DNA from: Lachnospiraceae bacterium
GTDB taxonomy: Bacteria; Bacillota; Clostridia; Lachnospirales; Lachnospiraceae
Length of the DNA: 64,000 nt
Assembly: GCA_021771755.1 (NCBI GenBank)
Contig: JAETOL010000019.1
Coordinates: forward strand, 1 to 64,000
Direction of reading: 5' to 3'
Each line of letters begins with the position of its first letter. Position 1 is the stretch's first letter. This document shows, in pieces, positions 1-64,000 of this stretch. The position numbers were made by a program, and so were the translations under genes. The notes under the pieces are model-generated. The model did no database searches. It saw only the letters and a program-made list of their open reading frames with translations, and had not been told where the DNA came from.

Positions 1-8
1 CTGTCCAG

Positions 9-311
9 ATGGTGAAAAAAACATCTCGGCGGATGCAATTATTTTACTATGGACTTCGTACTGCTACAGGAGTGATTGCAGCACTTTTTCTCCTGTTTAC
101 AGTACAGCGCATGGATTTCAGTGTACTTCGTACCTTCTCCTATTCAAAAACTCAGGAGTATTCTGCAGACACAAAACGAGAAAATCCTTCTGCCAATATC
201 TCTCGTTTTACAGAACACATGAACTCAGAATTTTCTCGGGGGCTGAATGCAGGTTTTAACTATATTGAAGACTTTTCAAATAAATTATTTAACGGAGGAT
301 TTTCAAAATGA
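9..311 (+). CDS. Small membrane-anchored protein, possibly 5'-partial
   Basis: A 100-residue product with a basic N-terminus, one hydrophobic segment at about residues 14-31 and a polar, Ser/Asn-rich remainder that would lie outside the cell. The frame stays open to the left edge of the window and no ribosome site is visible before the first ATG, so this may be the C-terminal part of a longer protein. Its stop overlaps the start of the next gene (ATGA), which indicates translational coupling. I do not recognise a family. PspC-like or other envelope-stress proteins are possible but unsupported. Confidence 0.5.
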   Translation: MVKKTSRRMQLFYYGLRTATGVIAALFLLFTVQRMDFSVLRTFSYSKTQEYSADTKRENPSANISRFTEHMNSEFSRGLNAGFNYIEDFSNKLFNGGFSK

Positions 312-1027
312 CAAAACAAAAAAAGGGATTTTTACTTTTTCTCTGCTCACTGATCCCAGGTGCCGGTGAGCTGTATATGGGTTTCCGTAAGCAGGGCATC
401 AGCATCATGCTGCTGTTCTGGGGCTGTATTTTCTTTTCCGGATATTCCGGAATCGGATTTTTTGTTATGTTCCTTCCCATTTTATGGGCTTACAGCTTCT
501 TCAACGTGCACAATCTGAAATCATTGTCAGAAGAAGATTTTTATTCCGTAGAAGATGCCTACATTCTCCATATGGATCAATTTATTGACAATACAGATCA
601 TTTTGTGCGGAAGTACAAAAAAATCATCGCCATACTGCTGATCATCTTCGGTGTTTCGATTCTCTGGGATAATGTAACTGATCTGATCCGCTGGATTCTC
701 CCTGAGTACGTAGTAAGCTTTTTCAGCCATATTTTTTATACCCTTCCGTCTATTATCATCGCAATCGTCATTATCGCCGGAGGAGTCCATCTGCTGAAAA
801 GCAAGAAGCTGGAGCTGGATCACGAGGATGAAACAGCAAAAGCAGAAGAACATTACTGGGAACCTTACCGCCCGTATCAGCAGACCGCTGCACCGGATGC
901 AGAAAGGGCGGCATCTGAGACAGAAGTAATTGTATCTGACCAAAAAGACACTGCTCCAGAGCAAAATGCTGCACCTTCCGAAACAGATGCCGTATCATCT
1001 GACGAGAATACCACAAACGAAAAATAA
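308..1027 (+). CDS. Multi-spanning membrane protein (TM2/LiaF-N-like)
   Basis: A 239-residue membrane protein. The N-terminus (residues 8-60) contains two closely spaced hydrophobic segments with a Pro-Gly-Ala-Gly-Glu turn (LIPGAGELYMG), which resembles TM2-domain proteins. Two more hydrophobic segments lie at about 98-115 and 133-160. The last 70 residues are acidic, Ala/Glu/Thr-rich and probably disordered in the cytoplasm. The ribosome site GGAGG ends nine bases before the ATG. The gene is coupled to the preceding small membrane protein and followed by a strong terminator. Function unknown; an envelope-stress or membrane-organising role is only a guess. Confidence 0.6.
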   Translation: MTKQKKGFLLFLCSLIPGAGELYMGFRKQGISIMLLFWGCIFFSGYSGIGFFVMFLPILWAYSFFNVHNLKSLSEEDFYSVEDAYILHMDQFIDNTDHFVRKYKKIIAILLIIFGVSILWDNVTDLIRWILPEYVVSFFSHIFYTLPSIIIAIVIIAGGVHLLKSKKLELDHEDETAKAEEHYWEPYRPYQQTAAPDAERAASETEVIVSDQKDTAPEQNAAPSETDAVSSDENTTNEK

Positions 1028-1041
1028 AAATATAGTTGTCC

Positions 1042-1088
1042 AAAAAGGCAGGAGCCATAGCACTCTACTACGGTTCCTGCCTTTTTCT
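1042..1088. terminator. Bidirectional intrinsic terminator
   Basis: A 15-bp stem (AAAAAGGCAGGAGCC pairing with GGTTCCTGCCTTTTT, one G-T pair) around a 15-base loop, with T-runs on both strands. It separates the plus-strand membrane genes from the 3' end of the ATP synthase operon on the minus strand and can serve both. Confidence 0.85.
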
Positions 1089-1123
1089 TTTCATCTGACT
1101 GCAAACAGCAGCCAAACAGATAT

Positions 1124-1531
1124 TTACAATTCTTTTGTAACCCGAAGTCTTGTCATGGCTCTTGCCAGCGCCAGCTGGCTCATCCGGTATTCCTGGATAC
1201 TCTGCTTCTGCCTGAGCTGTTCCTCCGCACGCTCTTTTGCCTCCTGTGCTCTCCGCACATCGATCTCTTCCGGACGTTCCACTGTCAGACAGAAAATTTT
1301 TCCACGGTTGTTTATCATTTCTACAAAACCTGAGCTTACCGCTACAACCATCTTATTCCCATCAGCATCTTCATAGCGCATTTCACCCGGGACAATAGCC
1401 GCGATCAGATTGGCATGATGAGCCAGAAAAGCCTTTTCCCCGTCCTCAACCGGTACGGTCAGTGATCTGGCTCTTCCGGAAAAAAACAGCTTATTACTGG
1501 CATAGATCTCCAGACCAAATGTACTTTCCAT
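1124..1531 (-). CDS. atpC: F1Fo ATP synthase subunit epsilon
   Basis: Epsilon subunit of the F1 central stalk, 135 residues, normal length. The N-terminal beta-sandwich is seen at residues 4-85 (FLAHHANLIAAIVPGEMRY matches the family) and the C-terminal helical hairpin at about 88-135 is rich in Arg, Glu and Ala. The start is supported by GGAGAGGAG a few bases upstream. It is the last gene of the atp operon, 12 bases after atpD and just before the terminator. The subunit couples rotation to catalysis and, in many bacteria, its C-terminal helices inhibit ATP hydrolysis. Confidence 0.95.
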   Translation of the reverse strand: MESTFGLEIYASNKLFFSGRARSLTVPVEDGEKAFLAHHANLIAAIVPGEMRYEDADGNKMVVAVSSGFVEMINNRGKIFCLTVERPEEIDVRRAQEAKERAEEQLRQKQSIQEYRMSQLALARAMTRLRVTKEL

Positions 1532-1543
1532 AAGCTCCTCTCC

Positions 1544-3831
<2,288 letters not shown>

Positions 3832-3849
3832 AAATTCCTCCTGCTGTCT

Positions 3850-5373
3850 CTATTCTGCAGCCTGACGGGTTCTGAATTCCTCCGCCACCTGAAGGATTTT
3901 TTCTCCAAGCTGGTCAGAAAGAAGCTTTGTCTCGTCAATTTCTCTTCCAATCTCCGGATAAGCGTTGTCAAAATATTCCAGAAGCTCCTTCTGATAAGCT
4001 TTCAGCTTTCGTGTTTCCACATGGACAAGCGCCTTATGGGTGGCTGTCCACAAAGTGATCACCTGCTCATGAAGCTTCATCGGACTGCACAGAGGCTGCT
4101 TCAGAAGCTCCATCAGACAGCTACCATAACGCAGCTGCGCTTTAGTAGCCTCGTCAAGATCGGAGCTGAACTGGGTAAACACTTCCATTTCTCTGTACTG
4201 TGCCAGATCGATACGGATACTTCCCGATGCTTTTTTCATGGCTTTTGCCTGTGCCGCACCGCCTACACGGGAAACAGAAAGTCCTACGTTAACTGCAGGC
4301 CGCATACCGGAAAAGAACAGGTCACTTTCCAGAAAGATCTGTCCGTCGGTAATGGAGATCACATTGGTCGGAATATATGCAGACACATCTCCTGCCTGAG
4401 TCTCAATAATGGGGAGCGCCGTGATCGAACCGCCGCCTTCTTTGTCGCTTAAACGACTGGAGCGCTCCAGAAGTCTGGAATGAAGATAAAATACATCTCC
4501 CGGATATGCTTCACGTCCCGGAGAACGTTCCAGAAGCAGAGACAGAGCCCGATACGCCACTGCATGTTTGGAAAGATCGTCATAAACGATCAGAACGTCT
4601 CTGCCCCTGTACATAAAATATTCAGCCAGAGCAGTCCCTGCATAAGGCACAATATACTGAAGCGGAGCACAATCGCTGGCTGTGGAAGAAAATACCGTCG
4701 TATATTCCATAGCGCCATGCTTTTCCAGGGTGGAGACAACTTTTGCCACTGTAGAAGCTTTCTGCCCGATGGCTACATAAATGCAGATCACATCCTTGCC
4801 CTTCTGATTCAGGATCGTATCAATGGCAAGAGAGGTTTTTCCGGTCTGTCTGTCACCGATGATCAGCTCTCTCTGTCCCCGTCCAATGGGAAACATGGAA
4901 TCAATGGACAGGATTCCGGTCTCCATAGGTACTGTAACGGATTTACGGTCAATGATGCCCGGAGCCGGATATTCTACCGGGCGATATTCCTCTTCCCGGA
5001 TTTCTCCTTTCCCGTCCACCGGCGCCCCCAGGGCATTTACAATTCTTCCAATAAATCCCTCTCCTACCGGGATTCCTGCCTGTCTCCCTGTTCTGGTGAC
5101 TCTGGTTCCTTCCCGTATACCGGAATCACTGCCAAAAAGGATACATCCCATACTGTTGGAACGGATATCCTGTACCATACCCCTCAGACCGTTTTCAAAA
5201 ACCACGACTTCTCCGTACATGGCATGGTCGATCCCGTAGACTACCGCAATTCCGTCTCCCACGGAAATGACAGTGCCTGCCTCCTGGTTCTGGCTGATTT
5301 CATCGTAATTCTCAATTTCTTCTTTTAAAATTGAAATAATCTCATCTGGATTAATCGCACTCAAATGATTCAC
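3850..5373 (-). CDS. atpA: F1Fo ATP synthase subunit alpha
   Basis: Regulatory nucleotide-binding subunit of F1, about 505 residues. Walker [10 protein letters not shown] is near residue 170. The family stretch [20 protein letters not shown] and the SVSRVGG arginine-finger region near 375 are present. The start is uncertain. GTG at 5373 overlaps the atpH stop by four bases but has GGAGG almost touching it. TTG at 5364 lies seven bases after GGAGG and gives an N-terminus ([20 protein letters not shown]) closer to the family. Either way atpA is translationally coupled to atpH. Confidence 0.96.
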
Positions 5374-5873
5374 CTCCGTGTAAGCTTCTGATGAAGCCTG
5401 CAGTAACGTCCTCTCAGACTCCAGTCAAATTCTCTTCCGCCTGCTCTTAGTATAAATCCACCGATCAGGCTTTTATCTTCTGTTATCCGGATCTCTGCCG
5501 TTTTCATCTGAAACTCTCTGCACAGAAAATTCCGGATTCCCTCCAGCTGCTCCTTCTCTGGCGGTGTGACACAGAGCATTTCTGCCTCCAGGATCTTTTT
5601 GTCTCTCAGACACATGCTTCTGTAAGCTTCGAAAATTTCTTTCCAGGCTCCCATCTTTCTGTGTCGGCAGACTACCTTCAAAAAAGAGCGTATCTCCATA
5701 GGAAAGATCCTGTCAATGATATCCTCCGTCGCTTCAAAAGCGATCAGAGGATTTTCCAGACAGCTAACCAGTTCCGGATTTTCCTGCATCAGTCTTTTGG
5801 ATTCCTTTACCGCTTCTTCCGGAACAGAAAGCTCATACAAAACCTTTGCGTAATTAACAGCTGCTGTTGTCAT
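5370..5873 (-). CDS. atpH: F1Fo ATP synthase subunit delta
   Basis: Peripheral stalk subunit (OSCP/delta family), 167 residues. The N-terminal six-helix domain starts [14 protein letters not shown], and the C-terminal part ends with the typical [21 protein letters not shown] chose the ATG at 5873 because AGGTG lies six bases upstream; an in-frame GTG three codons earlier overlaps that ribosome site. The 5' end overlaps atpF by 20 bases and the 3' end overlaps the atpA start. It links F1 to the b-subunit stalk. Confidence 0.93.
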
Positions 5874-6354
5874 GGGGATCACCTGCTTTTTTTATAAATT
5901 GATCATACATGGCAAGATCCTGCGCGGCTCCGGCATGTTCATCCAGGATTCTGGAAGCTGCCTCCATAGCCAGCCTGCCAACCTCTCCCTGCATCTGTTT
6001 CATTGCCATCTCCCGCTCGGCAGAGATATCTTCCCTGGCCTTTGCCAGCATCCTGTCAGCCTCAGCCCTTGCCGCCTGTGCAGTCTGCTCGGCCTGAGCT
6101 TTTGCCTCCAGCTTTGCTTTCTCAACGATCCGGCAGGAATCCTCCTTGGCGGATTTCAGGGCATTTTCATATTTTTTCTGAAGCTCATTCGCCCTGTCTT
6201 CTGTCTTTTTTGCCTCTTCCAGCTGCTGATCCAGAATCTGCTGTCTCTGATCCATAACATGGATCACCGGGCCAAACAGAAACTTCTTCATCAGAAGATA
6301 AAGAACCAGCAGATTAATGATGGTAAAAACAAGATTCATATTGATCTGAATCAT
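5854..6354 (-). CDS. atpF: F1Fo ATP synthase subunit b
   Basis: Peripheral stalk subunit b, 166 residues. One N-terminal membrane helix (about residues 7-24, FTIINLLVLYLLMKKFLFGP) is followed by a long, charged, Ala/Glu/Gln/Lys-rich coiled coil covering most of the protein. It forms a dimer that holds F1 against the a subunit. The last seven codons overlap atpH, as is common in these operons. Confidence 0.93.
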   Translation of the reverse strand: MIQINMNLVFTIINLLVLYLLMKKFLFGPVIHVMDQRQQILDQQLEEAKKTEDRANELQKKYENALKSAKEDSCRIVEKAKLEAKAQAEQTAQAARAEADRMLAKAREDISAEREMAMKQMQGEVGRLAMEAASRILDEHAGAAQDLAMYDQFIKKAGDPHDNSSC

Positions 6355-6390
6355 CGTCTGTACCTGCCTTTCTCTTTATGTAGTGGTCGA

Positions 6391-6615
6391 TCAGCCAAGC
6401 ATTACTACGATCAGAAGACCTACAACAAAACCGAAAATCGCAGTACCTTCTGCCAGCGCACAGCCAAGAAGAAGGTTTTTGCTTATCTTGCTCTCTGCCT
6501 CAGGCTGTCTTGCGATTGCCTCTACTGCCTTGGATGTTGCAAGACCGATACCGATACCTGCGCCAATACCTGTTAATGCTGCAATACCTGCTCCAATAGC
6601 GATTAAACTTGTCAT
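6391..6615 (-). CDS. atpE: F1Fo ATP synthase subunit c
   Basis: Proteolipid forming the rotor ring, 74 residues, two membrane helices around the polar loop ARQPEA. The ion-binding Glu is in helix 2 (CALAEGTAIFG). Compared with sodium-type c subunits such as Ilyobacter, helix 1 has GIGIG where a Gln ligand is expected, and helix 2 has AEGT in place of the sodium-type EST. Two sodium ligands are therefore absent and proton coupling is more likely. The GGAGG site directly precedes the ATG. Confidence 0.95.
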   Translation of the reverse strand: MTSLIAIGAGIAALTGIGAGIGIGLATSKAVEAIARQPEAESKISKNLLLGCALAEGTAIFGFVVGLLIVVMLG

Positions 6616-6681
6616 AATGTTTTTCCTCCTGATTCATAATGAATATCGTATTTTTCAAAATCAAAGGCCAGTCAGCCTGAG

Positions 6682-7395
6682 TCATTCCATGGTCTCACTC
6701 ATGAACATGGATGTCAAAAAAACAAAAATATAAGCCTGTATAAAACCATCAAAAAAATCAAAATACAGGCTGAAGGGAATCGGCAGAATTGCCGGGCACA
6801 CAAATTCCACAAGTGCCATTACCACAAAGCCGCCAAGAATGTTGCCGAAAAGTCGGAAACAAAGTGCGGTGGGGCGGATAAAAACCTCCATGATGTTCAT
6901 AGGAAGCATCACCGGGATCGGATCCAGAAAACTCTTAAAAAATCCTTTCAGACCCTTTTTATAAATACCGCAATACTCAATGAGAAACATGCTCATCAAT
7001 GCCAGAGCCAAAGTAACGTTCAGATCCTTGGTAGGCGGTTTCACCCCAAAAATCCCCGATACATTGGAAACTCCCAGAAAAATAATGACGGTCATCATAT
7101 AGGGGATATAACGGTCGCCTTCTTCTCCCAGAATTCCCCGAAAGAACTTCCGCAGAGCATCGATTCCTGCTTCCAGAAGAAGCTGTTTCTTTCCCGGATT
7201 CATAACCGTCAGATTTCTGGTAAGGATCAGGGACAGAACTACCAGAACTGCCATGATCACCCAGGTAACAACTACCGATTCAAATACCGGAATGCCGTTT
7301 CCTATCGGAATGGTAAACACCGTCCGACAGTTCAGTTCTTCTTTTAATACTTCTGTTAAACTGTTCGTTTCACTCCCTCCTTTTTGTTTGCCCAA
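6682..7395 (-). CDS. atpB: F1Fo ATP synthase subunit a
   Basis: Stator channel subunit with five to six membrane helices. The essential Arg lies in FIRPTALCFRLFGNILGGF, and the protein ends with a typical AYIFVFLTSMFMSE stretch. The start is unclear. The frame runs back to an ATG at 7509, but that lies upstream of the likely operon promoter. A perfect GGAGGG at 7375-7380 is not followed in frame by ATG, GTG or TTG at usable spacing. I give the nearest in-frame TTG (7395), but the true start may be a near-cognate codon after GGAGGG. First gene of the atp operon. Confidence 0.85.
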   Translation of the reverse strand: MGKQKGGSETNSLTEVLKEELNCRTVFTIPIGNGIPVFESVVVTWVIMAVLVVLSLILTRNLTVMNPGKKQLLLEAGIDALRKFFRGILGEEGDRYIPYMMTVIIFLGVSNVSGIFGVKPPTKDLNVTLALALMSMFLIEYCGIYKKGLKGFFKSFLDPIPVMLPMNIMEVFIRPTALCFRLFGNILGGFVVMALVEFVCPAILPIPFSLYFDFFDGFIQAYIFVFLTSMFMSETME

Positions 7396-7423
7396 CCGGT
7401 AAGACCAATTTTTCGATTTCTTT

Positions 7424-7451
7424 ATTTTACTCTTTTGTCTTCTAAAGTCAA
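7424..7451 (-). promoter_or_regulatory. Sigma-A promoter of the atp operon
   Basis: On the minus strand TTGACT (7451-7446), a 16-base spacer and TAAAAT (7429-7424). It lies between the birA terminator and the atpB ribosome site and is well placed to start the eight-gene atp transcript. Confidence 0.75.
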
Positions 7452-7473
7452 TATTTTTATTCACTATATTGCA

Positions 7474-7507
7474 CAAAAAAAGGACGATGTTTTTATGCAA
7501 ATCGTCC
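7474..7507 (-). terminator. Intrinsic terminator after birA
   Basis: A perfect 7-bp stem (GGACGAT/ATCGTCC, 12-base loop) followed on the minus strand by a run of seven T. It ends the birA transcript just upstream of the atp promoter. Confidence 0.85.
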
Positions 7508-7559
7508 AATCTTTTTTTGTGGTTACCTATAAATTAACACATAGGCCACTATCTATATT

Positions 7560-8540
7560 TTATATTTTCAAAGATACTTCCCCATAAGACAACAATGTCT
7601 CTGTTCCATCTTCCTCCTGTATTTTCAGCCGTCCATCCGGACAGATTTCCAGAGCATTGGCAAAGCGTGTCCGCTCACCGTCCAAAATCTGTATCCTGTG
7701 TCCGGGCACCAGATTATGCTGAATATATTCCGTTGGAAGCTCAAGCTCCTGTGTTTCTTCCAGAAGACAGTTAACGATCGCTGCTGCCAGCTGATTTCTG
7801 TTGACAGCGACTGCTTCCTGACAATTTTTATATAATGCTCCGGCAATATCGGTCAGCTCCGGCGGAAAACCGTTCTCCGGTTCATAAAGGTTCAGCCCGA
7901 TTCCAACAACTGCAAACTGAATCTCTCCGCTTTCAAAATCCGTCACCGCTTCCGTAAGGATCCCGCAGACCTTTTTCCCCTGATAGTAAAGGTCATTCAC
8001 CCATTTGATATCCAGGGAGATCCCTGTCGTCTCCTTTACTGCTTTAAAAACTGCTGCGGCTGCCTGCGCCGTCAGAATCAGATTTTCTCTGAGACTGCCT
8101 TTCGGTTCCAGGATCACACTGAGATACAGTCCGGAGTCCTTTGGAGAATAAAAATCCCTTCCCCGTCTTCCTCTGCCGGCATTTTGACACTGTGCCAGAA
8201 CCATGCTTCCATGAAGCGCCTTTCCTGCAATTGCCGCTTCCTTTGCAGCCCGGTTAGTAGAAGTGATTTCCGGATATACCTTCAGATACACATCCTGCTT
8301 TTTCAGAAACGGGCGGATTCCCTCTTCTGCCAGAAGATTACTGTGCAAAGACAGCCTATACCCCTTGTTCGGTCCGGCTTCAATCTCGTATCCTTCCTCA
8401 CGAAGCGACTTCACCGCCTTCCATACCGCTGCACGGGTACAAGACAGCTCCTCAGCAATCCTTTCCCCGGATATAACCTTTCCCTTATTTTGTTCCAGAA
8501 GTTCTAAAAGTCTGGATCTTACCGTCTTTCTTACTGCCAT
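7560..8540 (-). CDS. birA: Bifunctional biotin-protein ligase/biotin operon repressor
   Basis: Activates biotin to biotinyl-AMP and transfers it to carboxylase carrier proteins; with its DNA-binding domain it can also repress biotin genes. About 326 residues. The N-terminal winged helix includes SGERIAEELSCTRAAVWKAV. The ligase signature GRGRRGR and the IKWVNDLYYQGKKVCGIL stretch with the catalytic Lys are present, and a small C-terminal SH3-like domain closes the protein. I chose the ATG at 8540 because GAGG lies six bases upstream. The 5' end overlaps the WYL regulator gene by 56 bases, so the two are co-transcribed. No biotin synthesis genes are nearby. Confidence 0.93.
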   Translation of the reverse strand: MAVRKTVRSRLLELLEQNKGKVISGERIAEELSCTRAAVWKAVKSLREEGYEIEAGPNKGYRLSLHSNLLAEEGIRPFLKKQDVYLKVYPEITSTNRAAKEAAIAGKALHGSMVLAQCQNAGRGRRGRDFYSPKDSGLYLSVILEPKGSLRENLILTAQAAAAVFKAVKETTGISLDIKWVNDLYYQGKKVCGILTEAVTDFESGEIQFAVVGIGLNLYEPENGFPPELTDIAGALYKNCQEAVAVNRNQLAAAIVNCLLEETQELELPTEYIQHNLVPGHRIQILDGERTRFANALEICPDGRLKIQEEDGTETLLSYGEVSLKI

Positions 8541-9531
8541 CTCTGTCCTCATATCCTTCCATCGCCTGTCTCAGGAATGCCATATATTCTCTGCATGTCT
8601 TTTCCGGAGAAAGTATCTTCACTCCCGGACCGAGTCCTGCCAGCCAGCCAAAAAACCGCCCACTGACATGAAAATGCGCCTGGAATGTAAAGTGTCCCTC
8701 ATCCGAAGGAAAAATCATTGCCTCCTGCCCAAAGTGATCCATCACTACGTCAATCATAGAATTCTCAAATTCCAGTTTCAAAAGAGTATCTCTTCCGCCA
8801 AACATCCCAAATGTACCTACTGAAACTTTGCCAAGATCAAAATCCCGAAAGATAGCCGCTCCGTTGCGGCTGTTCTTTTCCTGCTTTACATCCTTTATCC
8901 TATCTACCCGGTAGTGCTTCACAATACCGCTGATCTCATCGACTCCCAAAAGATAGTAACTGTCATTGTTCCATATCATCTTCCAGGGACTTACCCGGTA
9001 TCTCTGACCGTTCTTTTTCACACGAAGTTTCCGTGCAAGAGACCATTCGTAATAGCAAAAACTGATCTGACGATTCGCTGCAATGGCATCATAAATACGT
9101 TCTACATTCGTGTAGATTTCTTCATTCGGCGTTTTGACTCCGTTTTCCTGGAGCATCTGCTCCTGAAGCTTCCTTGTCTCCGGATCACTTGCCAGCCTTT
9201 CCAGCTTCTTTACAAGCTTCTGGGTCTGCTCCTGAGTAATAAAATGAGAAGACTGCACCGTATCCATCAGAAATTTCAGCTCCGGGAGCTCAAACACACG
9301 GTCTTCCAAAAAATATCCTGCGTCAGCACCTCTTCGGTGCCCTATTTTCATTCCAAAATACTGCAGCGCTTCAATATCTGCATATATCGTCTTCCGGTCC
9401 GCCTTAATTCCCCAGGAATGCAGTATGGAAACAATCTCTTTTACAGGTATCGCATGTTCCCTGTCTGTCCTTTCCTGAAATATCTTCATCAAATATAAAA
9501 TTTTCAATTTCTGGTTAAATGATCTGGGCAT
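8485..9531 (-). CDS. HTH and WYL-domain transcriptional regulator
   Basis: About 348 residues. The N-terminal winged helix (KLKILYLMKIFQERTDREHA, then an ADRKTIYADIEALQ recognition region) is followed by a WYL domain (ARKLRVKKNGQRYRVSPWKM and YLLGVDEISGIVKHYRVDRI) and a C-terminal WCX-type extension. WYL proteins are ligand- or nucleic-acid-responsive regulators; PafBC and DriD respond to DNA damage. The ATG at 9531 is preferred because AGGATGG precedes it, although the frame is open further upstream. It follows a small membrane protein gene with a repeat-rich promoter and precedes birA in one operon. Target unknown. Confidence 0.85.
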   Translation of the reverse strand: MPRSFNQKLKILYLMKIFQERTDREHAIPVKEIVSILHSWGIKADRKTIYADIEALQYFGMKIGHRRGADAGYFLEDRVFELPELKFLMDTVQSSHFITQEQTQKLVKKLERLASDPETRKLQEQMLQENGVKTPNEEIYTNVERIYDAIAANRQISFCYYEWSLARKLRVKKNGQRYRVSPWKMIWNNDSYYLLGVDEISGIVKHYRVDRIKDVKQEKNSRNGAAIFRDFDLGKVSVGTFGMFGGRDTLLKLEFENSMIDVVMDHFGQEAMIFPSDEGHFTFQAHFHVSGRFFGWLAGLGPGVKILSPEKTCREYMAFLRQAMEGYEDRDGSKKDGKIQTFRTSGTK

Positions 9532-9541
9532 AAACACCATC

Positions 9542-9808
9542 CTATTTATCTGTAAGTCCGGCAACAACGCCAAAATACACGACTGCAAAAGAAAGAACCA
9601 GTGTGATCCTGTCTGCAGAATGAAAGTCAATGTGGAAAAGCATGGCTCCCATTATCATAAGTTCCAGGGTCAGTACCACCCCCAGGATCAATGCCATAGT
9701 ACCGGAAAGTTTCTTTTTTCCATTCTTTCCGGTTTTGTTCCTGCTGTCTCTGTACTTCCTTTCTGCAAATGCTATGACCTTTCTATCAGCTCTCTGTCCA
9801 TACTGCAT
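9542..9808 (-). CDS. Small two-helix membrane protein
   Basis: 88 residues. A strongly basic soluble N-terminus (about 35 residues, many Arg/Lys) is followed by two hydrophobic helices (MALILGVVLTLELMIMGAML and ITLVLSFAVVYFGVVAGL). GGAGGG lies eight bases before the ATG. It is the first gene of an operon with the WYL regulator and birA, and its leader holds three tandem repeats. No family recognised. The shape, together with LexA-like sites upstream, recalls stress-induced small membrane proteins, but this is speculation. Confidence 0.65.
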   Translation of the reverse strand: MQYGQRADRKVIAFAERKYRDSRNKTGKNGKKKLSGTMALILGVVLTLELMIMGAMLFHIDFHSADRITLVLSFAVVYFGVVAGLTDK

Positions 9809-9829
9809 CTGATATCCCTCCTATTTTAA

Positions 9830-9955
9830 CGAACATGTTTTCTGAACACATTTTCTGAACATTTTTTTCTGTTGAAAATGATTATATCACAAACAATGTC
9901 CAATAGAACGGAACGAACTAAATTTTTTCGAATATTTGTTCGCGAAAGTTTGTTC
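9830..9955 (-). promoter_or_regulatory. Promoter with tandem 13-bp repeats and LexA-like sites
   Basis: On the minus strand the -10 TATAAT is at 9886-9881, with no convincing -35. Between it and the ribosome site lie three tandem copies of GAACAnnTTTTCT (9831-9843, 9844-9856, 9857-9870). Upstream are two sites resembling the Bacillota LexA box CGAACnnnnGTTCG: CGAATATTTGTTCG at 9929-9942 and CGAAAGTTTGTTC at 9943-9955. The layout looks like multiple operators for the small membrane protein-WYL-birA operon. SOS control is inferred, not shown. Confidence 0.5.
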
Positions 9956-9978
9956 TTTTTTTTATAAAAACAATGTTT

Positions 9979-10434
9979 TCAGCCTGGAATCACAATTTTT
10001 TCTATCTGATATTTTCCATCCTCTACCGTCATCACTGCCATAGTGATCTCCTGATCAAATCTGCGCCTTCCGCAGCTTCCCGGATTCAGCCACAGTCTCC
10101 CGTCAATCTTCTGCTCCAGGTATTTATGCGTATGGCCAAAGATCACCACCTGGACATTTTCCAGATTCCAGACCACATCTTTCTTATTATGTGTCATAAA
10201 AAATTCCACACCCTCGATTGAAAACCGGAGCGTTCTGGCAAGGCCTTCTGCCCACTCTTTATCGTTGTTTCCTCTGACCGCATAAATGGATGCCAGAGGA
10301 CGTAACTGATCCAGAATTTCCGGCTTGTTTATATCGCCTCCGTGAAAGATGCAGTCACAGGTCTTCAAAATTTCCATAACCTCCGGTCTCAGAAGCCCAT
10401 GCGTATCAGAAATGATCCCAATCTTTTTTGCCAT
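9979..10434 (-). CDS. YfcE/MJ0936-family metallophosphoesterase
   Basis: 151-residue phosphodiesterase of the calcineurin-like superfamily. All metal motifs are visible: IISDTHG near residue 6, HGGD near 30, GNND near 55, THNK near 81 and GHTHK near 100. Members hydrolyse model phosphodiesters; the natural substrate is mostly unknown. Length is typical for the single-domain YfcE type. The start has AAAGGAG upstream. It is probably co-transcribed with the SGNH hydrolase gene 26 bases before it. Confidence 0.9.
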   Translation of the reverse strand: MAKKIGIISDTHGLLRPEVMEILKTCDCIFHGGDINKPEILDQLRPLASIYAVRGNNDKEWAEGLARTLRFSIEGVEFFMTHNKKDVVWNLENVQVVIFGHTHKYLEQKIDGRLWLNPGSCGRRRFDQEITMAVMTVEDGKYQIEKIVIPG

Positions 10435-10460
10435 TTATCTTTTCTCCTTTTCGCTCTCTT

Positions 10461-11078
10461 TTAGCGACTATATTTCTGCCAGATATTCTCCTGAAGCAGC
10501 CCTTCTGCAAAATTCCGGTGTCCCTGCTCCGAAAAATGAACTCCATCGAACACAAGAGGAATCTTCCAGCTTCCGGTTCCCGTAAAACGGATTCCCAGTT
10601 CCCGGGAAAGGTTTTTATATTCCTTTTCTAAATTTCTTGATTCTCGGATGATCTGTTCTCCTTCCACCCAGGCGCCAGGCGTCATTGGAGGAGGCGAGAT
10701 CAGCCGAAGCTGTATCTTTCCCTGCTGCACTGCCTGCTGTTTCAAAAGCAGCTGAAGAAAATGCTGCATCCGATTCCTTACTTTTTCCGCTTCCGGCTCC
10801 GGATCCATCAAAAGATCATTGGTTCCCAGCATGATCCACAGCCATACAGGAGACTCCAGTTTGCTCCAGTCCTCTGTCTGTTTACAGGCAAAACGCAGCA
10901 GTGACGGATCATGTGGAATACAGCGCCCGTTTACCCCATGATTTCTGATCTCCCAGCCTGATCTGTCATTTAAAATTCCGGTCCACCGGATCCGGTGCGG
11001 ATAACGTTCTCCCATAAGCGAGCATGGATCATATCCATACGTATTCGAATCCCCATAGCAGATAATCGTTCCTTCCAT
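10461..11078 (-). CDS. SGNH/GDSL-family esterase
   Basis: 205-residue cytoplasmic hydrolase. Block I is CYGDSNTYGYD (catalytic Ser), block II contains the Gly of GVNGRCIP, block III is LGTNDLL, and block V is FDGVHFSEQGH with the Asp-His pair. All SGNH residues are present, so it should be active on a small ester or acetylated sugar. I chose ATG 11078 over 11084 because GAGGGGG is seven bases upstream of the former and touches the latter. Substrate unknown; arylesterase/acetylxylan esterase-like members exist. Confidence 0.87.
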   Translation of the reverse strand: MEGTIICYGDSNTYGYDPCSLMGERYPHRIRWTGILNDRSGWEIRNHGVNGRCIPHDPSLLRFACKQTEDWSKLESPVWLWIMLGTNDLLMDPEPEAEKVRNRMQHFLQLLLKQQAVQQGKIQLRLISPPPMTPGAWVEGEQIIRESRNLEKEYKNLSRELGIRFTGTGSWKIPLVFDGVHFSEQGHRNFAEGLLQENIWQKYSR

Positions 11079-11108
11079 ATCCATTCCCCCTCGTTTCCCG
11101 ATTCTTTT

Positions 11109-11375
11109 CTATCTGCCCAGAATCCATACAGCCGCAGCTGCTTCCAGAATCAGAATCACCGGGATGCCAAAATAGAATTTAAGCTTTTTTGTTTTATGAT
11201 GGAACACTTTCATGCCAAGAAGCGATCCGGGGCCTCCGCCCAGTACGGCAATCCCCAGCAGCGTCGTTTCCGAAATTCTCCACTGGTTTCGGACAGCTCT
11301 TTTTTTATCTGCGCCATACATACAGAAAGCTGCAAGATTGATCACTGCAAGATACAAAACCATCATCCCATGCAT
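11109..11375 (-). CDS. DUF1294 small membrane protein
   Basis: 88 residues with three hydrophobic segments. The family pattern is clear: NLAAFCMYGADKKRA, then WRISETTLLGIAVLGGGPGS and LLGMKVFHHKTKKLKF. Function of DUF1294 is unknown. The 5' end overlaps the upstream alpha/beta hydrolase by 13 bases, so translation is probably coupled. Confidence 0.88.
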   Translation of the reverse strand: MHGMMVLYLAVINLAAFCMYGADKKRAVRNQWRISETTLLGIAVLGGGPGSLLGMKVFHHKTKKLKFYFGIPVILILEAAAAVWILGR

Positions 11376-12385
11376 GAACTTCCATCCTCTCCGAAAAATC
11401 CGAATACTTTTCCCCAGTATGTTTCAAGGATCTCATCCGGGCCGTTAAAAATCTCATGTCTGGTTCCCGGCATCTTTATAAGTTCACAGGTGGTTTTTCC
11501 ATATGCATTGATCTTTTCTGCAAAAATATCCTGCGCTTTGTTGGATACCAGTCTGTCTGTCTCCGCCTGAAAGAGCCGCACCGGAGCCGCAATTTCTTTC
11601 CAGGCATGCTGCTGGAGATATCGGTTCATTTTGGCAGCATTATATACCCACCCATACGAAGGAGACCAGGTCTGATATGCCCGGTTTTCCATGCGGATCT
11701 GCTTATATCGGTCGAATCTTGGTCTTGAAAGACCAGAACTGGTTTCAAACTGCTCCGTGCCATCATAAGGTTTCTGCCCTGCCGCATAATCCATTGCCTT
11801 TCCGGACCGGCAGGCAGCCCTTGCGATTCTCACTGCTGCAGAGTAGGGTACGCCTCCAGTCAAAGACCGGATCATAGGAGAAGAAAGTATCACTTTTTTG
11901 TACATATAAGGATCTCTTGCAGCCGCGATCGCTGCCACGGCTCCTCCCATAGAATGTGCAAACAAATACATGGGAAGGTTCCTGTGAGCCTTGCGGATCA
12001 GCCTCGATACTCTCAGAAAATCCCGGCTGTATCTGCTCCAGTGATCTACATGAACCAGTGACGGATCTTCCGTAAAACGATAACTGAGTCCATGTCCGCA
12101 ATGCTCCGGCAGATAAACATGATAGCCTTCCTTTAAAAAATAATAAATGATCTCCTGATACTTTCGGGCTGACTCTGAAAAGCCATGACTGATTACTGCC
12201 ACTCCCCGGGGCTGATCCGCCAGATAGCGTTTTATATGAATCCTTTTTTCTTTTTCCTTTCCCTGAATGCAAGGGATCCAGGTTTCTCTGCATCGGGCAG
12301 ACAAATACGGAAGAACCGTCATCCGCATTTGCTCTGCATATTCCTCTTCATGGATGATTCCGCTATATTTCTCACAATCCTGCAT
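11363..12385 (-). CDS. Alpha/beta hydrolase, monoacylglycerol lipase-like
   Basis: 340 residues, cytoplasmic. The nucleophile elbow is FAHSMGGAVA, the acid Asp is probably in ETDRLVSNKAQ and the His in GTRHEIFNG. VAVISHGFSESARKYQEIIYY supplies the oxyanion region. This is the serine aminopeptidase S33/lysophospholipase group acting on lipid esters. GGAGG lies six bases before the ATG. It is grouped with DUF1294, SGNH and YfcE genes on the same strand; the group may deal with lipid or envelope esters. Confidence 0.87.
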   Translation of the reverse strand: MQDCEKYSGIIHEEEYAEQMRMTVLPYLSARCRETWIPCIQGKEKEKRIHIKRYLADQPRGVAVISHGFSESARKYQEIIYYFLKEGYHVYLPEHCGHGLSYRFTEDPSLVHVDHWSRYSRDFLRVSRLIRKAHRNLPMYLFAHSMGGAVAAIAAARDPYMYKKVILSSPMIRSLTGGVPYSAAVRIARAACRSGKAMDYAAGQKPYDGTEQFETSSGLSRPRFDRYKQIRMENRAYQTWSPSYGWVYNAAKMNRYLQQHAWKEIAAPVRLFQAETDRLVSNKAQDIFAEKINAYGKTTCELIKMPGTRHEIFNGPDEILETYWGKVFGFFGEDGSSCMG

Positions 12386-12532
12386 ATTTTACCTCCTCTG
12401 CACTGCGGCAGTTTTCCTCCTGATAAAATCCCGGTCTTTACTTATCTCCAAAGACTCTGTATACTTATTACATTACTTTTGCTCCGTCTGCAGCAATCTG
12501 ATACAAAACATCATTTTTGACAGGAGGATCTT

Positions 12533-12799
12533 ATGTTCCGTTTATGGGGAAAATTATGGAAAGACAATCGTCTGGTAAAAGACACCGTAGTCTGTGACGA
12601 TTCCAAAGATACCAGGACTCACAAAATATTCCGTGGCCTGGAAGAGATTTGTTATGAATTTGACCTGGAAAATCCCATCTGGCTTGACAATGTCATCTCT
12701 GACTTCAAACGTCATTCCAAAGCGAGATTTTACCAGGACAGCTTTATTGAGCAGATCAGCTTCGACTACCTGGAGATCCAGGTCATTGAAGAAGACTGA
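12533..12799 (+). CDS. Conserved small acidic protein, unknown function
   Basis: 88 residues, soluble, rich in Asp, Lys and aromatic residues (VVCDDSKDTRTHKIFRGLEE, then FYQDSFIEQISFDYLEIQVI). No membrane segment and no catalytic motif. The ribosome site GGAGG is ideally placed before the ATG, which supports a real gene. It stands alone on the plus strand between minus-strand genes. I do not recognise a characterised family. Confidence 0.7.
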   Translation: MFRLWGKLWKDNRLVKDTVVCDDSKDTRTHKIFRGLEEICYEFDLENPIWLDNVISDFKRHSKARFYQDSFIEQISFDYLEIQVIEED

Positions 12800-12825
12800 T
12801 CACTGCTCTTCAAAGAGACCACGGA

Positions 12826-13695
12826 TCACTTTGTTTTTTTATTCATAATAGACAGATAATCTCTGTCTTTTGCTTTTTTACGGGGTACAAAAAGAGAAAC
12901 AACACTCTTTTTTCCCCTTCCTCTGGCATAGAAAAATCCGATCACGGAAAATACTACCGCACCGATAAAATTAACGAAAAGGTCTTTCATGGTATCATAA
13001 AGTCCAATGTCAAGATACCCTCCAAGCCCCAGAAGCTCCTGTGTACCGTCTGAATGAACGATCATCACATCTGCAATATCCCGCATCACCACCGGATGGT
13101 TTGCTCCGTTGGGATCCATCATCACACTGCTGATCGTATGCAGGATCATATCCTTCTGCATATCAAATTTCAGAAAATAATCCATAGAAAATTCAAAAAA
13201 TTCCCACAGCACACCAATAGTCATAGAAAAGCAAAAAGCCAGCAGCGCCAGGAAAAACGGCGACAGATCAAAAGTCAGATTTTCATTGTCATTTAAGAGA
13301 AGTACCATCGAAAACCCTATGGCTGCACACAGAAATCCGTTCAGCGTATGAAGGATGGTATCCCATCCCGGTATCACAATATAGAATGCGTTGATCTCTC
13401 CCATGATCTCCGCTGCAAAAATAAAACACAAAATAGAAATTTCCAGTCCTATGGGAATCTCAATGCGCAGCCTTACCTGAAGCCAGCTTGGTATGTAAAG
13501 AAGCAAAAAAGTCAGCATACCCAGGAAAAAGCTTTCATAATTGCGAAGAAACAGCTGACGGGCCATACATAGGATCACCATAATTCTCAGTATGGAGAAT
13601 ACGATAAACGTACTTCTATGCTCCTTTAATTCCATGTTTACTGCCTGTCTGAGAGCTTTTATACGGCGTTTTTTCTCTCTTCTTTTTTCATTCAT
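12826..13695 (-). CDS. Polytopic membrane protein, DUF2238/YjdF-like
   Basis: 289 residues with a basic N-terminus and about seven hydrophobic segments. The stretches IPGWDTILHTLNGFLCAAIG and GVLWEFFEFSMD match the conserved Trp-Asp-His and Trp-Glu-Phe pattern of the DUF2238/YjdF membrane family. A hydrophilic loop at about 185-235 mentions IVHSDGTQELLGLGGYLDIGLYD, also typical. The C-terminus is basic. Function unknown. GGAGG precedes the ATG and the gene follows the acyltransferase by 28 bases. Confidence 0.75.
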   Translation of the reverse strand: MNEKRREKKRRIKALRQAVNMELKEHRSTFIVFSILRIMVILCMARQLFLRNYESFFLGMLTFLLLYIPSWLQVRLRIEIPIGLEISILCFIFAAEIMGEINAFYIVIPGWDTILHTLNGFLCAAIGFSMVLLLNDNENLTFDLSPFFLALLAFCFSMTIGVLWEFFEFSMDYFLKFDMQKDMILHTISSVMMDPNGANHPVVMRDIADVMIVHSDGTQELLGLGGYLDIGLYDTMKDLFVNFIGAVVFSVIGFFYARGRGKKSVVSLFVPRKKAKDRDYLSIMNKKTK

Positions 13696-13723
13696 TTTCT
13701 GTTTCCTCCTGTGTATCTCTGTA

Positions 13724-14794
13724 TTACATGATCCATTTTTTTATAAAGGGAACTTTTTCTGCAATAAATACTATTCCCCAGCTAATCAAAAAGATCAGAC
13801 CCATCACAAAAGGAATTGCCAGGATCGTATCTCTCATCATCATACTGTCAATTCCATTTCTGTAAAGAACATCCCGAACAAAGGCGTGGATCAGATAGAT
13901 CCCAAAAGTGCATCCGCCAAGACTACAGATCATTTTTTCCATTCTTTCACTCCATTGTATCTTTGATACATATTCTTTAAAGAACAGAAAAACTGCGGTA
14001 CTCCATATACATGCAAAAATTGTATAATTTTCATAAAATGCCTGGGTCGCTTTCCCGGATGCAAGAGATTCCCGACGGCAAAGCCATATGCCTGCAAGGA
14101 TCATTACAGGTCCCAGGATGCAGACCATTCTTTCTATTTTCTTGGGAAGTCCATATTCATACAGATAATGTCCCAGAACAAAATATCCCACATACCCGGT
14201 AACCAGTTCCGGGTGCACCGTATTCATCAGATCCTGAACATGTTCTTTCCATGGAAGATCAAAGCGTCCTGCTGTGTAGGTAAAGATCTGAAATATCAGA
14301 AACAGCAGAATCATATACTGAGACCACTGTTTTCCTCTCGGACTGTTTACAATTTCCCAGATCAGAGGAGTAATAACCAGAAGTCCGATCAGCATAGGAA
14401 GATACCAGAGATGAAAATACGGTTCGCTTACATAAACCATCATTTTTTTGAAAAACTCCATACTCCCTATCTTCGGGCTTCCGTTCACTGCAATCCGATA
14501 AAAACCATAGAACAACTGCCAGAACAGATATGCAGAGGCCACCGGAAGGATATTCTTCATCCATAATTTTTTCAGATCCCAGGTTCTTTTGCTGCTGAGA
14601 TAAAGGCTTCCGCTGATCATAATAAAGCAGGCCACGGCAAATCGATTGATTCCATGATAAAAATTCGACACCTGCCACACCGAGGTATCCACCGGCACAT
14701 CTCTGAAATGCTGCGAACCTGCATGAATTCCGATCACGCCGATACATGCAGCGATGCGAAGCAGCTCGATCCACGTAATTCTTTTTTTATTCAT
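13724..14794 (-). CDS. Acyltransferase-3 family membrane protein
   Basis: About 356 residues, ten or so membrane helices. The N-terminus WIELLRIAACIGVIGIHAG carries the family Arg and His, and SNFYHGINRFAVACFIMISG follows. This family O-acetylates surface polysaccharides or peptidoglycan, taking acetyl groups through the membrane. ATG 14794 is preferred; an in-frame TTG two codons earlier overlaps the stop of the preceding dehydrogenase. It has no C-terminal SGNH domain, so it would need a partner or act alone. Likely a cell-surface modification enzyme. Confidence 0.87.
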   Translation of the reverse strand: MNKKRITWIELLRIAACIGVIGIHAGSQHFRDVPVDTSVWQVSNFYHGINRFAVACFIMISGSLYLSSKRTWDLKKLWMKNILPVASAYLFWQLFYGFYRIAVNGSPKIGSMEFFKKMMVYVSEPYFHLWYLPMLIGLLVITPLIWEIVNSPRGKQWSQYMILLFLIFQIFTYTAGRFDLPWKEHVQDLMNTVHPELVTGYVGYFVLGHYLYEYGLPKKIERMVCILGPVMILAGIWLCRRESLASGKATQAFYENYTIFACIWSTAVFLFFKEYVSKIQWSERMEKMICSLGGCTFGIYLIHAFVRDVLYRNGIDSMMMRDTILAIPFVMGLIFLISWGIVFIAEKVPFIKKWIM

Positions 14795-14796
14795 AA

Positions 14797-15771
14797 TCAA
14801 TAAACCCTGTTTCGATCCTCTCCGGCTAAAAAAGCCTCTATGTTCCTGATCACCTCATCTCTGCATCGGAACCGGGTCTCTACCGGCGCCCATGCCATAT
14901 GAGGAGTGATCAGAAGCTTTTTGCTGTCCTGGATACGGATCAGAGGATTATCTTCTGCCATAGGTTCTTTTTCCAGAACATCCAAACCTGCCCCGGCAAT
15001 CATTTCTTCTGTAAGCGCTCTATAAAGAGCATCCTGATCCACGATCGGTCCGCGGGCAACATTGATCAGAACCGCTGTTTTTTTCATCCGGCTAAAGGCT
15101 TTCAGATCCATCAGACCCTGCGTCTTTTCATTTAAAGGCGCATGTATGGACAGGATATCCGATTCCTTCAAAAGGGTGTCAAAATCCACCTGTCTTCTGT
15201 TTTCCGTAAGGGTATATGTTCCCCCGGATGCAGAATAACAGATCACCTTGCATCCAAAAGCTTCTGCAATGTCCGCTACTTTTCTCCCAATAGCGCCCAT
15301 TCCAATAATCCCCCAGGTTTTTCCGCAAAGTTCATAAAACGGCTCCGTAAAATAGGAAAATCCGCCGCTTTTTGTATATTCGCCGGATTTTACATAATCA
15401 TCATAAAAGCGCAGTTTTTCCCATATATAAAAAAGCATGGCAAAGGTATGCTGAGCCACAGCGTTCGTGGAATATCCGGCTACATTGCAGGCATGGATCC
15501 CTCTTTTTTTCAGATACTCCCCATCCAGGTTATTGATCCCTGTCGCTGTAAGGCAAACCAATTTGAGATTTTTTGCATCCTTTAAAGTTTCTTCACACAT
15601 GGGAAGCTTATTCGCCACCACAATATCTGCGTCCCGGACTCTGTCCGGCATTTCCTCCGGCGTTGTAGACGGATAGATTTTTACTTCCCCCAGAGGAAGA
15701 AAAGGGGTGAAGACCATGTCTTCACCCAGATTTTTTGCTTCAAGAAGAACAATTTTCATTATTTTGCTCAT
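14797..15771 (-). CDS. D-isomer 2-hydroxyacid dehydrogenase
   Basis: 324 residues, NAD-dependent reductase of 2-oxoacids (lactate, glycerate/hydroxypyruvate type). The NAD fold is shown by GIIGMGAIGRKVADIAEAFG. Catalytic Arg is in INVARGP, Glu in LDVLEKEP and His in LLITPHMAW. No C-terminal ACT domain, so it is not a PGDH-type SerA. GGAG precedes the ATG and a good promoter lies upstream. The stop overlaps the acyltransferase start region, so the two are translated together, although no functional link is obvious. Confidence 0.9.
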   Translation of the reverse strand: MSKIMKIVLLEAKNLGEDMVFTPFLPLGEVKIYPSTTPEEMPDRVRDADIVVANKLPMCEETLKDAKNLKLVCLTATGINNLDGEYLKKRGIHACNVAGYSTNAVAQHTFAMLFYIWEKLRFYDDYVKSGEYTKSGGFSYFTEPFYELCGKTWGIIGMGAIGRKVADIAEAFGCKVICYSASGGTYTLTENRRQVDFDTLLKESDILSIHAPLNEKTQGLMDLKAFSRMKKTAVLINVARGPIVDQDALYRALTEEMIAGAGLDVLEKEPMAEDNPLIRIQDSKKLLITPHMAWAPVETRFRCRDEVIRNIEAFLAGEDRNRVY

Positions 15772-15823
15772 GAATCTCTCCTATTAATGATTCCTGATAA
15801 ATACTCTGACATGATTCAGACTC

Positions 15824-15852
15824 AGTATAACAAAAACTTTCTGATTCTACAA
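15824..15852 (-). promoter_or_regulatory. Sigma-A promoter of the dehydrogenase operon
   Basis: On the minus strand TTGTAG (15852-15847), 17-base spacer, TATACT (15829-15824), about 55 bases before the dehydrogenase ATG. It would transcribe the dehydrogenase, acyltransferase and DUF2238-like genes. Confidence 0.65.
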
Positions 15853-15893
15853 GCAGGATATCCGAACAAAGTTCAATTTTCAAACAACGAACT

Positions 15894-16514
15894 TCAGTTC
15901 ATAAATTCACGTATGATCTCCCTCATGATCTCCTCCTCTTCCGGACTCAGCATTTTGCTGAAGTGACTTCCGGTTGCCGCTGTCTGCCGGATACTGGCTG
16001 TGATCTTTTCTACCATTTCTTCCTGAAGGACCGGATCCATTTTTTCCGGAACCGCTGTCGGTTCCGCCTTTCTGGCAGAAGGGAGTTCTTCTCTTTTTGC
16101 CCTGGCCTGCAGGATATAATCAGCCAGAGAATTCATTACCAGCTCCTCCCTGTAGGTAACGTCAAGCGCCTGACGAAAAAGGAGCAGGATTACCGGAACT
16201 GCTGTCCCGATATAAATATACTGCAGCGGCAGCCCTTCCGGAAGATCCAGTCTGGTCACAAAAAACAGTGCCAGTCCCAGACAGACAGAAGACAGCAAAG
16301 ACGGCGCCCACACCAGAAGATTCATCCGCATCATCAGCTTATCCCTTGTTTTCCAGAGATTCAGCCATTTTTCCTTCAGGTTCATCACTGCTTTTGTTTT
16401 TCTCATCGCTCTTCTGTAGGTAAGGTGTACCGCCAGCATTCCAACTGCTCCTGCCACTCCCAGTACAGTCATGGCATAAAGCAGAATCTGCAGCTCCATG
16501 ATTCGTTCCAGCAT
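15894..16514 (-). CDS. Membrane protein with cytoplasmic C-terminus, unknown
   Basis: 206 residues. Three hydrophobic segments (about 11-30, 67-87 and 94-115) are followed by a charged cytoplasmic tail rich in Glu, Lys and Ala that ends with EEEEIMREIIREF. A strong GGAGG precedes the ATG. It lies 109 bases after murF on the same strand and may belong to the same transcript. No family recognised. Confidence 0.6.
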   Translation of the reverse strand: MLERIMELQILLYAMTVLGVAGAVGMLAVHLTYRRAMRKTKAVMNLKEKWLNLWKTRDKLMMRMNLLVWAPSLLSSVCLGLALFFVTRLDLPEGLPLQYIYIGTAVPVILLLFRQALDVTYREELVMNSLADYILQARAKREELPSARKAEPTAVPEKMDPVLQEEMVEKITASIRQTAATGSHFSKMLSPEEEEIMREIIREFMN

Positions 16515-16623
16515 GATCTCCTCCTTGATCTCCAGATTTCTTATATCTCACATTCTACACCTTACTGTCTCAGGAGGAAACAAAAATCGTTCGTCAAATT
16601 CTCCTATAAAATTCTTTGATTTT

Positions 16624-17997
16624 CTACAGTGCCTCTAATGCCTTTACGACTTCTTCAAATTTCATAAAATGAGAGGCTTTTACAAGGACAGTATCTCCTT
16701 TTTCTATATACTCGCCCAGGTTCTCCAGAAGCGTTTCCCGGTCTTTTACATAAAGAACGGAAAATTCCGGGGCTGCTTTTTGGGCTGCTTCTGCCATGTA
16801 TCTGGACAGTTCTCCCACACAGATACAGCAGTCAATGCCGCAGGAAGCCGCATGCATCCCCACTTCTTCATGGAGACGGATTTCATTTTCACCCAGTTCT
16901 CCCATGTCTCCCAGGATCGCAACCCTGCGTCCGGCTCCGTCATGAAGAACGTCCAGAGATGCTTTCATGGACATTGGATTTGCATTGTAGCAGTCATCTA
17001 CGATCAGAAGCTTCTCTGTCTCAATCATCTTAAATCTTCCACTGATAGCTTCCAGACTTTCAATTCCGCGCTTGATCTCCTCCACGGTAAGATGATAGAT
17101 CCGGCCCACTGCGGAAGCAGCAAGGGCATTATATACCATATGTATTCCCGGCATGGGGACCAAAACAGGGAAACTCTCTTCTCCCAGATGGATCCGGCAG
17201 GAAATTCCCTTTAGGCCTTTGCTCTCGATCTCATCTGCATATACATCGCAGTCTCCTTTCAGACCGAAGAACACCGGACGGATACCCTGATATTCCTTTA
17301 CCGTGGACAGTTTGTCATCATCCCCGTTCAATACAATGTTTCCGCCCTCTCGCAGGGAACCGAAAATCTCTGTTTTTGCTTTCAGTACTCCGTCCCTGTC
17401 TCCCAGATTTTCCAGATGGCAGGTTCCGATATTGGTGATCACACAAGTTTCCGGCCTGGCGATCCTGGCCAGTCTGGTCATTTCACCAAAATCACTGATC
17501 CCCATTTCAAGGACTGCGATCTCATCCTCATCACGGAGGCGGAACACAGTAAGAGGAAGTCCCAGTTCATTGTTAAAGTTTCCCTGGGTTTTCAAAGTAC
17601 GATATTTTTCTTTCAGCACAGAGGCAATTACCTCTTTTGTACTTGTTTTTCCAACACTTCCAGTAATTCCCACAACAGGGATCTGAAGCTGCTCCAGATA
17701 AAATTCCGCAATGTCCTTTACCGCCTGCAGAGAAGATTTCACCTGAATATACGGATATTCTGCGTTTTCAAGCTCTCTCTCTGAAAGAGAAGCCAGACAG
17801 CCCTTTTCCATCACATCCGGGATAAACTTATGAGCGTCTACACGTTCTCCTACAATCGGGACAAAAAGTCCGCCCTTTTCTGCCTTACGGCTGTCAGTGG
17901 TAATCGCAGAAACCTCCTGATCCAGAAATTTCTCCGGACCATGGTAGATTCCACTGCATACTTCTGTTATATTTCTCAATGTAAGATTCTTCATCAT
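16624..17997 (-). CDS. murF: UDP-MurNAc-tripeptide--D-Ala-D-Ala ligase
   Basis: Adds D-Ala-D-Ala to the UDP-MurNAc tripeptide, the last cytoplasmic step of the peptidoglycan precursor. 457 residues, usual length. The N-terminal MurF domain includes ITTDSRKAEKGGLFVPIVG. The ATP loop is GITGSVGKTSTKE near residue 112, followed by GNFNNELGLPLT. The C-terminal ligase domain holds DDCYNANPMSMKASLDVL. It follows ddl by 46 bases, so the enzyme making D-Ala-D-Ala and the one using it are co-transcribed. Confidence 0.96.
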   Translation of the reverse strand: MMKNLTLRNITEVCSGIYHGPEKFLDQEVSAITTDSRKAEKGGLFVPIVGERVDAHKFIPDVMEKGCLASLSERELENAEYPYIQVKSSLQAVKDIAEFYLEQLQIPVVGITGSVGKTSTKEVIASVLKEKYRTLKTQGNFNNELGLPLTVFRLRDEDEIAVLEMGISDFGEMTRLARIARPETCVITNIGTCHLENLGDRDGVLKAKTEIFGSLREGGNIVLNGDDDKLSTVKEYQGIRPVFFGLKGDCDVYADEIESKGLKGISCRIHLGEESFPVLVPMPGIHMVYNALAASAVGRIYHLTVEEIKRGIESLEAISGRFKMIETEKLLIVDDCYNANPMSMKASLDVLHDGAGRRVAILGDMGELGENEIRLHEEVGMHAASCGIDCCICVGELSRYMAEAAQKAAPEFSVLYVKDRETLLENLGEYIEKGDTVLVKASHFMKFEEVVKALEAL

Positions 17998-18043
17998 GTG
18001 TTTTCCTGCTTTCCAAAAAATCTATTCTCTGTTCTGCAAGCTT

Positions 18044-19075
18044 TTACTGATATTTTTTCTCAGATACCCGGATCAGTTCCTCACAAAGTGTAGGATAATC
18101 CATTCCAAGAACAGCCGCTTCCTGAGGAATCAGGCTGGTAGGCGTCATTCCAGGAAGAGTATTTGCTTCCAGACAATAAATCTTTTCCTCTTCCGTTACG
18201 ATAAAGTCAAGTCTTGCGTAGCTTTCAAGCCCAAGAGCACGATATCCTTTGACCGCGTTCTCCTGAAGGCGTCTGGTCAGCTCTTCGGAAATAGGAGCCG
18301 GACAGGTTTCTTTTACCGCTCCTGGTTTATATTTGTTTTCATAATCATAAAATCCCTCACAGGGAACGATCTGGACTACCGGATAGGCTTTGCCGTCCAC
18401 AACTGCAACTGTGTATTCCGTTCCCTGGATATATTCTTCGATAACCACTTCCTCTTCATAAGAAAAAGCCGCATCAAGAGCCTCCGTATATTCTTTCTGG
18501 TCATGCACAATATAAACGCCGATGCTGGAGCCTCCGCAGCAGGTTTTTACCACTACCGGGAAAGAAAGCCCTTCAGCAAGCTGGTCTTGTCGTTCCTGTC
18601 TTTTCATAGTGGTGCCGCCCGGAACCGGAACATCATACATCTGGAACATCCATTTGGTCACACCCTTATCCATTGCCATGGCACTGCTGAGATATCCGGT
18701 ACCGGTGTATTTGATTCCCAAGAGATCAAATGCCGCCTGTACTCTTCCGTCTTCGCCATTAGCGCCATGAAGCCCCAGAAATACAAAATCTGCTTTTTTG
18801 CACAGTTCCAGTACATTCGGTCCGAAAAATTCTCTTCGTTCTTTTTTCAGCGTTTCTATATCCTTGTTAAAGCTTCTGATATAAGCGGCTGCAGCCTCCA
18901 CATCATATTCTTCAGGGAAAGGATCTTCCCAGTTTACCTCTTTTATACCGCAAAAAACATCGATCAGCACAGCGTTGTGCCCTTTTTCCCTTAATCCATT
19001 ACATATTCCTGTTCCGGAAACAATTGAAACATCTCTTTCTGTACTTGTTCCGCCTGCTAATACAACAATCCTCAT
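18044..19075 (-). CDS. ddl: D-alanine--D-alanine ligase
   Basis: ATP-grasp ligase making D-Ala-D-Ala, 343 residues. Visible landmarks are VLAGGTSTERDVSIVSG at the N-terminus, FLGLHGANGEDGRVQ, the ATP-grasp VVKTCCGGSSIGVY, EEYIQGTEYTVAVVDGK and the substrate site EANTLPGMTPTSL. The DGRVQ and TPTSL regions suggest an ordinary D-Ala-D-Ala rather than D-Ala-D-Lac enzyme. GAGGGAG precedes the ATG. Encoded between the YkuD-like gene and murF. Confidence 0.95.
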   Translation of the reverse strand: MRIVVLAGGTSTERDVSIVSGTGICNGLREKGHNAVLIDVFCGIKEVNWEDPFPEEYDVEAAAAYIRSFNKDIETLKKERREFFGPNVLELCKKADFVFLGLHGANGEDGRVQAAFDLLGIKYTGTGYLSSAMAMDKGVTKWMFQMYDVPVPGGTTMKRQERQDQLAEGLSFPVVVKTCCGGSSIGVYIVHDQKEYTEALDAAFSYEEEVVIEEYIQGTEYTVAVVDGKAYPVVQIVPCEGFYDYENKYKPGAVKETCPAPISEELTRRLQENAVKGYRALGLESYARLDFIVTEEEKIYCLEANTLPGMTPTSLIPQEAAVLGMDYPTLCEELIRVSEKKYQ

Positions 19076-19095
19076 AATGTTTCTCCCTCTTCAAT

Positions 19096-19137
19096 GCAAA
19101 AACTGCTGCAAAGAACCCTTCCGGCATCTCTGCAGCA
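19096..19137 (-). terminator. Weak terminator or attenuator between YkuD-like gene and ddl
   Basis: On the minus strand TGCTGCA pairs with TGCAGCA across a 20-base loop and is followed by GTTTTTG. The T-run is short, so partial read-through into ddl and murF is likely. It may set the ratio between the upstream YkuD-like gene and the two ligases. Confidence 0.5.
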
Positions 19138-19145
19138 TTTCTTTT

Positions 19146-20582
19146 TTATTTATAAATCACAACAGGCATCCCGGCTTTTGTACACTGGTACACTTCCGCT
19201 GCCCTGTCTCCCGGAACTTCAACATATCCGGCTGAAATCGACCATATCCCGGAACCTCCTCCGAAATTTTCTCCTGATCCAAAATCTGCCAGAACCTCTT
19301 CGTTCAGAATTTCTCCGGTCCATGCACCCACATCGCTCTGCGTCAGTGTGGGATTATCCACGATTCCCTTTCCTTCCCCGTAAGGGATCAGGAAATTGAC
19401 CGTACCGCCGCTTAAATCTGCCGGAGACTGCAGTTCCCCTGCTGTATAAACTCCAGTCTCTGTTTCTCCGGGTGCATAGATTCCTGTATCTGCCACAGGA
19501 TTTCCATCATGGTAAACGACCAGTCTCTGTCGGGAAAGATCAATCTCCACATAGGTATAACTGATGTCATTTACATTCCGGCTCATTGCTTCCTGAAGAT
19601 AGACGGGCTCACGAACCTGGGTCACTTTTTCCAAAACAGCCTGATAGAGGGCTTCTGTTTCTTTTTCCTGGTCGATCACCCACCCGTAGTCTCCGCCGGC
19701 TACAGTAATTTTTCTGTTATCATAGGTGGCAAAGTTCCGTTCCGCACCTATTGTATCATATTTTTGTGCCAGTGTCTTTACATAGGCCGCAATCTTTTCT
19801 TTATCCAGAACAAGATCCTCTTCCTGATCTCTTACCAGCCAGGAACGAATCACATTTCTGTCCACCGTTTCCTTGCGATCGCTGAAATCATAAGTGACTA
19901 CCACATCCGTCAGTTCATTCATCTGCTCACAATCAGATATCAGCCGTTCGTTATCCTGATAGATTTCCGGGTTTATGTAACATCCGTCCTCTTCAAGATC
20001 CACCACCGGATCTCCTGTTGTCACCGCTTTTTTCACTGCTTTTTCCAGCTTTTCCTGATCTACAAGCGTTCCCTGTATCTCAGGAACGATCACAAATTCT
20101 TTCCCATCATCTTCAATATATGCATCTGCCGGCTGTTCATTATCCTGGAGACACTTCAAAGAGGAAAATTTTTTTTGAAACAGTTCTTCCTCATAAGTAA
20201 CAGAAGATGCCGTATCCATAACCTTATGCTGGCTGAACGCCAAAAACCACAAAAAGCGATTCTGATCGTGCATCAGCTTTTTCACACTGCCATCCGGCTT
20301 ATAGGAAAGCGCAATCTCCTCTGCAGAAATACTTTCCTGTCCATTCCCTCTTGTCCGTACGGCAAGGACATACGCGGCTGTTTTCTTAGCCAAAAGCTCT
20401 TCTGCCTCTTTCTGGTCCATATAGGAACAGTTAAATCCATTTACAAGAGATCCCGGAAGAAAATGTCCGGAAAAATAATAGACTCCATAACCATAGGCTG
20501 CTGCCGTAAGCAGGAGCAGCACTGCGATCAGACCGATCAAAATCTTTCTGCCGGTGCTCATACCATTTTTTTCTTCTTCCAT
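19146..20582 (-). CDS. YkuD-fold protein lacking catalytic His and Cys (pseudo-L,D-transpeptidase)
   Basis: 478 residues: short cytoplasmic N-terminus, one membrane anchor (about 12-34), a PG_binding_4-like region (about 40-330) and a C-terminal L,D-transpeptidase (YkuD) domain (from about 345, YTYVEIDLSRQRLVVYHDGN). In active enzymes the domain carries a His in a GIHD-type motif and a Cys in SHGCVN. Here these positions read GIVDN (Val408) and SAGYVEV (Tyr453). The DNA is unambiguous (ATC GTG GAT; GGA TAT GTT). The only nearby Cys is at 467, outside the motif. The fold is otherwise intact to the end (MPVVIYK), so this looks like a maintained pseudoenzyme in the outer face of the membrane, perhaps binding peptidoglycan stems. 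Co-directional with ddl and murF. Confidence 0.85.
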   Translation of the reverse strand: MEEEKNGMSTGRKILIGLIAVLLLLTAAAYGYGVYYFSGHFLPGSLVNGFNCSYMDQKEAEELLAKKTAAYVLAVRTRGNGQESISAEEIALSYKPDGSVKKLMHDQNRFLWFLAFSQHKVMDTASSVTYEEELFQKKFSSLKCLQDNEQPADAYIEDDGKEFVIVPEIQGTLVDQEKLEKAVKKAVTTGDPVVDLEEDGCYINPEIYQDNERLISDCEQMNELTDVVVTYDFSDRKETVDRNVIRSWLVRDQEEDLVLDKEKIAAYVKTLAQKYDTIGAERNFATYDNRKITVAGGDYGWVIDQEKETEALYQAVLEKVTQVREPVYLQEAMSRNVNDISYTYVEIDLSRQRLVVYHDGNPVADTGIYAPGETETGVYTAGELQSPADLSGGTVNFLIPYGEGKGIVDNPTLTQSDVGAWTGEILNEEVLADFGSGENFGGGSGIWSISAGYVEVPGDRAAEVYQCTKAGMPVVIYK

Positions 20583-20619
20583 GAAACCTCCCTTTCATAC
20601 TCGACAGAAGCTTTCTGTT

Positions 20620-21903
20620 TTACTCAGCCAGAAGCTTCTCCACACTTGCAAGCTTCACACATACTACAAATACATTGGCGGCTTTCTCAAGCTCTTCCAT
20701 GGACGGGAAGGTAGGTGCAATACGGATATTGGAGTCTTTCGGATCCTTTCCGTATGGATAAGTTGCTCCCGCTCCTGTCATTACAACACCTGCTTCTTTT
20801 GCTTTTGCCACGATATTTTTTGCGCAGCCTTCCATAGAATCAAAGGAAATAAAGTATCCGCCCTTTGGATTGGTCCATTCCCCTACTCCCAGTCCTCCAA
20901 GTTCCTTTTCCAGAATATTCAGCACCATTTCAAACTTCGGACGGATAATGTCTGCGTGTTTTCTCATGTGTGCATGAACCCCTTCCAGATTCTTAAAGAA
21001 TTTTACATGGCGGAGCTGGTTCAGCTTATCATGACCGATGGTCTGGGTCTGCATATATTTGCGGAAGTCATCCAGATTTGCCTTGGATGCTGCAACTGCT
21101 GCGATACCGGAACCAGGGAAGCTGATCTTGGATGTGGATGTAAATTTGTATACAATATCCGGATTTCCGGCCTTTGCACACTCAGTAAGGATCTCAAGAA
21201 GGAAATCCTGATCCTCCTCATAGAGATGGTGTACACTGTAAGCATTGTCCCAGTAAATACGGAAGTCCGGAGCAGCCGGCTTCAGGTTTGCAAATCTCTG
21301 GACAGTTCTTGCGGAATAGGTGTATCCCTGAGGATTGGAATATTTCGGCACGCACCAGATACCTTTGATAGAATCATCTTCACTGACAAGCTTCTCCACC
21401 ATATCCATATCCGGGCCTTCCGGAGACATTGGTACATTGATCATTTCAATGCCAAAAAACTCTGTGATCTTGAAATGACGATCATATCCCGGTACCGGAC
21501 AGAGGAATTTCACCTTATCCAGCTTGCACCATGGAGTATTTCCCATAACGCCGTGTGTCATAGAACGTGCAATGGAATCAAACATAACATTCAGACTGGA
21601 GTTTCCATAGATAATGATATGCTCCGGATCCACCTCGGAGATCTGTCCGAGAAGGCGCTTTGCTTCCGGAATACCATCGATCACACCATAGTTACGGCAG
21701 TCTACGCCGGTTTCACATTTCAGTTCTTCTCCATTTGCCAGAACCTGCATCATTCCCATAGAAAGGTCAAGCTGCTCTGTTCCCGGTTTACCACGGGACA
21801 TATCCAGGGCAAGTCCCTGCGCCTTGATATCTGCATACTGCTGATCCAGTTCTTTTTTCAAAGCAAGAAGCTGTTCTCTGCTCATTTCACTATATTTCTC
21901 CAT
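20620..21903 (-). CDS. Class I aminotransferase, aspartate-type Ic subfamily
   Basis: 427 residues, PLP-dependent. The PLP Lys lies in FTSTSKISFPGSGIAA. The tyrosine of the cofactor pocket is in WDNAYSVHHLYE, and the N-terminus has the substrate-closing MSRGKPGTEQLDLS. The overall pattern matches the PF12897 aspartate aminotransferase Ic group, which makes aspartate or glutamate by transamination. GAGGAGG precedes the ATG. It lies 37 bases before the YkuD-like gene with no terminator between, so it may lead the cell-wall transcript; aspartate feeds lysine and diaminopimelate synthesis. Confidence 0.88.
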   Translation of the reverse strand: MEKYSEMSREQLLALKKELDQQYADIKAQGLALDMSRGKPGTEQLDLSMGMMQVLANGEELKCETGVDCRNYGVIDGIPEAKRLLGQISEVDPEHIIIYGNSSLNVMFDSIARSMTHGVMGNTPWCKLDKVKFLCPVPGYDRHFKITEFFGIEMINVPMSPEGPDMDMVEKLVSEDDSIKGIWCVPKYSNPQGYTYSARTVQRFANLKPAAPDFRIYWDNAYSVHHLYEEDQDFLLEILTECAKAGNPDIVYKFTSTSKISFPGSGIAAVAASKANLDDFRKYMQTQTIGHDKLNQLRHVKFFKNLEGVHAHMRKHADIIRPKFEMVLNILEKELGGLGVGEWTNPKGGYFISFDSMEGCAKNIVAKAKEAGVVMTGAGATYPYGKDPKDSNIRIAPTFPSMEELEKAANVFVVCVKLASVEKLLAE

Positions 21904-21974
21904 CTTTATCCTCCTCGTTCCGCTTACTCTTCGGACTTTTTTATTTTAAACTGCTGAAATATATTATCTTGTCT

Positions 21975-22004
21975 ATTTTAGTATGCTAAAGTCCCGGTTG
22001 TCAA
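21975..22004 (-). promoter_or_regulatory. Promoter of the aminotransferase/cell-wall transcript
   Basis: On the minus strand TTGACA (22004-21999), an 18-base spacer and TAAAAT (21980-21975), about 72 bases before the aminotransferase ATG. Confidence 0.6.
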
Positions 22005-22080
22005 GTCCTGTAATCACTGTATTTGTGAAAAATAATGTCCTTATTTTATACAGGATGGCCAAAACTCTCCCGATTTCCAC

Positions 22081-22109
22081 TTGCAGATTTCCATTCATTA
22101 TCCTATACT
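22081..22109 (+). promoter_or_regulatory. Sigma-A promoter of the methyltransferase gene
   Basis: TTGCAG, 17-base spacer, TATACT. The predicted start point is about 28 bases before the chosen ATG at 22144. Confidence 0.65.
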
Positions 22110-22143
22110 GATTCTATAAAGACTAATGAGAGGATTACAATTT

Positions 22144-23004
22144 ATGTGGATTGCAGATCAATGGAAAGAATACGAAGTAATTGACGCTTCCGGCGGCGAA
22201 AAGCTGGAGCGCTGGGGAAAATATATACTGGTCCGTCCGGACCCACAGGTAATCTGGGATACGCCCAAAGCGAGCCGTGGCTGGAAAAACATGAACGCCC
22301 ACTATCACCGCAGCAAAAAAGGCGGCGGAGAATGGGAATTTTTTGATCTTCCCCAGCAGTGGGATCTTCACTATAAGCACCTGACCTTCCACCTGAAGCC
22401 GTTCAGCTTCAAGCATACCGGACTTTTCCCGGAGCAGGGGGTAAACTGGGACTGGTTTGGAGACAAGATCCGGAATGCCGGACGCCCGGTAAAGGTTCTG
22501 AATCTTTTTGCCTATACAGGCGGAGCAACTCTGGCAGCCGCTGCTGCAGGAGCCAGCGTCACTCATGTGGACGCCTCCAAAGGCATGGTCACCTGGGCCA
22601 AAGAAAATGCCGCAGCCTCCGGACTGGCAGATGCGCCTATCCGCTGGCTTGTAGATGACTGTGTGAAATTTGTAGAACGTGAGATCCGAAGAGGAAACCA
22701 CTACGATGCTATTATCATGGATCCCCCTTCCTATGGACGGGGACCCAAGGGAGAAATCTGGAAGATCGAGGATGCCATCCATCCTCTTGTGAAGCTGTGC
22801 GCGAAGCTTCTCAGCCCGGATCCGCTGTTTTTCCTTATCAATTCCTATACAACAGGACTTGCTCCTGCTGTTCTCACCTACATGCTGGCAACAGAGCTGA
22901 AACAGTATAACGGAACTGTAGATTCACAGGAGATCGGACTTCCGGTTACTTCCAGCGGACTTGTTCTTCCATGTGGTGCTTCCGGACGCTGGGAGGCCAG
23001 ATAA
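22144..23004 (+). CDS. RlmI-like class I SAM-dependent rRNA methyltransferase
   Basis: 286 residues. The SAM-binding motif I is LNLFAYTGGATLAAAAAGA, motif II contains VDASKGMVTWAKENA, and the catalytic/post-motif loop is MDPPSYGRGPKGE. This matches the PF10672 group of 23S rRNA C5-cytosine methyltransferases. A PUA domain seen in RlmI itself is not present here; the first 80 residues are Trp-rich instead. The ATG at 22144 is preferred because GAGG lies upstream; ATG 22126 has no ribosome site. Exact target unknown. Confidence 0.85.
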   Translation: MWIADQWKEYEVIDASGGEKLERWGKYILVRPDPQVIWDTPKASRGWKNMNAHYHRSKKGGGEWEFFDLPQQWDLHYKHLTFHLKPFSFKHTGLFPEQGVNWDWFGDKIRNAGRPVKVLNLFAYTGGATLAAAAAGASVTHVDASKGMVTWAKENAAASGLADAPIRWLVDDCVKFVEREIRRGNHYDAIIMDPPSYGRGPKGEIWKIEDAIHPLVKLCAKLLSPDPLFFLINSYTTGLAPAVLTYMLATELKQYNGTVDSQEIGLPVTSSGLVLPCGASGRWEAR

Positions 23005-23037
23005 AGACAACTACCAAAAGATATGGAGGGAGCCTAT

Positions 23038-23922
23038 ATGAGCAGTATTTCATCAGCCTTTAAGGATATGGATGCAAAAGTTGAGGTGAAACGGTACGGC
23101 TGTGCCGTAATTGCGGCTGTGATCTTTGCTGTAAATATCAAAACCTTTGTAAGAGCCGGAGGACTTTATCCGGGCGGCTTTAACGGACTGACCCTTCTCA
23201 TTCAGGGAACTTTCCGGGAATTTGCCGGCATGGAAATTCCCTATACCCTGATCAACGTGGTCCTGAACGCGGTTCCTGTACTGATAGGGCTGAAATATAT
23301 CGGAGTAAAATTCACTCTGAGTTCCTGTGTGGTGATCGTACTGTCCAGTATCCTGACAGACCTTATTCCCTCACAGCCTATTACCTATGACCCTCTGCTG
23401 ATCAGTATCTTCGGCGGTCTGATCAATGGTTTTGTGGTAAGTCTCTGCCTGATCGGAAACACCAGCAGCGGAGGAACGGATTTTATCGCCATTTACTTTT
23501 CCGAAAAAAACGGACAGGATATCTGGAATTATATCCTCTGCGGCAACGCAGTGATCCTGGTGGCCGCAGGTCTTCTGTTTGGATGGGATAAGGCGCTTTA
23601 TTCAATCATCTTTCAGTTTACTTCCACCCAGATGGTTCAGATGCTCCACCAGAGATACAAAAAACATACTTTGTTTATTATCACCAGACATCCTGATGAG
23701 GTTTATGAGGAAATTTCCAAGCTGTCTCATCACTCTGCCACAAGGCTGGACGGAACCGGCTGCTACAGCGGTGATAATACTGCCATGATCTATTCTGTTG
23801 TCTCTCGCGAGGAAGCCAAGCTTCTTGTAAAAAAGGTTGCCGAGGTAGATCCCCAGGCCTTTGTAAACATAATCAAAACGGACTTTATCAACGGAAGGTT
23901 TTATTATAAGACCGACTATTAA
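23038..23922 (+). CDS. YitT family membrane protein
   Basis: 294 residues. Five to six membrane helices (DUF161; AGGLYPGGFNGLTLLIQG and LIGNTSSGGTDFIAIYFS are characteristic) precede a C-terminal DUF2179 domain (TLFIITRHPDEVYEEISKL and DGTGCYSGDNTAMIYSVV). The last domain binds ligands in relatives; transport function is not established. ATG 23038 has GGAGG eight bases before it, unlike the in-frame ATG at 23023, which overlaps that site. Confidence 0.92.
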   Translation: MSSISSAFKDMDAKVEVKRYGCAVIAAVIFAVNIKTFVRAGGLYPGGFNGLTLLIQGTFREFAGMEIPYTLINVVLNAVPVLIGLKYIGVKFTLSSCVVIVLSSILTDLIPSQPITYDPLLISIFGGLINGFVVSLCLIGNTSSGGTDFIAIYFSEKNGQDIWNYILCGNAVILVAAGLLFGWDKALYSIIFQFTSTQMVQMLHQRYKKHTLFIITRHPDEVYEEISKLSHHSATRLDGTGCYSGDNTAMIYSVVSREEAKLLVKKVAEVDPQAFVNIIKTDFINGRFYYKTDY

Positions 23923-23940
23923 AAAGGAGGATGATGTTTT

Positions 23941-24132
23941 ATGAAGGAAAAGTATGAAGAAAAAGATCAGGTTCCCTTTACCTGCTCTCCGGAGTATGAC
24001 CGCAGTTCCTGCGGAATCTGCGTGTGCGCTACCTGTTATGAGCAGGAATTCTGCGACCGGTGCCGCACCTGCAAGGATCAGTCCCGGAAAAAGGAATCCT
24101 GCCCCAGATATGAGGGCGCATACTGCTACTAA
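23941..24132 (+). CDS. Cysteine-rich miniprotein, possible metal binder
   Basis: 63 residues with ten Cys between residues 15 and 62. They include CGICVCATC, then CDRCRTC, a pattern like small zinc or iron-sulfur knuckles. The rest is Lys/Glu-rich. No signal peptide, so it is cytoplasmic. AAAGGAGG lies 12 bases upstream of the ATG, and the gene is 18 bases after yitT, so they are co-transcribed and end together at a strong terminator. No family name recognised. Confidence 0.75.
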   Translation: MKEKYEEKDQVPFTCSPEYDRSSCGICVCATCYEQEFCDRCRTCKDQSRKKESCPRYEGAYCY

Positions 24133-24138
24133 AGCTCA

Positions 24139-24186
24139 ATCGGGCAGGAGACAGATCATTTTCGTCTGTTTCCTGCCCGATCTCTA
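24139..24186. terminator. Bidirectional terminator between Cys-rich gene and phoR
   Basis: A 17-bp stem (ATCGGGCAGGAGACAGA with TCTGTTTCCTGCCCGAT, one G-T pair) and a nine-base loop. A T-run follows on the plus strand. It serves the converging yitT and pst-phoR transcripts. Confidence 0.85.
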
Positions 24187-25854
24187 TTTTTCATTTCTAT
24201 GTTTCGGTAAAGTCACCGTAATTTCCGTTCCTTTATCCACTTCACTGACAAGATTCAGTGTCCCTCCAAGGAAAGTAACTCCATGTTTTACAATGGAAAG
24301 ACCAAGTCCGGTTCCTCCGATCTCCTTTGAATGACTTTTATCCACTCTGTAAAAGCGTTCAAAAACTCTCTTCCGGTCTTCACGGGGGATTCCGATACCG
24401 TTATCCTCCACAGACAACTGGACTTCATTCCCAAGATCCCTGATAAGAATACTGACTATGCCATTATCCTTATTGTATTTGATACCATTATCGCAAAGGT
24501 TATAAAGAATTTCTTCCAAAATAGGACGGACTGTACGGCAGATCAGCCGTTCTCCTTCGATATACAGATGAACATTCTTTTTCTTTGCAGCTTCATTCAG
24601 GTTTCCGCATACGTCCTTCGCCACTGTATAAAGATCAATATTCTCCCATTCATACGGATTCTCTCCTTCATCCAGCTGAGAAATCCGAATCGTATCCTCT
24701 ACAAGCTGGATCAGCCTCTGTGCTTCCTTATAGATTCTTCCGGCAAATTTCTTAACATCTTCTTCTTTTACAAAGCCATCCTGAATGATCTCTGCAAATC
24801 CGGAAATGGAAGTCAGAGGAGTCTTCAGTTCGTGAGAAACATTTGCAGAAAATTCTCTTCTGAGGTTTTCCCTCTGCACTTTCTCTGTTTCATTCATAAG
24901 AAGCAAAACTGCACCAACTGTCTTTCCGTCTCTGTTTACCGGATTGGCGATCAGCTGTACAAACTCATTATCCAGATGAAGAAGGGCACTTCCATGTTTT
25001 CCCTCCAGCACAGTTTCGATTACTTTTCGGAAATCTTCATTTCTGTCCAGAGAATATACGCTGCGTCCCGTTCCCGGTTCGTTTACCTGAAAAATCTTCC
25101 AGGCGCTGGAATTTCCGGAAAGAATCATTGTATAGGAATCAATGACCAGAAGTCCTTCCTGCATATTTTCTGTAATGATGGAGAATTCCTCCTGATTCCT
25201 TCTCGCCTCTTCAAGCTGAGTATGAATCTGACGGTTCTGTCGGCTGATCTTTCCAAGAAGAGGAGCCACCTCTTCGTAAACTTCATTTTCATCCGGTTTT
25301 TCCAGATCAAGCTCATTAATCGGCTCAACGATTTTTCCCGCGATTCTGGAAGCAAAAATGCCTGCCAGAATCAGCATCGCAAATATAATGCACAGTACCG
25401 GCTGCACAAGCTGAAGCACCAGTGCAAAAGCTGAATATTGTGTACTGGCTACTCTGAGTACAGAATTATCCGAAAGTCTCTTTGCATAATAAACGGTTTT
25501 TTCAGACAACGTACCGGATATACGCTGCGCCTCTCCTGCTCCTGTGGCAAGCGCCTCCTGAAACTCCTCACGGTCCTTATGATTTTCCATTTCAGCTGCA
25601 TCAGCCTCATTATCATAAAGTACCGTTCCGTCCTCTCCAATATAGGTAATTCTTGAATCTGTATTTTTCAGCTGCTGCAGATATTCTTCCCCCTGCTGCT
25701 CTACTCCATAAGCAAGATAGCTGGCCTCTCTGGCAAGCTCCGTATCCAGCTGTTTTCCAAAATACTGGTACAGAATTCCCAGAACAAAAGCAATCCCCAG
25801 GATCAGCACAGAGGCAGATACAAGCACCGTAGATTTAAAAATTTTTTTTGTCAA
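24184..25854 (-). CDS. phoR: PhoR-like sensor histidine kinase
   Basis: 556 residues. Two membrane helices (about 8-30 and 147-170) enclose an extracellular sensor. A short linker, a PAS-like domain (about 220-310), the dimerisation H box FSANVSHELKTPLTSISGF and an ATPase domain with NLCDNGIKYN, DNGIGI and GGTGLGLSIVKHG follow. The start is TTG at 25854, overlapping the phoU stop. Placement at the end of pstSCAB-phoU points to phosphate sensing. Unusually, no response-regulator gene lies beside it: the operon ends here at a terminator, so PhoP/PhoB must be encoded elsewhere. Confidence 0.88.
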   Translation of the reverse strand: MTKKIFKSTVLVSASVLILGIAFVLGILYQYFGKQLDTELAREASYLAYGVEQQGEEYLQQLKNTDSRITYIGEDGTVLYDNEADAAEMENHKDREEFQEALATGAGEAQRISGTLSEKTVYYAKRLSDNSVLRVASTQYSAFALVLQLVQPVLCIIFAMLILAGIFASRIAGKIVEPINELDLEKPDENEVYEEVAPLLGKISRQNRQIHTQLEEARRNQEEFSIITENMQEGLLVIDSYTMILSGNSSAWKIFQVNEPGTGRSVYSLDRNEDFRKVIETVLEGKHGSALLHLDNEFVQLIANPVNRDGKTVGAVLLLMNETEKVQRENLRREFSANVSHELKTPLTSISGFAEIIQDGFVKEEDVKKFAGRIYKEAQRLIQLVEDTIRISQLDEGENPYEWENIDLYTVAKDVCGNLNEAAKKKNVHLYIEGERLICRTVRPILEEILYNLCDNGIKYNKDNGIVSILIRDLGNEVQLSVEDNGIGIPREDRKRVFERFYRVDKSHSKEIGGTGLGLSIVKHGVTFLGGTLNLVSEVDKGTEITVTLPKHRNEK

Positions 25855-26522
25855 TTCAGGATTCCTCCGGTCTGATTCTGATGTTCATTATTTCTGTGGA
25901 TTCCAGTGATCGAGTACTCTACCCACTCTGCAATGTTTACTGCATGGTCTCCGATACGTTCCATGTATTTTGCCGTCATAAGAAGATCAAGAGCCAGTTT
26001 TGCATCAATACTTCTGTGACAGATCATCTCTGTCAGTTCTGTCTTGACCTGTTCAAAGCTTTCGTCTACCATATCGTCGTCATTGATTACCTTTCTGCAC
26101 AGATCCAGATCCGCTTTTACAAAAGAATCAATACTTTCTGTCACCATACGGACTGTCTGATCTGCCATTTTTTCAATTTCTTTCGGTATCTCCACACGGT
26201 TTCTGTCAATAAATCTCGCCAGGTCCGCAATATCTGCCGCCTGATCGCCAATACGCTCCATATCCGAGATCATCTTAAGAGCGGCAGAGATTTCTCTTAA
26301 ATCCCTTGCTACCGGCTGCTGATGCAGAAGGAGACGCATACAGATATTCTCTATTTCTCTTTCTTTCGCATCGATTTCTCTGTCTGTATCAAAAACCTCT
26401 TTGGAACAGTTCACTCCCTGTATCGCCTTTGCGGAAAAAGCAATGACTTTTTCACAGAGACTTCCCATTGTGATGATCTGTACATGCAGTTCCTCCAGCT
26501 GTCGTTCAAAACGTGTCGTCAT
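25851..26522 (-). CDS. phoU: Phosphate signalling complex protein PhoU
   Basis: About 223 residues in two PhoU repeats, each a three-helix bundle with metal-coordinating Glu/Asp clusters. They are seen at ISDMERIGDQAADIADL and MERIGDHAVNIAEWVEY. It couples the Pst transporter to the PhoR kinase and keeps signalling off when phosphate is ample. The ATG at 26522 follows GGGAGG and sits one base after pstB; the frame is open further upstream inside pstB but that part is not family-like. Confidence 0.95.
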   Translation of the reverse strand: MTTRFERQLEELHVQIITMGSLCEKVIAFSAKAIQGVNCSKEVFDTDREIDAKEREIENICMRLLLHQQPVARDLREISAALKMISDMERIGDQAADIADLARFIDRNRVEIPKEIEKMADQTVRMVTESIDSFVKADLDLCRKVINDDDMVDESFEQVKTELTEMICHRSIDAKLALDLLMTAKYMERIGDHAVNIAEWVEYSITGIHRNNEHQNQTGGILN

Positions 26523-26523
26523 A

Positions 26524-27282
26524 TCATCCAAACCTCCCTGTAATATAATCCTCTGTCCTCTTATCCGTCGGCATGGAGAATAAGGTATCTGTATCATTGA
26601 ATTCGATCACTTCTCCCAGAAGGAAAAAGGCAGTTTTATCGGAAATACGCGTTGCCTGCTGCATATTATGGGTTACCATTACGATCGTATAGTCTTTTTT
26701 CAGCTCCATTGCCAGTTCCTCAATCTTGGAAGTGGAAATGGGGTCAAGAGCAGAAGTCGGCTCATCCATCAGGAGCACCTCCGGCTGTACTGCCAGCGCT
26801 CTTGCTATGCACAGCCTCTGCTGCTGACCGCCGGACATTCCAAGGGCACTTTTTTTCAGACGGTCTTTTACCTCGTCCCAGATAGCAGCATCCCGAAGAG
26901 ATTTTTCTACAATATCATCCAGCTTTGCCCTGGAACGGATTCCGTGTGTTCTTGGTCCGTATGCAATATTATCATAAATGCTCATGGGAAAAGGATTGGG
27001 CTTCTGGAACACCATTCCCACCCTTTTTCTCAGAAGATTTACATCCATATCTCCGTAAATATCCTGTCCGTCAAGTTCCACCTTTCCGGTGATCACACAG
27101 CCTTCCACAAGGTCGTTCATCCTGTTTAAGGATTTCAGAAGTGTAGATTTCCCACAGCCGCTTGGTCCGATAAATGCAGTGATCTCCTTTTCCGGAATGT
27201 GCATATGAATATCCTTCAAAGCATGAAAATTCCCATAATGAAGGTTCATATTCTCAATCAAAAGCTTTGTATTATTACTCAT
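26524..27282 (-). CDS. pstB: Phosphate ABC transporter ATP-binding protein
   Basis: 252 residues. Walker A is GPSGCGKST, the Q-loop lies in [17 protein letters not shown], the signature is [15 protein letters not shown], and Walker B is [20 protein letters not shown] with its catalytic Glu. The H-loop is MVTHNMQQA. These are diagnostic of PstB. It energises phosphate import through PstC and PstA. AAGGA precedes the ATG. Confidence 0.97.
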
Positions 27283-27288
27283 GTATCC

Positions 27289-28191
27289 TTATCCTTTCGC
27301 AATCCTTTTTGCTGCTTTGCCGGAAAGCCAGTTGATGATCAGCACAAAAACAAGAATCACCACTGCTGTAGCCGAAGCCTGATTCATGTGCAGTCCCTCG
27401 CTGGAGAGCACATACATATGAAGGGCAAGAGTACGTCCTGATCCCATCAGATCCGGTATCTGGGCTACTGTTCCGGAAGTGTAAAGAAGCGCAGCTGTTT
27501 CTCCGATAATACGTCCAATGGCAAGAATGATCCCGGCAAGAATACCCGGTACTGCCGAGGGAAGCACAATCGTAAAAACAGTTCTTAATTTTCCGGCTCC
27601 AAGACCAAAACTGGCCTCTCTGTAGGAATCCGGAACTGCCTTTAAGGCTTCTTCAGAAGTACGCATGATCAAAGGCAGAACCATGATCACCAGGGTAAAA
27701 ATACCTGCCATAAGCGACATTCCCCAGTTCAGTGCAGTTACAAAAAAAAGCATGCCGAACAGTCCGAATACGATAGAAGGAATACCGGAAAGTGTCTCTG
27801 CTGTGATACGGATCACCTTCACCAGCTTATTGCCTTTTTTTGCATAATCCACAAGATAAATTGCTGCAAAAATCCCGATCGGCGCCGCGATCAGAAGAGT
27901 CAACACTGTCATAATAAAGGTATTGATAAGAGACGGCATCAAAGACACATTCTCAGAATTATACTCCAGACTGAACAGGGAGGGAGTCAGGTAAGGAAGC
28001 CCCTTTGCCAGGATATAGCCTACCAGAAACAGAAGTACTGCAAAAGTAAGGACAGCCGCTGCGCCTGTCAACAGTGCAAGAATTCCGGAACCCGGATGGC
28101 GCAGATAAGATTTCAGCTGACTGCCTGCCGAAGAGCTGTTTCTTTTTTTTACAGGGATTTCTGAATTGACAGCTGCCACATTAGTTTGCAT
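27289..28191 (-). CDS. pstA: Phosphate ABC transporter permease PstA
   Basis: 300 residues with six membrane helices. It has the PstA permease pattern VIRITAETLSGIPSIVFGLF and the coupling-loop region SEEALKAVPDSYREASFGLG. It overlaps pstC by 11 bases and its GGAGGG ribosome site lies within the pstC 3' end. It forms the channel with PstC. Confidence 0.95.
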   Translation of the reverse strand: MQTNVAAVNSEIPVKKRNSSSAGSQLKSYLRHPGSGILALLTGAAAVLTFAVLLFLVGYILAKGLPYLTPSLFSLEYNSENVSLMPSLINTFIMTVLTLLIAAPIGIFAAIYLVDYAKKGNKLVKVIRITAETLSGIPSIVFGLFGMLFFVTALNWGMSLMAGIFTLVIMVLPLIMRTSEEALKAVPDSYREASFGLGAGKLRTVFTIVLPSAVPGILAGIILAIGRIIGETAALLYTSGTVAQIPDLMGSGRTLALHMYVLSSEGLHMNQASATAVVILVFVLIINWLSGKAAKRIAKG

Positions 28192-29068
28192 TTTCTGCCC
28201 TCCTGTTCAAAAGTGAAAGACTGAGATTTATAATGAGAATAAATACAAACAGTACCACGCCGGTAGCGATCAGAGCTTCTCTGTGAAGGCCTGTTGCATA
28301 TCCCATTTCTGTAACAATATTTGCTGTCATCGTACGGAGCCCTTTCAGGATTCCCTGAGGCATTCTTGCCTGGTTTCCTGCTACCATGATCACTGCCATA
28401 GTCTCGCCGATCGCACGTCCGATGCCAAGAACAACTGCAGCAAGAATACCTGATTTTGCTGCGGGAAGCATCACACAGAAAGTACTGCGTTCCTTTGTTG
28501 CCCCAAGAGCCAGAGATCCTTCATAGTAGCTTTCCGGGACACTTCTAAGAGCAGATTCCGTAGGTCCGATGATCGTAGGAAGAATCATGATCCCGAGAAG
28601 CAGAGAGGCGGCAAGCCAGCTGGTTCCTGTGCCTCCAAATGTATTTCGGATAAATGGAACCATCACTACCAGACCGAAAAATCCATATACGATAGAGGGA
28701 ACTCCTGCCATCAGTTCAATGCCTGCTTTCAACGGTCTGTAGATTTTTTTCGGACAATAACGTGCCATAAATACAGAGGTAAAGAGAGCAATTGGAACAC
28801 CTACCAGAATAGCACCTCCGGTTACATAAATGCTGGCTACGATCATGGGAAAAATCCCATACAGATGATTCGATGGTTTCCATGTGGTTCCGAAAAGGAA
28901 TTTCATTGGACCGATTTCTCCGATCGCCGGAATTCCACTGGCAAAAAGAAACAGACAGATCAAAAGCACTGCAAGGACAGAAACACAGGCTGCCACCATG
29001 AACACGGTTTTCATTCCCTGCTCTTTGATCCTGTCTATGGAGACCTTAGATGTATTTTTTATACTCAT
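28181..29068 (-). CDS. pstC: Phosphate ABC transporter permease PstC
   Basis: 295 residues, six membrane helices. The stretches AGIELMAGVPSIVYGFFGLV and SALRSVPESYYEGSLALGA are typical. ATG 29068 with GAGAGG upstream gives a normal N-terminus (SIKNTSKVSIDRIKEQ). An open extension to 29194 overlaps the intergenic hairpin and is not family-like. Confidence 0.95.
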   Translation of the reverse strand: MSIKNTSKVSIDRIKEQGMKTVFMVAACVSVLAVLLICLFLFASGIPAIGEIGPMKFLFGTTWKPSNHLYGIFPMIVASIYVTGGAILVGVPIALFTSVFMARYCPKKIYRPLKAGIELMAGVPSIVYGFFGLVVMVPFIRNTFGGTGTSWLAASLLLGIMILPTIIGPTESALRSVPESYYEGSLALGATKERSTFCVMLPAAKSGILAAVVLGIGRAIGETMAVIMVAGNQARMPQGILKGLRTMTANIVTEMGYATGLHREALIATGVVLFVFILIINLSLSLLNRRAENAN

Positions 29069-29110
29069 AAAAGATATTTTCCTCTCTGACTTCAAGATTG
29101 CAGAACAGAA

Positions 29111-29126
29111 GCCCGGTAAGCCGGGC
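29111..29126 (-). terminator. Intergenic hairpin between pstS and pstC
   Basis: A compact GC stem GCCCGG/CCGGGC with a four-base loop, followed on the minus strand by a broken T-rich stretch. Such hairpins after pstS usually allow only part of the transcripts to continue, giving more binding protein than permease and stabilising the pstS mRNA. Confidence 0.6.
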
Positions 29127-29159
29127 CCCTTTGCGTTCCATCCTGTTGTACGGATCTTA

Positions 29160-30020
29160 TTATTTTGCAAGATCCTCCCACTCAGTTGTCTCACCGGTAA
29201 AGACTGCCTTCACCTGATCGCTTGTAAGATCCTCAGTTTCGTTTGTGTTGTTTACAACCACTGCAATACCGTCTTTTGCGATTACGGTTGCTGTAAGACC
29301 AAGCTCTTTTTCCTCATCCTTCAGTTCACGGGAAGCCATTCCGATATCACAGATTCCTTCTGCCGCAGATGTTACGCCTGTTGTGGAATCACTCTGCTGA
29401 ACTTCAACAGTTACGTTCTTGTTTACTGCCTCATAAGCCTCTTTCAGTTTTTCCATTACAGGAGATACGGAAGAAGAACCTGCAACCACAACCTTGCCCT
29501 CTGCCTCTGTTGCTTCATAAGCGCCAGCCTCTGTGTCTGCTTTGATATAACCGTTGTCCTCAATGATCTGCTGTCCGTCTGCACTCATGATATAGCTTAC
29601 AAAATCCTGTGCTGCTTCACTTGCTTTCTCACCAGTTACGATATTGAACGGACGGGATACTTTATATGTATCATTTGCTACGTTCTCAGCAGTTGCCTCT
29701 GCTCCGTCGATCTTCACTGCCTTTACAGTATCGTTCAGAGAACCAAGAGAAATATAGCCAATAGCATTCTCGTCACCAGCTACGGTTGTCATCATTACGG
29801 AGGTGCTGTTTGTAATGCTTGCGTCCTCCGTTGTCATATCAACCTTTTCTCCGTCTTTCTCTTCCTGAATACCGAACAGTTCAATAAACGCGCCTCTTGT
29901 ACCGGAACCGTCCTCACGGGAAATTACATTGATCGTTCCGCTTGCTGCACTTGCCGCTGTTGCAAATGCGGTTGTTCCGATTACGGCTGCTGCTAAGATT
30001 CCAACGATTTTTTTCTTCAT
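29160..30020 (-). CDS. pstS: Phosphate-binding protein PstS
   Basis: 286 residues. A signal peptide (basic MKKK, hydrophobic core, then AFATAASAASG) ends with an A-X-A type cut site and no Cys for lipid attachment, which is unusual for a Gram-positive binding protein. The mature part carries phosphate contacts REDGSGTRGAF and GSSSVSPVMEKL. The arrangement of the two halves is swapped compared with E. coli PstS (the GSSSVSP segment is at about residue 167), a form common in Clostridia. First gene of the operon, with a Pho-box-like promoter. Confidence 0.92.
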   Translation of the reverse strand: MKKKIVGILAAAVIGTTAFATAASAASGTINVISREDGSGTRGAFIELFGIQEEKDGEKVDMTTEDASITNSTSVMMTTVAGDENAIGYISLGSLNDTVKAVKIDGAEATAENVANDTYKVSRPFNIVTGEKASEAAQDFVSYIMSADGQQIIEDNGYIKADTEAGAYEATEAEGKVVVAGSSSVSPVMEKLKEAYEAVNKNVTVEVQQSDSTTGVTSAAEGICDIGMASRELKDEEKELGLTATVIAKDGIAVVVNNTNETEDLTSDQVKAVFTGETTEWEDLAK

Positions 30021-30077
30021 GATAAATCTCCTCTTTTTTATGAAATTTTTTATTTGTTTTCCTCATTGACAAGTGTC

Positions 30078-30153
30078 ATTATAGAAACAAAACGTTAAGT
30101 TCAAAATCCTGGTTGGGTAAAATCTTTGTAAAAAACTTCGGCGTTTTTGTAAA
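30078..30153 (-). promoter_or_regulatory. Pho-box-like promoter of the pst operon
   Basis: On the minus strand TATAAT is at 30083-30078. Upstream lie TTTACA (30132-30127) and TTTACC (30121-30116), exactly 11 bases apart as in PhoP half-sites. Further half-sites are TTTACA (30153-30148) and TTAACG (30098-30093), at 21 and 23 bases. The -35 element is weak, which fits an activated promoter. Confidence 0.6.
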
Positions 30154-30205
30154 AAAGATCTCCCCAATACTGCAATCATCAATTACCGCAGTATTGAGGA
30201 GATCT
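30150..30205 (-). terminator. Intrinsic terminator of the ABC exporter transcript
   Basis: A long near-perfect stem (AGATCTCC-CAATACTGC and its complement, about 18 bp, 14-base loop) followed on the minus strand by six T. It lies directly upstream of the Pho-type promoter. Confidence 0.88.
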
Positions 30206-30213
30206 CGTTAAGA

Positions 30214-30474
30214 TCACTCTATCCCTGTAAGTCTTTTTGCTTTTTCCCAGTCTTTTTTATATACCAGAATTTCATATTCACAGGCAGCACTCTCAGGCAT
30301 ACCTGCGCTTCCTGTCCTTCCGCGCATGGTACCCGTCCCGGCCCACTGACCCATCCTGTTTTTTACCTTATGACGATATGAAATACCTTCACGTTCCAGA
30401 ACATCCCGGAGTTGATTGAACCGCTTCATGTCTGTTCCTATCCACAGACTTTCGGAATTTAAAATCGTAAACAT
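30214..30474 (-). CDS. Small DUF2007-like protein
   Basis: 86 residues. The pattern is a beta-strand (FTILNSESLWIGTD), a helix (KRFNQLRDVLEREGISYRHK), a Gly/Met-rich loop and a final strand-helix (YEILVYKKDWEKAKRL). This resembles DUF2007, a small ferredoxin-like domain called signal transducing without proof. ATG 30474 has a perfect AAAGGAGGG before it; a longer frame exists upstream but lies over the ABC gene. Last gene of the exporter transcript. Confidence 0.65.
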   Translation of the reverse strand: MFTILNSESLWIGTDMKRFNQLRDVLEREGISYRHKVKNRMGQWAGTGTMRGRTGSAGMPESAACEYEILVYKKDWEKAKRLTGIE

Positions 30475-30535
30475 AGGCCCTCCTTTTCGCTTTAAAATCT
30501 GATCTTCAGTTATATTTTCACTATAAACTGCCAAC

Positions 30536-32377
30536 TCATATTCCGTCCTGCTCCGCAAACACCTGCATCGCAGCCTCTTCCTCAAACTGCATATAATACA
30601 GGTCATGATAATACCCTTTTTCGGCCAGCAGCTCCTTATGGGTTCCCTGCTCGATGATCTTTCCGTCCTTTACCACCAGGATCAGATCTGCATTGCGGAT
30701 AGTGGAAAGGCGGTGCGCAATCACAAAGGAGGTATGTCCTTTCAGAAGTTTCTCTGTAGCCTTCTGGATCAGCTGCTCTGTTCCCGTATCAATAGAAGAG
30801 GTTGCCTCATCCAGTACAAAGATCGCCGGATCCGCCAGAATGGCTCGGGCAAAGGAGATCAGCTGTTTTTCCCCTGTGGAAAGTCTGCCGCCGCTTTCTC
30901 CCACATCACTGTCATAGCCTTTTTCCAGTTTATTCACCACTACATCTGCAGACACACTTCTGGTAGCCTGGACAATTTCCTCATCTGTGGCATCAAGGCG
31001 GCCATAGCGGATGTTTTCTTTTACGGTTCCACTGAACAGATGAGGATTTTGCAGTACATACCCGATCTGACTGTGAAGCCAGAGCTGAGACCGTTCCCGG
31101 TAATCCACACCGTCGATCAGGATGCGCCCGCTGGTGGGTTCAAAGAACCGCCCGGCAAGATTTACCAGCGTAGATTTTCCGGCTCCGGTTTCTCCTACAA
31201 TGGCAATGTTCATTCCAGCCGGAACATGAAGATTGAAATGCTCCAGCACATACTCCTTTCCGTCCGGATATCGGAAAGAAACATCTTCAAATACAATATC
31301 GCCCCTGATCTTTTCCCAGTTTTCTTTTTTGGGCCGAAAGTTATCTCCGTATTTTTCCTGCACTTCCCTGCTGTCCACTACATTTGGCTTTTGGCTTAAA
31401 AGATCCATAACACGCTCAATATTCGCCTGACAGGAGATCAGGTCTGCAAGAAGCCTTGCCAGCTGCTGGATCGGTTCAAAAATAACCACCGCATAGGAAA
31501 TGAATACCGACAGCGTTCCCAGCTGGATCAGATCCTTTTGTACCATGTAACCGCCTTTGGAAAGAATCAGTGCAGAAGCTACGGAACTGAAAAAAAGAAT
31601 GGTTGGAATAAAGATCGCATTCAGCTTCGCAGCTCTGCATCCGGCATACCTCATATCTTCTGTGATCTTAAAGAAAGCCTGTTCATTCTCTTTCTCAATA
31701 ACCATGCTTTTGGAGGTTTTTACTCCTGTGATCCCTTCATTATAGGCATTGGTGATCTGCGAGTTGATCTTACGGACCTTTCGGTTCCAGTGAAGGATCC
31801 GGTTCTGAAAGAACACAGTCAGCACAGCAATACAGGGCACGATCAGAAGAAGCAGAAAGGCCAGACGGGCATTCAGAAAGAACATGATGCCAAACACGCC
31901 AACCACATAGATCAGAGCCCAGAACATGTCCACCAGCCCCCAGGCGATCATTCCTGCAATACGCAGGGTATCGCTCATCACACGGGCATGGATATATCCC
32001 ACCGGAGTGGTATTATAGTAAGAAAAGGATAAGGTCTGCAGATGCTTGAACTGCGCCCATTTCAGATCCTTTCCGATATTCATTTCAATCGTTGTAGCTG
32101 CATGAACAGACAGATACACACTGATCGTCTGAGCCACGATCACCGCCACGTATGCCAGAGCAAAAACATGGATCCCTTTCAGGGAATCCGGAATGATAAA
32201 ATGATCGATAGCATAGCTCTGGAACAGAGGAACCAGAACGTCCACTCCCGCCAGAAGAATGTTCAGACTGAAGGTAATAAAAAAATATTTTTTATACGGT
32301 TTAAAGTAGGGCAGCATCTTTGCCCAGATCTTAAACTGAAAAGGTTTCGTGTACTCCTGTTCTTCATACGCTGCCAT
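30536..32377 (-). CDS. Heterodimeric ABC exporter, half with canonical catalytic Glu
   Basis: 613 residues: six membrane helices (about 30-310) and an ATPase domain. Walker A is GETGAGKST, Walker B IFVLDEATSSID with the catalytic Glu, and the switch His is in VIAHRLST. The signature is LSTGEKQ instead of LSGGQ, which places this motif in the degenerate site of the pair. Family: type IV ABC exporters of the BmrCD/LmrCD/TM287-288 kind, exporting drugs, lipids or peptides. It overlaps the partner gene by 14 bases. Confidence 0.92.
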   Translation of the reverse strand: MAAYEEQEYTKPFQFKIWAKMLPYFKPYKKYFFITFSLNILLAGVDVLVPLFQSYAIDHFIIPDSLKGIHVFALAYVAVIVAQTISVYLSVHAATTIEMNIGKDLKWAQFKHLQTLSFSYYNTTPVGYIHARVMSDTLRIAGMIAWGLVDMFWALIYVVGVFGIMFFLNARLAFLLLLIVPCIAVLTVFFQNRILHWNRKVRKINSQITNAYNEGITGVKTSKSMVIEKENEQAFFKITEDMRYAGCRAAKLNAIFIPTILFFSSVASALILSKGGYMVQKDLIQLGTLSVFISYAVVIFEPIQQLARLLADLISCQANIERVMDLLSQKPNVVDSREVQEKYGDNFRPKKENWEKIRGDIVFEDVSFRYPDGKEYVLEHFNLHVPAGMNIAIVGETGAGKSTLVNLAGRFFEPTSGRILIDGVDYRERSQLWLHSQIGYVLQNPHLFSGTVKENIRYGRLDATDEEIVQATRSVSADVVVNKLEKGYDSDVGESGGRLSTGEKQLISFARAILADPAIFVLDEATSSIDTGTEQLIQKATEKLLKGHTSFVIAHRLSTIRNADLILVVKDGKIIEQGTHKELLAEKGYYHDLYYMQFEEEAAMQVFAEQDGI

Positions 32378-34178
32378 AGCTTCTCACCTCTTTTCTGTCG
32401 TCATGACTCATCTGTATTTCATAGATCTGCCGGTAAATCCCGTTTTTCTCTATCAGCTCCTGATGAGTTCCCATTTCTTCTGTCTTGCCCTGATTCAGTA
32501 CCAGAATCTGAGAAGCCCCCATAAGCGTTGTGATACGGTGAGAGATCAGGATCACCGTTGTATCCTTCATACATTCCTTCAAAGCCTGCCGGATCTTGTG
32601 ATCCGTCTCGGAGTCTACAGCGGAAAGGGAATCATCAAACACCATGATCGGCGCTTTCTGAAGAAGCATCCGTGCAATGGCGACACGCTGCCTCTGCCCT
32701 CCGGAAAGAGTCACGCCCCTTTCACCGACCAGAGTTTCGTATCCGTCCGGGAAGTTCATGATCGCATCATCCACACAGGCGATCCGGGCTGCTTCACGGA
32801 TTTCCTCCATCGTTGCCTCCGGTCTGGAAGCAGCAATATTTTCCCGGATCGTCCTGGAATAAAGAAATGGTTCCTGAAGCACCATACCAATATTACGGCG
32901 CAATTGTTCCAGCGGAATCTCACGGATATCCTTTCCTCCGATGGTGATGGCACTTTTCTGATCTTTCAGAGAATAAAACCTTTCCAGAAGCTGTACAATC
33001 GTAGATTTTCCACTTCCTGTACCTCCCAGAATTCCAAAAGTGGCTCCCTGAGGAATATGAAAAGATACGTCATCCAGTACCTTTTTGACGTCTTCATACT
33101 GAAAATCCACATGGCTGAAAGAAATATCATAAGTTTTCCACAGTTTCCCGCCACTGTCCACATCCTTCGCGGCCGCTTCAGAAGAAGCTTCTTTCCGATA
33201 CCCCTCTTCCCGGCTGCCCAGTATGTAATCTACACGGTCAAAGGACACACCCGCCTTACTCATATCAGATAAGATCCTGCCCAGTCCACGGATCGGCCAT
33301 ACCAGAGCAGTATTATAGGAAGCAAACGCCACAAATTCTCCTACGGAAATATTTCCATGTACTGCCTCCACAGCTCCCAGTACAATGATCGTAACAACCT
33401 GAAGACCCGTGATCAGATCTCCCACGCCCCAGTAAAGACCGGAAAGAGTTCCCAGACGGATCCATAAATTTGCAAAAGCATTATTCTTCTCCAGAAAACG
33501 GTCCATCTCATATTTTTCCCGGCCAAAGGCACGAACAACCCGGACGCCGGTAGCATTTTCCTGTACCACCGTGGACAATTCTCCCTCCGCCTCGTCTGCA
33601 TCCGTAAAACGCTTTGCGATCAGCCTGTAAAAAACAGCCGAATACACCACTACCAGAGGCACAAATAAAAGGACGATCATGGAAAGCTTCACATTCATGG
33701 CAACCATCATCCCAAAGGAAACTGCCACCAGAAAAATCGTACGGAACACTTCCAGAAGCTGTGTGACCACAAAATTCCGAATCACTTCCACATCAGAAGT
33801 ACAGCGCTGGATAATATCTCCTGTCTGGTTTTTGTCATGCCAGCTCATAGGAAGTTTCTGTACATGCGCAAACAGCGTATCTCTCATATTTTTGGCAAAG
33901 TTCTCCCCTGCTCTGGCGGTATAATATCTGCTGACAAACATAGCCGCTCCGGACAGAAGCGCCACTGTCGTCAGGATCAGTGCCATCACCCACAGATGCT
34001 CTGACAAATACGGATATTTACTGCCGCCCAGCACCGAATCGATGGTAAACCGGAATATCTGAGGTGTCAGAGAATTTAGTATGGTAGTAATAAAAGAGGC
34101 AGCCGCCGCTGCCGCAAAAGCACCTCTGGCTCCCGCAAAAAAGCGGGAGATCAGTTGTAATCGTCTTTGTTTCTTCAT
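32364..34178 (-). CDS. Heterodimeric ABC exporter, half with degenerate Walker B
   Basis: 604 residues: six membrane helices and an ATPase domain. Walker A GGTGSGKST and signature LSGGQRQRVAIARML are normal. Walker B reads IMVFDDSLSAVD, with Asp in place of the catalytic Glu, as in TM287. Together with the partner's LSTGEKQ this predicts one active and one inactive ATP site. It has its own promoter after the terminator of the neighbouring ligase operon. Co-transcribed with the partner half and the DUF2007-like gene. Confidence 0.92.
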   Translation of the reverse strand: MKKQRRLQLISRFFAGARGAFAAAAAASFITTILNSLTPQIFRFTIDSVLGGSKYPYLSEHLWVMALILTTVALLSGAAMFVSRYYTARAGENFAKNMRDTLFAHVQKLPMSWHDKNQTGDIIQRCTSDVEVIRNFVVTQLLEVFRTIFLVAVSFGMMVAMNVKLSMIVLLFVPLVVVYSAVFYRLIAKRFTDADEAEGELSTVVQENATGVRVVRAFGREKYEMDRFLEKNNAFANLWIRLGTLSGLYWGVGDLITGLQVVTIIVLGAVEAVHGNISVGEFVAFASYNTALVWPIRGLGRILSDMSKAGVSFDRVDYILGSREEGYRKEASSEAAAKDVDSGGKLWKTYDISFSHVDFQYEDVKKVLDDVSFHIPQGATFGILGGTGSGKSTIVQLLERFYSLKDQKSAITIGGKDIREIPLEQLRRNIGMVLQEPFLYSRTIRENIAASRPEATMEEIREAARIACVDDAIMNFPDGYETLVGERGVTLSGGQRQRVAIARMLLQKAPIMVFDDSLSAVDSETDHKIRQALKECMKDTTVILISHRITTLMGASQILVLNQGKTEEMGTHQELIEKNGIYRQIYEIQMSHDDRKEVRSYGSV

Positions 34179-34224
34179 CTTTTCTGCTCCACTTTTTCTT
34201 TGATAAAATGTATCTCACAGTCTT

Positions 34225-34253
34225 ATTGTATGGTATCAGAAGAGAAAAATCAA
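34225..34253 (-). promoter_or_regulatory. Sigma-A promoter of the ABC exporter operon
   Basis: On the minus strand TTGATT (34253-34248), 17-base spacer, TACAAT (34230-34225), 47 bases before the first exporter gene. Confidence 0.65.
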
Positions 34254-34259
34254 GAAGAC

Positions 34260-34289
34260 AAAAATCCCCGGAAACGCTTCGTTCCGGGG
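34260..34289 (-). terminator. Intrinsic terminator of the carrier-protein operon
   Basis: Perfect 8-bp stem CCCCGGAA/TTCCGGGG with an eight-base loop, followed on the minus strand by ATTTTTG. It separates the AMP-ligase operon from the exporter operon. Confidence 0.85.
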
Positions 34290-34297
34290 AAATATTT

Positions 34298-35806
34298 TTA
34301 ATATCTTTTTATTTTTTTGGAAGGTGTTTTTTCAAATTCTGTATCTCTGACCTTAAGACTGTAAACTCTTTTATGAGCAGGCGCCGTTTTGTTATAAGCA
34401 TCCACCACTTCCTGCAGCACAGTCTGGATCTCTGTGATTTCTTTTTTCTTTGCGTACTCATAATCCGGGAAGATCTCCGCCTCGATAACACCGTTCTTTT
34501 CTCTTACCAGGATTTCCTGCACCAGACGATGTTCGCCGATTTTATTTTCCAGTTCCTCCGGGGAAACATTCTCACCATTTTTAGTAATGATCAGGTTTTT
34601 CTTTCTTCCGGTCAGATACACAAATCTCTCTTCGTCCACATAGCCCAGATCTCCGGTGCGAAGCCATCCGTCCTCCGTAAGCGCTTCGGCAGTCTCTTCC
34701 GGCATCTTATAATAGCCTTTCATCACACTGCTTCCCCTTACCCAAAGTTCCTTATCTACGGTCTTTGCTTCACAGTTGGGGAGAAGCTGCCCTACAGACT
34801 CTTTGCGGATATTCCATGGAACAGTTGTGCTGATGACCGGAGCACATTCTGTCATTCCATATCCCTGAAGGATCGTGATGCCATAACGCCGGAACAGATC
34901 GATATAAGCAGGATTCAGATATGCGCCGCCACTGCAGATGGTATGGAAGTTCTCTCCAAATACCTCCTTTTTCACAATCTCAGGAGGCAGTCCTGCGGCA
35001 TCTTCCAGTTTCTTTGCCATAGTCTCGATCATCAGCGGCACCATCAGAATCATATTTGGCTGGAACAGCTTAATGTTCTTTGCCACACGAAGAAGTGAAT
35101 CATTGATGCAGATGATCGCTCCCAGTGTCATTCCCTTAAGAATATCCATGGTCAGGCAATAGGCATGATGAACCGGAAGTACAGACAAGACGACTGTACG
35201 TTTCGGAAGCTTCATGTCAAGGCAGGTGGCATTTTCTGCCAGATTCCTGTGGGTAAGCATAACGCCCTTGCTTTTTCCTGTTGTTCCGGAAGTAAACATA
35301 ATGGTACAGAGATCCTCCGGAGAAGGGCTGATCTTGCAGGCATCCTCTGCTTCTTCCATCAGCCTCCGGAAGGAAAGCGCCTCTTCATCCGATTCCTCTT
35401 TCTGCATGGAAATCAGATATTTCAGTTTTGGGCACCGCTCCTTCACAATGGCTGCAACATCTCTGCGGATCTCATCCACAACAAAAACGGATGCGTCTGC
35501 CCGGTGGATCAGTTCGCACATCTCCTCCGCAGGAAGAGATACGTCCAGAGGAACTGCCACACTTGCGCTGTTGACGGTTCCCAGATAAGCTGTCAGCCAG
35601 GTATAGGAAGTCATTCCTGCGATCGCTACATGATTTCCCTGTTCTCCCAGCTTTTCCAGCACACAGGAAAAACGTTCACTGTCTCTTTTTAATTCTGCAT
35701 AAGATTTTGATGCAATTTCTTTTTTTCCGGTTTTATATCGAACCGCATCTCCGTCTCCAAATTCCTCTGCCGCCTGAATGACGATCTCACGTATGGTCTC
35801 TGCCAT
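34298..35806 (-). CDS. AMP-forming acyl-CoA/acyl-ACP ligase
   Basis: 502 residues of the ANL superfamily. The P-loop-like motif is IMFTSGTTGKSKGVMLTH, the A5 region QGYGMTECAP, the A7 region LRTGDLGYVDEE and the A10 Lys is in TPSKKIKRY. It should activate a carboxylic acid to an acyl-AMP and load a thiol. The gene follows the acyl carrier protein by 28 bases, so the carrier encoded there is the probable acceptor. Length fits a fatty or aryl acid ligase rather than an NRPS adenylation domain. Last gene of the TetR-controlled operon. Confidence 0.9.
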   Translation of the reverse strand: MAETIREIVIQAAEEFGDGDAVRYKTGKKEIASKSYAELKRDSERFSCVLEKLGEQGNHVAIAGMTSYTWLTAYLGTVNSASVAVPLDVSLPAEEMCELIHRADASVFVVDEIRRDVAAIVKERCPKLKYLISMQKEESDEEALSFRRLMEEAEDACKISPSPEDLCTIMFTSGTTGKSKGVMLTHRNLAENATCLDMKLPKRTVVLSVLPVHHAYCLTMDILKGMTLGAIICINDSLLRVAKNIKLFQPNMILMVPLMIETMAKKLEDAAGLPPEIVKKEVFGENFHTICSGGAYLNPAYIDLFRRYGITILQGYGMTECAPVISTTVPWNIRKESVGQLLPNCEAKTVDKELWVRGSSVMKGYYKMPEETAEALTEDGWLRTGDLGYVDEERFVYLTGRKKNLIITKNGENVSPEELENKIGEHRLVQEILVREKNGVIEAEIFPDYEYAKKKEITEIQTVLQEVVDAYNKTAPAHKRVYSLKVRDTEFEKTPSKKIKRY

Positions 35807-35834
35807 TTTTTCACCTTTTCCTTCCTTCTTTTTC

Positions 35835-36062
35835 TTATTCAGATAAGCGCTCCATGTATGAGGCAGCTTCTCCTACTGTTCGGATGTCTGCTGCTTCCTG
35901 CTGATCGATCTCAATGTCAAACTCATCCTCCAGATCTCCCAGCATACTCATAAAATCAAACGAGGTAAATCCCAGATCTTCCATGAATCTGGATTCCGGT
36001 GTAACATTCTCCGGCTCCGCCTCCACATAATTACAGATTATTTCTACCAGCTTCTCAAACAT
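35835..36062 (-). CDS. Discrete acyl carrier protein
   Basis: 75 residues, one four-helix carrier domain. The phosphopantetheine Ser is in EDLGFTSFDFMSMLGDLEDE, where the usual DSL motif reads TSF. The sequence is acidic, as expected. AAGGAG precedes the ATG. It is a dedicated carrier beside an AMP ligase and a condensation-type protein and not near any fatty-acid synthesis genes, so it probably serves this pathway alone. Confidence 0.9.
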   Translation of the reverse strand: MFEKLVEIICNYVEAEPENVTPESRFMEDLGFTSFDFMSMLGDLEDEFDIEIDQQEAADIRTVGEAASYMERLSE

Positions 36063-36148
36063 ATTTCTTCTCCTTATATATTCTTTGTTTTGCTTCTGTC
36101 TGCCGCTTCCTTTGCTCTTTTATCCCGGCAGCCAGGTATTTTACCCTC

Positions 36149-37552
36149 TTAGATGAGCTTAATAATATCTCCTATTGGAAGGTTTGGATTTTCTGTTCCC
36201 TTAAACATGATCTTACAGAGATAATAATATAAATACTCCAGCTTTTCTCTGGATACAACCTTGATCTGGTGCTCAAAATTAAAGTCCAGACCATTGTCCT
36301 CCGGACGGTGCATTACGGTCAGATACATGGCCTGGGTAGTTGCGCCGTTTGGATACCATTTGGTCCTGTATTTAATATCCCCCAGCTTTTCCAGACCTTT
36401 TTCTCTCAAGGTCATTGGCTGATAGGTAAGTGCCATTGGCTCATACGTATGTCCCTTTCTGGTCGCATACCTGCGGCTTCTCTCTGCAAAATAGGAAACC
36501 GGATCATAGTTTGCATGACGGAACATTTCATTCTGGCGGTCGCGGATCTCATAGATTCCTTCCAGAAAGGTTTTGTCCTGAGAGATCACAGTACGGAACG
36601 GGAAAGAGTGGATCCTGGTTCCTCCTGATTTTTTCTCCTTCAGTGTCGCACGGCGGGCAATGGCTGTATTAATGGAAACATCATCATTGCCGTTTTCTTT
36701 CTGAAAGTAAGTGCGAAGTCCCATAAGAAGAAGACATGCCAGAGAAACATGGTACTTTTCGCAGAAATCCATCAGTCGTTTTGTCGGCTCTTCCTCCAGA
36801 TGGAAGATATCCAGTTCAGAATCTACAGAATCCGATACGTCTACCACTGCCCGCTCTTCCGGATTTTGATAGCGATCACGAACTTCATCCAGAAGTCTGG
36901 TTCCGTCAATGCCATTAAAGATCGGCTCTGACTCTGCAATAAGATTTTTGAAAAATTCCTCATCACGCTGCTTCGCTCTGCATCCGGCTTCATAAGCAAG
37001 ATCTTTTTTCAGCTGCTCAATATAGGAAGCCATTTCCTTCGGCGGTTCCACACCCTCATACTGGGTGCTGCAGTACAGTTCGATGATGTCTTTCATAAAA
37101 CAGATCAGGGACTGGGCATCCATAGTCATATGGTCTGCCAGAAAATAAATTCCGTTATAGCCTTCCGGCATTTTGATCATCACAATACGGTTCATAGGAG
37201 AATCATCCCGTTTAAAAGGAACAGCCGTCCAGGCTCTCATGGTTTTTTCCGCCTCTTCCATGGTTCCCTGAGAAAAGTCCACAAATTCAATATCCCGTTC
37301 TTCTTTCTCCACTACATACTGATAATAAGTGCCTTCTTTATCGTGTGCAAAACGAAGCCGCATGGACTCACATCGTTCATAGGCTTTATAAATACACTGC
37401 TTCAGAAGTTCAAAATCCAGTTCCACCTCGATGGTCAGGCTTGTTCCTATATTCAGAACCTCTTTTTTCGGACAGAAGCTCTGATAAAACAAATGAAATT
37501 TCTGAGCTGCTGTCAGCGGGTAAACAGGGTATCCTTTTCTTGTTCTCATCAT
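36149..37552 (-). CDS. Stand-alone condensation-type acyltransferase
   Basis: 467 residues, the size of one condensation domain of the NRPS/PapA/wax-ester synthase superfamily. The active-site HxxxD motif is seen in FLADHMTMDAQSL near residue 132. The start YPLTAAQKFHLFYQSF resembles the C1 motif. SINTAIARRATLKEKKSGGTR resembles the solvent-channel region. It would join an acyl group held on the carrier protein to an amine or alcohol. It overlaps the hydrolase gene by four bases (ATGA), so the two proteins are made together. Acceptor unknown. Confidence 0.82.
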   Translation of the reverse strand: MMRTRKGYPVYPLTAAQKFHLFYQSFCPKKEVLNIGTSLTIEVELDFELLKQCIYKAYERCESMRLRFAHDKEGTYYQYVVEKEERDIEFVDFSQGTMEEAEKTMRAWTAVPFKRDDSPMNRIVMIKMPEGYNGIYFLADHMTMDAQSLICFMKDIIELYCSTQYEGVEPPKEMASYIEQLKKDLAYEAGCRAKQRDEEFFKNLIAESEPIFNGIDGTRLLDEVRDRYQNPEERAVVDVSDSVDSELDIFHLEEEPTKRLMDFCEKYHVSLACLLLMGLRTYFQKENGNDDVSINTAIARRATLKEKKSGGTRIHSFPFRTVISQDKTFLEGIYEIRDRQNEMFRHANYDPVSYFAERSRRYATRKGHTYEPMALTYQPMTLREKGLEKLGDIKYRTKWYPNGATTQAMYLTVMHRPEDNGLDFNFEHQIKVVSREKLEYLYYYLCKIMFKGTENPNLPIGDIIKLI

Positions 37553-38502
37553 TTGACAATACCTCCGATAAATGTATCCAAAGCCTTCTCATAGGCTTCC
37601 ATGTCTTTATAATAGCTTTCTGCATGGGCTGCACCCGAAATGATCAGCCTTGTGGCAGGAACTGTACAGTTTTCATAAATTTTTTCACACATGCCTGCCG
37701 GCACAAACGTATCCGCATCCCCATGGATCAGAAGAAGCGGAACCTTCGCCTTCTGTACTTCCCGTGCTGCGTTACATTCGTCCAGACCATAACCAGCCTT
37801 CTTTTTGTTGATCCGGTCTGATATCTGGATCATAGGAAACGCCGGAAGATGATACATGGAATGGAGCACATGGGTAAAAACTTCCTTCGGCGAAGTAAAT
37901 GCACAATCCGAAATGATCCCTTTTACCTGATCCGGAAGCGCTTCCAGGCTGCCCGTCATCAGCACAGTAGAACCTCCCATGGAATTTCCATGGAGAAGAA
38001 TCTGTACCTGCGGTCCGCACTGCTCTATGACCCAGTTGATCCAGCCCAGCGCATCATAGCGGTCCAGACATCCAAATCCTATATAGGTTCCCTCACTTTT
38101 TCCATGTGCCCGGGCATCCGGAAGAAGCATTCCATAGCCTTTTTTCATATAATAATCTGAAAGTCCGATGTAATCGCTCATCCCCTCGCTGGTATAACCA
38201 TGAAAGCAGATCACGACCTTAGAGCGATCCGGTCCTGGAAAATATGTGGCATGGAGCCGCAGTCCATCCTTTGTTTCCTGATATACATCTTCATGAGGCT
38301 GCGCCAGCATATATGCTTTTCTTTCCTGGATCAACGGCATGTACTGATTCCAGTCTGTACCTGCCATCTTTACCGTTCTCTCTTTTTTTGCATTGCTTCT
38401 CTTCATGGTTCTGCGGTAAAAATATGCCGCGCTTCCCATTTCAGAAATCGTCAGCAGTCCAAGAAGCGCTGCTGCTCCACTTATCCATTTTTTCATGCCC
38501 AT
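37549..38502 (-). CDS. Membrane-anchored alpha/beta hydrolase
   Basis: 317 residues. One N-terminal hydrophobic helix (about 8-27) is followed by an alpha/beta hydrolase. It has VICFHGYTSEG, the nucleophile elbow LLHGNSMGGSTVL, Asp in IHGDADTFVP and His in SGAAHAESYYKD. This group resembles BEM46/Fes-type thioesterase-like hydrolases. In the operon it could release or trim an acyl product at the membrane, like a discrete thioesterase. GAGG precedes the start; a second ATG two codons later is equally possible. Confidence 0.83.
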   Translation of the reverse strand: MGMKKWISGAAALLGLLTISEMGSAAYFYRRTMKRSNAKKERTVKMAGTDWNQYMPLIQERKAYMLAQPHEDVYQETKDGLRLHATYFPGPDRSKVVICFHGYTSEGMSDYIGLSDYYMKKGYGMLLPDARAHGKSEGTYIGFGCLDRYDALGWINWVIEQCGPQVQILLHGNSMGGSTVLMTGSLEALPDQVKGIISDCAFTSPKEVFTHVLHSMYHLPAFPMIQISDRINKKKAGYGLDECNAAREVQKAKVPLLLIHGDADTFVPAGMCEKIYENCTVPATRLIISGAAHAESYYKDMEAYEKALDTFIGGIVK

Positions 38503-38515
38503 AACCTCTGCCGCT

Positions 38516-38845
38516 TTACTTTTTGCTGTCGATCAGTTCTTTCAGTTTCAGGGCTTTGTCAAAATTTCCTTCCACCTTCATTTTCTGCATGGTAAATGCC
38601 ATAACCGGATCCAGCTTCTTCTCTGCGATCTTCATAAACGTCTCAGCCGATGCTGTAAACATGGCGTCCCTGTCAAAATACTCATAAGGTTCCACATAAA
38701 GTTTCCCCTCTTTTACTTCCACATAAAAAATGCCTTCTGCTTCGCCAACAATATTGAACTGATAAGCCAGATGTTCTGCAATATTGCTCACATCCGCCTC
38801 CATAAATTTCCCTTTAATCTGCGCAAAAAAATCCGCATATGTCAT
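38516..38845 (-). CDS. SCP2 sterol-carrier-type lipid-binding protein
   Basis: 109 residues. The SCP2 pattern is AYQFNIVGEAEGIFYVEVKE, then LYVEPYEYFDRDAMFTASAE and MKIAEKKLDPVMAFTMQKMKVEGNF cut into strands and helices. Such proteins bind hydrophobic acyl chains in a pocket. The ATG at 38845 has GGGAGG nine bases upstream. First gene of the TetR-controlled operon; its promoter is flanked by two palindromic operators. Probably handles the lipid substrate or product. Confidence 0.87.
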   Translation of the reverse strand: MTYADFFAQIKGKFMEADVSNIAEHLAYQFNIVGEAEGIFYVEVKEGKLYVEPYEYFDRDAMFTASAETFMKIAEKKLDPVMAFTMQKMKVEGNFDKALKLKELIDSKK

Positions 38846-38869
38846 AACAAACATCCTCCCTTTTGTTTT

Positions 38870-38927
38870 TCGACCGTCAGTCGAATTTGTTTATATTTAA
38901 TTTATCATCTTTTCGACCATCGGTCAA
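38870..38927 (-). promoter_or_regulatory. Twin TetR-type operators and promoter of the SCP2-ligase operon
   Basis: Two related palindromes: TCGACCGTCAGTCGA at 38870-38884 and TCGACCATCGGTCAA at 38913-38927. On the minus strand the second covers a -35 TTGACC, with TAAATT as a likely -10 17 bases on. The first lies just downstream of the start point. Both would be blocked by a bound repressor. The neighbouring divergent TetR gene is the obvious candidate. Confidence 0.72.
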
Positions 38928-38986
38928 TGTTGCTTTTCCCCAAATTTTTTGAACAGGAATCTGTTTTTTCTGTCCAGATTTTATAA

Positions 38987-39016
38987 TTGGAACTATGGTA
39001 TCATGTGTGGTATACT
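38987..39016 (+). promoter_or_regulatory. Promoter of the TetR gene
   Basis: TTGGAA, 18-base spacer, TATACT, about 56 bases before the ATG. It lies outside the two palindromes, so the regulator may be made continuously while its target operon is repressed. Confidence 0.6.
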
Positions 39017-39071
39017 TAGGATTACAGTTATTGAAAATCCGTTATTTTAAATCAAAGGAGACGGATGACAT

Positions 39072-39686
39072 ATGCCATCTTCAGAAAAGTACAACAGAAT
39101 CCTGGATGCCTTCCAGGAATTATTAGACAAAAAAAATATACAGACTATCTCCGTAAGCGAGATTGCTCAGACTGCCGGAATCGGCAAAGGAAGTATTTAT
39201 TATTATTTCCCCTCCAAGGATGCTATTCTGGAGGCTCTGGTCGAACGTAATTATGAGAAACCGCTGAAAACTGCCAAGCAGCTGGCCACCCAGACGGAAA
39301 TCTCTCCCTTTACCAGAATGGCCATGATCTTTCAGGCCTGCCGGAATTCCAGAGAAGAATTCCAGAAACAGGATTCTGGCGGAAAAGCAGAAAGCGCCCA
39401 GGCAGAAACCTTTCTCCACCACCAGTATCTGAAACATCTGATCAGCGAGCTGAAACCCACGTTGACCCAGATCATCCAGCAGGGGATTGACAGCGGCGAG
39501 ATCCACTTTGACTATCCCGCCGCCCTGGCTGAAATCGTACTGATCGTGCTGTCCATCAAACTGGACAACACCCTGGTGCCTTCCACTCCCAAGGAAATCG
39601 GGGAAACCATCCGGGGGCTGATCGTACTGTTGGAAAAAGGTACGGAAAATCCCGTGGGATCCCTGAATTTTTTAAACGCTTTATAA
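39072..39686 (+). CDS. TetR/AcrR family transcriptional regulator
   Basis: 204 residues. The helix-turn-helix is IQTISVSEIAQTAGIGKGSI followed by YYYFPSKDAILEALVE. The ligand domain (60-204) has no recognisable specificity. It is divergent from the SCP2-ligase operon with two palindromes in between, so it probably represses that operon and is released by a small hydrophobic ligand, perhaps the pathway product or substrate. GGAG lies upstream of the ATG. Confidence 0.9.
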   Translation: MPSSEKYNRILDAFQELLDKKNIQTISVSEIAQTAGIGKGSIYYYFPSKDAILEALVERNYEKPLKTAKQLATQTEISPFTRMAMIFQACRNSREEFQKQDSGGKAESAQAETFLHHQYLKHLISELKPTLTQIIQQGIDSGEIHFDYPAALAEIVLIVLSIKLDNTLVPSTPKEIGETIRGLIVLLEKGTENPVGSLNFLNAL

Positions 39687-39702
39687 TAAGCTCTGTCCGG
39701 CG

Positions 39703-40608
39703 TTATTCCGGACCATCCATATTTCGATAAAGCAGATAAAAATGGATGAATTCTGCAATTCCCATGATTACGATCAATACCAAAAGAATCATATCCTCTT
39801 TTGTGGTAAAAAACTCTGAAAGAGACAGCCCTCCTGTACCTCCCATCATAAGGAAGATCAGAAAGATAAAGCCAGCCGCCGGAAGAAAATGATACAGCAG
39901 TTTCAGACCCCGGCGGCGTTTCGGCTCCATTTCCGTCTCATACAGTTCCGGATGGATCATTTCACAATGGATCACTGCTACCGGTACCCGATAGGCTCTT
40001 CCATAGTTTCGTTCTGCCCGGTACTCCACTCCGTCGATCTCAAACTCCGGATACATTCCTTCTTTTGTGATCACAAGATTCAGGTTCTTTTCTTTGGCAT
40101 ACGCCAGAAGCGCATTTGTAAACTCTCTGGCATTTGTTACCGCCTCATCTGGTATAAAGGTAAAAACTCTCTTGGCCTCTTCCCTTGCAATCTTTTTGTA
40201 ATCCTCCACCCAGCGGGTAAAGTATCCGTCTCTGGCTGTATTCTTTTCCATCTTTTCCAGACAGCTGTCTATATCCAGATCCTCCAGAGTCATTTTTTCT
40301 TTTCCCATCTGCTCACAGAAACTAATCGCGGACTGCAGCTTCTTTGCCTGTACCTCCAGTCTGACTTTCTGCATATCTAAAGCATCTCCCATGGCCAGAT
40401 CACCCTTCAGGATCAGGCGAATCTGATCAATGGGCATGTCCAGCATCCGCAGCATACGAATGGTCTTTAATATCCGGATATCCTCTTCTCCATATTCTCT
40501 GTAGGAATTGATCCGGTTTCTTTTGGGACTGATCAGCCCCTGCTTTTCATAATAGCGTATATTCTGTCCGGAAATACCACTGAGATTTTCCGCTTCTTTC
40601 ATATTCAT
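39703..40608 (-). CDS. MerR family regulator with C-terminal membrane helices
   Basis: 301 residues. The winged helix (MKEAENLSGISGQNIRYYEK, then NSYREYGEEDIRILKTIRML) is followed by a coiled coil, a basic linker and two hydrophobic helices near the C-terminus (about 238-258 and 270-292). The protein is therefore probably a membrane-bound transcription factor. The ATG at 40608 gives the normal MerR start; AAGGAG lies rather far upstream and the exact start is uncertain. Its promoter has the long spacer typical of MerR control. Inducer unknown. Confidence 0.82.
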   Translation of the reverse strand: MNMKEAENLSGISGQNIRYYEKQGLISPKRNRINSYREYGEEDIRILKTIRMLRMLDMPIDQIRLILKGDLAMGDALDMQKVRLEVQAKKLQSAISFCEQMGKEKMTLEDLDIDSCLEKMEKNTARDGYFTRWVEDYKKIAREEAKRVFTFIPDEAVTNAREFTNALLAYAKEKNLNLVITKEGMYPEFEIDGVEYRAERNYGRAYRVPVAVIHCEMIHPELYETEMEPKRRRGLKLLYHFLPAAGFIFLIFLMMGGTGGLSLSEFFTTKEDMILLVLIVIMGIAEFIHFYLLYRNMDGPE

Positions 40609-40689
40609 AATACTTACTACGCTCCTTTTGCTCCTGCTCTTTGCGTTTCTGATGGTGCCATCTTTCAATCACTGTGATTTTATGGCTTC

Positions 40690-40720
40690 ATTATAAAGGT
40701 TATAGTAAGTATAAAGTCAA
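40690..40720 (-). promoter_or_regulatory. MerR-type promoter with 19-base spacer
   Basis: On the minus strand TTGACT (40720-40715), a 19-base spacer containing the dyad TTATA-CTTAC-TATAA, then TATAAT (40695-40690). A 19-20 base spacer with a central dyad is the hallmark of MerR-activated promoters, so the gene probably regulates itself. Confidence 0.78.
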
Positions 40721-40779
40721 GCTTTTCTCGAAAAAAATATACAAAACGCCAGATCATCTGCAAATATTCCAGGTTTTTG

Positions 40780-42261
40780 CTATTGTCGGATGTCCACCAG
40801 CCCGACTTCTTTTACCGTATCGGTAAATTCCCAGCAGGCGCCTTCACCGGAAAGGTTGAGAAACGCCTTAGAAAGATCCGGCTCGTTTATGATCCATGCC
40901 ATGTCCGCCTTAAGCTCTTCTCCCGGCTTCAGAACAGGGATATAATTCCCGCCGTTTCCATAGTCGTCATGAATACTGTAGTAAGTCATATCTGTACTGG
41001 AGGCAACACCATCTCCTGTTGCAAAATCGTATTCCACACCGTCTTTCTGAAAATTTTCAGCTTCAACATCCCTGACCGAATACATTCCATCCTTTTTATC
41101 AATCAGCATCAGACATCCATGATACAGCATATGATAAACAGGTGTTTCCGTTGGATTTTTGTAGGTGACCGTCACAAAAAGCAGCTTCTGGTTCAGTGTT
41201 TCTGTCTTTACCACCTGATCCAGAGTTTCCACGCCGTCTCCTCTTTTTATATAAGACAGGTGATTTGCCACAAGCTTTCCATCACTTCCCACTGCTTCCT
41301 TCCATCCATCCGGAAGCTCTATACCATCCAGAAGACTGAGATTGTCAGAAATCTGCACAGCATCTACTCGCATCTGAATCTTATCCAGTTCCAGATATTC
41401 TCCGTTTTCTGTCTCGCCTGTTACCCTCTGTTCCAGCCATTCCCCCGGCTTTACCACAGAAAGGTCTTTTTCAGATATGGAAGTTTCTAACGGCTCCGAC
41501 TCTTCTATTTGCGGCGAAACATACTCACTCCAGGAATACAGGTTTTCTGTTTCCTCCATTTCACCTGTTTTCACCAGAGAAAGATTTTCTGCAAATTTTA
41601 CCGCATCTTCTTTTGTCACATCATCCCCGATATTCATGATGACTACCTGATATTCCTCCGGGCACAGAAGACAGATCATCTGATTAAAAGTTTTATCCTG
41701 CTCCAGATCCTGAAATCTCAAATAAATTCCCTCTCTGGTGCCAAAAGTTCTTTTCTCACTTTCTATTACTCCTGTTTTCGTAAGAATCTGATCCGTGTCA
41801 TCACTGTCCAGAAGTACCGTTCCTATGGAAATCCCTCCCTGATTCGGTGTTTCCGAGTAAAAAAGCCTTGTTTTTCCAGAAGCATCATCTGCCCCCTCCA
41901 TCCCTTCCGGAATATACCCGGGCTGAATCTTCACCTGTGGGATCTCATGGGGAACGATAAGGGAAGCTGTTCCCTTTTCCATAGTTATCCCCGCGGAAAT
42001 TCCATATTTCCCCTGTTTTTCCACATACATAGTGTATAACTGGTAGCCTGCATAAGCCACTGTGGAAAATCCCAGAACACACAGGGCTGCCACAGCAGCT
42101 ACACGAACAGGGCCCCACTTTCTGCGTCTTCTCTGTGACTCTTTTATATGGACTGCCGTATTATTTTCTTCTCCAAGCTGATTTTCCACTTCTTCCAGAA
42201 TCATTCTGTGAATAAAATCAGGTGTTTCCGGCAGTTCCTTTTTGATTTCTTCCAGTCTCAT
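40780..42261 (-). CDS. Anti-sigma-like membrane protein with DUF4367-like region
   Basis: 493 residues. A soluble N-terminus of about 60 residues with basic clusters, one membrane helix (VRVAAVAALCVLGFSTVAYA) and a large extracellular part. The first part is DUF4367-like (PGYIPEGMEGADDASGKT, then SEKRTFGTREGIYLRFQDL). The second (about 330-480) is a beta-rich DUF4352-like domain. The ATG overlaps the stop of the sigma factor gene, and the longer upstream frame lies over that gene and is not real. It probably holds the sigma factor at the membrane until a surface signal arrives. Confidence 0.82.
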   Translation of the reverse strand: MRLEEIKKELPETPDFIHRMILEEVENQLGEENNTAVHIKESQRRRRKWGPVRVAAVAALCVLGFSTVAYAGYQLYTMYVEKQGKYGISAGITMEKGTASLIVPHEIPQVKIQPGYIPEGMEGADDASGKTRLFYSETPNQGGISIGTVLLDSDDTDQILTKTGVIESEKRTFGTREGIYLRFQDLEQDKTFNQMICLLCPEEYQVVIMNIGDDVTKEDAVKFAENLSLVKTGEMEETENLYSWSEYVSPQIEESEPLETSISEKDLSVVKPGEWLEQRVTGETENGEYLELDKIQMRVDAVQISDNLSLLDGIELPDGWKEAVGSDGKLVANHLSYIKRGDGVETLDQVVKTETLNQKLLFVTVTYKNPTETPVYHMLYHGCLMLIDKKDGMYSVRDVEAENFQKDGVEYDFATGDGVASSTDMTYYSIHDDYGNGGNYIPVLKPGEELKADMAWIINEPDLSKAFLNLSGEGACWEFTDTVKEVGLVDIRQ

Positions 42262-42743
42262 ATGGGTACCTCCATTTGCGTAAGTCTGTCTCTCAACTGC
42301 ATCCTGGCCCGAAAAAGCCGCTTCTGTACCGCCCCTTCTGTAATCTCCAGAATTTGTGCGATCTCCCTGATGCTGAAATCTTCTCCGTAATACAGGATCA
42401 CCGGGATCCGAAGCTCCTCTTTTAAGGATCTCACTGCCGAATAAAGATCGCTGTAATCCTTTTTCTCCTCTGCTTCCCCAATGGAAAGCTCCCTCATTTC
42501 CTCCATGGAAACATAGCGGCTTTCCCGGCGAAGCAGACTGTAACATTCATTGATCAATATCCGCATCAGCCAGGTTTTTGCATACTTATCCTGTCGTAAA
42601 GTATCTATCTTCTGAAATGCCTTTACAATCGCTTCCTGAATCGCGTCTCCACAGTCCTGATCATTACGAAGAATGGTCTTTGCAGTAAGGTACATTTGGC
42701 GTTCTGATTCTAAGATCAGCCTGCCAAGATTTTCTTTTGTCAA
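42258..42743 (-). CDS. ECF-type RNA polymerase sigma factor
   Basis: 161 residues. Region 2 (DCGDAIQEAIVKAFQKIDTL, then TWLMRILINECYSLLRR) and region 4 (YYGEDFSIREIAQILEITEG, AVQKRLFRARMQLRDRL) are complete. The start is TTG with AAAGGAG seven bases upstream. Translationally coupled to the anti-sigma-like gene that follows (ATGA). Homologous to the sigma factor 1.2 kb upstream, so the two pairs look like a duplication. Confidence 0.92.
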   Translation of the reverse strand: MTKENLGRLILESERQMYLTAKTILRNDQDCGDAIQEAIVKAFQKIDTLRQDKYAKTWLMRILINECYSLLRRESRYVSMEEMRELSIGEAEEKKDYSDLYSAVRSLKEELRIPVILYYGEDFSIREIAQILEITEGAVQKRLFRARMQLRDRLTQMEVPI

Positions 42744-42850
42744 TTCTTTACTCCTTTCCTTACCGGCCGGTAATGTGTTTCTGTATATTAGACGCTGTTG
42801 ATTCAGAAATATCCCCTGATTTTCAAACAGAAGTACCCGTTTTTCTGTTT

Positions 42851-43957
42851 TTATTTTACTGTTAGCCAGGAATCTACGTTTCCAAAATGTACTGCTTCCA
42901 GTCTTTCCACGTCGATCGCCTGTGCAAAGCCTCCTGAAATTTTCACTGTTTTATTTTCTTCATCCCAGCTTTCTCCGCCGCCGCCAATACCGCCGCCGAA
43001 TTCATAGTCCATTTTTACCACCGTGCCGTCTTCATAGCGAACCTGATCTATATGTGTTCTTCCGGTAAGATCCATGCCGGGATCATCTCCATTATATTCA
43101 AACCGGTTTCTTTCATCCTCATACACCTTCATGGCTTCCTCATAATCCAGATAAAGCGTATATTGTAAAGGAGAAATTTCCATGGCTTCCACCGTAATCT
43201 CATATCCTCCAAAATCACATTTCCTGTTTACATCCAGTTTCGTCATGGACCGGATCTCATCCAGTGTCCATTCAAATTTCCAGACACCTTCCGCCACTAC
43301 TTCTCCATCCTCTGTCTTATCTCCACCCTGAGTCAGGTTCTTCAGTTCCATCTGAACAGTTTTGCCGCTGAGGTCATAATCATTACTATAAGAAAAAGAG
43401 ACTTCATAATACTGTAAGTGGGGAGAAATATCTGGTATTCCCTCAGGATATGCCAGACCTGCTCCTGCCCCACTACTTCCCAGTTCGTCCATATCGTATG
43501 TGGAGGTTCCGTCAATTTTAATATTCAGACCATCCTCAAAGGATGTAGTATAATCCATAGAAATACTGTCATCTGTTTCTATTTTAAAAAGTGCATACAA
43601 AAGCTTCTGATCCTGTACTGTGTTTACCAGAGTGATCGTTACGCCGTTCTGTGTCTGGGACTGACCGATTCCTTTAATATAGCCCTGATCTGCCAGAGAT
43701 TCCTGCTGTTCTTTTGACGGGTTCAGCCTTTTCTTTAATACATCATTCCACTGAAACAGTTCCCCTGCCACAATCGTAGTGACTGCAAGACTGCATAATA
43801 TAGCCGCTGCAATCAATATCCGTATCATCATTTTGGGGCTTTTCTTTTTATGATGAATGATTTTCTGCCTTTCAATCTGTTTTAATGTTTCCTCAAATTT
43901 CATATGAAATTCTTCCGGCACTTCCGGTGCCGCGTTTTTCCAGTTATGATCTGACAT
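42851..43957 (-). CDS. DUF4179 anti-sigma-like membrane protein
   Basis: 368 residues. The soluble N-terminus (about 45 residues, EEFHMKFEETLKQIERQK) probably binds the sigma factor. One membrane helix follows (MMIRILIAAAILCSLAVTTI), and a long extracellular DUF4179 region starts GELFQWNDVLKKRLNPSKEQ. It follows its sigma gene by 14 bases with GGAGGAG before the ATG. Same design as the other pair but the extracellular domain differs, so the signals probably differ. Confidence 0.85.
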   Translation of the reverse strand: MSDHNWKNAAPEVPEEFHMKFEETLKQIERQKIIHHKKKSPKMMIRILIAAAILCSLAVTTIVAGELFQWNDVLKKRLNPSKEQQESLADQGYIKGIGQSQTQNGVTITLVNTVQDQKLLYALFKIETDDSISMDYTTSFEDGLNIKIDGTSTYDMDELGSSGAGAGLAYPEGIPDISPHLQYYEVSFSYSNDYDLSGKTVQMELKNLTQGGDKTEDGEVVAEGVWKFEWTLDEIRSMTKLDVNRKCDFGGYEITVEAMEISPLQYTLYLDYEEAMKVYEDERNRFEYNGDDPGMDLTGRTHIDQVRYEDGTVVKMDYEFGGGIGGGGESWDEENKTVKISGGFAQAIDVERLEAVHFGNVDSWLTVK

Positions 43958-43971
43958 AATTTCTCCTCCTT

Positions 43972-44487
43972 CTACCGTAACTGCATCTTAGCTCCTGTCG
44001 CTTTTACTGGCAAATAGCTTCCCTCTTCTGTAAGCTGTTCCTTCAAAAGAGCTCTTGCCCGTGAAAGCCTGCTTTTGATGGTTCCTTCCTGCATGTGCAG
44101 GATTTCTGCAATCTCCTTTTGAGAAAAACCTTCTATATAATACAATGTCACCAGAATCCTCAGTTCTTCTGGCAGATTCAGGATCGCCATATATAAGTGC
44201 GTATATTTTTTAGGTTCTGATGCACCTGCATTTTCCATATATTCCTCATAAGAAATTACACATTTTCTTTTTCGCAGGACCCCATTACATTCGTTGATCA
44301 GTATCCGCGTGATCCAGGTTCGGAAAAACTGATCCTGTTTCAAAGTATGCAGTTTTTCATAAGCTTTCAGAAGCGTTTCCTGTACTGCATCTGCACAGTC
44401 TGAATCATTTTTCAAAATCGACTTTGCCACATGGTACAGCATGGATTCTGACTGCCGTATCTCTCTGATAAATACATCTCTTGTCAT
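43972..44487 (-). CDS. ECF-type RNA polymerase sigma factor
   Basis: 171 residues. Region 2 (DCADAVQETLLKAYEKLHTL, then TWITRILINECNGVLRKRK) and region 4 (YYIEGFSQKEIAEILHMQEG, TIKSRLSRARALLKEQL) are clear. GGAG precedes the ATG. First gene of a four-gene sigma/anti-sigma run. Its leader shares the palindrome CCGGCCGG with that of the second sigma gene, at about the same distance from the ribosome site. Confidence 0.92.
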   Translation of the reverse strand: MTRDVFIREIRQSESMLYHVAKSILKNDSDCADAVQETLLKAYEKLHTLKQDQFFRTWITRILINECNGVLRKRKCVISYEEYMENAGASEPKKYTHLYMAILNLPEELRILVTLYYIEGFSQKEIAEILHMQEGTIKSRLSRARALLKEQLTEEGSYLPVKATGAKMQLR

Positions 44488-44617
44488 AGTTGGTTGTCTC
44501 CTTCTGTCCGGCCGGAGGATTTGCGCGCGTTTGTTTCTTTTATTTTACACTAATTAGATGCAGGCATGGGGGATTTGGTTCTGGAATTGGAAGAGAAATT
44601 TTATTTTTATACAACAG

Positions 44618-44647
44618 AAAAACCCCGGAAACCAAAAGGTTCCGGGG
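44618..44647 (-). terminator. Terminator-like hairpin for a minus-strand transcript
   Basis: Perfect 8-bp stem CCCCGGAA/TTCCGGGG with a nine-base loop, followed on the minus strand by TTTTTC. No minus-strand gene lies to its right before 45459, so it ends read-through from the sugar transporter gene or an unannotated RNA. Confidence 0.7.
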
Positions 44648-44649
44648 TA

Positions 44650-44897
44650 ATCTTACGTTTGGACACAATGTACCTTACGGTACTCTATATTCAGATATAT
44701 TCGCAGTGCATACCTCAATTTCGCTACGCTCCATCTCGGTCACGGGCATTCGTCCTATAAGTCCTTCGTCAAATATCCTTCTGTGAGTAAACTCCCATGG
44801 GATATTTTCCTCGACCTTGCACTGCTCATTGCTAATCGTGCAGATTACTCGATAACAGTAGCAACACGGTGAACACTCAATAAAAACAAATTTAGGA
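44650..44897. other. Gene-free stretch with several hairpins
   Basis: No credible gene. Small inverted repeats are present: GTACC-TTAC-GGTAC at about 44670-44683, AATATCC with GGATATT at about 44773-44806, and TGCAC with GTGCA at about 44818-44842. On the minus strand a 107-codon stop-free frame (44675-44995) crosses this stretch but its first ATG is near its end, so coding is unlikely. Its nature (RNA gene or mobile-element edge) is open. Confidence 0.35.
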
Positions 44898-44926
44898 TTG
44901 CATATACACTCACAGGTTGTTATGAT
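44898..44926 (+). promoter_or_regulatory. Sigma-A promoter of the holin-like toxin
   Basis: TTGCAT, 17-base spacer, TATGAT. The predicted start near 44933 places all the leader hairpins inside the toxin mRNA. Confidence 0.7.
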
Positions 44927-44934
44927 CGTTCTAT

Positions 44935-45099
44935 GGGTGCTACCTACACGGTAGGCGGTTAGTCCTTCTACGGAGGGACTGTGGTCTACACTCCGTTACG
45001 GTCGGTGCTAAACGAGTGCCACCGGCACTCAGCACCCCTCCGATTACATAGAAATCCCCAGCTCGGCTGACGGAAATCTTGCTAAAGGAGGGGATGCCA
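44935..45099 (+). promoter_or_regulatory. Structured toxin leader with anti-Shine-Dalgarno
   Basis: About 165 bases of leader with consecutive stems: CCTAC-ACG-GTAGG (44943-44955); GTCCTTC-TACG-GAGGGAC (44962-44979, UACG tetraloop); CCG-TTA-CGG (44993-45001); and a two-part stem GGTGCT/AGCACC enclosing GAGTGCC/GGCACTC (45004-45036). CCCCTCC at 45035-45041 is the exact complement of the ribosome site GGAGGGG at 45087-45093 and would hide it. GGAGGG at 44972-44977 could compete for the same CCCTCC. GGGTGCT at 44935-44941 could replace the partner of AGCACCC. Two alternative folds are therefore possible. That these control translation is inferred. Confidence 0.6.
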
Positions 45100-45195
45100 A
45101 TGTTGACGCTTGAAGGTCTGATTGCTGTTATTAGCCTATACTTGACAGCTTTCAGTCTCGGATACACAATAGGAAGCAATAAGACACAAAAATAG
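45100..45195 (+). CDS. Holin-like type I toxin, 31 residues
   Basis: A 31-residue peptide: short N-terminus, one hydrophobic helix (LEGLIAVISLYLTAFSLGY) and a polar, positively charged tail (TIGSNKTQK). This is the shape and sequence style of the putative holin-like toxins of Clostridia and other Bacillota type I toxins, which damage the membrane when overmade. GGAGGGG lies six bases before the ATG. It has its own promoter, a structured leader with an anti-Shine-Dalgarno, and a terminator immediately after the stop. The antitoxin RNA was not identified. Confidence 0.7.
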   Translation: MLTLEGLIAVISLYLTAFSLGYTIGSNKTQK

Positions 45196-45229
45196 CCGCC
45201 CCAGTCTGCTAAACTAAGCGGCAATTTTT
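45195..45229. terminator. Bidirectional terminator after the toxin gene
   Basis: Stem GCCGC/GCGGC with an 18-base loop, beginning at the toxin stop codon. The plus strand continues AATTTTTG, and on the minus strand the mirror ends in TATTTTTG. It could end the toxin mRNA and also an antisense RNA. Confidence 0.7.
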
Positions 45230-45334
45230 GCTATATTCACACTCAATACACTGAATAAAATCCGTTACTGTTGAATCTCTTATTTACTGATAAAACTTGA
45301 TTTTTCTTCTTTGAACCTTTAATATTCATTGTAG

Positions 45335-45408
45335 ATACCTCTTGTATTCGTTAGATTTTACCAACTTGCCGGTCAGTAATAATCTAATTTTACTTGAGGT
45401 ATTTTTTT
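45335..45408 (+). terminator. Two-tier hairpin with T-run
   Basis: Outer stem ATACCTC/GAGGTAT and inner stem TTAGATT/AATCTAA, with seven T directly after the outer stem. It sits between the toxin locus and the 3' end of the sugar transporter gene. It may be a second terminator for the toxin side or part of a short RNA; no gene ends directly before it on the plus strand. Confidence 0.45.
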
Positions 45409-45458
45409 GTCAATCTCTTGACCTATTTAAATTATACAGGAAGCTTTTTGGCGTTTTT

Positions 45459-46859
45459 TTAGGCATTCTGTGCTTTTCTTTTTGCAATTTCTTCTTTCAT
45501 CGCAGGAAGTGTTTTTTCCAGATCAAACTTGCTTACAAGAATAAACATAATAACAAATATCACTAACGGTGTTACAATAGTGAATCCGTAAATTGCCATT
45601 TTTGTAGCTGCCGGCGCTGCAGTCAGTGCAGCATCATAGCCGACTGCCGCAAGGAACCAGCCGATAATAGATGTTCCGAGCCCGCTTCCCACTTTACCGC
45701 CAAAGCTGGATGCACTGTTGGAGGTTGCTACCATTCTTACACCATATTTATATTCATTATAATCAATTGACATTGCCGTCATAACTCCAACCAGACACAT
45801 CATCGGAATGGTTGCAAATGTTGTAATACTTCCGAATAATGCGTAGCAGAAAAAGATGTCTTTTGTGAAGAGAAGCAGTATATTTGCTCCTGCACCCATT
45901 GCAAAGCTCACCAGCAGCGTTTTCACAACACCAAGTTTCTTAATCATCGGTCCTACAAATATGAATCCTAACAGGGTCGGAATCATTCCGATTCCTCCGA
46001 GAACGCCGACCAGGTTGTCATTGCCGAAAATCCATTTACAGTAATATACTCCCGCACCCGCTGTAAGACCATATATAATGCATGAGAGCAGATTCACCAC
46101 AAGAACAATCACCCAGTATTTGTTGTGGAACAGCTTTCCAAGCGCTTCCTTAAACGGAATCACTTCTTCATCCTCTTCTTTCGCTTCTACTACCGCTCCT
46201 GCCTCTGTTGCTGTCTCACGGCTTGTTGCATAACAAATCAAGGCTGCCAGTATTACAATAATTCCCATGATAAAGCCAAATTTAATCCATGCGTTTTGGT
46301 TTCCGCCCAGTGCATTCGTAATCGGAATCATACAGATTGCAAATATCATACCTGCCACATAACCGGTCGCCGCTCTCCATGTTCCCATGATGCCTCGTTC
46401 TTCCTGGCTGTTCGTACGAACGGTCATAAGCGAGTTATAAGGGATTGCCATTGCCGTATATAATACTGCTGTCAGAAGAATGTTCGTTATTGTCACGTAA
46501 ATAATCTGTCCCATATCTCCTATTTTCGGCACCGTAAACATCAGAACCATTACAATACCTGCCGGAATTCCCGCTTTCAAAAGCCACGGACGATATTTTT
46601 CTTTTCCCGGTTTTGTATGGTCAATGATATTTCCCATAATCAGGTCTGTAAATGCGTCAATAATCTTACAGACAATAAACATTGTTGCAATCGCCCCAGC
46701 AGCCATGCCAACCTTATCCGTATAGAAGTATGTAAGCTGTCCTACCAGTGTGGACATCGCATTCAATGCGAACTGTCCCGTAGCATCTCCGAAGTAATCC
46801 TTCACGCGCATTACTTTCTGAACGCCAAATTTGTCCTTTCCTAATGGTTTTTTACTCAT
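45459..46859 (-). CDS. GPH family sugar:cation symporter
   Basis: 466 residues, about twelve membrane helices. The family motif is clear: IIDAFTDLIMGNIIDHTKP followed by GKEKYRPWLL near residue 70, then WRAATGYVAGMIFAIC and VNLLSCIIYGLTAGAGVYYC. MelB/UidB/XylP-like members import glycosides, glucuronides or oligosaccharides with Na+ or H+. GGAGGG precedes the ATG. It is the last gene of the GH3-GH78-transporter group, so rhamnosides or rhamnose-containing disaccharides are the probable cargo. Confidence 0.9.
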   Translation of the reverse strand: MSKKPLGKDKFGVQKVMRVKDYFGDATGQFALNAMSTLVGQLTYFYTDKVGMAAGAIATMFIVCKIIDAFTDLIMGNIIDHTKPGKEKYRPWLLKAGIPAGIVMVLMFTVPKIGDMGQIIYVTITNILLTAVLYTAMAIPYNSLMTVRTNSQEERGIMGTWRAATGYVAGMIFAICMIPITNALGGNQNAWIKFGFIMGIIVILAALICYATSRETATEAGAVVEAKEEDEEVIPFKEALGKLFHNKYWVIVLVVNLLSCIIYGLTAGAGVYYCKWIFGNDNLVGVLGGIGMIPTLLGFIFVGPMIKKLGVVKTLLVSFAMGAGANILLLFTKDIFFCYALFGSITTFATIPMMCLVGVMTAMSIDYNEYKYGVRMVATSNSASSFGGKVGSGLGTSIIGWFLAAVGYDAALTAAPAATKMAIYGFTIVTPLVIFVIMFILVSKFDLEKTLPAMKEEIAKRKAQNA

Positions 46860-46956
46860 TGTGTCCCTCCTTCATTTCGTATCACATTTCCTTGATATCT
46901 TGTAAGCTTAAAATATCACATTCCTATTTGTCTGTATTTTAATTTTAGCTTAATTT

Positions 46957-49704
46957 TTATAATTTTGAATTTGTAGCGTTCAGCGCATCAATGACTGCCA
47001 GATACATTGGCTTTGCCTGCGCATCTTGCACAAGCAGATCGGATATGGTCATGGACAATGCAAACTGAATCAGCGGGTCTTCCAGCATTCCCGGCATCAT
47101 TTCTTCAAACATATTGCGGCCAAGTTCTTCGGCGACCAACTCTCCGAGTGTTGACTCCAACGAATATTTCTCGAATTTCAGATTTGTATCCGTTTTGTAC
47201 TCGTAATGATATCTGCCGGAACCAACCGTAAATTCCGCTTCTTTCTCCGGAAGCTGGATAACAGCCGTTGTATTCACCGGAATCTGCACATCCACACAGA
47301 TTTTTCCTTCTCTACAGCTCCATGCACTTACGATTGTTCCATATATGGATTCATAAGCTGCGGACACCTCTGTCATTCCCTTTGTCAGCGTCGGCTGAAT
47401 CCGTATTTTCTTATATCCCGGTTCCATACAGCGTATTCCTGCAACTTTTTCGTACAACCAGCTTCCAATCGAACCGTACGCATAATGGTTCAGGGAGTTC
47501 ATACCTGATTCGTCAAAATCCCCATTTGGCAGAATGGAATTCCAACGCTCCCAGATTGTCGTTGCGCCTTTCTTTACTGCATAGAGCCAGCCCGGAAAAT
47601 CCTCTTTCATAAAGATTTCATCCGCCAACCCGTGAAGACCGTTTTCTGACAAACAATGACACAGATACGGTGTACCCACAAAACCTGTCGTCAGATGATT
47701 ATGGTGTGCCCCGATATTTAACTCCAATGTCTCCAAAATCCGATTACGAAATTCCGGTTTTATCAAGTCAAAGTACAGCATCAGCACACAGGCTGTCTGT
47801 GTCTCACTGACCATTCGTCCGCTTCTTGTCACGTATTCCACATGAATGGCTTCTACTATTTTTTCATATAAGTCACCGTATGCTTTTGCTTCCTCTGCAT
47901 ACCCCAATGCATCCGCAGCATCCCGCACAATCCTGGTCGAATATGCGTAATAAGCATTTGCCACCAGATATTTGTCCGTTCCGCCTGTCCGGTCGGTGCT
48001 TCCGGATTCTATGTCCAGCGCCAGCCAGTCTCCATACTGGAATCCACTCTGCCACAATCCGTTTTTCGAGACTCTCGCATGTATATAATCCACCCAGTTC
48101 TTCATCATCGGGAATTGCTCCGCAAGCATCTCTTTATCCCCGTAAACCTTATAAATCGTCCACGGAATGATTGTCGCAGCATCGCTCCATGCCGCTGCTC
48201 CCGCCTGATTTCCGAGAATATTCGGAACAACATGAGGTACGCCCCACTCCGGAGTGGTCTCTGCTGCCATATCCCGCAGCCATTTTCGGAAAAATAATGC
48301 CGTGTGGAAATTATAGGAGGCTGTGCCACAGAATACCTGTGCATCTCCGGTCCAGCCCAACCGTTCATCTCTCTGTGGGCAGTCTGTCGGAACATCGAGG
48401 AAGTTGCCTCTCTGTCCCCACTGTATATTACTCTGCAGTTGGTTAACCAACGTGTTGTCGGATGTGAATGTTCCTGTCGGCTGCATGTCTGTGTGCATTG
48501 CACATGCCGTAAAATCCGATGCCTCTGTTTCCGTTCCTGCGCCTTCCACACAAATATAACGGAATCCGTGGAAAGTGAAGTGCGGCATCACAAGCATTCC
48601 CACCTGCTTTTCTCCGTATACGAATGTATCTGTACATCTTGCCGTCCGCAGATTCTCTGTATAGAAGTTTCCATCTTTATCCAGTGTTTCTGCATATCGA
48701 ATAACTAATCTGTCTCCAATAAGTTTTGGAAGTCGTATTTCTACCAGTCCTGCCATATTCTGTCCGAAATCAAACACCAATTCTCCTTTTGGAGTCACGA
48801 TCCTTTCCTTTACATCAAACCGTTTCGTTACCCGGACCGGCTCGGATTCCTGCGCCACAATCTGCCCGATATCATCCGTATGTTCAAACAGAACTGCCTT
48901 TCCTACCTGCCTTCTTTCTTTTGTATAATCCTGTATCTCACCGTGATAAATCTCGGAAAACAGAATTTCTCCTGTTTCCACATGCCAGTCCGTATCAGTG
49001 CCGATGCAGATAATTTCCCCGTCTTCGTACTCGATACGCACCATTGCCAGCAAAGCCGTTCTGTCGCCGTAAAGATTTGGTCTTGCATCAAACCCGAGTT
49101 CTCCCTTATACCACCCGTTTCCTACAGTAACCGTAATCTCATTATCTTTTTCCAGGAGTTCCGTAATATCATAAGTCTGATACTGCAGTCGGTGATGATA
49201 AGATGTCCAGCCCGGAGCCAGGAACAAGTCTCCTGTTTTCCTTCCGTTAATAAATGCCTCATATACACCACAGGCAGTCGCATACAGCCTTGCTCTCTTC
49301 ACTGGTCTGTCCAGAGAAAAGCTGCGGACAAATACCGGACATGCAGTCTCTTCAGCCGGAAGTGTATGGGTAATCCATTTTGCATTCCAGTTTTCTTCTC
49401 TCATCAAACCGGTTTCAAAGTTTCCTGTCACCTGTCCCAGCTCTCCGTAATTATCCCATACACTGACCTGCACCTGATAAACAGTCATCTCTTTCAATGC
49501 AGCACCCTTATATGGCACCAGAACGGATTGGTCGCTTTTCACCCGGCCGCTGTCCCACATAAGCCGGCCTCCGCTGACAACCTGAATCTGGTAGTTTGTC
49601 TGCACAACATCCTGCTTTTCACTCTCCAACTTCCATGAGAAACGTGGTTTCTCATCGATTCCTATCGGATTTTTTCTGTATTCTATTGTCAAATCACGAA
49701 TCAT
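46957..49704 (-). CDS. GH78 alpha-L-rhamnosidase with C-terminal helical tail
   Basis: About 915 residues, no signal peptide, so cytoplasmic. N-terminal Ig-like and carbohydrate-binding domains lead into the catalytic alpha/alpha barrel. FLDVPTDCPQRDERLGWTGD and GATTIWERWNSILPNGDFDE carry the expected acidic residues, and HYAYGSIGSWLYEKVAGI completes the signature. It removes terminal L-rhamnose from plant glycosides. The last 69 residues (STLGELVAEE to ALNATNSKL) form a Met/Ala/Leu-rich tail not usual in GH78 and resembling the tail of the GH3 encoded at 58.4 kb. ATG 49704 is preferred because GAGAGG is eight bases upstream; 49710 is too close. Confidence 0.93.
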   Translation of the reverse strand: MIRDLTIEYRKNPIGIDEKPRFSWKLESEKQDVVQTNYQIQVVSGGRLMWDSGRVKSDQSVLVPYKGAALKEMTVYQVQVSVWDNYGELGQVTGNFETGLMREENWNAKWITHTLPAEETACPVFVRSFSLDRPVKRARLYATACGVYEAFINGRKTGDLFLAPGWTSYHHRLQYQTYDITELLEKDNEITVTVGNGWYKGELGFDARPNLYGDRTALLAMVRIEYEDGEIICIGTDTDWHVETGEILFSEIYHGEIQDYTKERRQVGKAVLFEHTDDIGQIVAQESEPVRVTKRFDVKERIVTPKGELVFDFGQNMAGLVEIRLPKLIGDRLVIRYAETLDKDGNFYTENLRTARCTDTFVYGEKQVGMLVMPHFTFHGFRYICVEGAGTETEASDFTACAMHTDMQPTGTFTSDNTLVNQLQSNIQWGQRGNFLDVPTDCPQRDERLGWTGDAQVFCGTASYNFHTALFFRKWLRDMAAETTPEWGVPHVVPNILGNQAGAAAWSDAATIIPWTIYKVYGDKEMLAEQFPMMKNWVDYIHARVSKNGLWQSGFQYGDWLALDIESGSTDRTGGTDKYLVANAYYAYSTRIVRDAADALGYAEEAKAYGDLYEKIVEAIHVEYVTRSGRMVSETQTACVLMLYFDLIKPEFRNRILETLELNIGAHHNHLTTGFVGTPYLCHCLSENGLHGLADEIFMKEDFPGWLYAVKKGATTIWERWNSILPNGDFDESGMNSLNHYAYGSIGSWLYEKVAGIRCMEPGYKKIRIQPTLTKGMTEVSAAYESIYGTIVSAWSCREGKICVDVQIPVNTTAVIQLPEKEAEFTVGSGRYHYEYKTDTNLKFEKYSLESTLGELVAEELGRNMFEEMMPGMLEDPLIQFALSMTISDLLVQDAQAKPMYLAVIDALNATNSKL

Positions 49705-49758
49705 ATGCATTTCCTCTCTCTTTTTGTTTTTCTGATTCTTTCTATTCTATGAAAATTT

Positions 49759-49785
49759 GTAACTGTGAGGGTACTGAACAGTTAC
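49759..49785. repeat. 27-bp palindrome, copy 1
   Basis: GTAACTGT and ACAGTTAC arms around an 11-base centre GAGGGTACTGA. The stop codon of the GH3 gene lies inside the right arm. An exact inverted copy occurs on the other side of the same gene, 2.5 kb away. Confidence 0.85.
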
Positions 49786-52250
49786 GAAAATTTTGCCATT
49801 GTACGAATCAGAGCGGTAACATTCTCCTGAAGTCTTGCCATGTCTATGGTACCGTTCTCCAATCCTTTCTTTATCTGACCGGTATATGTATCATCATTAG
49901 AGCCCATAAAGCTGGCTGGCATATGAACATCCATCGCATATTCAAAAGTTCGGAAATAAATTTCCCGGATTGCACGTTCGGAAATCAGACTCTGATTTCG
50001 CTTTCTGGAAGATTCACAGTTGTTCCCGATAAAATGTTTATAGCAGCTTCCGATCCCGGCTCCTTCCAATCCTTTTGCATAAAATCCGGCCATGACACCG
50101 GACAAATACGGATCTTCCGAAAAATATTCCGGCTGTCGTCCATTTAGCGGATTTCTGTGAATATTAAATGCTGGTGCAAGAACCAGCGGCATGCCCAATG
50201 CCTTCGCTTCTTCCCCGATTACACACCCGATTGCTTCCGATAATTCTTTATTGAACGAAGCACAGATTGTAACGCCTGACGGCATTCCAATATTTTTGAT
50301 GTTCAGATTGACTCCGCTGTTTCCATCGCTCACCGGAAAGTCCGGCAAATCATATCCTTCTGTCTGAAATACACGACCTGCCTCACCGATACCTTCCATT
50401 CCCCACCCTGCCGAGGCACAGATGCTGATGCGGGCAAGTTCCTCCGGTGACATCTGTGCCACAAACTCAGCCGCACGTGACGGATTTTTTCTTACAGCAT
50501 CAAATGTTACCTTCTCTTCCGGTTTCTCCATATCAAACTTTGCAGGATAATGTTTCCTCTTCTCATAAGGCAAAAATGTCAACTTATTTTTGACCACTCC
50601 GGAATGCGCTCCTGTCGGCCATGTATCATCCGGATTTGTTTTGGATAATCTTGTAAATTTGTAATCGCAGCAAAGCAGATTGGTTACCTGTTTGATTATT
50701 CTTGTTTCTTCTTCGTCGAATCCGCCGCATTCCGCTGCTTCAATACTGTTTCCCACATAAATACGGTAATATCCTTTTGATAAAATATACGCCGCTTTTT
50801 CTTCCGAATATGAAGTCAATACTTTCACCGGAACATGAACAGGAATCTTCTGTTCCTCTCCCGGAAGCAGTTCCTTTGTTTTTTCAAAGAATACCAGTTC
50901 TTTTTCCGGCTGCTCCAGTTCTGATTCCGGTTTGCCTACATAAACCTGAACAACTTCTTTTCCGGCTTTTTCCCCGACATTCTTCACATATACATCCAGT
51001 TCCAGTACTTCCCCGTCAAATCGAATATTCTCCTGCCTGATACAAAACTCTGTATAACTTAATCCGTAGCCAAACGGATACGCCACTTTTTTCCTGAATG
51101 TTGTAAAATAACGATATCCCACATAAATGTCTTCCTCGTAACAAGTATCCACATATATATTTTCATCTGCTGTCAGACGTGTTTTATCTACACAGTCATA
51201 GAAATTTTTCGACGACGGAATATCAAAATAATCCTTTGCCCATGTATCCGGCAGCTTCCCTGACGGATTTACAGCCCCGCTCAGGATATCCGAAAGTGCC
51301 GGTCCTGCAAGCATTCCACCAAATCCCGAATATATAAGTCCTGCAACTGCATACTTTTCTGCAAATGTCACATCAATCGGATATCCGACATTTAAAACCA
51401 CAATTGTCTTTGCAAATGTATCCGTTACTTTTGCAATAAGTGCTTCTTCAGCCTCGCTCAGATAGTATTCCCCTTTCGCCGTGGAAGCATCCTGGTTTTC
51501 TCCTGCTGCACGTGTCAGGAACACGATTGCCGTATCGGACAATTTCTTTGCACGCATCAACATCTCGTCCTCCGGTATCTCATCCCTGTCACAGCCGTAA
51601 AATTCAACCAGTTCTTCATTCAGTGAATAAGCTTCTCCTTCCCTGACAGCCTCCACAAAATTAACACTGTAGCGAGGATTGATTTTGCCTGCCCCCACTG
51701 CTCCGATACGAAATTCGTGAATACCTCTGCCAAACAGATTCAATACCGTTCCCTTCTTCAGTGGAAGAACTTCCGCCTCATTTTTCAAAAGAACGATTCC
51801 CTCCCTGGCGGCTTCCAGTGCAATCTGTTCATGTGCTGCATCTTCCGGCTTCGGTTTCACTTTTTCCACACCTCTGACCGTAAAATCCTGCGGATTCATC
51901 TCATTCCCATCCATGTCCACAAAACCTTCCACGTGAAGTTGATATTCCCGACCGTACTCTGTCACAAGTCCCCGAAGCGGAATTCCAAGCACCCACATAT
52001 TTCCCATAACTTCCATATATTGGTTGATACAGCCGGATACCACCCTGCTATCTAAGGTGACGGTTCCCTGAATATCCGGATTCATCGGCTTTGCCCACAT
52101 CATAAGCAGACAGCCGGATAGTCGACGATCCAGCATAAAATACAATCCGTCAATATCATGAAAATCGTACTCCAGCGGTCCCATTTCAAAAAGCAATGGT
52201 TTATCTTCTTTTCCTGTCGGAAGCTGTTCCCAAAAATCTTCCATTCCCAT
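49782..52250 (-). CDS. Domain-permuted GH3 beta-glycosidase lacking the nucleophile segment
   Basis: 822 residues, cytoplasmic. Domain order is reversed as in some Clostridia GH3: first the alpha/beta sandwich (about 125-400, RAAGENQDASTAKGEYYLSE with the likely acid/base region), then a fibronectin-like domain (about 400-510), last the TIM barrel (about 600-822). The barrel keeps FNIHRNPLNGRQPEYFSEDP and CYKHFIGNNCESSR. It then jumps from REIYFRTFEYAMDVHMPASF directly to MGSNDDTYTGQIKKGLENG. Roughly 60-70 residues with YNxxNG, WGFxG and the SDW/TDW nucleophile are missing without a frameshift. The protein is thus probably unable to hydrolyse by the normal mechanism. AAAGGAG precedes the ATG. 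Confidence 0.85.
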   Translation of the reverse strand: MGMEDFWEQLPTGKEDKPLLFEMGPLEYDFHDIDGLYFMLDRRLSGCLLMMWAKPMNPDIQGTVTLDSRVVSGCINQYMEVMGNMWVLGIPLRGLVTEYGREYQLHVEGFVDMDGNEMNPQDFTVRGVEKVKPKPEDAAHEQIALEAAREGIVLLKNEAEVLPLKKGTVLNLFGRGIHEFRIGAVGAGKINPRYSVNFVEAVREGEAYSLNEELVEFYGCDRDEIPEDEMLMRAKKLSDTAIVFLTRAAGENQDASTAKGEYYLSEAEEALIAKVTDTFAKTIVVLNVGYPIDVTFAEKYAVAGLIYSGFGGMLAGPALSDILSGAVNPSGKLPDTWAKDYFDIPSSKNFYDCVDKTRLTADENIYVDTCYEEDIYVGYRYFTTFRKKVAYPFGYGLSYTEFCIRQENIRFDGEVLELDVYVKNVGEKAGKEVVQVYVGKPESELEQPEKELVFFEKTKELLPGEEQKIPVHVPVKVLTSYSEEKAAYILSKGYYRIYVGNSIEAAECGGFDEEETRIIKQVTNLLCCDYKFTRLSKTNPDDTWPTGAHSGVVKNKLTFLPYEKRKHYPAKFDMEKPEEKVTFDAVRKNPSRAAEFVAQMSPEELARISICASAGWGMEGIGEAGRVFQTEGYDLPDFPVSDGNSGVNLNIKNIGMPSGVTICASFNKELSEAIGCVIGEEAKALGMPLVLAPAFNIHRNPLNGRQPEYFSEDPYLSGVMAGFYAKGLEGAGIGSCYKHFIGNNCESSRKRNQSLISERAIREIYFRTFEYAMDVHMPASFMGSNDDTYTGQIKKGLENGTIDMARLQENVTALIRTMAKFS

Positions 52251-52287
52251 GTTGAGTTCTCCTTTTAAATACTTTCATTGAGTTATC

Positions 52288-52314
52288 GTAACTGTTCAGT
52301 ACCCTCACAGTTAC
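52288..52314. repeat. 27-bp palindrome, copy 2 (inverted)
   Basis: Exact reverse complement of copy 1, with arms GTAACTGT/ACAGTTAC around TCAGTACCCTC. It lies 37 bases before the GH3 start and between the GH3 gene and the AraC promoter. Confidence 0.85.
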
Positions 52315-52391
52315 GAGTTATCTATAAAATAAAATATCAAACCATATAATTTTTGTATTACAATATTGATTACAATATTTCAATTTTGTCC

Positions 52392-52420
52392 TTGTTTTTA
52401 TAAATAGAACACCTTATAAT
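52392..52420 (+). promoter_or_regulatory. Sigma-A promoter of the AraC gene
   Basis: TTGTTT, 17-base spacer, TATAAT, about 60 bases before the ATG and outside the palindrome. Confidence 0.65.
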
Positions 52421-52480
52421 TAGTATTACATCCATTTCAAAGAGAGTTTAAAAGTACGGTTTTACCTGGAGGAGTCTTCC

Positions 52481-53680
52481 ATGATTACTGATTTAAAGGC
52501 ATTTTGTGAATTATTTTATGCATCAACCTCCATACCGATTGGCTATTACCACGCTTCACCCGACAATGACTGTTCCTTTCCTTCGATTTTGGAAGATCCG
52601 TCTGTTTTTAAAGGCATCCTGTCCGGTTTCCGACATTTCACAAAAAACCCGGACTATTTTATCTCGCAGTCCTTCGGCTATTATGGTTATATAAAGCCGG
52701 AGCATGCTGATTGCGTAATCATCATTGGCCCTGTATTCAGCACACCTATTTCAGATCTTACACTTCGCACTTTCATGCAGGAATGGGCAATCAGTCAGGA
52801 ACACAAACCGGATATACTCCAATTTCTGGTCAATATTCCTCAGATTTCCTTTAACCAGTTTCTCCAGACACTTGCCTGGCTTCACCTGTGTTTCAACGAT
52901 GAATATATTTCTGTTGGACAGCATTTTAATCTGGAAAACACAAGCAGCATCAGCGAGTTTTCCAATGTACATTCCAATCAGGTGATGAATGCAAAGGAAG
53001 AACAGCATTTTCATAATACCTACCAGTTTGAACAGAAACTTCTGCAGTATATTCAAAATGGAGACGTCGAAAAAATGAAAACATTGTTAAACACCCCCTC
53101 CGAATTATCGGGTGGTCTTATGGCTGACAACTCCCTCCGGCAGGAAAAGAATGTTTTCATTACAACTGTTGCAATTGTTACAAGAAGTGCCATTGCCGGA
53201 GGAATGGATATGGAACAGGCTTACCAGCTTGCCGATGTATATATCCGTGAATGTGAAAAGCTGCAGAATATTTCCCACATTGAAACCTTGTCTTATTCTA
53301 TGCTGATTGATTTTACGGAACGGGTTTCGCAAAATAAAATTCCTCAGGGAATGTCTCTGGAAATATTTGAGTGTATTCAGTTTATTACTCACCACATCAA
53401 CGAATCCATTCAGGTTGGCGATGTAGCTGAGCATATCGGAAGAAGCCGCTCTTATTTGACAAACAAGTTCAAAAAAGAGCTCGGCTTCGATGTCTGCAGC
53501 TTCATTATGCGGTGTAAGCTGGAAGAGGCAAAAAGTCTCCTGACATATTCGGATAAGACATTAAGCGAAATCAGTAACTATCTTTGTTTTTCCAGTCAGT
53601 CTTACTTTCAGACTGTATTTAAGAAAAAATATGGTCTGACTCCGACACAGTATCGGAATCAGACCCACAAAATCTACTAA
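52481..53680 (+). CDS. AraC family transcriptional regulator
   Basis: 399 residues. The C-terminal double helix-turn-helix is at about 290-395 (INESIQVGDVAEHIGRSRSY, LTNKFKKELGF, and LCFSSQSYFQTVFKKKYGLT, PTQYR). The N-terminal 280 residues are a sensor of unrecognised fold with no membrane helix. GGAGGAG precedes the ATG. It is divergent from the GH3-GH78-GPH group and faces the GH2 gene, so it probably activates the glycoside genes in response to a sugar. Confidence 0.9.
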   Translation: MITDLKAFCELFYASTSIPIGYYHASPDNDCSFPSILEDPSVFKGILSGFRHFTKNPDYFISQSFGYYGYIKPEHADCVIIIGPVFSTPISDLTLRTFMQEWAISQEHKPDILQFLVNIPQISFNQFLQTLAWLHLCFNDEYISVGQHFNLENTSSISEFSNVHSNQVMNAKEEQHFHNTYQFEQKLLQYIQNGDVEKMKTLLNTPSELSGGLMADNSLRQEKNVFITTVAIVTRSAIAGGMDMEQAYQLADVYIRECEKLQNISHIETLSYSMLIDFTERVSQNKIPQGMSLEIFECIQFITHHINESIQVGDVAEHIGRSRSYLTNKFKKELGFDVCSFIMRCKLEEAKSLLTYSDKTLSEISNYLCFSSQSYFQTVFKKKYGLTPTQYRNQTHKIY

Positions 53681-53701
53681 TATATCAGGCGGGGCATCTT
53701 T

Positions 53702-56179
53702 CTATTTGATGTTCAGAACGAGTTTTTCTTCTGCAAAATTTACCGCTGAAATGGTTACGACTGCCTTCCCCGAACATTTTGCAGCCCGGATTACTGCCAT
53801 TACACTGCCGTCATAGGTATTCCATGTATGAGACTGGTAACTTCCTTCGCAGCTCGGGTCTGCACTTCCGAATCCCTGCAATGCAGCACATCCCTCTACT
53901 TTAATTGTAACTGCTGCACTTTCCCGACGATTGAAATTTCCTGCTGCGTCTTCCAGTCTGATTTTTACGAAAGTAAGACTTTCTCCGTCAGCAGGAAGTT
54001 CATTCCGGTCGGCTTCAACCTTAAGCTTCACCGCTTTCCCTGCTGTCTGTAAGACAGCCCGGCCTGCCTCCACTCCGTTCAGATAACTGACTGCCTCTAG
54101 CTTTCCCGGATGATAAGGTACCTCATACGTCACAACATATACTCCGCCAATCGACTTTCGTCCCAGACTTTCCCCATTCAAGAACAGTTCTGCCTCATCT
54201 GCATTGGCATAAACATCCACACTTGCTGTTTCCCCTTCATATCCCGGCCATGTCCAGCTTGCAAGGTTATCCTTCCACATCCACGGTGTTTTTCCGACTT
54301 CAATTCCTGCCTTATCCATCCGAAGTACACCGATAGATGGTGCATGGCCAATTCCAAATACTGCCTGCCGTAGATAACTGATTGGTTTACGATCACCAAG
54401 AATATCAATGTCACCGATACCTGCCAGTCTGTCCGGCCAATGCGCTGAAAAATTCACTCCTCCATTATAATGGAATATACCGCATCCGGCCTCTCCCAGA
54501 TAATCATATCCGGTCCATGTAAAGTCTCCTAACACATGTGGATTGCGCTTTACGATATCCCACAAATGAACAATGTCCGCCGGAAAAGTCTCTGTGCCAA
54601 GCACAACCCGATTCGGATGACGTATGTGATCTTCTTCATGTAATGCCGTCAGATAATTATATCCGGCAATGTCATTTGCCGCAGCAAATTCTCCTATCAT
54701 TTCTTCCAGAATCGGACTGGTGGCAATCGCATCTGCCAGCGGTCCCACCATAACCTCAGCCATCCCATTGATTTCATCTGCGCCTCCACGCTTCTGCTCA
54801 TCCGGCTGCTGCATCGCTTCAAGCTGCTCCGGAGTCATCCCTGTAGCCTGGCACATAATTTCGCCCATTCGGTCATTTCCTGCCATCAGACCATTGATTC
54901 CGTTCGTCGTATAGCGTGTGGCATCCAGCCGTTTCATTTCTGCATGAATCCTCCGATTCCATTCTGCCCCTTTTTGAGTGCCCGCCTCCGGAATTTCATT
55001 TCCGGTCGAGTACAAAATCACGCATGGATGATTATAGTCTTTTTCCACCATGTCCCACACATCCTGCTTCCAATGTGTCGGAAAATAATTTGCATAGTCA
55101 TGGGGATTCTTTGTCCGAGTCCACATATCACTCAGTTCATCCATCACCAACACGCCCAGCTTATCACAGGCATCCAGCATTGCCTTACTCATCGGATGAT
55201 GTGCACTTCGAAGAGCGTTAAATCCGGCTTCCTTCATCTGGCGGCAACGCCGATACTCCGCATCTGGAAATGTTGCCGCTCCGATAATCCCATTATCATG
55301 GTGAATACAAGTCCCCCTCAGTTTCGTTGGTTTACCGTTCACCAACAGACCATGTTTTGCATTCAGCCGAAGTGTACGGATTCCTGTTGAAATATTTACA
55401 CTGTCTATCGGATTTTCATCCTCAGAAATTGTAATCCGGCAGGAGTATAGATTTGGTGTTTCATCACTCCACAATGCAGGATGCTCTACAAGCAAACACT
55501 GACAGCACATCTGCGTGCTTTCTCCAAAAACAGTTACCGGTATGTGCTCTGCGGCTGCTTCTGCCCCATTCGGTCCGGTCAATGTAATTTCCACCTGTAC
55601 CGTTTCGGAAACCATTCCCCGATTACAGATTGGAACCTCTACTTCCACGACTGCCGCCTCACAGTCAGCTTCTCTTGTTGTAACACGCACCCCCTGGGCA
55701 GGAATATGCACAGTCTTTCCCACCCATGCATACACAGAACGGTATAACCCCGCACCACTATACCAGCGGCTGGACTGCTCTATACTGCATACTTCTACTT
55801 TCAGTTCATTTTCCTGGCCATACTTCAGATAACCGCTGACGTCTGCAAAAATACCTGTATATGGATTCACATGCTCTGTTACAAGATCCCCGTTCATATA
55901 AATACGGCAGGTATCTGCAACACCTTCAAATTCCAAAACAACTGTACATCCCCTCCACGCTTCCGGAATCTCCCACTTTTTCATGTATGTATATTCACCG
56001 CCCGGATAAAATCCTGTCTGATGTGCATTCGCAGTTGCCGGAGTTCTTTCCTGATAAATCATGGCATCATGGGGCAAATCAATATTTTCTATATTTCCTG
56101 CGTCTCCCATCATTAACTCCATCATTGTTATGGTTCCTTTGGCAAACTGCCAATTCTTGTTTAAAGATATTTTTTTCAT
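53702..56179 (-). CDS. GH2 beta-galactosidase-like glycosidase
   Basis: 825 residues, cytoplasmic. The N-terminal sugar-binding domain includes NIDLPHDAMIYQE, then a beta-sandwich and the TIM barrel. The acid/base Glu is in ILYSTGNEIPEAGT and the nucleophile Glu in VVLGTETFPADIV. A DUF4982-like segment (WPGYEGETASVDVYANADEA) and an Ig-like C-terminal domain follow. It should release beta-linked galactose or a related sugar. GGGAGG lies before the ATG. It converges on the AraC gene and is probably part of the same regulon as the rhamnosidase group. Confidence 0.92.
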   Translation of the reverse strand: MKKISLNKNWQFAKGTITMMELMMGDAGNIENIDLPHDAMIYQERTPATANAHQTGFYPGGEYTYMKKWEIPEAWRGCTVVLEFEGVADTCRIYMNGDLVTEHVNPYTGIFADVSGYLKYGQENELKVEVCSIEQSSRWYSGAGLYRSVYAWVGKTVHIPAQGVRVTTREADCEAAVVEVEVPICNRGMVSETVQVEITLTGPNGAEAAAEHIPVTVFGESTQMCCQCLLVEHPALWSDETPNLYSCRITISEDENPIDSVNISTGIRTLRLNAKHGLLVNGKPTKLRGTCIHHDNGIIGAATFPDAEYRRCRQMKEAGFNALRSAHHPMSKAMLDACDKLGVLVMDELSDMWTRTKNPHDYANYFPTHWKQDVWDMVEKDYNHPCVILYSTGNEIPEAGTQKGAEWNRRIHAEMKRLDATRYTTNGINGLMAGNDRMGEIMCQATGMTPEQLEAMQQPDEQKRGGADEINGMAEVMVGPLADAIATSPILEEMIGEFAAANDIAGYNYLTALHEEDHIRHPNRVVLGTETFPADIVHLWDIVKRNPHVLGDFTWTGYDYLGEAGCGIFHYNGGVNFSAHWPDRLAGIGDIDILGDRKPISYLRQAVFGIGHAPSIGVLRMDKAGIEVGKTPWMWKDNLASWTWPGYEGETASVDVYANADEAELFLNGESLGRKSIGGVYVVTYEVPYHPGKLEAVSYLNGVEAGRAVLQTAGKAVKLKVEADRNELPADGESLTFVKIRLEDAAGNFNRRESAAVTIKVEGCAALQGFGSADPSCEGSYQSHTWNTYDGSVMAVIRAAKCSGKAVVTISAVNFAEEKLVLNIK

Positions 56180-56297
56180 TCGGACCTCCCTAATGCAGCT
56201 TGTTCATTTTTTTACTATTCTAACAGTTGAAGAGTATTCCGTATTATAAATATAAATTTATTATTATAATTTTGTAACACAATTTTTCAAATTATTC

Positions 56298-56371
56298 TTG
56301 ACAAATCTCTTTTTGTGCGTATGATTACAATTAAAAGTTCTTTTTAGAACTGTTTTATTTAAAACTGTTCT
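56298..56371 (+). promoter_or_regulatory. Promoter and operator-like palindrome of the MarR-MATE operon
   Basis: TTGACA (56298-56303), 16-base spacer, TATGAT (56320-56325). Just after the start point lies an AT-rich inverted repeat, AGAAC (56346-56350) with GTTCT (56367-56371) around TGTTTTATTTAAAACT, a plausible MarR binding site. Confidence 0.6.
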
Positions 56372-56436
56372 GTGATACATTTTGGTTGAACTCAATCGAA
56401 TCATTCTGTATCTGAACACAAAAGGAGTTTTGGATA

Positions 56437-56892
56437 ATGAATTCAACCCATTTTCTTGTACAATTCCGGCAACTGAACAAACTGTACGAATGTATGCTGA
56501 AAGAAATATGCAGACGGCATAAGCTGACATTGATTGAGACAACGATCATCAGTTTTCTCTATAATAATCCGGGTCGTGACACAGCTGCTGACATCGTAGA
56601 ACTACGGATGCTTTCCAAGGGAAATGTCTCTCAGGCTGTAGAACTGCTGATTCAAAAATCTTTACTGAAACGGATTCCGGATGAAAATGACCGGCGAAGG
56701 ATTCATCTTGAGCTGCTTCCGGATGCAATTCCAATCACGAATGAGATTGATACGATAAAGGAGACATTCCGTACAGAGCTTTTCCATGGTTTTTCCAAAG
56801 AAGAGGAAGAGCAGCTGGAATTTTTGAACCGGAAACTGATGGAAAATGCAAAAAATGCATTCAAAATGCAGCAACAGAACTCAGACAAATAA
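56437..56892 (+). CDS. MarR family transcriptional regulator
   Basis: 151 residues. The winged helix is RDTAADIVELRMLSKGNVSQ, then AVELLIQKSLLKRIPDENDR and RRIHLELLPDA. The N- and C-terminal helices form the dimer interface. It precedes the MATE gene by 21 bases, so it probably represses its own operon until a drug-like ligand binds. Confidence 0.9.
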   Translation: MNSTHFLVQFRQLNKLYECMLKEICRRHKLTLIETTIISFLYNNPGRDTAADIVELRMLSKGNVSQAVELLIQKSLLKRIPDENDRRRIHLELLPDAIPITNEIDTIKETFRTELFHGFSKEEEEQLEFLNRKLMENAKNAFKMQQQNSDK

Positions 56893-56913
56893 TTTGTAAA
56901 GGAAGAATGAGAA

Positions 56914-58281
56914 ATGAACGAGAACAAGAATTTTTTAGGAACCGAACCTATCGGTAAATTGTTATTGCGTCTGGCACTGCCTACCGTTGCAGCACAGATG
57001 ATCAACATGCTTTACAATATCGTAGACCGTATCTACATTGGTCACATTCCAAATGTAGGTGCTCTTGCACTGACCGGCGTAGGTGTTTGTATGCCACTGA
57101 TCATGATCGTAGCGGCATTCGCTGCCCTTGTCGGAAACGGTGGGGCCCCGCGCGCATCTATTTTCATGGGACAGAGAGATACAGAGTCTGCTGAGAAAAC
57201 CCTCGGCAACTGTTTTCTCACACAGCTCATCATATCTGCGATCCTTACTATCGTGCTTCTGATTGGAAACCGGACTTTCCTGCTTTCTTTTGGAGCAAGT
57301 GAGAACACGATTGAATATGCTGTTTCCTATATGAACATTTACGCTATCGGAACGCTTTTTGTACAACTCACACTTGGAATGAACGCGTTTATCACAGCTC
57401 AGGGATTTGCCAAAACCGGTATGCTCTCCGTATTGATCGGTGCTGTTACCAATATTATCCTGGATCCGATCTTCATCTTTGGATTTGGACTCGGAGTCCG
57501 CGGTGCTGCCCTTGCCACTGTTATTTCTCAGGCCTGCTCCTGCATCTGGGTTCTGACGTTCCTGTTTGGAAAAAAGACAACATTGAAACTGAAAGTTTGC
57601 AATATGAAACTTCAGTCTAAGATTATCCTGCCTTCACTCGCTCTCGGTTCTTCCATCTTTGTGATGCAGGCAAGTGAAAGTATCATCTCCGTTTGTTTCA
57701 ACTCTTCTCTTTTGAAATACGGTGGAGATATCGCAGTTGGTGCAATGACAATCCTGACAAGTGTTATGCAGTTTGCCATGCTTCCGCTGCAGGGAGTCGG
57801 ACAAGGTTCACAGCCGATCATCAGCTACAACTACGGAGCCAAAAATGTGGATCGTGTCAAATCTGCCTTTAAACTTCTTTTGAAGGTCAGTCTGACATAC
57901 TCCGTTTTCCTGTGGCTCTGCGTCATGATCTTCCCGCAGGTATTTGCAGGAATGTTCACCTCCGATGCCACATTGCTTGCATTTACTGCAAAAGCGCTGC
58001 GCATCTATCTGGCATGTCTGTTTATGTTCGGTATCCAGATTGCCTGCCAGATGACATTTACATCTATCGGAAGAGCTAAAGCATCGATCATCGTTGCAGT
58101 TATGAGAAAATTCATCCTTCTCATTCCGTTGATCTACATCATGCCGGCAATCTTACATAGCAACCAGACAATGGCTGTGTATATGGCTGAGCCGATTGCA
58201 GACTTCTTGGCGGTCACATTCACTGCAGTACTGTTCTTCTTCGAATTCCGAAAAGCACTGCGGGAGTTGTTTGTTAAATAA
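56914..58281 (+). CDS. MATE family multidrug efflux transporter
   Basis: 455 residues, twelve membrane helices. The N-terminus PIGKLLLRLALPTVAAQMIN and the middle SEPLQGVGQ-like stretch (MLPLQGVGQGSQPIISYNYGA) are typical of the MepA/DinF group. It exports cationic compounds using Na+ or H+. Co-transcribed with marR and followed by a strong terminator. Confidence 0.92.
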   Translation: MNENKNFLGTEPIGKLLLRLALPTVAAQMINMLYNIVDRIYIGHIPNVGALALTGVGVCMPLIMIVAAFAALVGNGGAPRASIFMGQRDTESAEKTLGNCFLTQLIISAILTIVLLIGNRTFLLSFGASENTIEYAVSYMNIYAIGTLFVQLTLGMNAFITAQGFAKTGMLSVLIGAVTNIILDPIFIFGFGLGVRGAALATVISQACSCIWVLTFLFGKKTTLKLKVCNMKLQSKIILPSLALGSSIFVMQASESIISVCFNSSLLKYGGDIAVGAMTILTSVMQFAMLPLQGVGQGSQPIISYNYGAKNVDRVKSAFKLLLKVSLTYSVFLWLCVMIFPQVFAGMFTSDATLLAFTAKALRIYLACLFMFGIQIACQMTFTSIGRAKASIIVAVMRKFILLIPLIYIMPAILHSNQTMAVYMAEPIADFLAVTFTAVLFFFEFRKALRELFVK

Positions 58282-58328
58282 TTTTTGAGTTAGGAAATTT
58301 AATAATGCCTGACACCTGGTGGTCCTAG

Positions 58329-58377
58329 AAAAATACCGGGACAGAGGAAACTTGAATCCCCTGTTCCGGTATTTTTT
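58329..58377. terminator. Bidirectional terminator between MATE and GH3 genes
   Basis: AAAAATACCGGGACAG pairs with CTGTTCCGGTATTTTT with one mismatch across a 17-base loop, with T-runs in both directions. It serves the converging MATE and GH3 transcripts. Confidence 0.87.
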
Positions 58378-58392
58378 TGTAGATCTGTATGT

Positions 58393-60690
58393 TTATTCTG
58401 CTGCGTTTAGCGCTGCAACAAGCTGGTTCAGTGCTTCCTTTGTCACTCCCGGTACAAAACTCAGCATCTGTCTGAGCGGCATGGCTTCCATCATTGCCGC
58501 CATCATTTCGTCGTTGATCACTCCGGAATCATCCTGCATCTGTTCCTCTGTACTCTCGCCGTCCATTCCTTCCATTTCACCCATTGCCTGTTCCAATATG
58601 GCTTTTCCTTTCGGGTCTGCCATGATTTCTCCCATTGTGGAATTGAGGGTATACACTTTCGGCAGGACGGTTTCTGATTCTACCTGTACTTCCTCTGACA
58701 GAAGCACTTCCTGTGCATTCCGGCAAATCTGGATTTCATAGGCTCCGGTCTCCACATGCCAGTCATGGATTTCCGTATTCCAGTATGCATAGGCTCTGCT
58801 GTCAAGTTCAAAGGTGACGGTTTTTGTCTCACCCGGTGCAAGTTCTGTTTTTTCAAATGCTTTTAACTCCCGTACCGGGCGGATGATTGTTCCGCCCTTC
58901 GGCGCTACGTAAAGCTGTACGACTTCCTTTCCTGTACATGCGCCTGTATTTGTTACGTCTACGGATACCAGCAGTTTTTCACTTTCCTTAAACTCCTTTT
59001 TGTCCACCGTAAGATTGCCGTAAGAAAAGGTCGTATAAGACAATCCGTATCCGAACGGGAACAGGACTTCCATTTCTTTGGATGTGTAATAGCGGTATCC
59101 CACAAATACGCCCTCTGAATAAACCGATTTGTCATGTTCTCCGCCGTAATTCAAATAGCACGGCGTATCCTGTATCCGAAGTGGGAATGTTTCCGCCAAT
59201 CGTCCGCTTGGATTTGCATTTCCGTAAAGCACATTGACCACTGCGCCGCCCACAGCCTGTCCGCCCAGGTAGGCTTCCAGCACGGCTTTTACTTTTCCGA
59301 GCCACGGCATTTCTATCGGAGCGCCGTTGTGAAGCACAACTATGGTGTTCGGCTGTGCTTCCGCCACCGCTTCAATCAGTGCGTTCTGGCAGTTCGGCAT
59401 CCCAAGATGCTTCCGGTCATACCCTTCGGATTCAAAGCTGTCCGGCAGTCCGGCAAAGATTACCGCCACATCCGCATTAGCAGCAGCCTCTACGGCTTTT
59501 GCAGCCAATGCTTCATCCACTTTATCCTCAACATCATCAAAGCCTTTGGCAAATGTGATGTTTTCCTTTTTTACAGTTGCGAGAAATTCTACGGCGTCCA
59601 TTGCAGATTCTGTTTTAAAGCTGTTGATGTGGGAACTTCCGCCGCCCTGATAGCGTGGTTCCTCGGCGTATTTGCCGATAAAAGCCACCTTTTTGTCTGC
59701 GGACAACGGGAGAAGCGCATCCTCATTTTTCAGAAGCACAATACACTCCTCTTCGATTTCCCGGGCTGTCTCATGGTCTTTTTCATGCTGAAATACCGCG
59801 TTTTTGTCTCTGTTTTCCTCATATTTGAAAATAACATTCAAATATTCTTCACAGGACTTGTCCAGTACAGATTCATCCAGTGTTCCGTCCTGTACTGCGG
59901 CAACAATTTCCACATCCGTAGCGCCTTCACAGGACGGCATTTCCAGATTGCAGCCTGCTTTCAGAGCTTCCACACGGTCATTCATCGCACCCCAGTCTGT
60001 CATTACATAGCCGTCAAATCCCCATTCCTTGCGGAGCACATCTGTGAGCATTTCTTTATTTTCACAAAGGTATGTGCCGTTCAGCTTGTTGTATGCGTTC
60101 ATAATGGTCCACGGCTTTTCCTTCTTTACCATTCCTTCAAAAGAAGCAAGGTAAATTTCACGCATGGTGCGTTCATCCATTTCTGAAGAGCTTGTTAAGC
60201 GGTGATATTCCTGGTTATTTGCCATAAAATGCTTCGGACTTGTTCCGATATGTTTGCTCTGGACGCCGTGGACAAGCGCACCTGCCATTTCCGTTGACAC
60301 AAGTGGGTCCTCTGAATAGTATTCAAAATTACGTCCGCACAGCGGGGAACGCTTAATGTTCATAGCCGGGCCTAAGATTGTGCTTACATTTTCTGCCTGA
60401 CACTCTTCCCCCAGTGTTTCTCCAAGTTTTGTCACCAGCTCACGGTTAAAGCTGGATGCGGTTGCACATCCCGCTGGAAAGCAAACAGCCTGAATGCTGT
60501 CGTTGATTCCCAAATGGTCTGCTTTATCGTCCTGCTTGCGGAGTCCGTGAGGTCCGTCTGAGACCATTTCCGAAGGGATTCCGAGACGTTCCACTCCTTT
60601 TGTGTGCCAGAAATCAAGCCCGGAACACAAAGATGCTTTCTCCTCCAGAGTCATTCTGGAGACCAATTCTTTTATTTTTGCTGTTTCCAT
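58393..60690 (-). CDS. GH3 beta-glycosidase with C-terminal helical tail
   Basis: 765 residues, cytoplasmic, standard domain order. The TIM barrel has RSPLCGRNFEYYSEDP and SPKHFMANNQEYHR, and the nucleophile Asp in GYVMTDWGAM near residue 231. The alpha/beta sandwich (GLPDSFESEGYDRKHLG carries the acid/base region) and a fibronectin-like domain (about 575-650) follow. The last 87 residues (STMGEIMADP to LVAALNAAE) form the Met/Glu-rich tail also seen on the GH78 protein. Likely a beta-glucosidase or beta-xylosidase. A weak TTTACA-16-TATAAT promoter lies upstream. All catalytic motifs are intact, unlike the permuted GH3. Confidence 0.93.
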   Translation of the reverse strand: METAKIKELVSRMTLEEKASLCSGLDFWHTKGVERLGIPSEMVSDGPHGLRKQDDKADHLGINDSIQAVCFPAGCATASSFNRELVTKLGETLGEECQAENVSTILGPAMNIKRSPLCGRNFEYYSEDPLVSTEMAGALVHGVQSKHIGTSPKHFMANNQEYHRLTSSSEMDERTMREIYLASFEGMVKKEKPWTIMNAYNKLNGTYLCENKEMLTDVLRKEWGFDGYVMTDWGAMNDRVEALKAGCNLEMPSCEGATDVEIVAAVQDGTLDESVLDKSCEEYLNVIFKYEENRDKNAVFQHEKDHETAREIEEECIVLLKNEDALLPLSADKKVAFIGKYAEEPRYQGGGSSHINSFKTESAMDAVEFLATVKKENITFAKGFDDVEDKVDEALAAKAVEAAANADVAVIFAGLPDSFESEGYDRKHLGMPNCQNALIEAVAEAQPNTIVVLHNGAPIEMPWLGKVKAVLEAYLGGQAVGGAVVNVLYGNANPSGRLAETFPLRIQDTPCYLNYGGEHDKSVYSEGVFVGYRYYTSKEMEVLFPFGYGLSYTTFSYGNLTVDKKEFKESEKLLVSVDVTNTGACTGKEVVQLYVAPKGGTIIRPVRELKAFEKTELAPGETKTVTFELDSRAYAYWNTEIHDWHVETGAYEIQICRNAQEVLLSEEVQVESETVLPKVYTLNSTMGEIMADPKGKAILEQAMGEMEGMDGESTEEQMQDDSGVINDEMMAAMMEAMPLRQMLSFVPGVTKEALNQLVAALNAAE

Positions 60691-60797
60691 GTTTCATCCT
60701 CCTGCCAATCTTTCTCTTTTGGATAAAGATAGCATATATTTTTCTTTTCGTATTATAGTTTTGAGTTATTTATTGTAAAAATAGGTTTGCATTTCCT

Positions 60798-61143
60798 TTA
60801 CTGAATGGTCACGGAATGCAGTACCACATCTCCTTTACAGGTTACTTTGATTTCATAGGTTCCCGGCTCTGCTTCCGTGTATATTCCAGGATTTCGGGTC
60901 GCATTTGGCATTATCAATAATTATCCCCTGATAAGTAAATGGCCCTAACGGACTTTTCGACGTTGCATAGGCAAGGCAGGTCAGTTTTTTATCCCGGTAC
61001 ACACACGGATATACATAATAATAAATGCCGTTTCGCTTCCGCATGGAGCTTCTGATGATAAGCGTGATTATGAACTGTATTTGCGGATAGGCTGGAGCCC
61101 TGACAACTGATATATTCATAGCATAATGATATGGACAGGACAT
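60798..61143 (-). pseudogene. GH43 glycosidase remnant
   Basis: One frame (61143 to about 60853) encodes a GH43-like piece: SSMRKRNGIYYYVYP, then YATSKSPLGPFTYQGIIID and WNIHGS. These match the region of GH43 enzymes around the transition-state Glu. It then runs out of frame. A second frame, ending at 60798, encodes EPGTYEIKVTCKGDVVLHSV, a typical end of an attached carbohydrate-binding domain. The N-terminal half and the centre are gone, so this is a deleted and frameshifted former arabinofuranosidase/xylosidase-like gene. Confidence 0.7.
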
Positions 61144-61169
61144 TTATTTAGTCCCGTCCTTCTTATATG

Positions 61170-61198
61170 TTGTATCACGTTTTAATCAGTACTATAAT
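61170..61198 (+). promoter_or_regulatory. Sigma-A promoter of the AT-rich hydrolase gene
   Basis: TTGTAT, 17-base spacer, TATAAT, about 32 bases before the ATG. Confidence 0.7.
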
Positions 61199-61230
61199 AA
61201 AGAAAACTTGAATTTGAAAGAGTGTTTGCA

Positions 61231-62046
61231 ATGAATGAAAAGATATATAAAACGCAAAGTGGATGTATTCATTATTGGATAAATCTGGGACAAGATCCAG
61301 AAAAAGCAACCTTGATTTTCCTTCCAGGTTTAACTGCCGACCATAGACTATTTGATAAACAAATTGAATTCTTTGAAGGCATATATAATGTTTTTGTATG
61401 GGATGCACCTGGTCATGCAAAATCCTGGCCGTTTGAATTTAATTTTTCTTTGTCGGATAAAGCGAAATGGCTTGATGATATTTTGAGCTTGGAAAACATT
61501 CGGTATCCAGTGATTATAGGACAATCCATGGGAGGTTATGTTGGTCAAGCGTATGCAGAATTATTTCCCAACAAGCTGAAAGGATTTATTTCTATTGATT
61601 CTGCTCCTTTACAAAGAAAATATGTAACAGGAATCGAGCTGTGGCTTCTGAAAAAAATGGAGCCAGTATATAGATACTATCCTTGGAAATCATTATTGAA
61701 AACGGGAACAAATGGTGTGGCTACATCCGAATATGGTAGAAAATTAATGCATGATATTATGATGATCTACGATGGTGACCAAAAAAGATATGCCAAAATC
61801 GCAGGTCATGGTTTTAGAATATTGGCAGAAGCAATGGAAACTAATCTTCCATACAGGATAAACTGTCCGGCTCAACTGATATGTGGAGAAAAAGATCATG
61901 CCGGTTCTTGTATTCGTTACAATAATGCATGGCATAAAAATACTGGAATTCCTATTGCATGGATTAAAAATGCAGGACATAATTCAAATACCGATGCACC
62001 GGAGGAAGTGAATTCGTTAATAGAAAAACTGATAAATAAGATATGA
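61231..62046 (+). CDS. Alpha/beta hydrolase, AT-rich and probably acquired
   Basis: 271 residues. LIFLPGLTADHRLFDKQIEF gives the oxyanion region, the nucleophile elbow is IIGQSMGGYVGQAYAE, Asp is in ICGEKDHAGSC and His in IKNAGHNSNTDAP. It resembles small esterases or peroxidase-like hydrolases. ATG 61231 is preferred; an in-frame GTG three codons earlier is less likely. The gene is visibly richer in A and T than the glycosidase genes to its left and lies in the eroded right end, which suggests transfer. Substrate unknown. Confidence 0.83.
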   Translation: MNEKIYKTQSGCIHYWINLGQDPEKATLIFLPGLTADHRLFDKQIEFFEGIYNVFVWDAPGHAKSWPFEFNFSLSDKAKWLDDILSLENIRYPVIIGQSMGGYVGQAYAELFPNKLKGFISIDSAPLQRKYVTGIELWLLKKMEPVYRYYPWKSLLKTGTNGVATSEYGRKLMHDIMMIYDGDQKRYAKIAGHGFRILAEAMETNLPYRINCPAQLICGEKDHAGSCIRYNNAWHKNTGIPIAWIKNAGHNSNTDAPEEVNSLIEKLINKI

Positions 62047-62163
62047 TGAATCGTAGGAAAATCGCAGTTTGTCGTAAACATTTACATACTATTGTTTAGA
62101 AAAAAACAGTTCCGTTTATCCCCTCGAATTTCTCCTATAAGTGAAGGAACAATTTCTAACTTT

Positions 62164-62192
62164 ATGACAGGGTTACATGCCCTGTCATTTTT
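62164..62192 (+). terminator. Intrinsic terminator after the hydrolase gene
   Basis: Perfect 9-bp stem ATGACAGGG/CCCTGTCAT with a seven-base loop, followed by TTTTT. It lies 118 bases after the hydrolase stop; the 270-base gap to the recombinase holds nothing else clear. Confidence 0.85.
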
Positions 62193-62257
62193 ATGGTCAT
62201 TTTTAGAAAATCTGTTCCCGAATCACAAGATTATATAGCAGTGACCCTGTATGATAG

Positions 62258-63172
<915 letters not shown>

Positions 63173-63288
63173 TTATAAAATTTATCGCAACGGTTTTTAA
63201 GTTTTTGCTTCTTGATTACTTAACGGCGGAAAAAGAATGTTTTCACATAGGGCTGTTGTTTACATGTCATTTTTTTGTTTTTTTAATT

Positions 63289-63999
63289 CTAGGTAAGCGG
63301 AATCAACACAAAGGTCTGCCTTGTTAATGCCAACAGAGCACCTTTTAACGATTTTCCTATTGCGGTAAAAAAACTGGAAGAAAGCAACTGCACACCATTT
63401 ACCAACACCATGAAAAGATAGGTACGCATGAACAAAACAGCAAATTCAAAATACAGCTCGTTCCCATCTCCGAATAGCGAAATGATAGATTGCGGGAAAA
63501 ATTGAAATGCGATGAAAGCAATTGTGGAAACAACAAGGTTCCATTTTACCGCAAGCAGGTAAGCCTCCCGTACACGATGGTATTGCCTTGCCCCATAGTT
63601 GAAGCCGATAATCGGCTGTGTTCCCTGCGAGATTCCTACAACAATCGCAAGGATTATGGCATTTGTTTTCATAACGATTCCGCAAGCAGCTAAGGGAATA
63701 TCTGTTCCATATTTTGTTAATGCGCCGTAATAAGTCAACGAATTGTACTGAATGATTTGAATCACGGTAACTGCAATCTGGTTTGAGCTGCTGCTGATTC
63801 CCATGCTGCAAATTTTCATACTTTCTTTGATGTCCAATAAAAACGACTCTTTTTCAAAATGGATTGTTTGGAAACGCCATAGATAACGGAGTGCGAGTAT
63901 GAAGGAAAAAATTTGCCCAATAACTGTTGCCCAAGCTGCGCCGGCAATATACTGCTTTGCATATGGAAATACATCTGTCGTTGCCCCAAATGCCTTTAG
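63289..63999 (-). CDS. MATE efflux transporter, cut at both ends
   Basis: The frame is open from the right window edge (5' end not visible) to a stop at 63289. It encodes MATE helices with GISQGTQPIIGFNYGARQYH and SSSFFTAIGKSLKGALLALT. Normal family members continue for about 50-60 residues after the final TRQTFVLIPL; here a stop follows at once (PLT). This is where the sequence meets the eroded recombinase DNA. The gene is therefore 3'-truncated, probably by the mobile element or a later deletion. It is not closely similar to the complete MATE at 56.9 kb. Confidence 0.78.
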   Translation of the reverse strand, partial: LKAFGATTDVFPYAKQYIAGAAWATVIGQIFSFILALRYLWRFQTIHFEKESFLLDIKESMKICSMGISSSSNQIAVTVIQIIQYNSLTYYGALTKYGTDIPLAACGIVMKTNAIILAIVVGISQGTQPIIGFNYGARQYHRVREAYLLAVKWNLVVSTIAFIAFQFFPQSIISLFGDGNELYFEFAVLFMRTYLFMVLVNGVQLLSSSFFTAIGKSLKGALLALTRQTFVLIPLT

Positions 64000-64000
64000 G

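Follow-up and report, generated by a model that had tools for sequence, protein, structure and literature searches.

The three core genes of the operon described here, which encode a condensation protein (C), an acyl carrier protein (ACP) and an AMP ligase (A), are on sequence grounds a CTA fatty acid amide (FAA) operon of the published kind, and the larger arrangement to which they belong, which we term class 1, probably makes fatty acid amides under local repression by a TetR-family regulator. The operon lies in a 64,000-nucleotide stretch of DNA from a Lachnospiraceae bacterium, hereafter the window (table 1). As originally predicted, the five minus-strand reading frames are present and run into a stem followed by Ts, although terminator-like sites are generally over-represented in the region (21 found vs 9.2 in shuffles), and the hydrolase and condensation genes overlap by ATGA. 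Pfam matches agree with one stand-alone domain per product (AMP ligase, ACP, Condensation, alpha/beta hydrolase and SCP2, together with TetR), residues 141-145 of the condensation protein read HMTMD, and both palindromes sit between the SCP2 gene and the divergent tetR.

Table 1. Coordinates of the operon, its putative control sites and neighboring sigma-factor-like genes in the window.
Feature	Position	Strand	Basis or remark
Intrinsic terminator at operon end	34265..34290	-	Stem of 9 pairs (6 GC) with a T tail on each strand
A: stand-alone acyl-AMP ligase (ANL), 502 aa	34298..35806	-	PF00501 AMP-binding, 1.5e-65
T: stand-alone ACP, 75 aa	35835..36062	-	PF00550 PP-binding, 2.1e-11
C: free-standing condensation protein of the FAA type, 467 aa	36149..37552	-	PF00668 Condensation, 6.7e-40
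ATGA overlap, hydrolase stop and condensation start	37549..37552	-	ORF coordinates and sequence
Alpha/beta hydrolase, 317 aa	37549..38502	-	Pfam Hydrolase_4, 5.1e-15
SCP2-domain lipid-binding protein, 112 aa	38516..38854	-	PF02036, 7.1e-15
Proposed operator O2	38869..38885 (palindrome 38870-38884)		Just downstream of operon -10
Proposed operon promoter, TTGACC-17-TAAATT, TG before second hexamer	38899..38927	-	Promoter-pattern search
Proposed operator O1	38912..38928 (palindrome 38913-38927)		Overlaps operon -35; starts 43 bp from O2
Proposed tetR promoter, TTGGAA-18-TATACT, TG before second hexamer	38987..39016	+	Clear of O1 and O2
Divergent TetR-family regulator (putative repressor), 204 aa	39072..39686	+	PF00440 TetR_N, 3e-13
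Sigma-factor-like gene with membrane-segment protein, pair 1	42258-42743 with 40780-42546
Sigma-factor-like gene with membrane-segment protein, pair 2	43972-44487 with 42851-43957

A search of solved structures matched the window condensation protein over its full length to PDB 12KH (E 2.2e-109), the next solved chain being an NRPS (E 2e-8). PMC13142362 identifies 12KH as the Coprococcus eutactus enzyme OaaC, which is free-standing and condenses fatty acids carried on an ACP with small amines. The same paper gives (D/H)HxxxD as the motif of FAA condensation domains, the next residue being Ser in 42%, Ala in 36% or Gly in 17%. The window protein reads D140-H141-MTM-D145-A146 and so falls within that definition. 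A 2026 preprint names the three core genes, in the order C-ACP-A, the CTA operon, and places it in 36 species, every one of them Lachnospiraceae (PMC13060934). Its criterion is a match to catalogued C and A proteins with 70% identity over 80%. The full-length match to OaaC, the CTA gene order and the D-H-MTM-D-A motif are thus the reasons for which we regard the core as a known kind of system, and the original statement that this gene set was not known as a described system fails for the core. The scheme proposed with it, in which the ligase loads an acid on the ACP and the condensation protein joins the acid to an amine, agrees with the published FAA pathway and with the conservation seen in relatives (below); among the three products it had left open, an N-acyl amide is now favored over a lipid ester or a lipopeptide. 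In 2021, Chang et al. reportedly described this type of operon, the CTA fatty acid amide operon, from gut Clostridia (Nat Microbiol).

The window operon and the CTA operon of gut Clostridia share free-standing C, ACP and A genes in a single operon (in the window with ACP between C and A), a Lachnospiraceae host, and the same condensation family and motif type; the window adds SCP2, the hydrolase and a divergent TetR with two proposed operators. The comparison with the OaaC/OaaACP/OaaA system of C. eutactus, whose product is oleoyl aminovaleric acid, shows full-length homology, a common DHxxxD motif and a condensation domain that in both cases lacks an acceptor carrier protein. However, OaaC is 40% identical to the window protein, reads DS where the window reads DA, and groups with a second class of loci (class 2, below) with no SCP2 detected and mostly another TetR-type gene, oaaC itself being known from the protein and not from its neighborhood. 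Free-standing FAA systems are credited to Chang and colleagues, and the published tree places FAA domains nearest to NRPS starter condensation domains (PMC13142362). With the latter the window protein shares the use of an acyl donor, but it is a single-domain protein of 467 residues and does not belong to a canonical NRPS: a search of its 3.7-Mb genome at E up to 0.001 gave no other PF00668 match, and therefore no multidomain NRPS assembly line was found. The wax ester synthase and PapA Pfam models gave no match, Condensation being the only hit at E up to 0.01. One gene of the PPTase family (182 aa, PF01648) lies elsewhere in the genome.

What is new, provisionally, are the accessory genes of class 1, that is SCP2, the hydrolase and the divergent TetR. 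A literature search on FAA, and on SCP2, TetR and FAA together, did not find this set described, and the main texts of PMC13142362 and PMC13060934 mention neither TetR, hydrolase nor SCP, nor any transcriptional control of CTA operons; the novelty is provisional because Chang et al. could show more.

Loci with related condensation proteins were drawn from genome scans and from a collection of named genomes, in the latter from the best 80 of 534 relatives, all of them at least 73% identical to the query. After removal of 10 duplicates, 152 of the 160 loci yielded 142 distinct condensation proteins; the other eight (L085, L138, L151, L161, L165, L170, L240, L241) had no usable condensation gene and were left out (five carry all six genes, L240 carries five, and L170 and L085 only C-ACP-ligase). 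Identity to the window protein separates class 1 (at least 54%, n = 103), three intermediates (45-51%) and class 2 (33-44%, n = 31), while 5 of the 142 proteins (21-26%) were kept outside the classes. Among the 103 distinct class-1 loci, C, ACP and ligase genes stand together in 101, which denotes linkage and not necessity since the loci were found through C; a hydrolase match is present in all 103, SCP2 in 87 and a divergent tetR in 85. Contig ends explain part of this shortfall. In the 76 loci with at least 3.3 kb of upstream and 2.2 kb of downstream sequence, all six genes are found in 62, with only tetR absent from five, only SCP2 from five and both from four. The co-occurrence check suggested with the original prediction therefore finds the genes mostly together. 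Nevertheless, class-1 loci lacking SCP2 despite ample upstream sequence (e.g., L067, L130, L139, L168) or lacking the divergent tetR (e.g., L068, L109, L232, L235, L245) do exist, and so both genes are dispensable. In two genomes of the same genus as the window (G031 and G051; loci L027, L028 and L031) only N-terminal pieces of C were seen, covering residues 1-116 or 1-87; these class-1 fragments possibly reflect gene decay or contig limits.

The class-2 loci have a different composition. C, ACP and ligase are together in 27 of the 31, the other four showing C alone of these, and a same-strand hydrolase match occurs in 11. SCP2 was detected in 0 of 31 with search models trained on class 1, by which a remote SCP2 could be missed. 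Of the 23 class-2 loci that reach 13 kb or more, 18 contain a TetR-type gene from a different lineage (PF14278), located a median 2.9 kb downstream of C and, in 16 of the 18, on the opposite strand (L218:5090-5656 and 17 other loci). The three intermediates (L074, L075, L076), which come from another family of the order, are arranged as tetR-hydrolase-C-ACP-ligase without SCP2 and have Ser after the catalytic Asp. Overall, matches are patchy, occurring in 29 of 64 genomes of the same genus and 59 of 392 in the order, figures in which weak matches to ordinary NRPS are counted; with OaaC as query 72 of 397 genomes in the family match, with the same weak matches included.

Both catalytic positions of HxxxD, His141 and Asp145, are invariant (139/139), and the loss in orthologs that would have spoken against a joint pathway was not seen. 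The following residue differs between the classes: position 146 is Ala in all 104 class-1 proteins (window included) and Ser in 31 of 32 class-2 proteins (OaaC included), as in the three intermediates. In total, 23 near-fixed positions of C distinguish class 1 from class 2, two of them being gaps in class 2. Given these positions, the post-Asp residue among them, and the 40% identity to OaaC, the acceptor of class 1 may differ. We know of no class-1 enzyme that has been assayed. A quick tree places OaaC among the class-2 proteins (support 98 and 100) and leaves L227, a member of the same identity band, outside them; class 1, the OaaC class and the intermediate group are joined, apart from three NRPS domains, with the long-branch L227 also inside. 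These three are domains other than starter domains; long-branch warnings concern L098, L227 and L218, and one join was flagged as well, in which the window and 44 further rows meet L220 and two others.

Ligase motifs TSGTTGxSKG and YGMTE are at least 97% conserved (97 class-1 sequences, window included), and the ligase scores highest with fatty-acid-CoA ligase-like models. The ACP is close to models of the fatty-acid-synthase type (66.3 against one subfamily cut-off of 66); its S34 is at least 97% conserved (103 sequences, window included) and, by position, is likely the phosphopantetheine site. In the hydrolase, S174, D264 and H293 are invariant in 29 of 29 aligned sequences and fit a catalytic triad, and at the N-terminus a hydrophobic helix precedes basic residues, a pattern suggestive of a membrane anchor that faces the cytoplasm. 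The predicted fold (pLDDT 87) is nearest to esterase Pf2001 and then to a monoacylglycerol lipase, further neighbors being monoacylglycerol lipases and feruloyl or cinnamoyl esterases; the sequence match to a monoacylglycerol lipase is weak (1.3e-9), and the fold resembles many esterases. The SCP2 protein is a member of its family (PF02036, 55.6 bits vs a cut-off of 21.3), with solved SCP2 domains matching from 2.5e-7.

We compared the gap between tetR and the operon in 86 cases (the window, 82 class-1 loci and the three intermediates). The six-mers GGTCAA and GGTCGA occur in 84 and 75 of the 86 gaps, against 11.5 and 6.8 in shuffles. The 15-bp palindrome TYGACCNNNGGTCRA, with up to two mismatches, is found in 85 of 86 gaps (163 sites vs 1.9 in shuffles), the motif having been derived from the same gaps in which it was counted; L142, without an operator match, is the sole exception. 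In the window alone the palindromes are unremarkable (two found vs 1.7 expected at one mismatch), and it is their conservation in relatives, not their frequency there, that makes them notable. Exactly two copies are present in 74 gaps, one in nine and three in two. Neighboring copies (78 spacings) lie 44 bp apart in 50 cases and 43 bp in 18, the three intermediates having spacings of only 22-24 bp. An extended -10 (TGnTA...T), with each base conserved at about 78-88% in 68 two-operator gaps, falls between the two sites, separated by 17 bp from the preceding TTGACC, which belongs to the first site; therefore the first operator would cover the -35, and the start region would lie under the second. 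On the tetR strand, an extended -10 of its own (TGnTATAnT) is found in 78 of 86 gaps vs 2.2 in shuffles. The search that gave the proposed operon promoter found 23 promoter-like sites in 11 kb, against 17 expected.

The exact pattern TYGACYNNNRGTCRA occurs in the 3.7-Mb window genome only at the two operator places, while a reversed-pattern control gave six sites per strand; as far as exact sites are concerned, a wider TetR regulon is thus ruled out. Since the operators are conserved in the gaps and have no further exact copies in the genome, the plain reading is that TetR would act as a local repressor of the FAA operon. The TetR control suggested originally agrees with the conserved tetR and operators, as a prediction from sequence. 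Regarding the ligand, TetR falls outside the FadR NCBIfam equivalog (42.3 bits, cut-off 200) and scores 42.9 bits with the BetI (choline) model, far under its cut-off. An alignment of 29 TetR sequences and an AlphaFold model of the window TetR (pLDDT 81) were made; in the fold comparison with the model, SaFadR with lauroyl-CoA ranks second within a broad TetR mix at nearly equal scores, and a putative fatty acid regulator of Clostridium perfringens ranks ninth. These fold neighbors lend weak support to an acyl ligand, the SaFadR rank being weak evidence because many TetR proteins score alike.

Past the operon terminator lie two ABC genes (30536-34178), which the original prediction treated as a separate exporter unit. 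That separation stands, given their position and a partnership that is not conserved: matches near the operons of relatives are weak (24-34%) and found at 6 of 40 loci, which rules out the exporter as a conserved partner. At one of the six, the class-2 locus L090, a possible exporter pair is on the other strand. Among 56 long class-1 loci the recurring neighbors include a MATE-like protein (8) and another ABC ATPase (6), and the exporter is absent from the 12 most frequent neighbor clusters. Beyond the exporter, the reading frames at 28181-30020 are presumably parts of a phosphate ABC transporter (PstC-like and PstS-like). On the other side of the operon, two sigma-factor-like genes, each followed by a membrane-segment protein, occupy 40780-44487 and are what we take to be a duplicated ECF sigma/anti-sigma pair.

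Taken with the published biochemistry, these data lead us to the following scheme. The ligase would adenylate a free fatty acid and load it on the phosphopantetheinylated ACP, from which the condensation protein would pass the acyl chain to a small, freely diffusing amine and release an N-acyl amide, a reaction demonstrated for the homolog OaaC (PMC13142362) and here extended to the window enzyme. The membrane-anchored hydrolase probably frees the fatty acid from an acyl ester, or else edits acyl-ACP, and SCP2 may carry the hydrophobic substrate or product. Judging from the conserved sites, one TetR dimer on O1 would occlude the -35 and a second on O2, 43-44 bp away, the start region. An acyl ligand, either a fatty acid or an acyl-CoA, is our best guess from context for what releases TetR, so that the presence of toxic free fatty acids would switch conjugation on. 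The 2026 preprint reports that some amines ease fatty-acid toxicity and that acyl amines are raised in CTA-positive Blautia (PMC13060934). We tentatively put forward, at somewhat less than even confidence, that class 1 could be a fatty-acid-inducible detoxification unit in which the hydrolase frees fatty acids from lipids of the host or the diet, SCP2 carries them, the CTA proteins conjugate them to amines and a dedicated TetR, acting through two operators, turns the whole unit on as free fatty acid rises.

The identity of the inducer is where a different view is easiest to entertain. With the same enzymes, TetR could sense an amine or the finished amide, and the operon would then answer to amine supply. 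The ligand is not readable from the sequence here, and the almost equal BetI and FadR scores, both far under cut-off, would suit such a sensor; however, the pathway is tied to fatty acid toxicity in print (PMC13060934) and SaFadR with lauroyl-CoA stands second among solved folds, though weakly given how many TetR proteins resemble it. We consider amine or amide sensing rather unlikely.

The chemistry itself could also be read otherwise. Class 1 might use another acceptor, an alcohol or an amino-lipid, and produce membrane lipid esters or acylated lipids with SCP2 as their carrier, as the constant Ala after the catalytic Asp (104/104), the 23 class-specific positions, and the excess over class 2 of SCP2 (87/103 vs 0/31) and hydrolase (103/103 vs 11/31) would suggest. 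Yet Ala is already FAA-type, since it makes up 36% of the published FAA set beside Ser and Gly (PMC13142362), and Condensation is the sole Pfam model matched at E up to 0.01, and we regard this alternative as improbable. Still harder to sustain is fatty acid salvage, in which ligase and ACP would recycle exogenous fatty acids with the condensation protein as a minor or editing partner. The best ligase scores, with fatty-acid-CoA ligase-like models, the proximity of the ACP to the fatty-acid-synthase type and the likeness of the hydrolase to esterases and monoacylglycerol lipases all fit such a role, but the condensation protein is a constant element, with invariant His and Asp, beside ACP and ligase in 101 of 103 loci (again linkage, not necessity), and we deem salvage very unlikely.

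We thus return to fatty acid amide synthesis under local TetR repression as the preferred reading. The residue after the catalytic Asp, Ala or Ser, combined with gene content offers a simple sorting of CTA operons into two classes, which may differ in acceptor and control, and the conserved tetR, the pair of proposed operators and the intervening promoter provide a putative switch open to direct test. CTA-made FAA are reported to be active on human GPCRs (PMC13142362) and to act on GLP-1 release (PMC13060934, the 2026 preprint). If the proposed detoxification unit is real, the gut supply of such host-active acyl amides would follow dietary fat.
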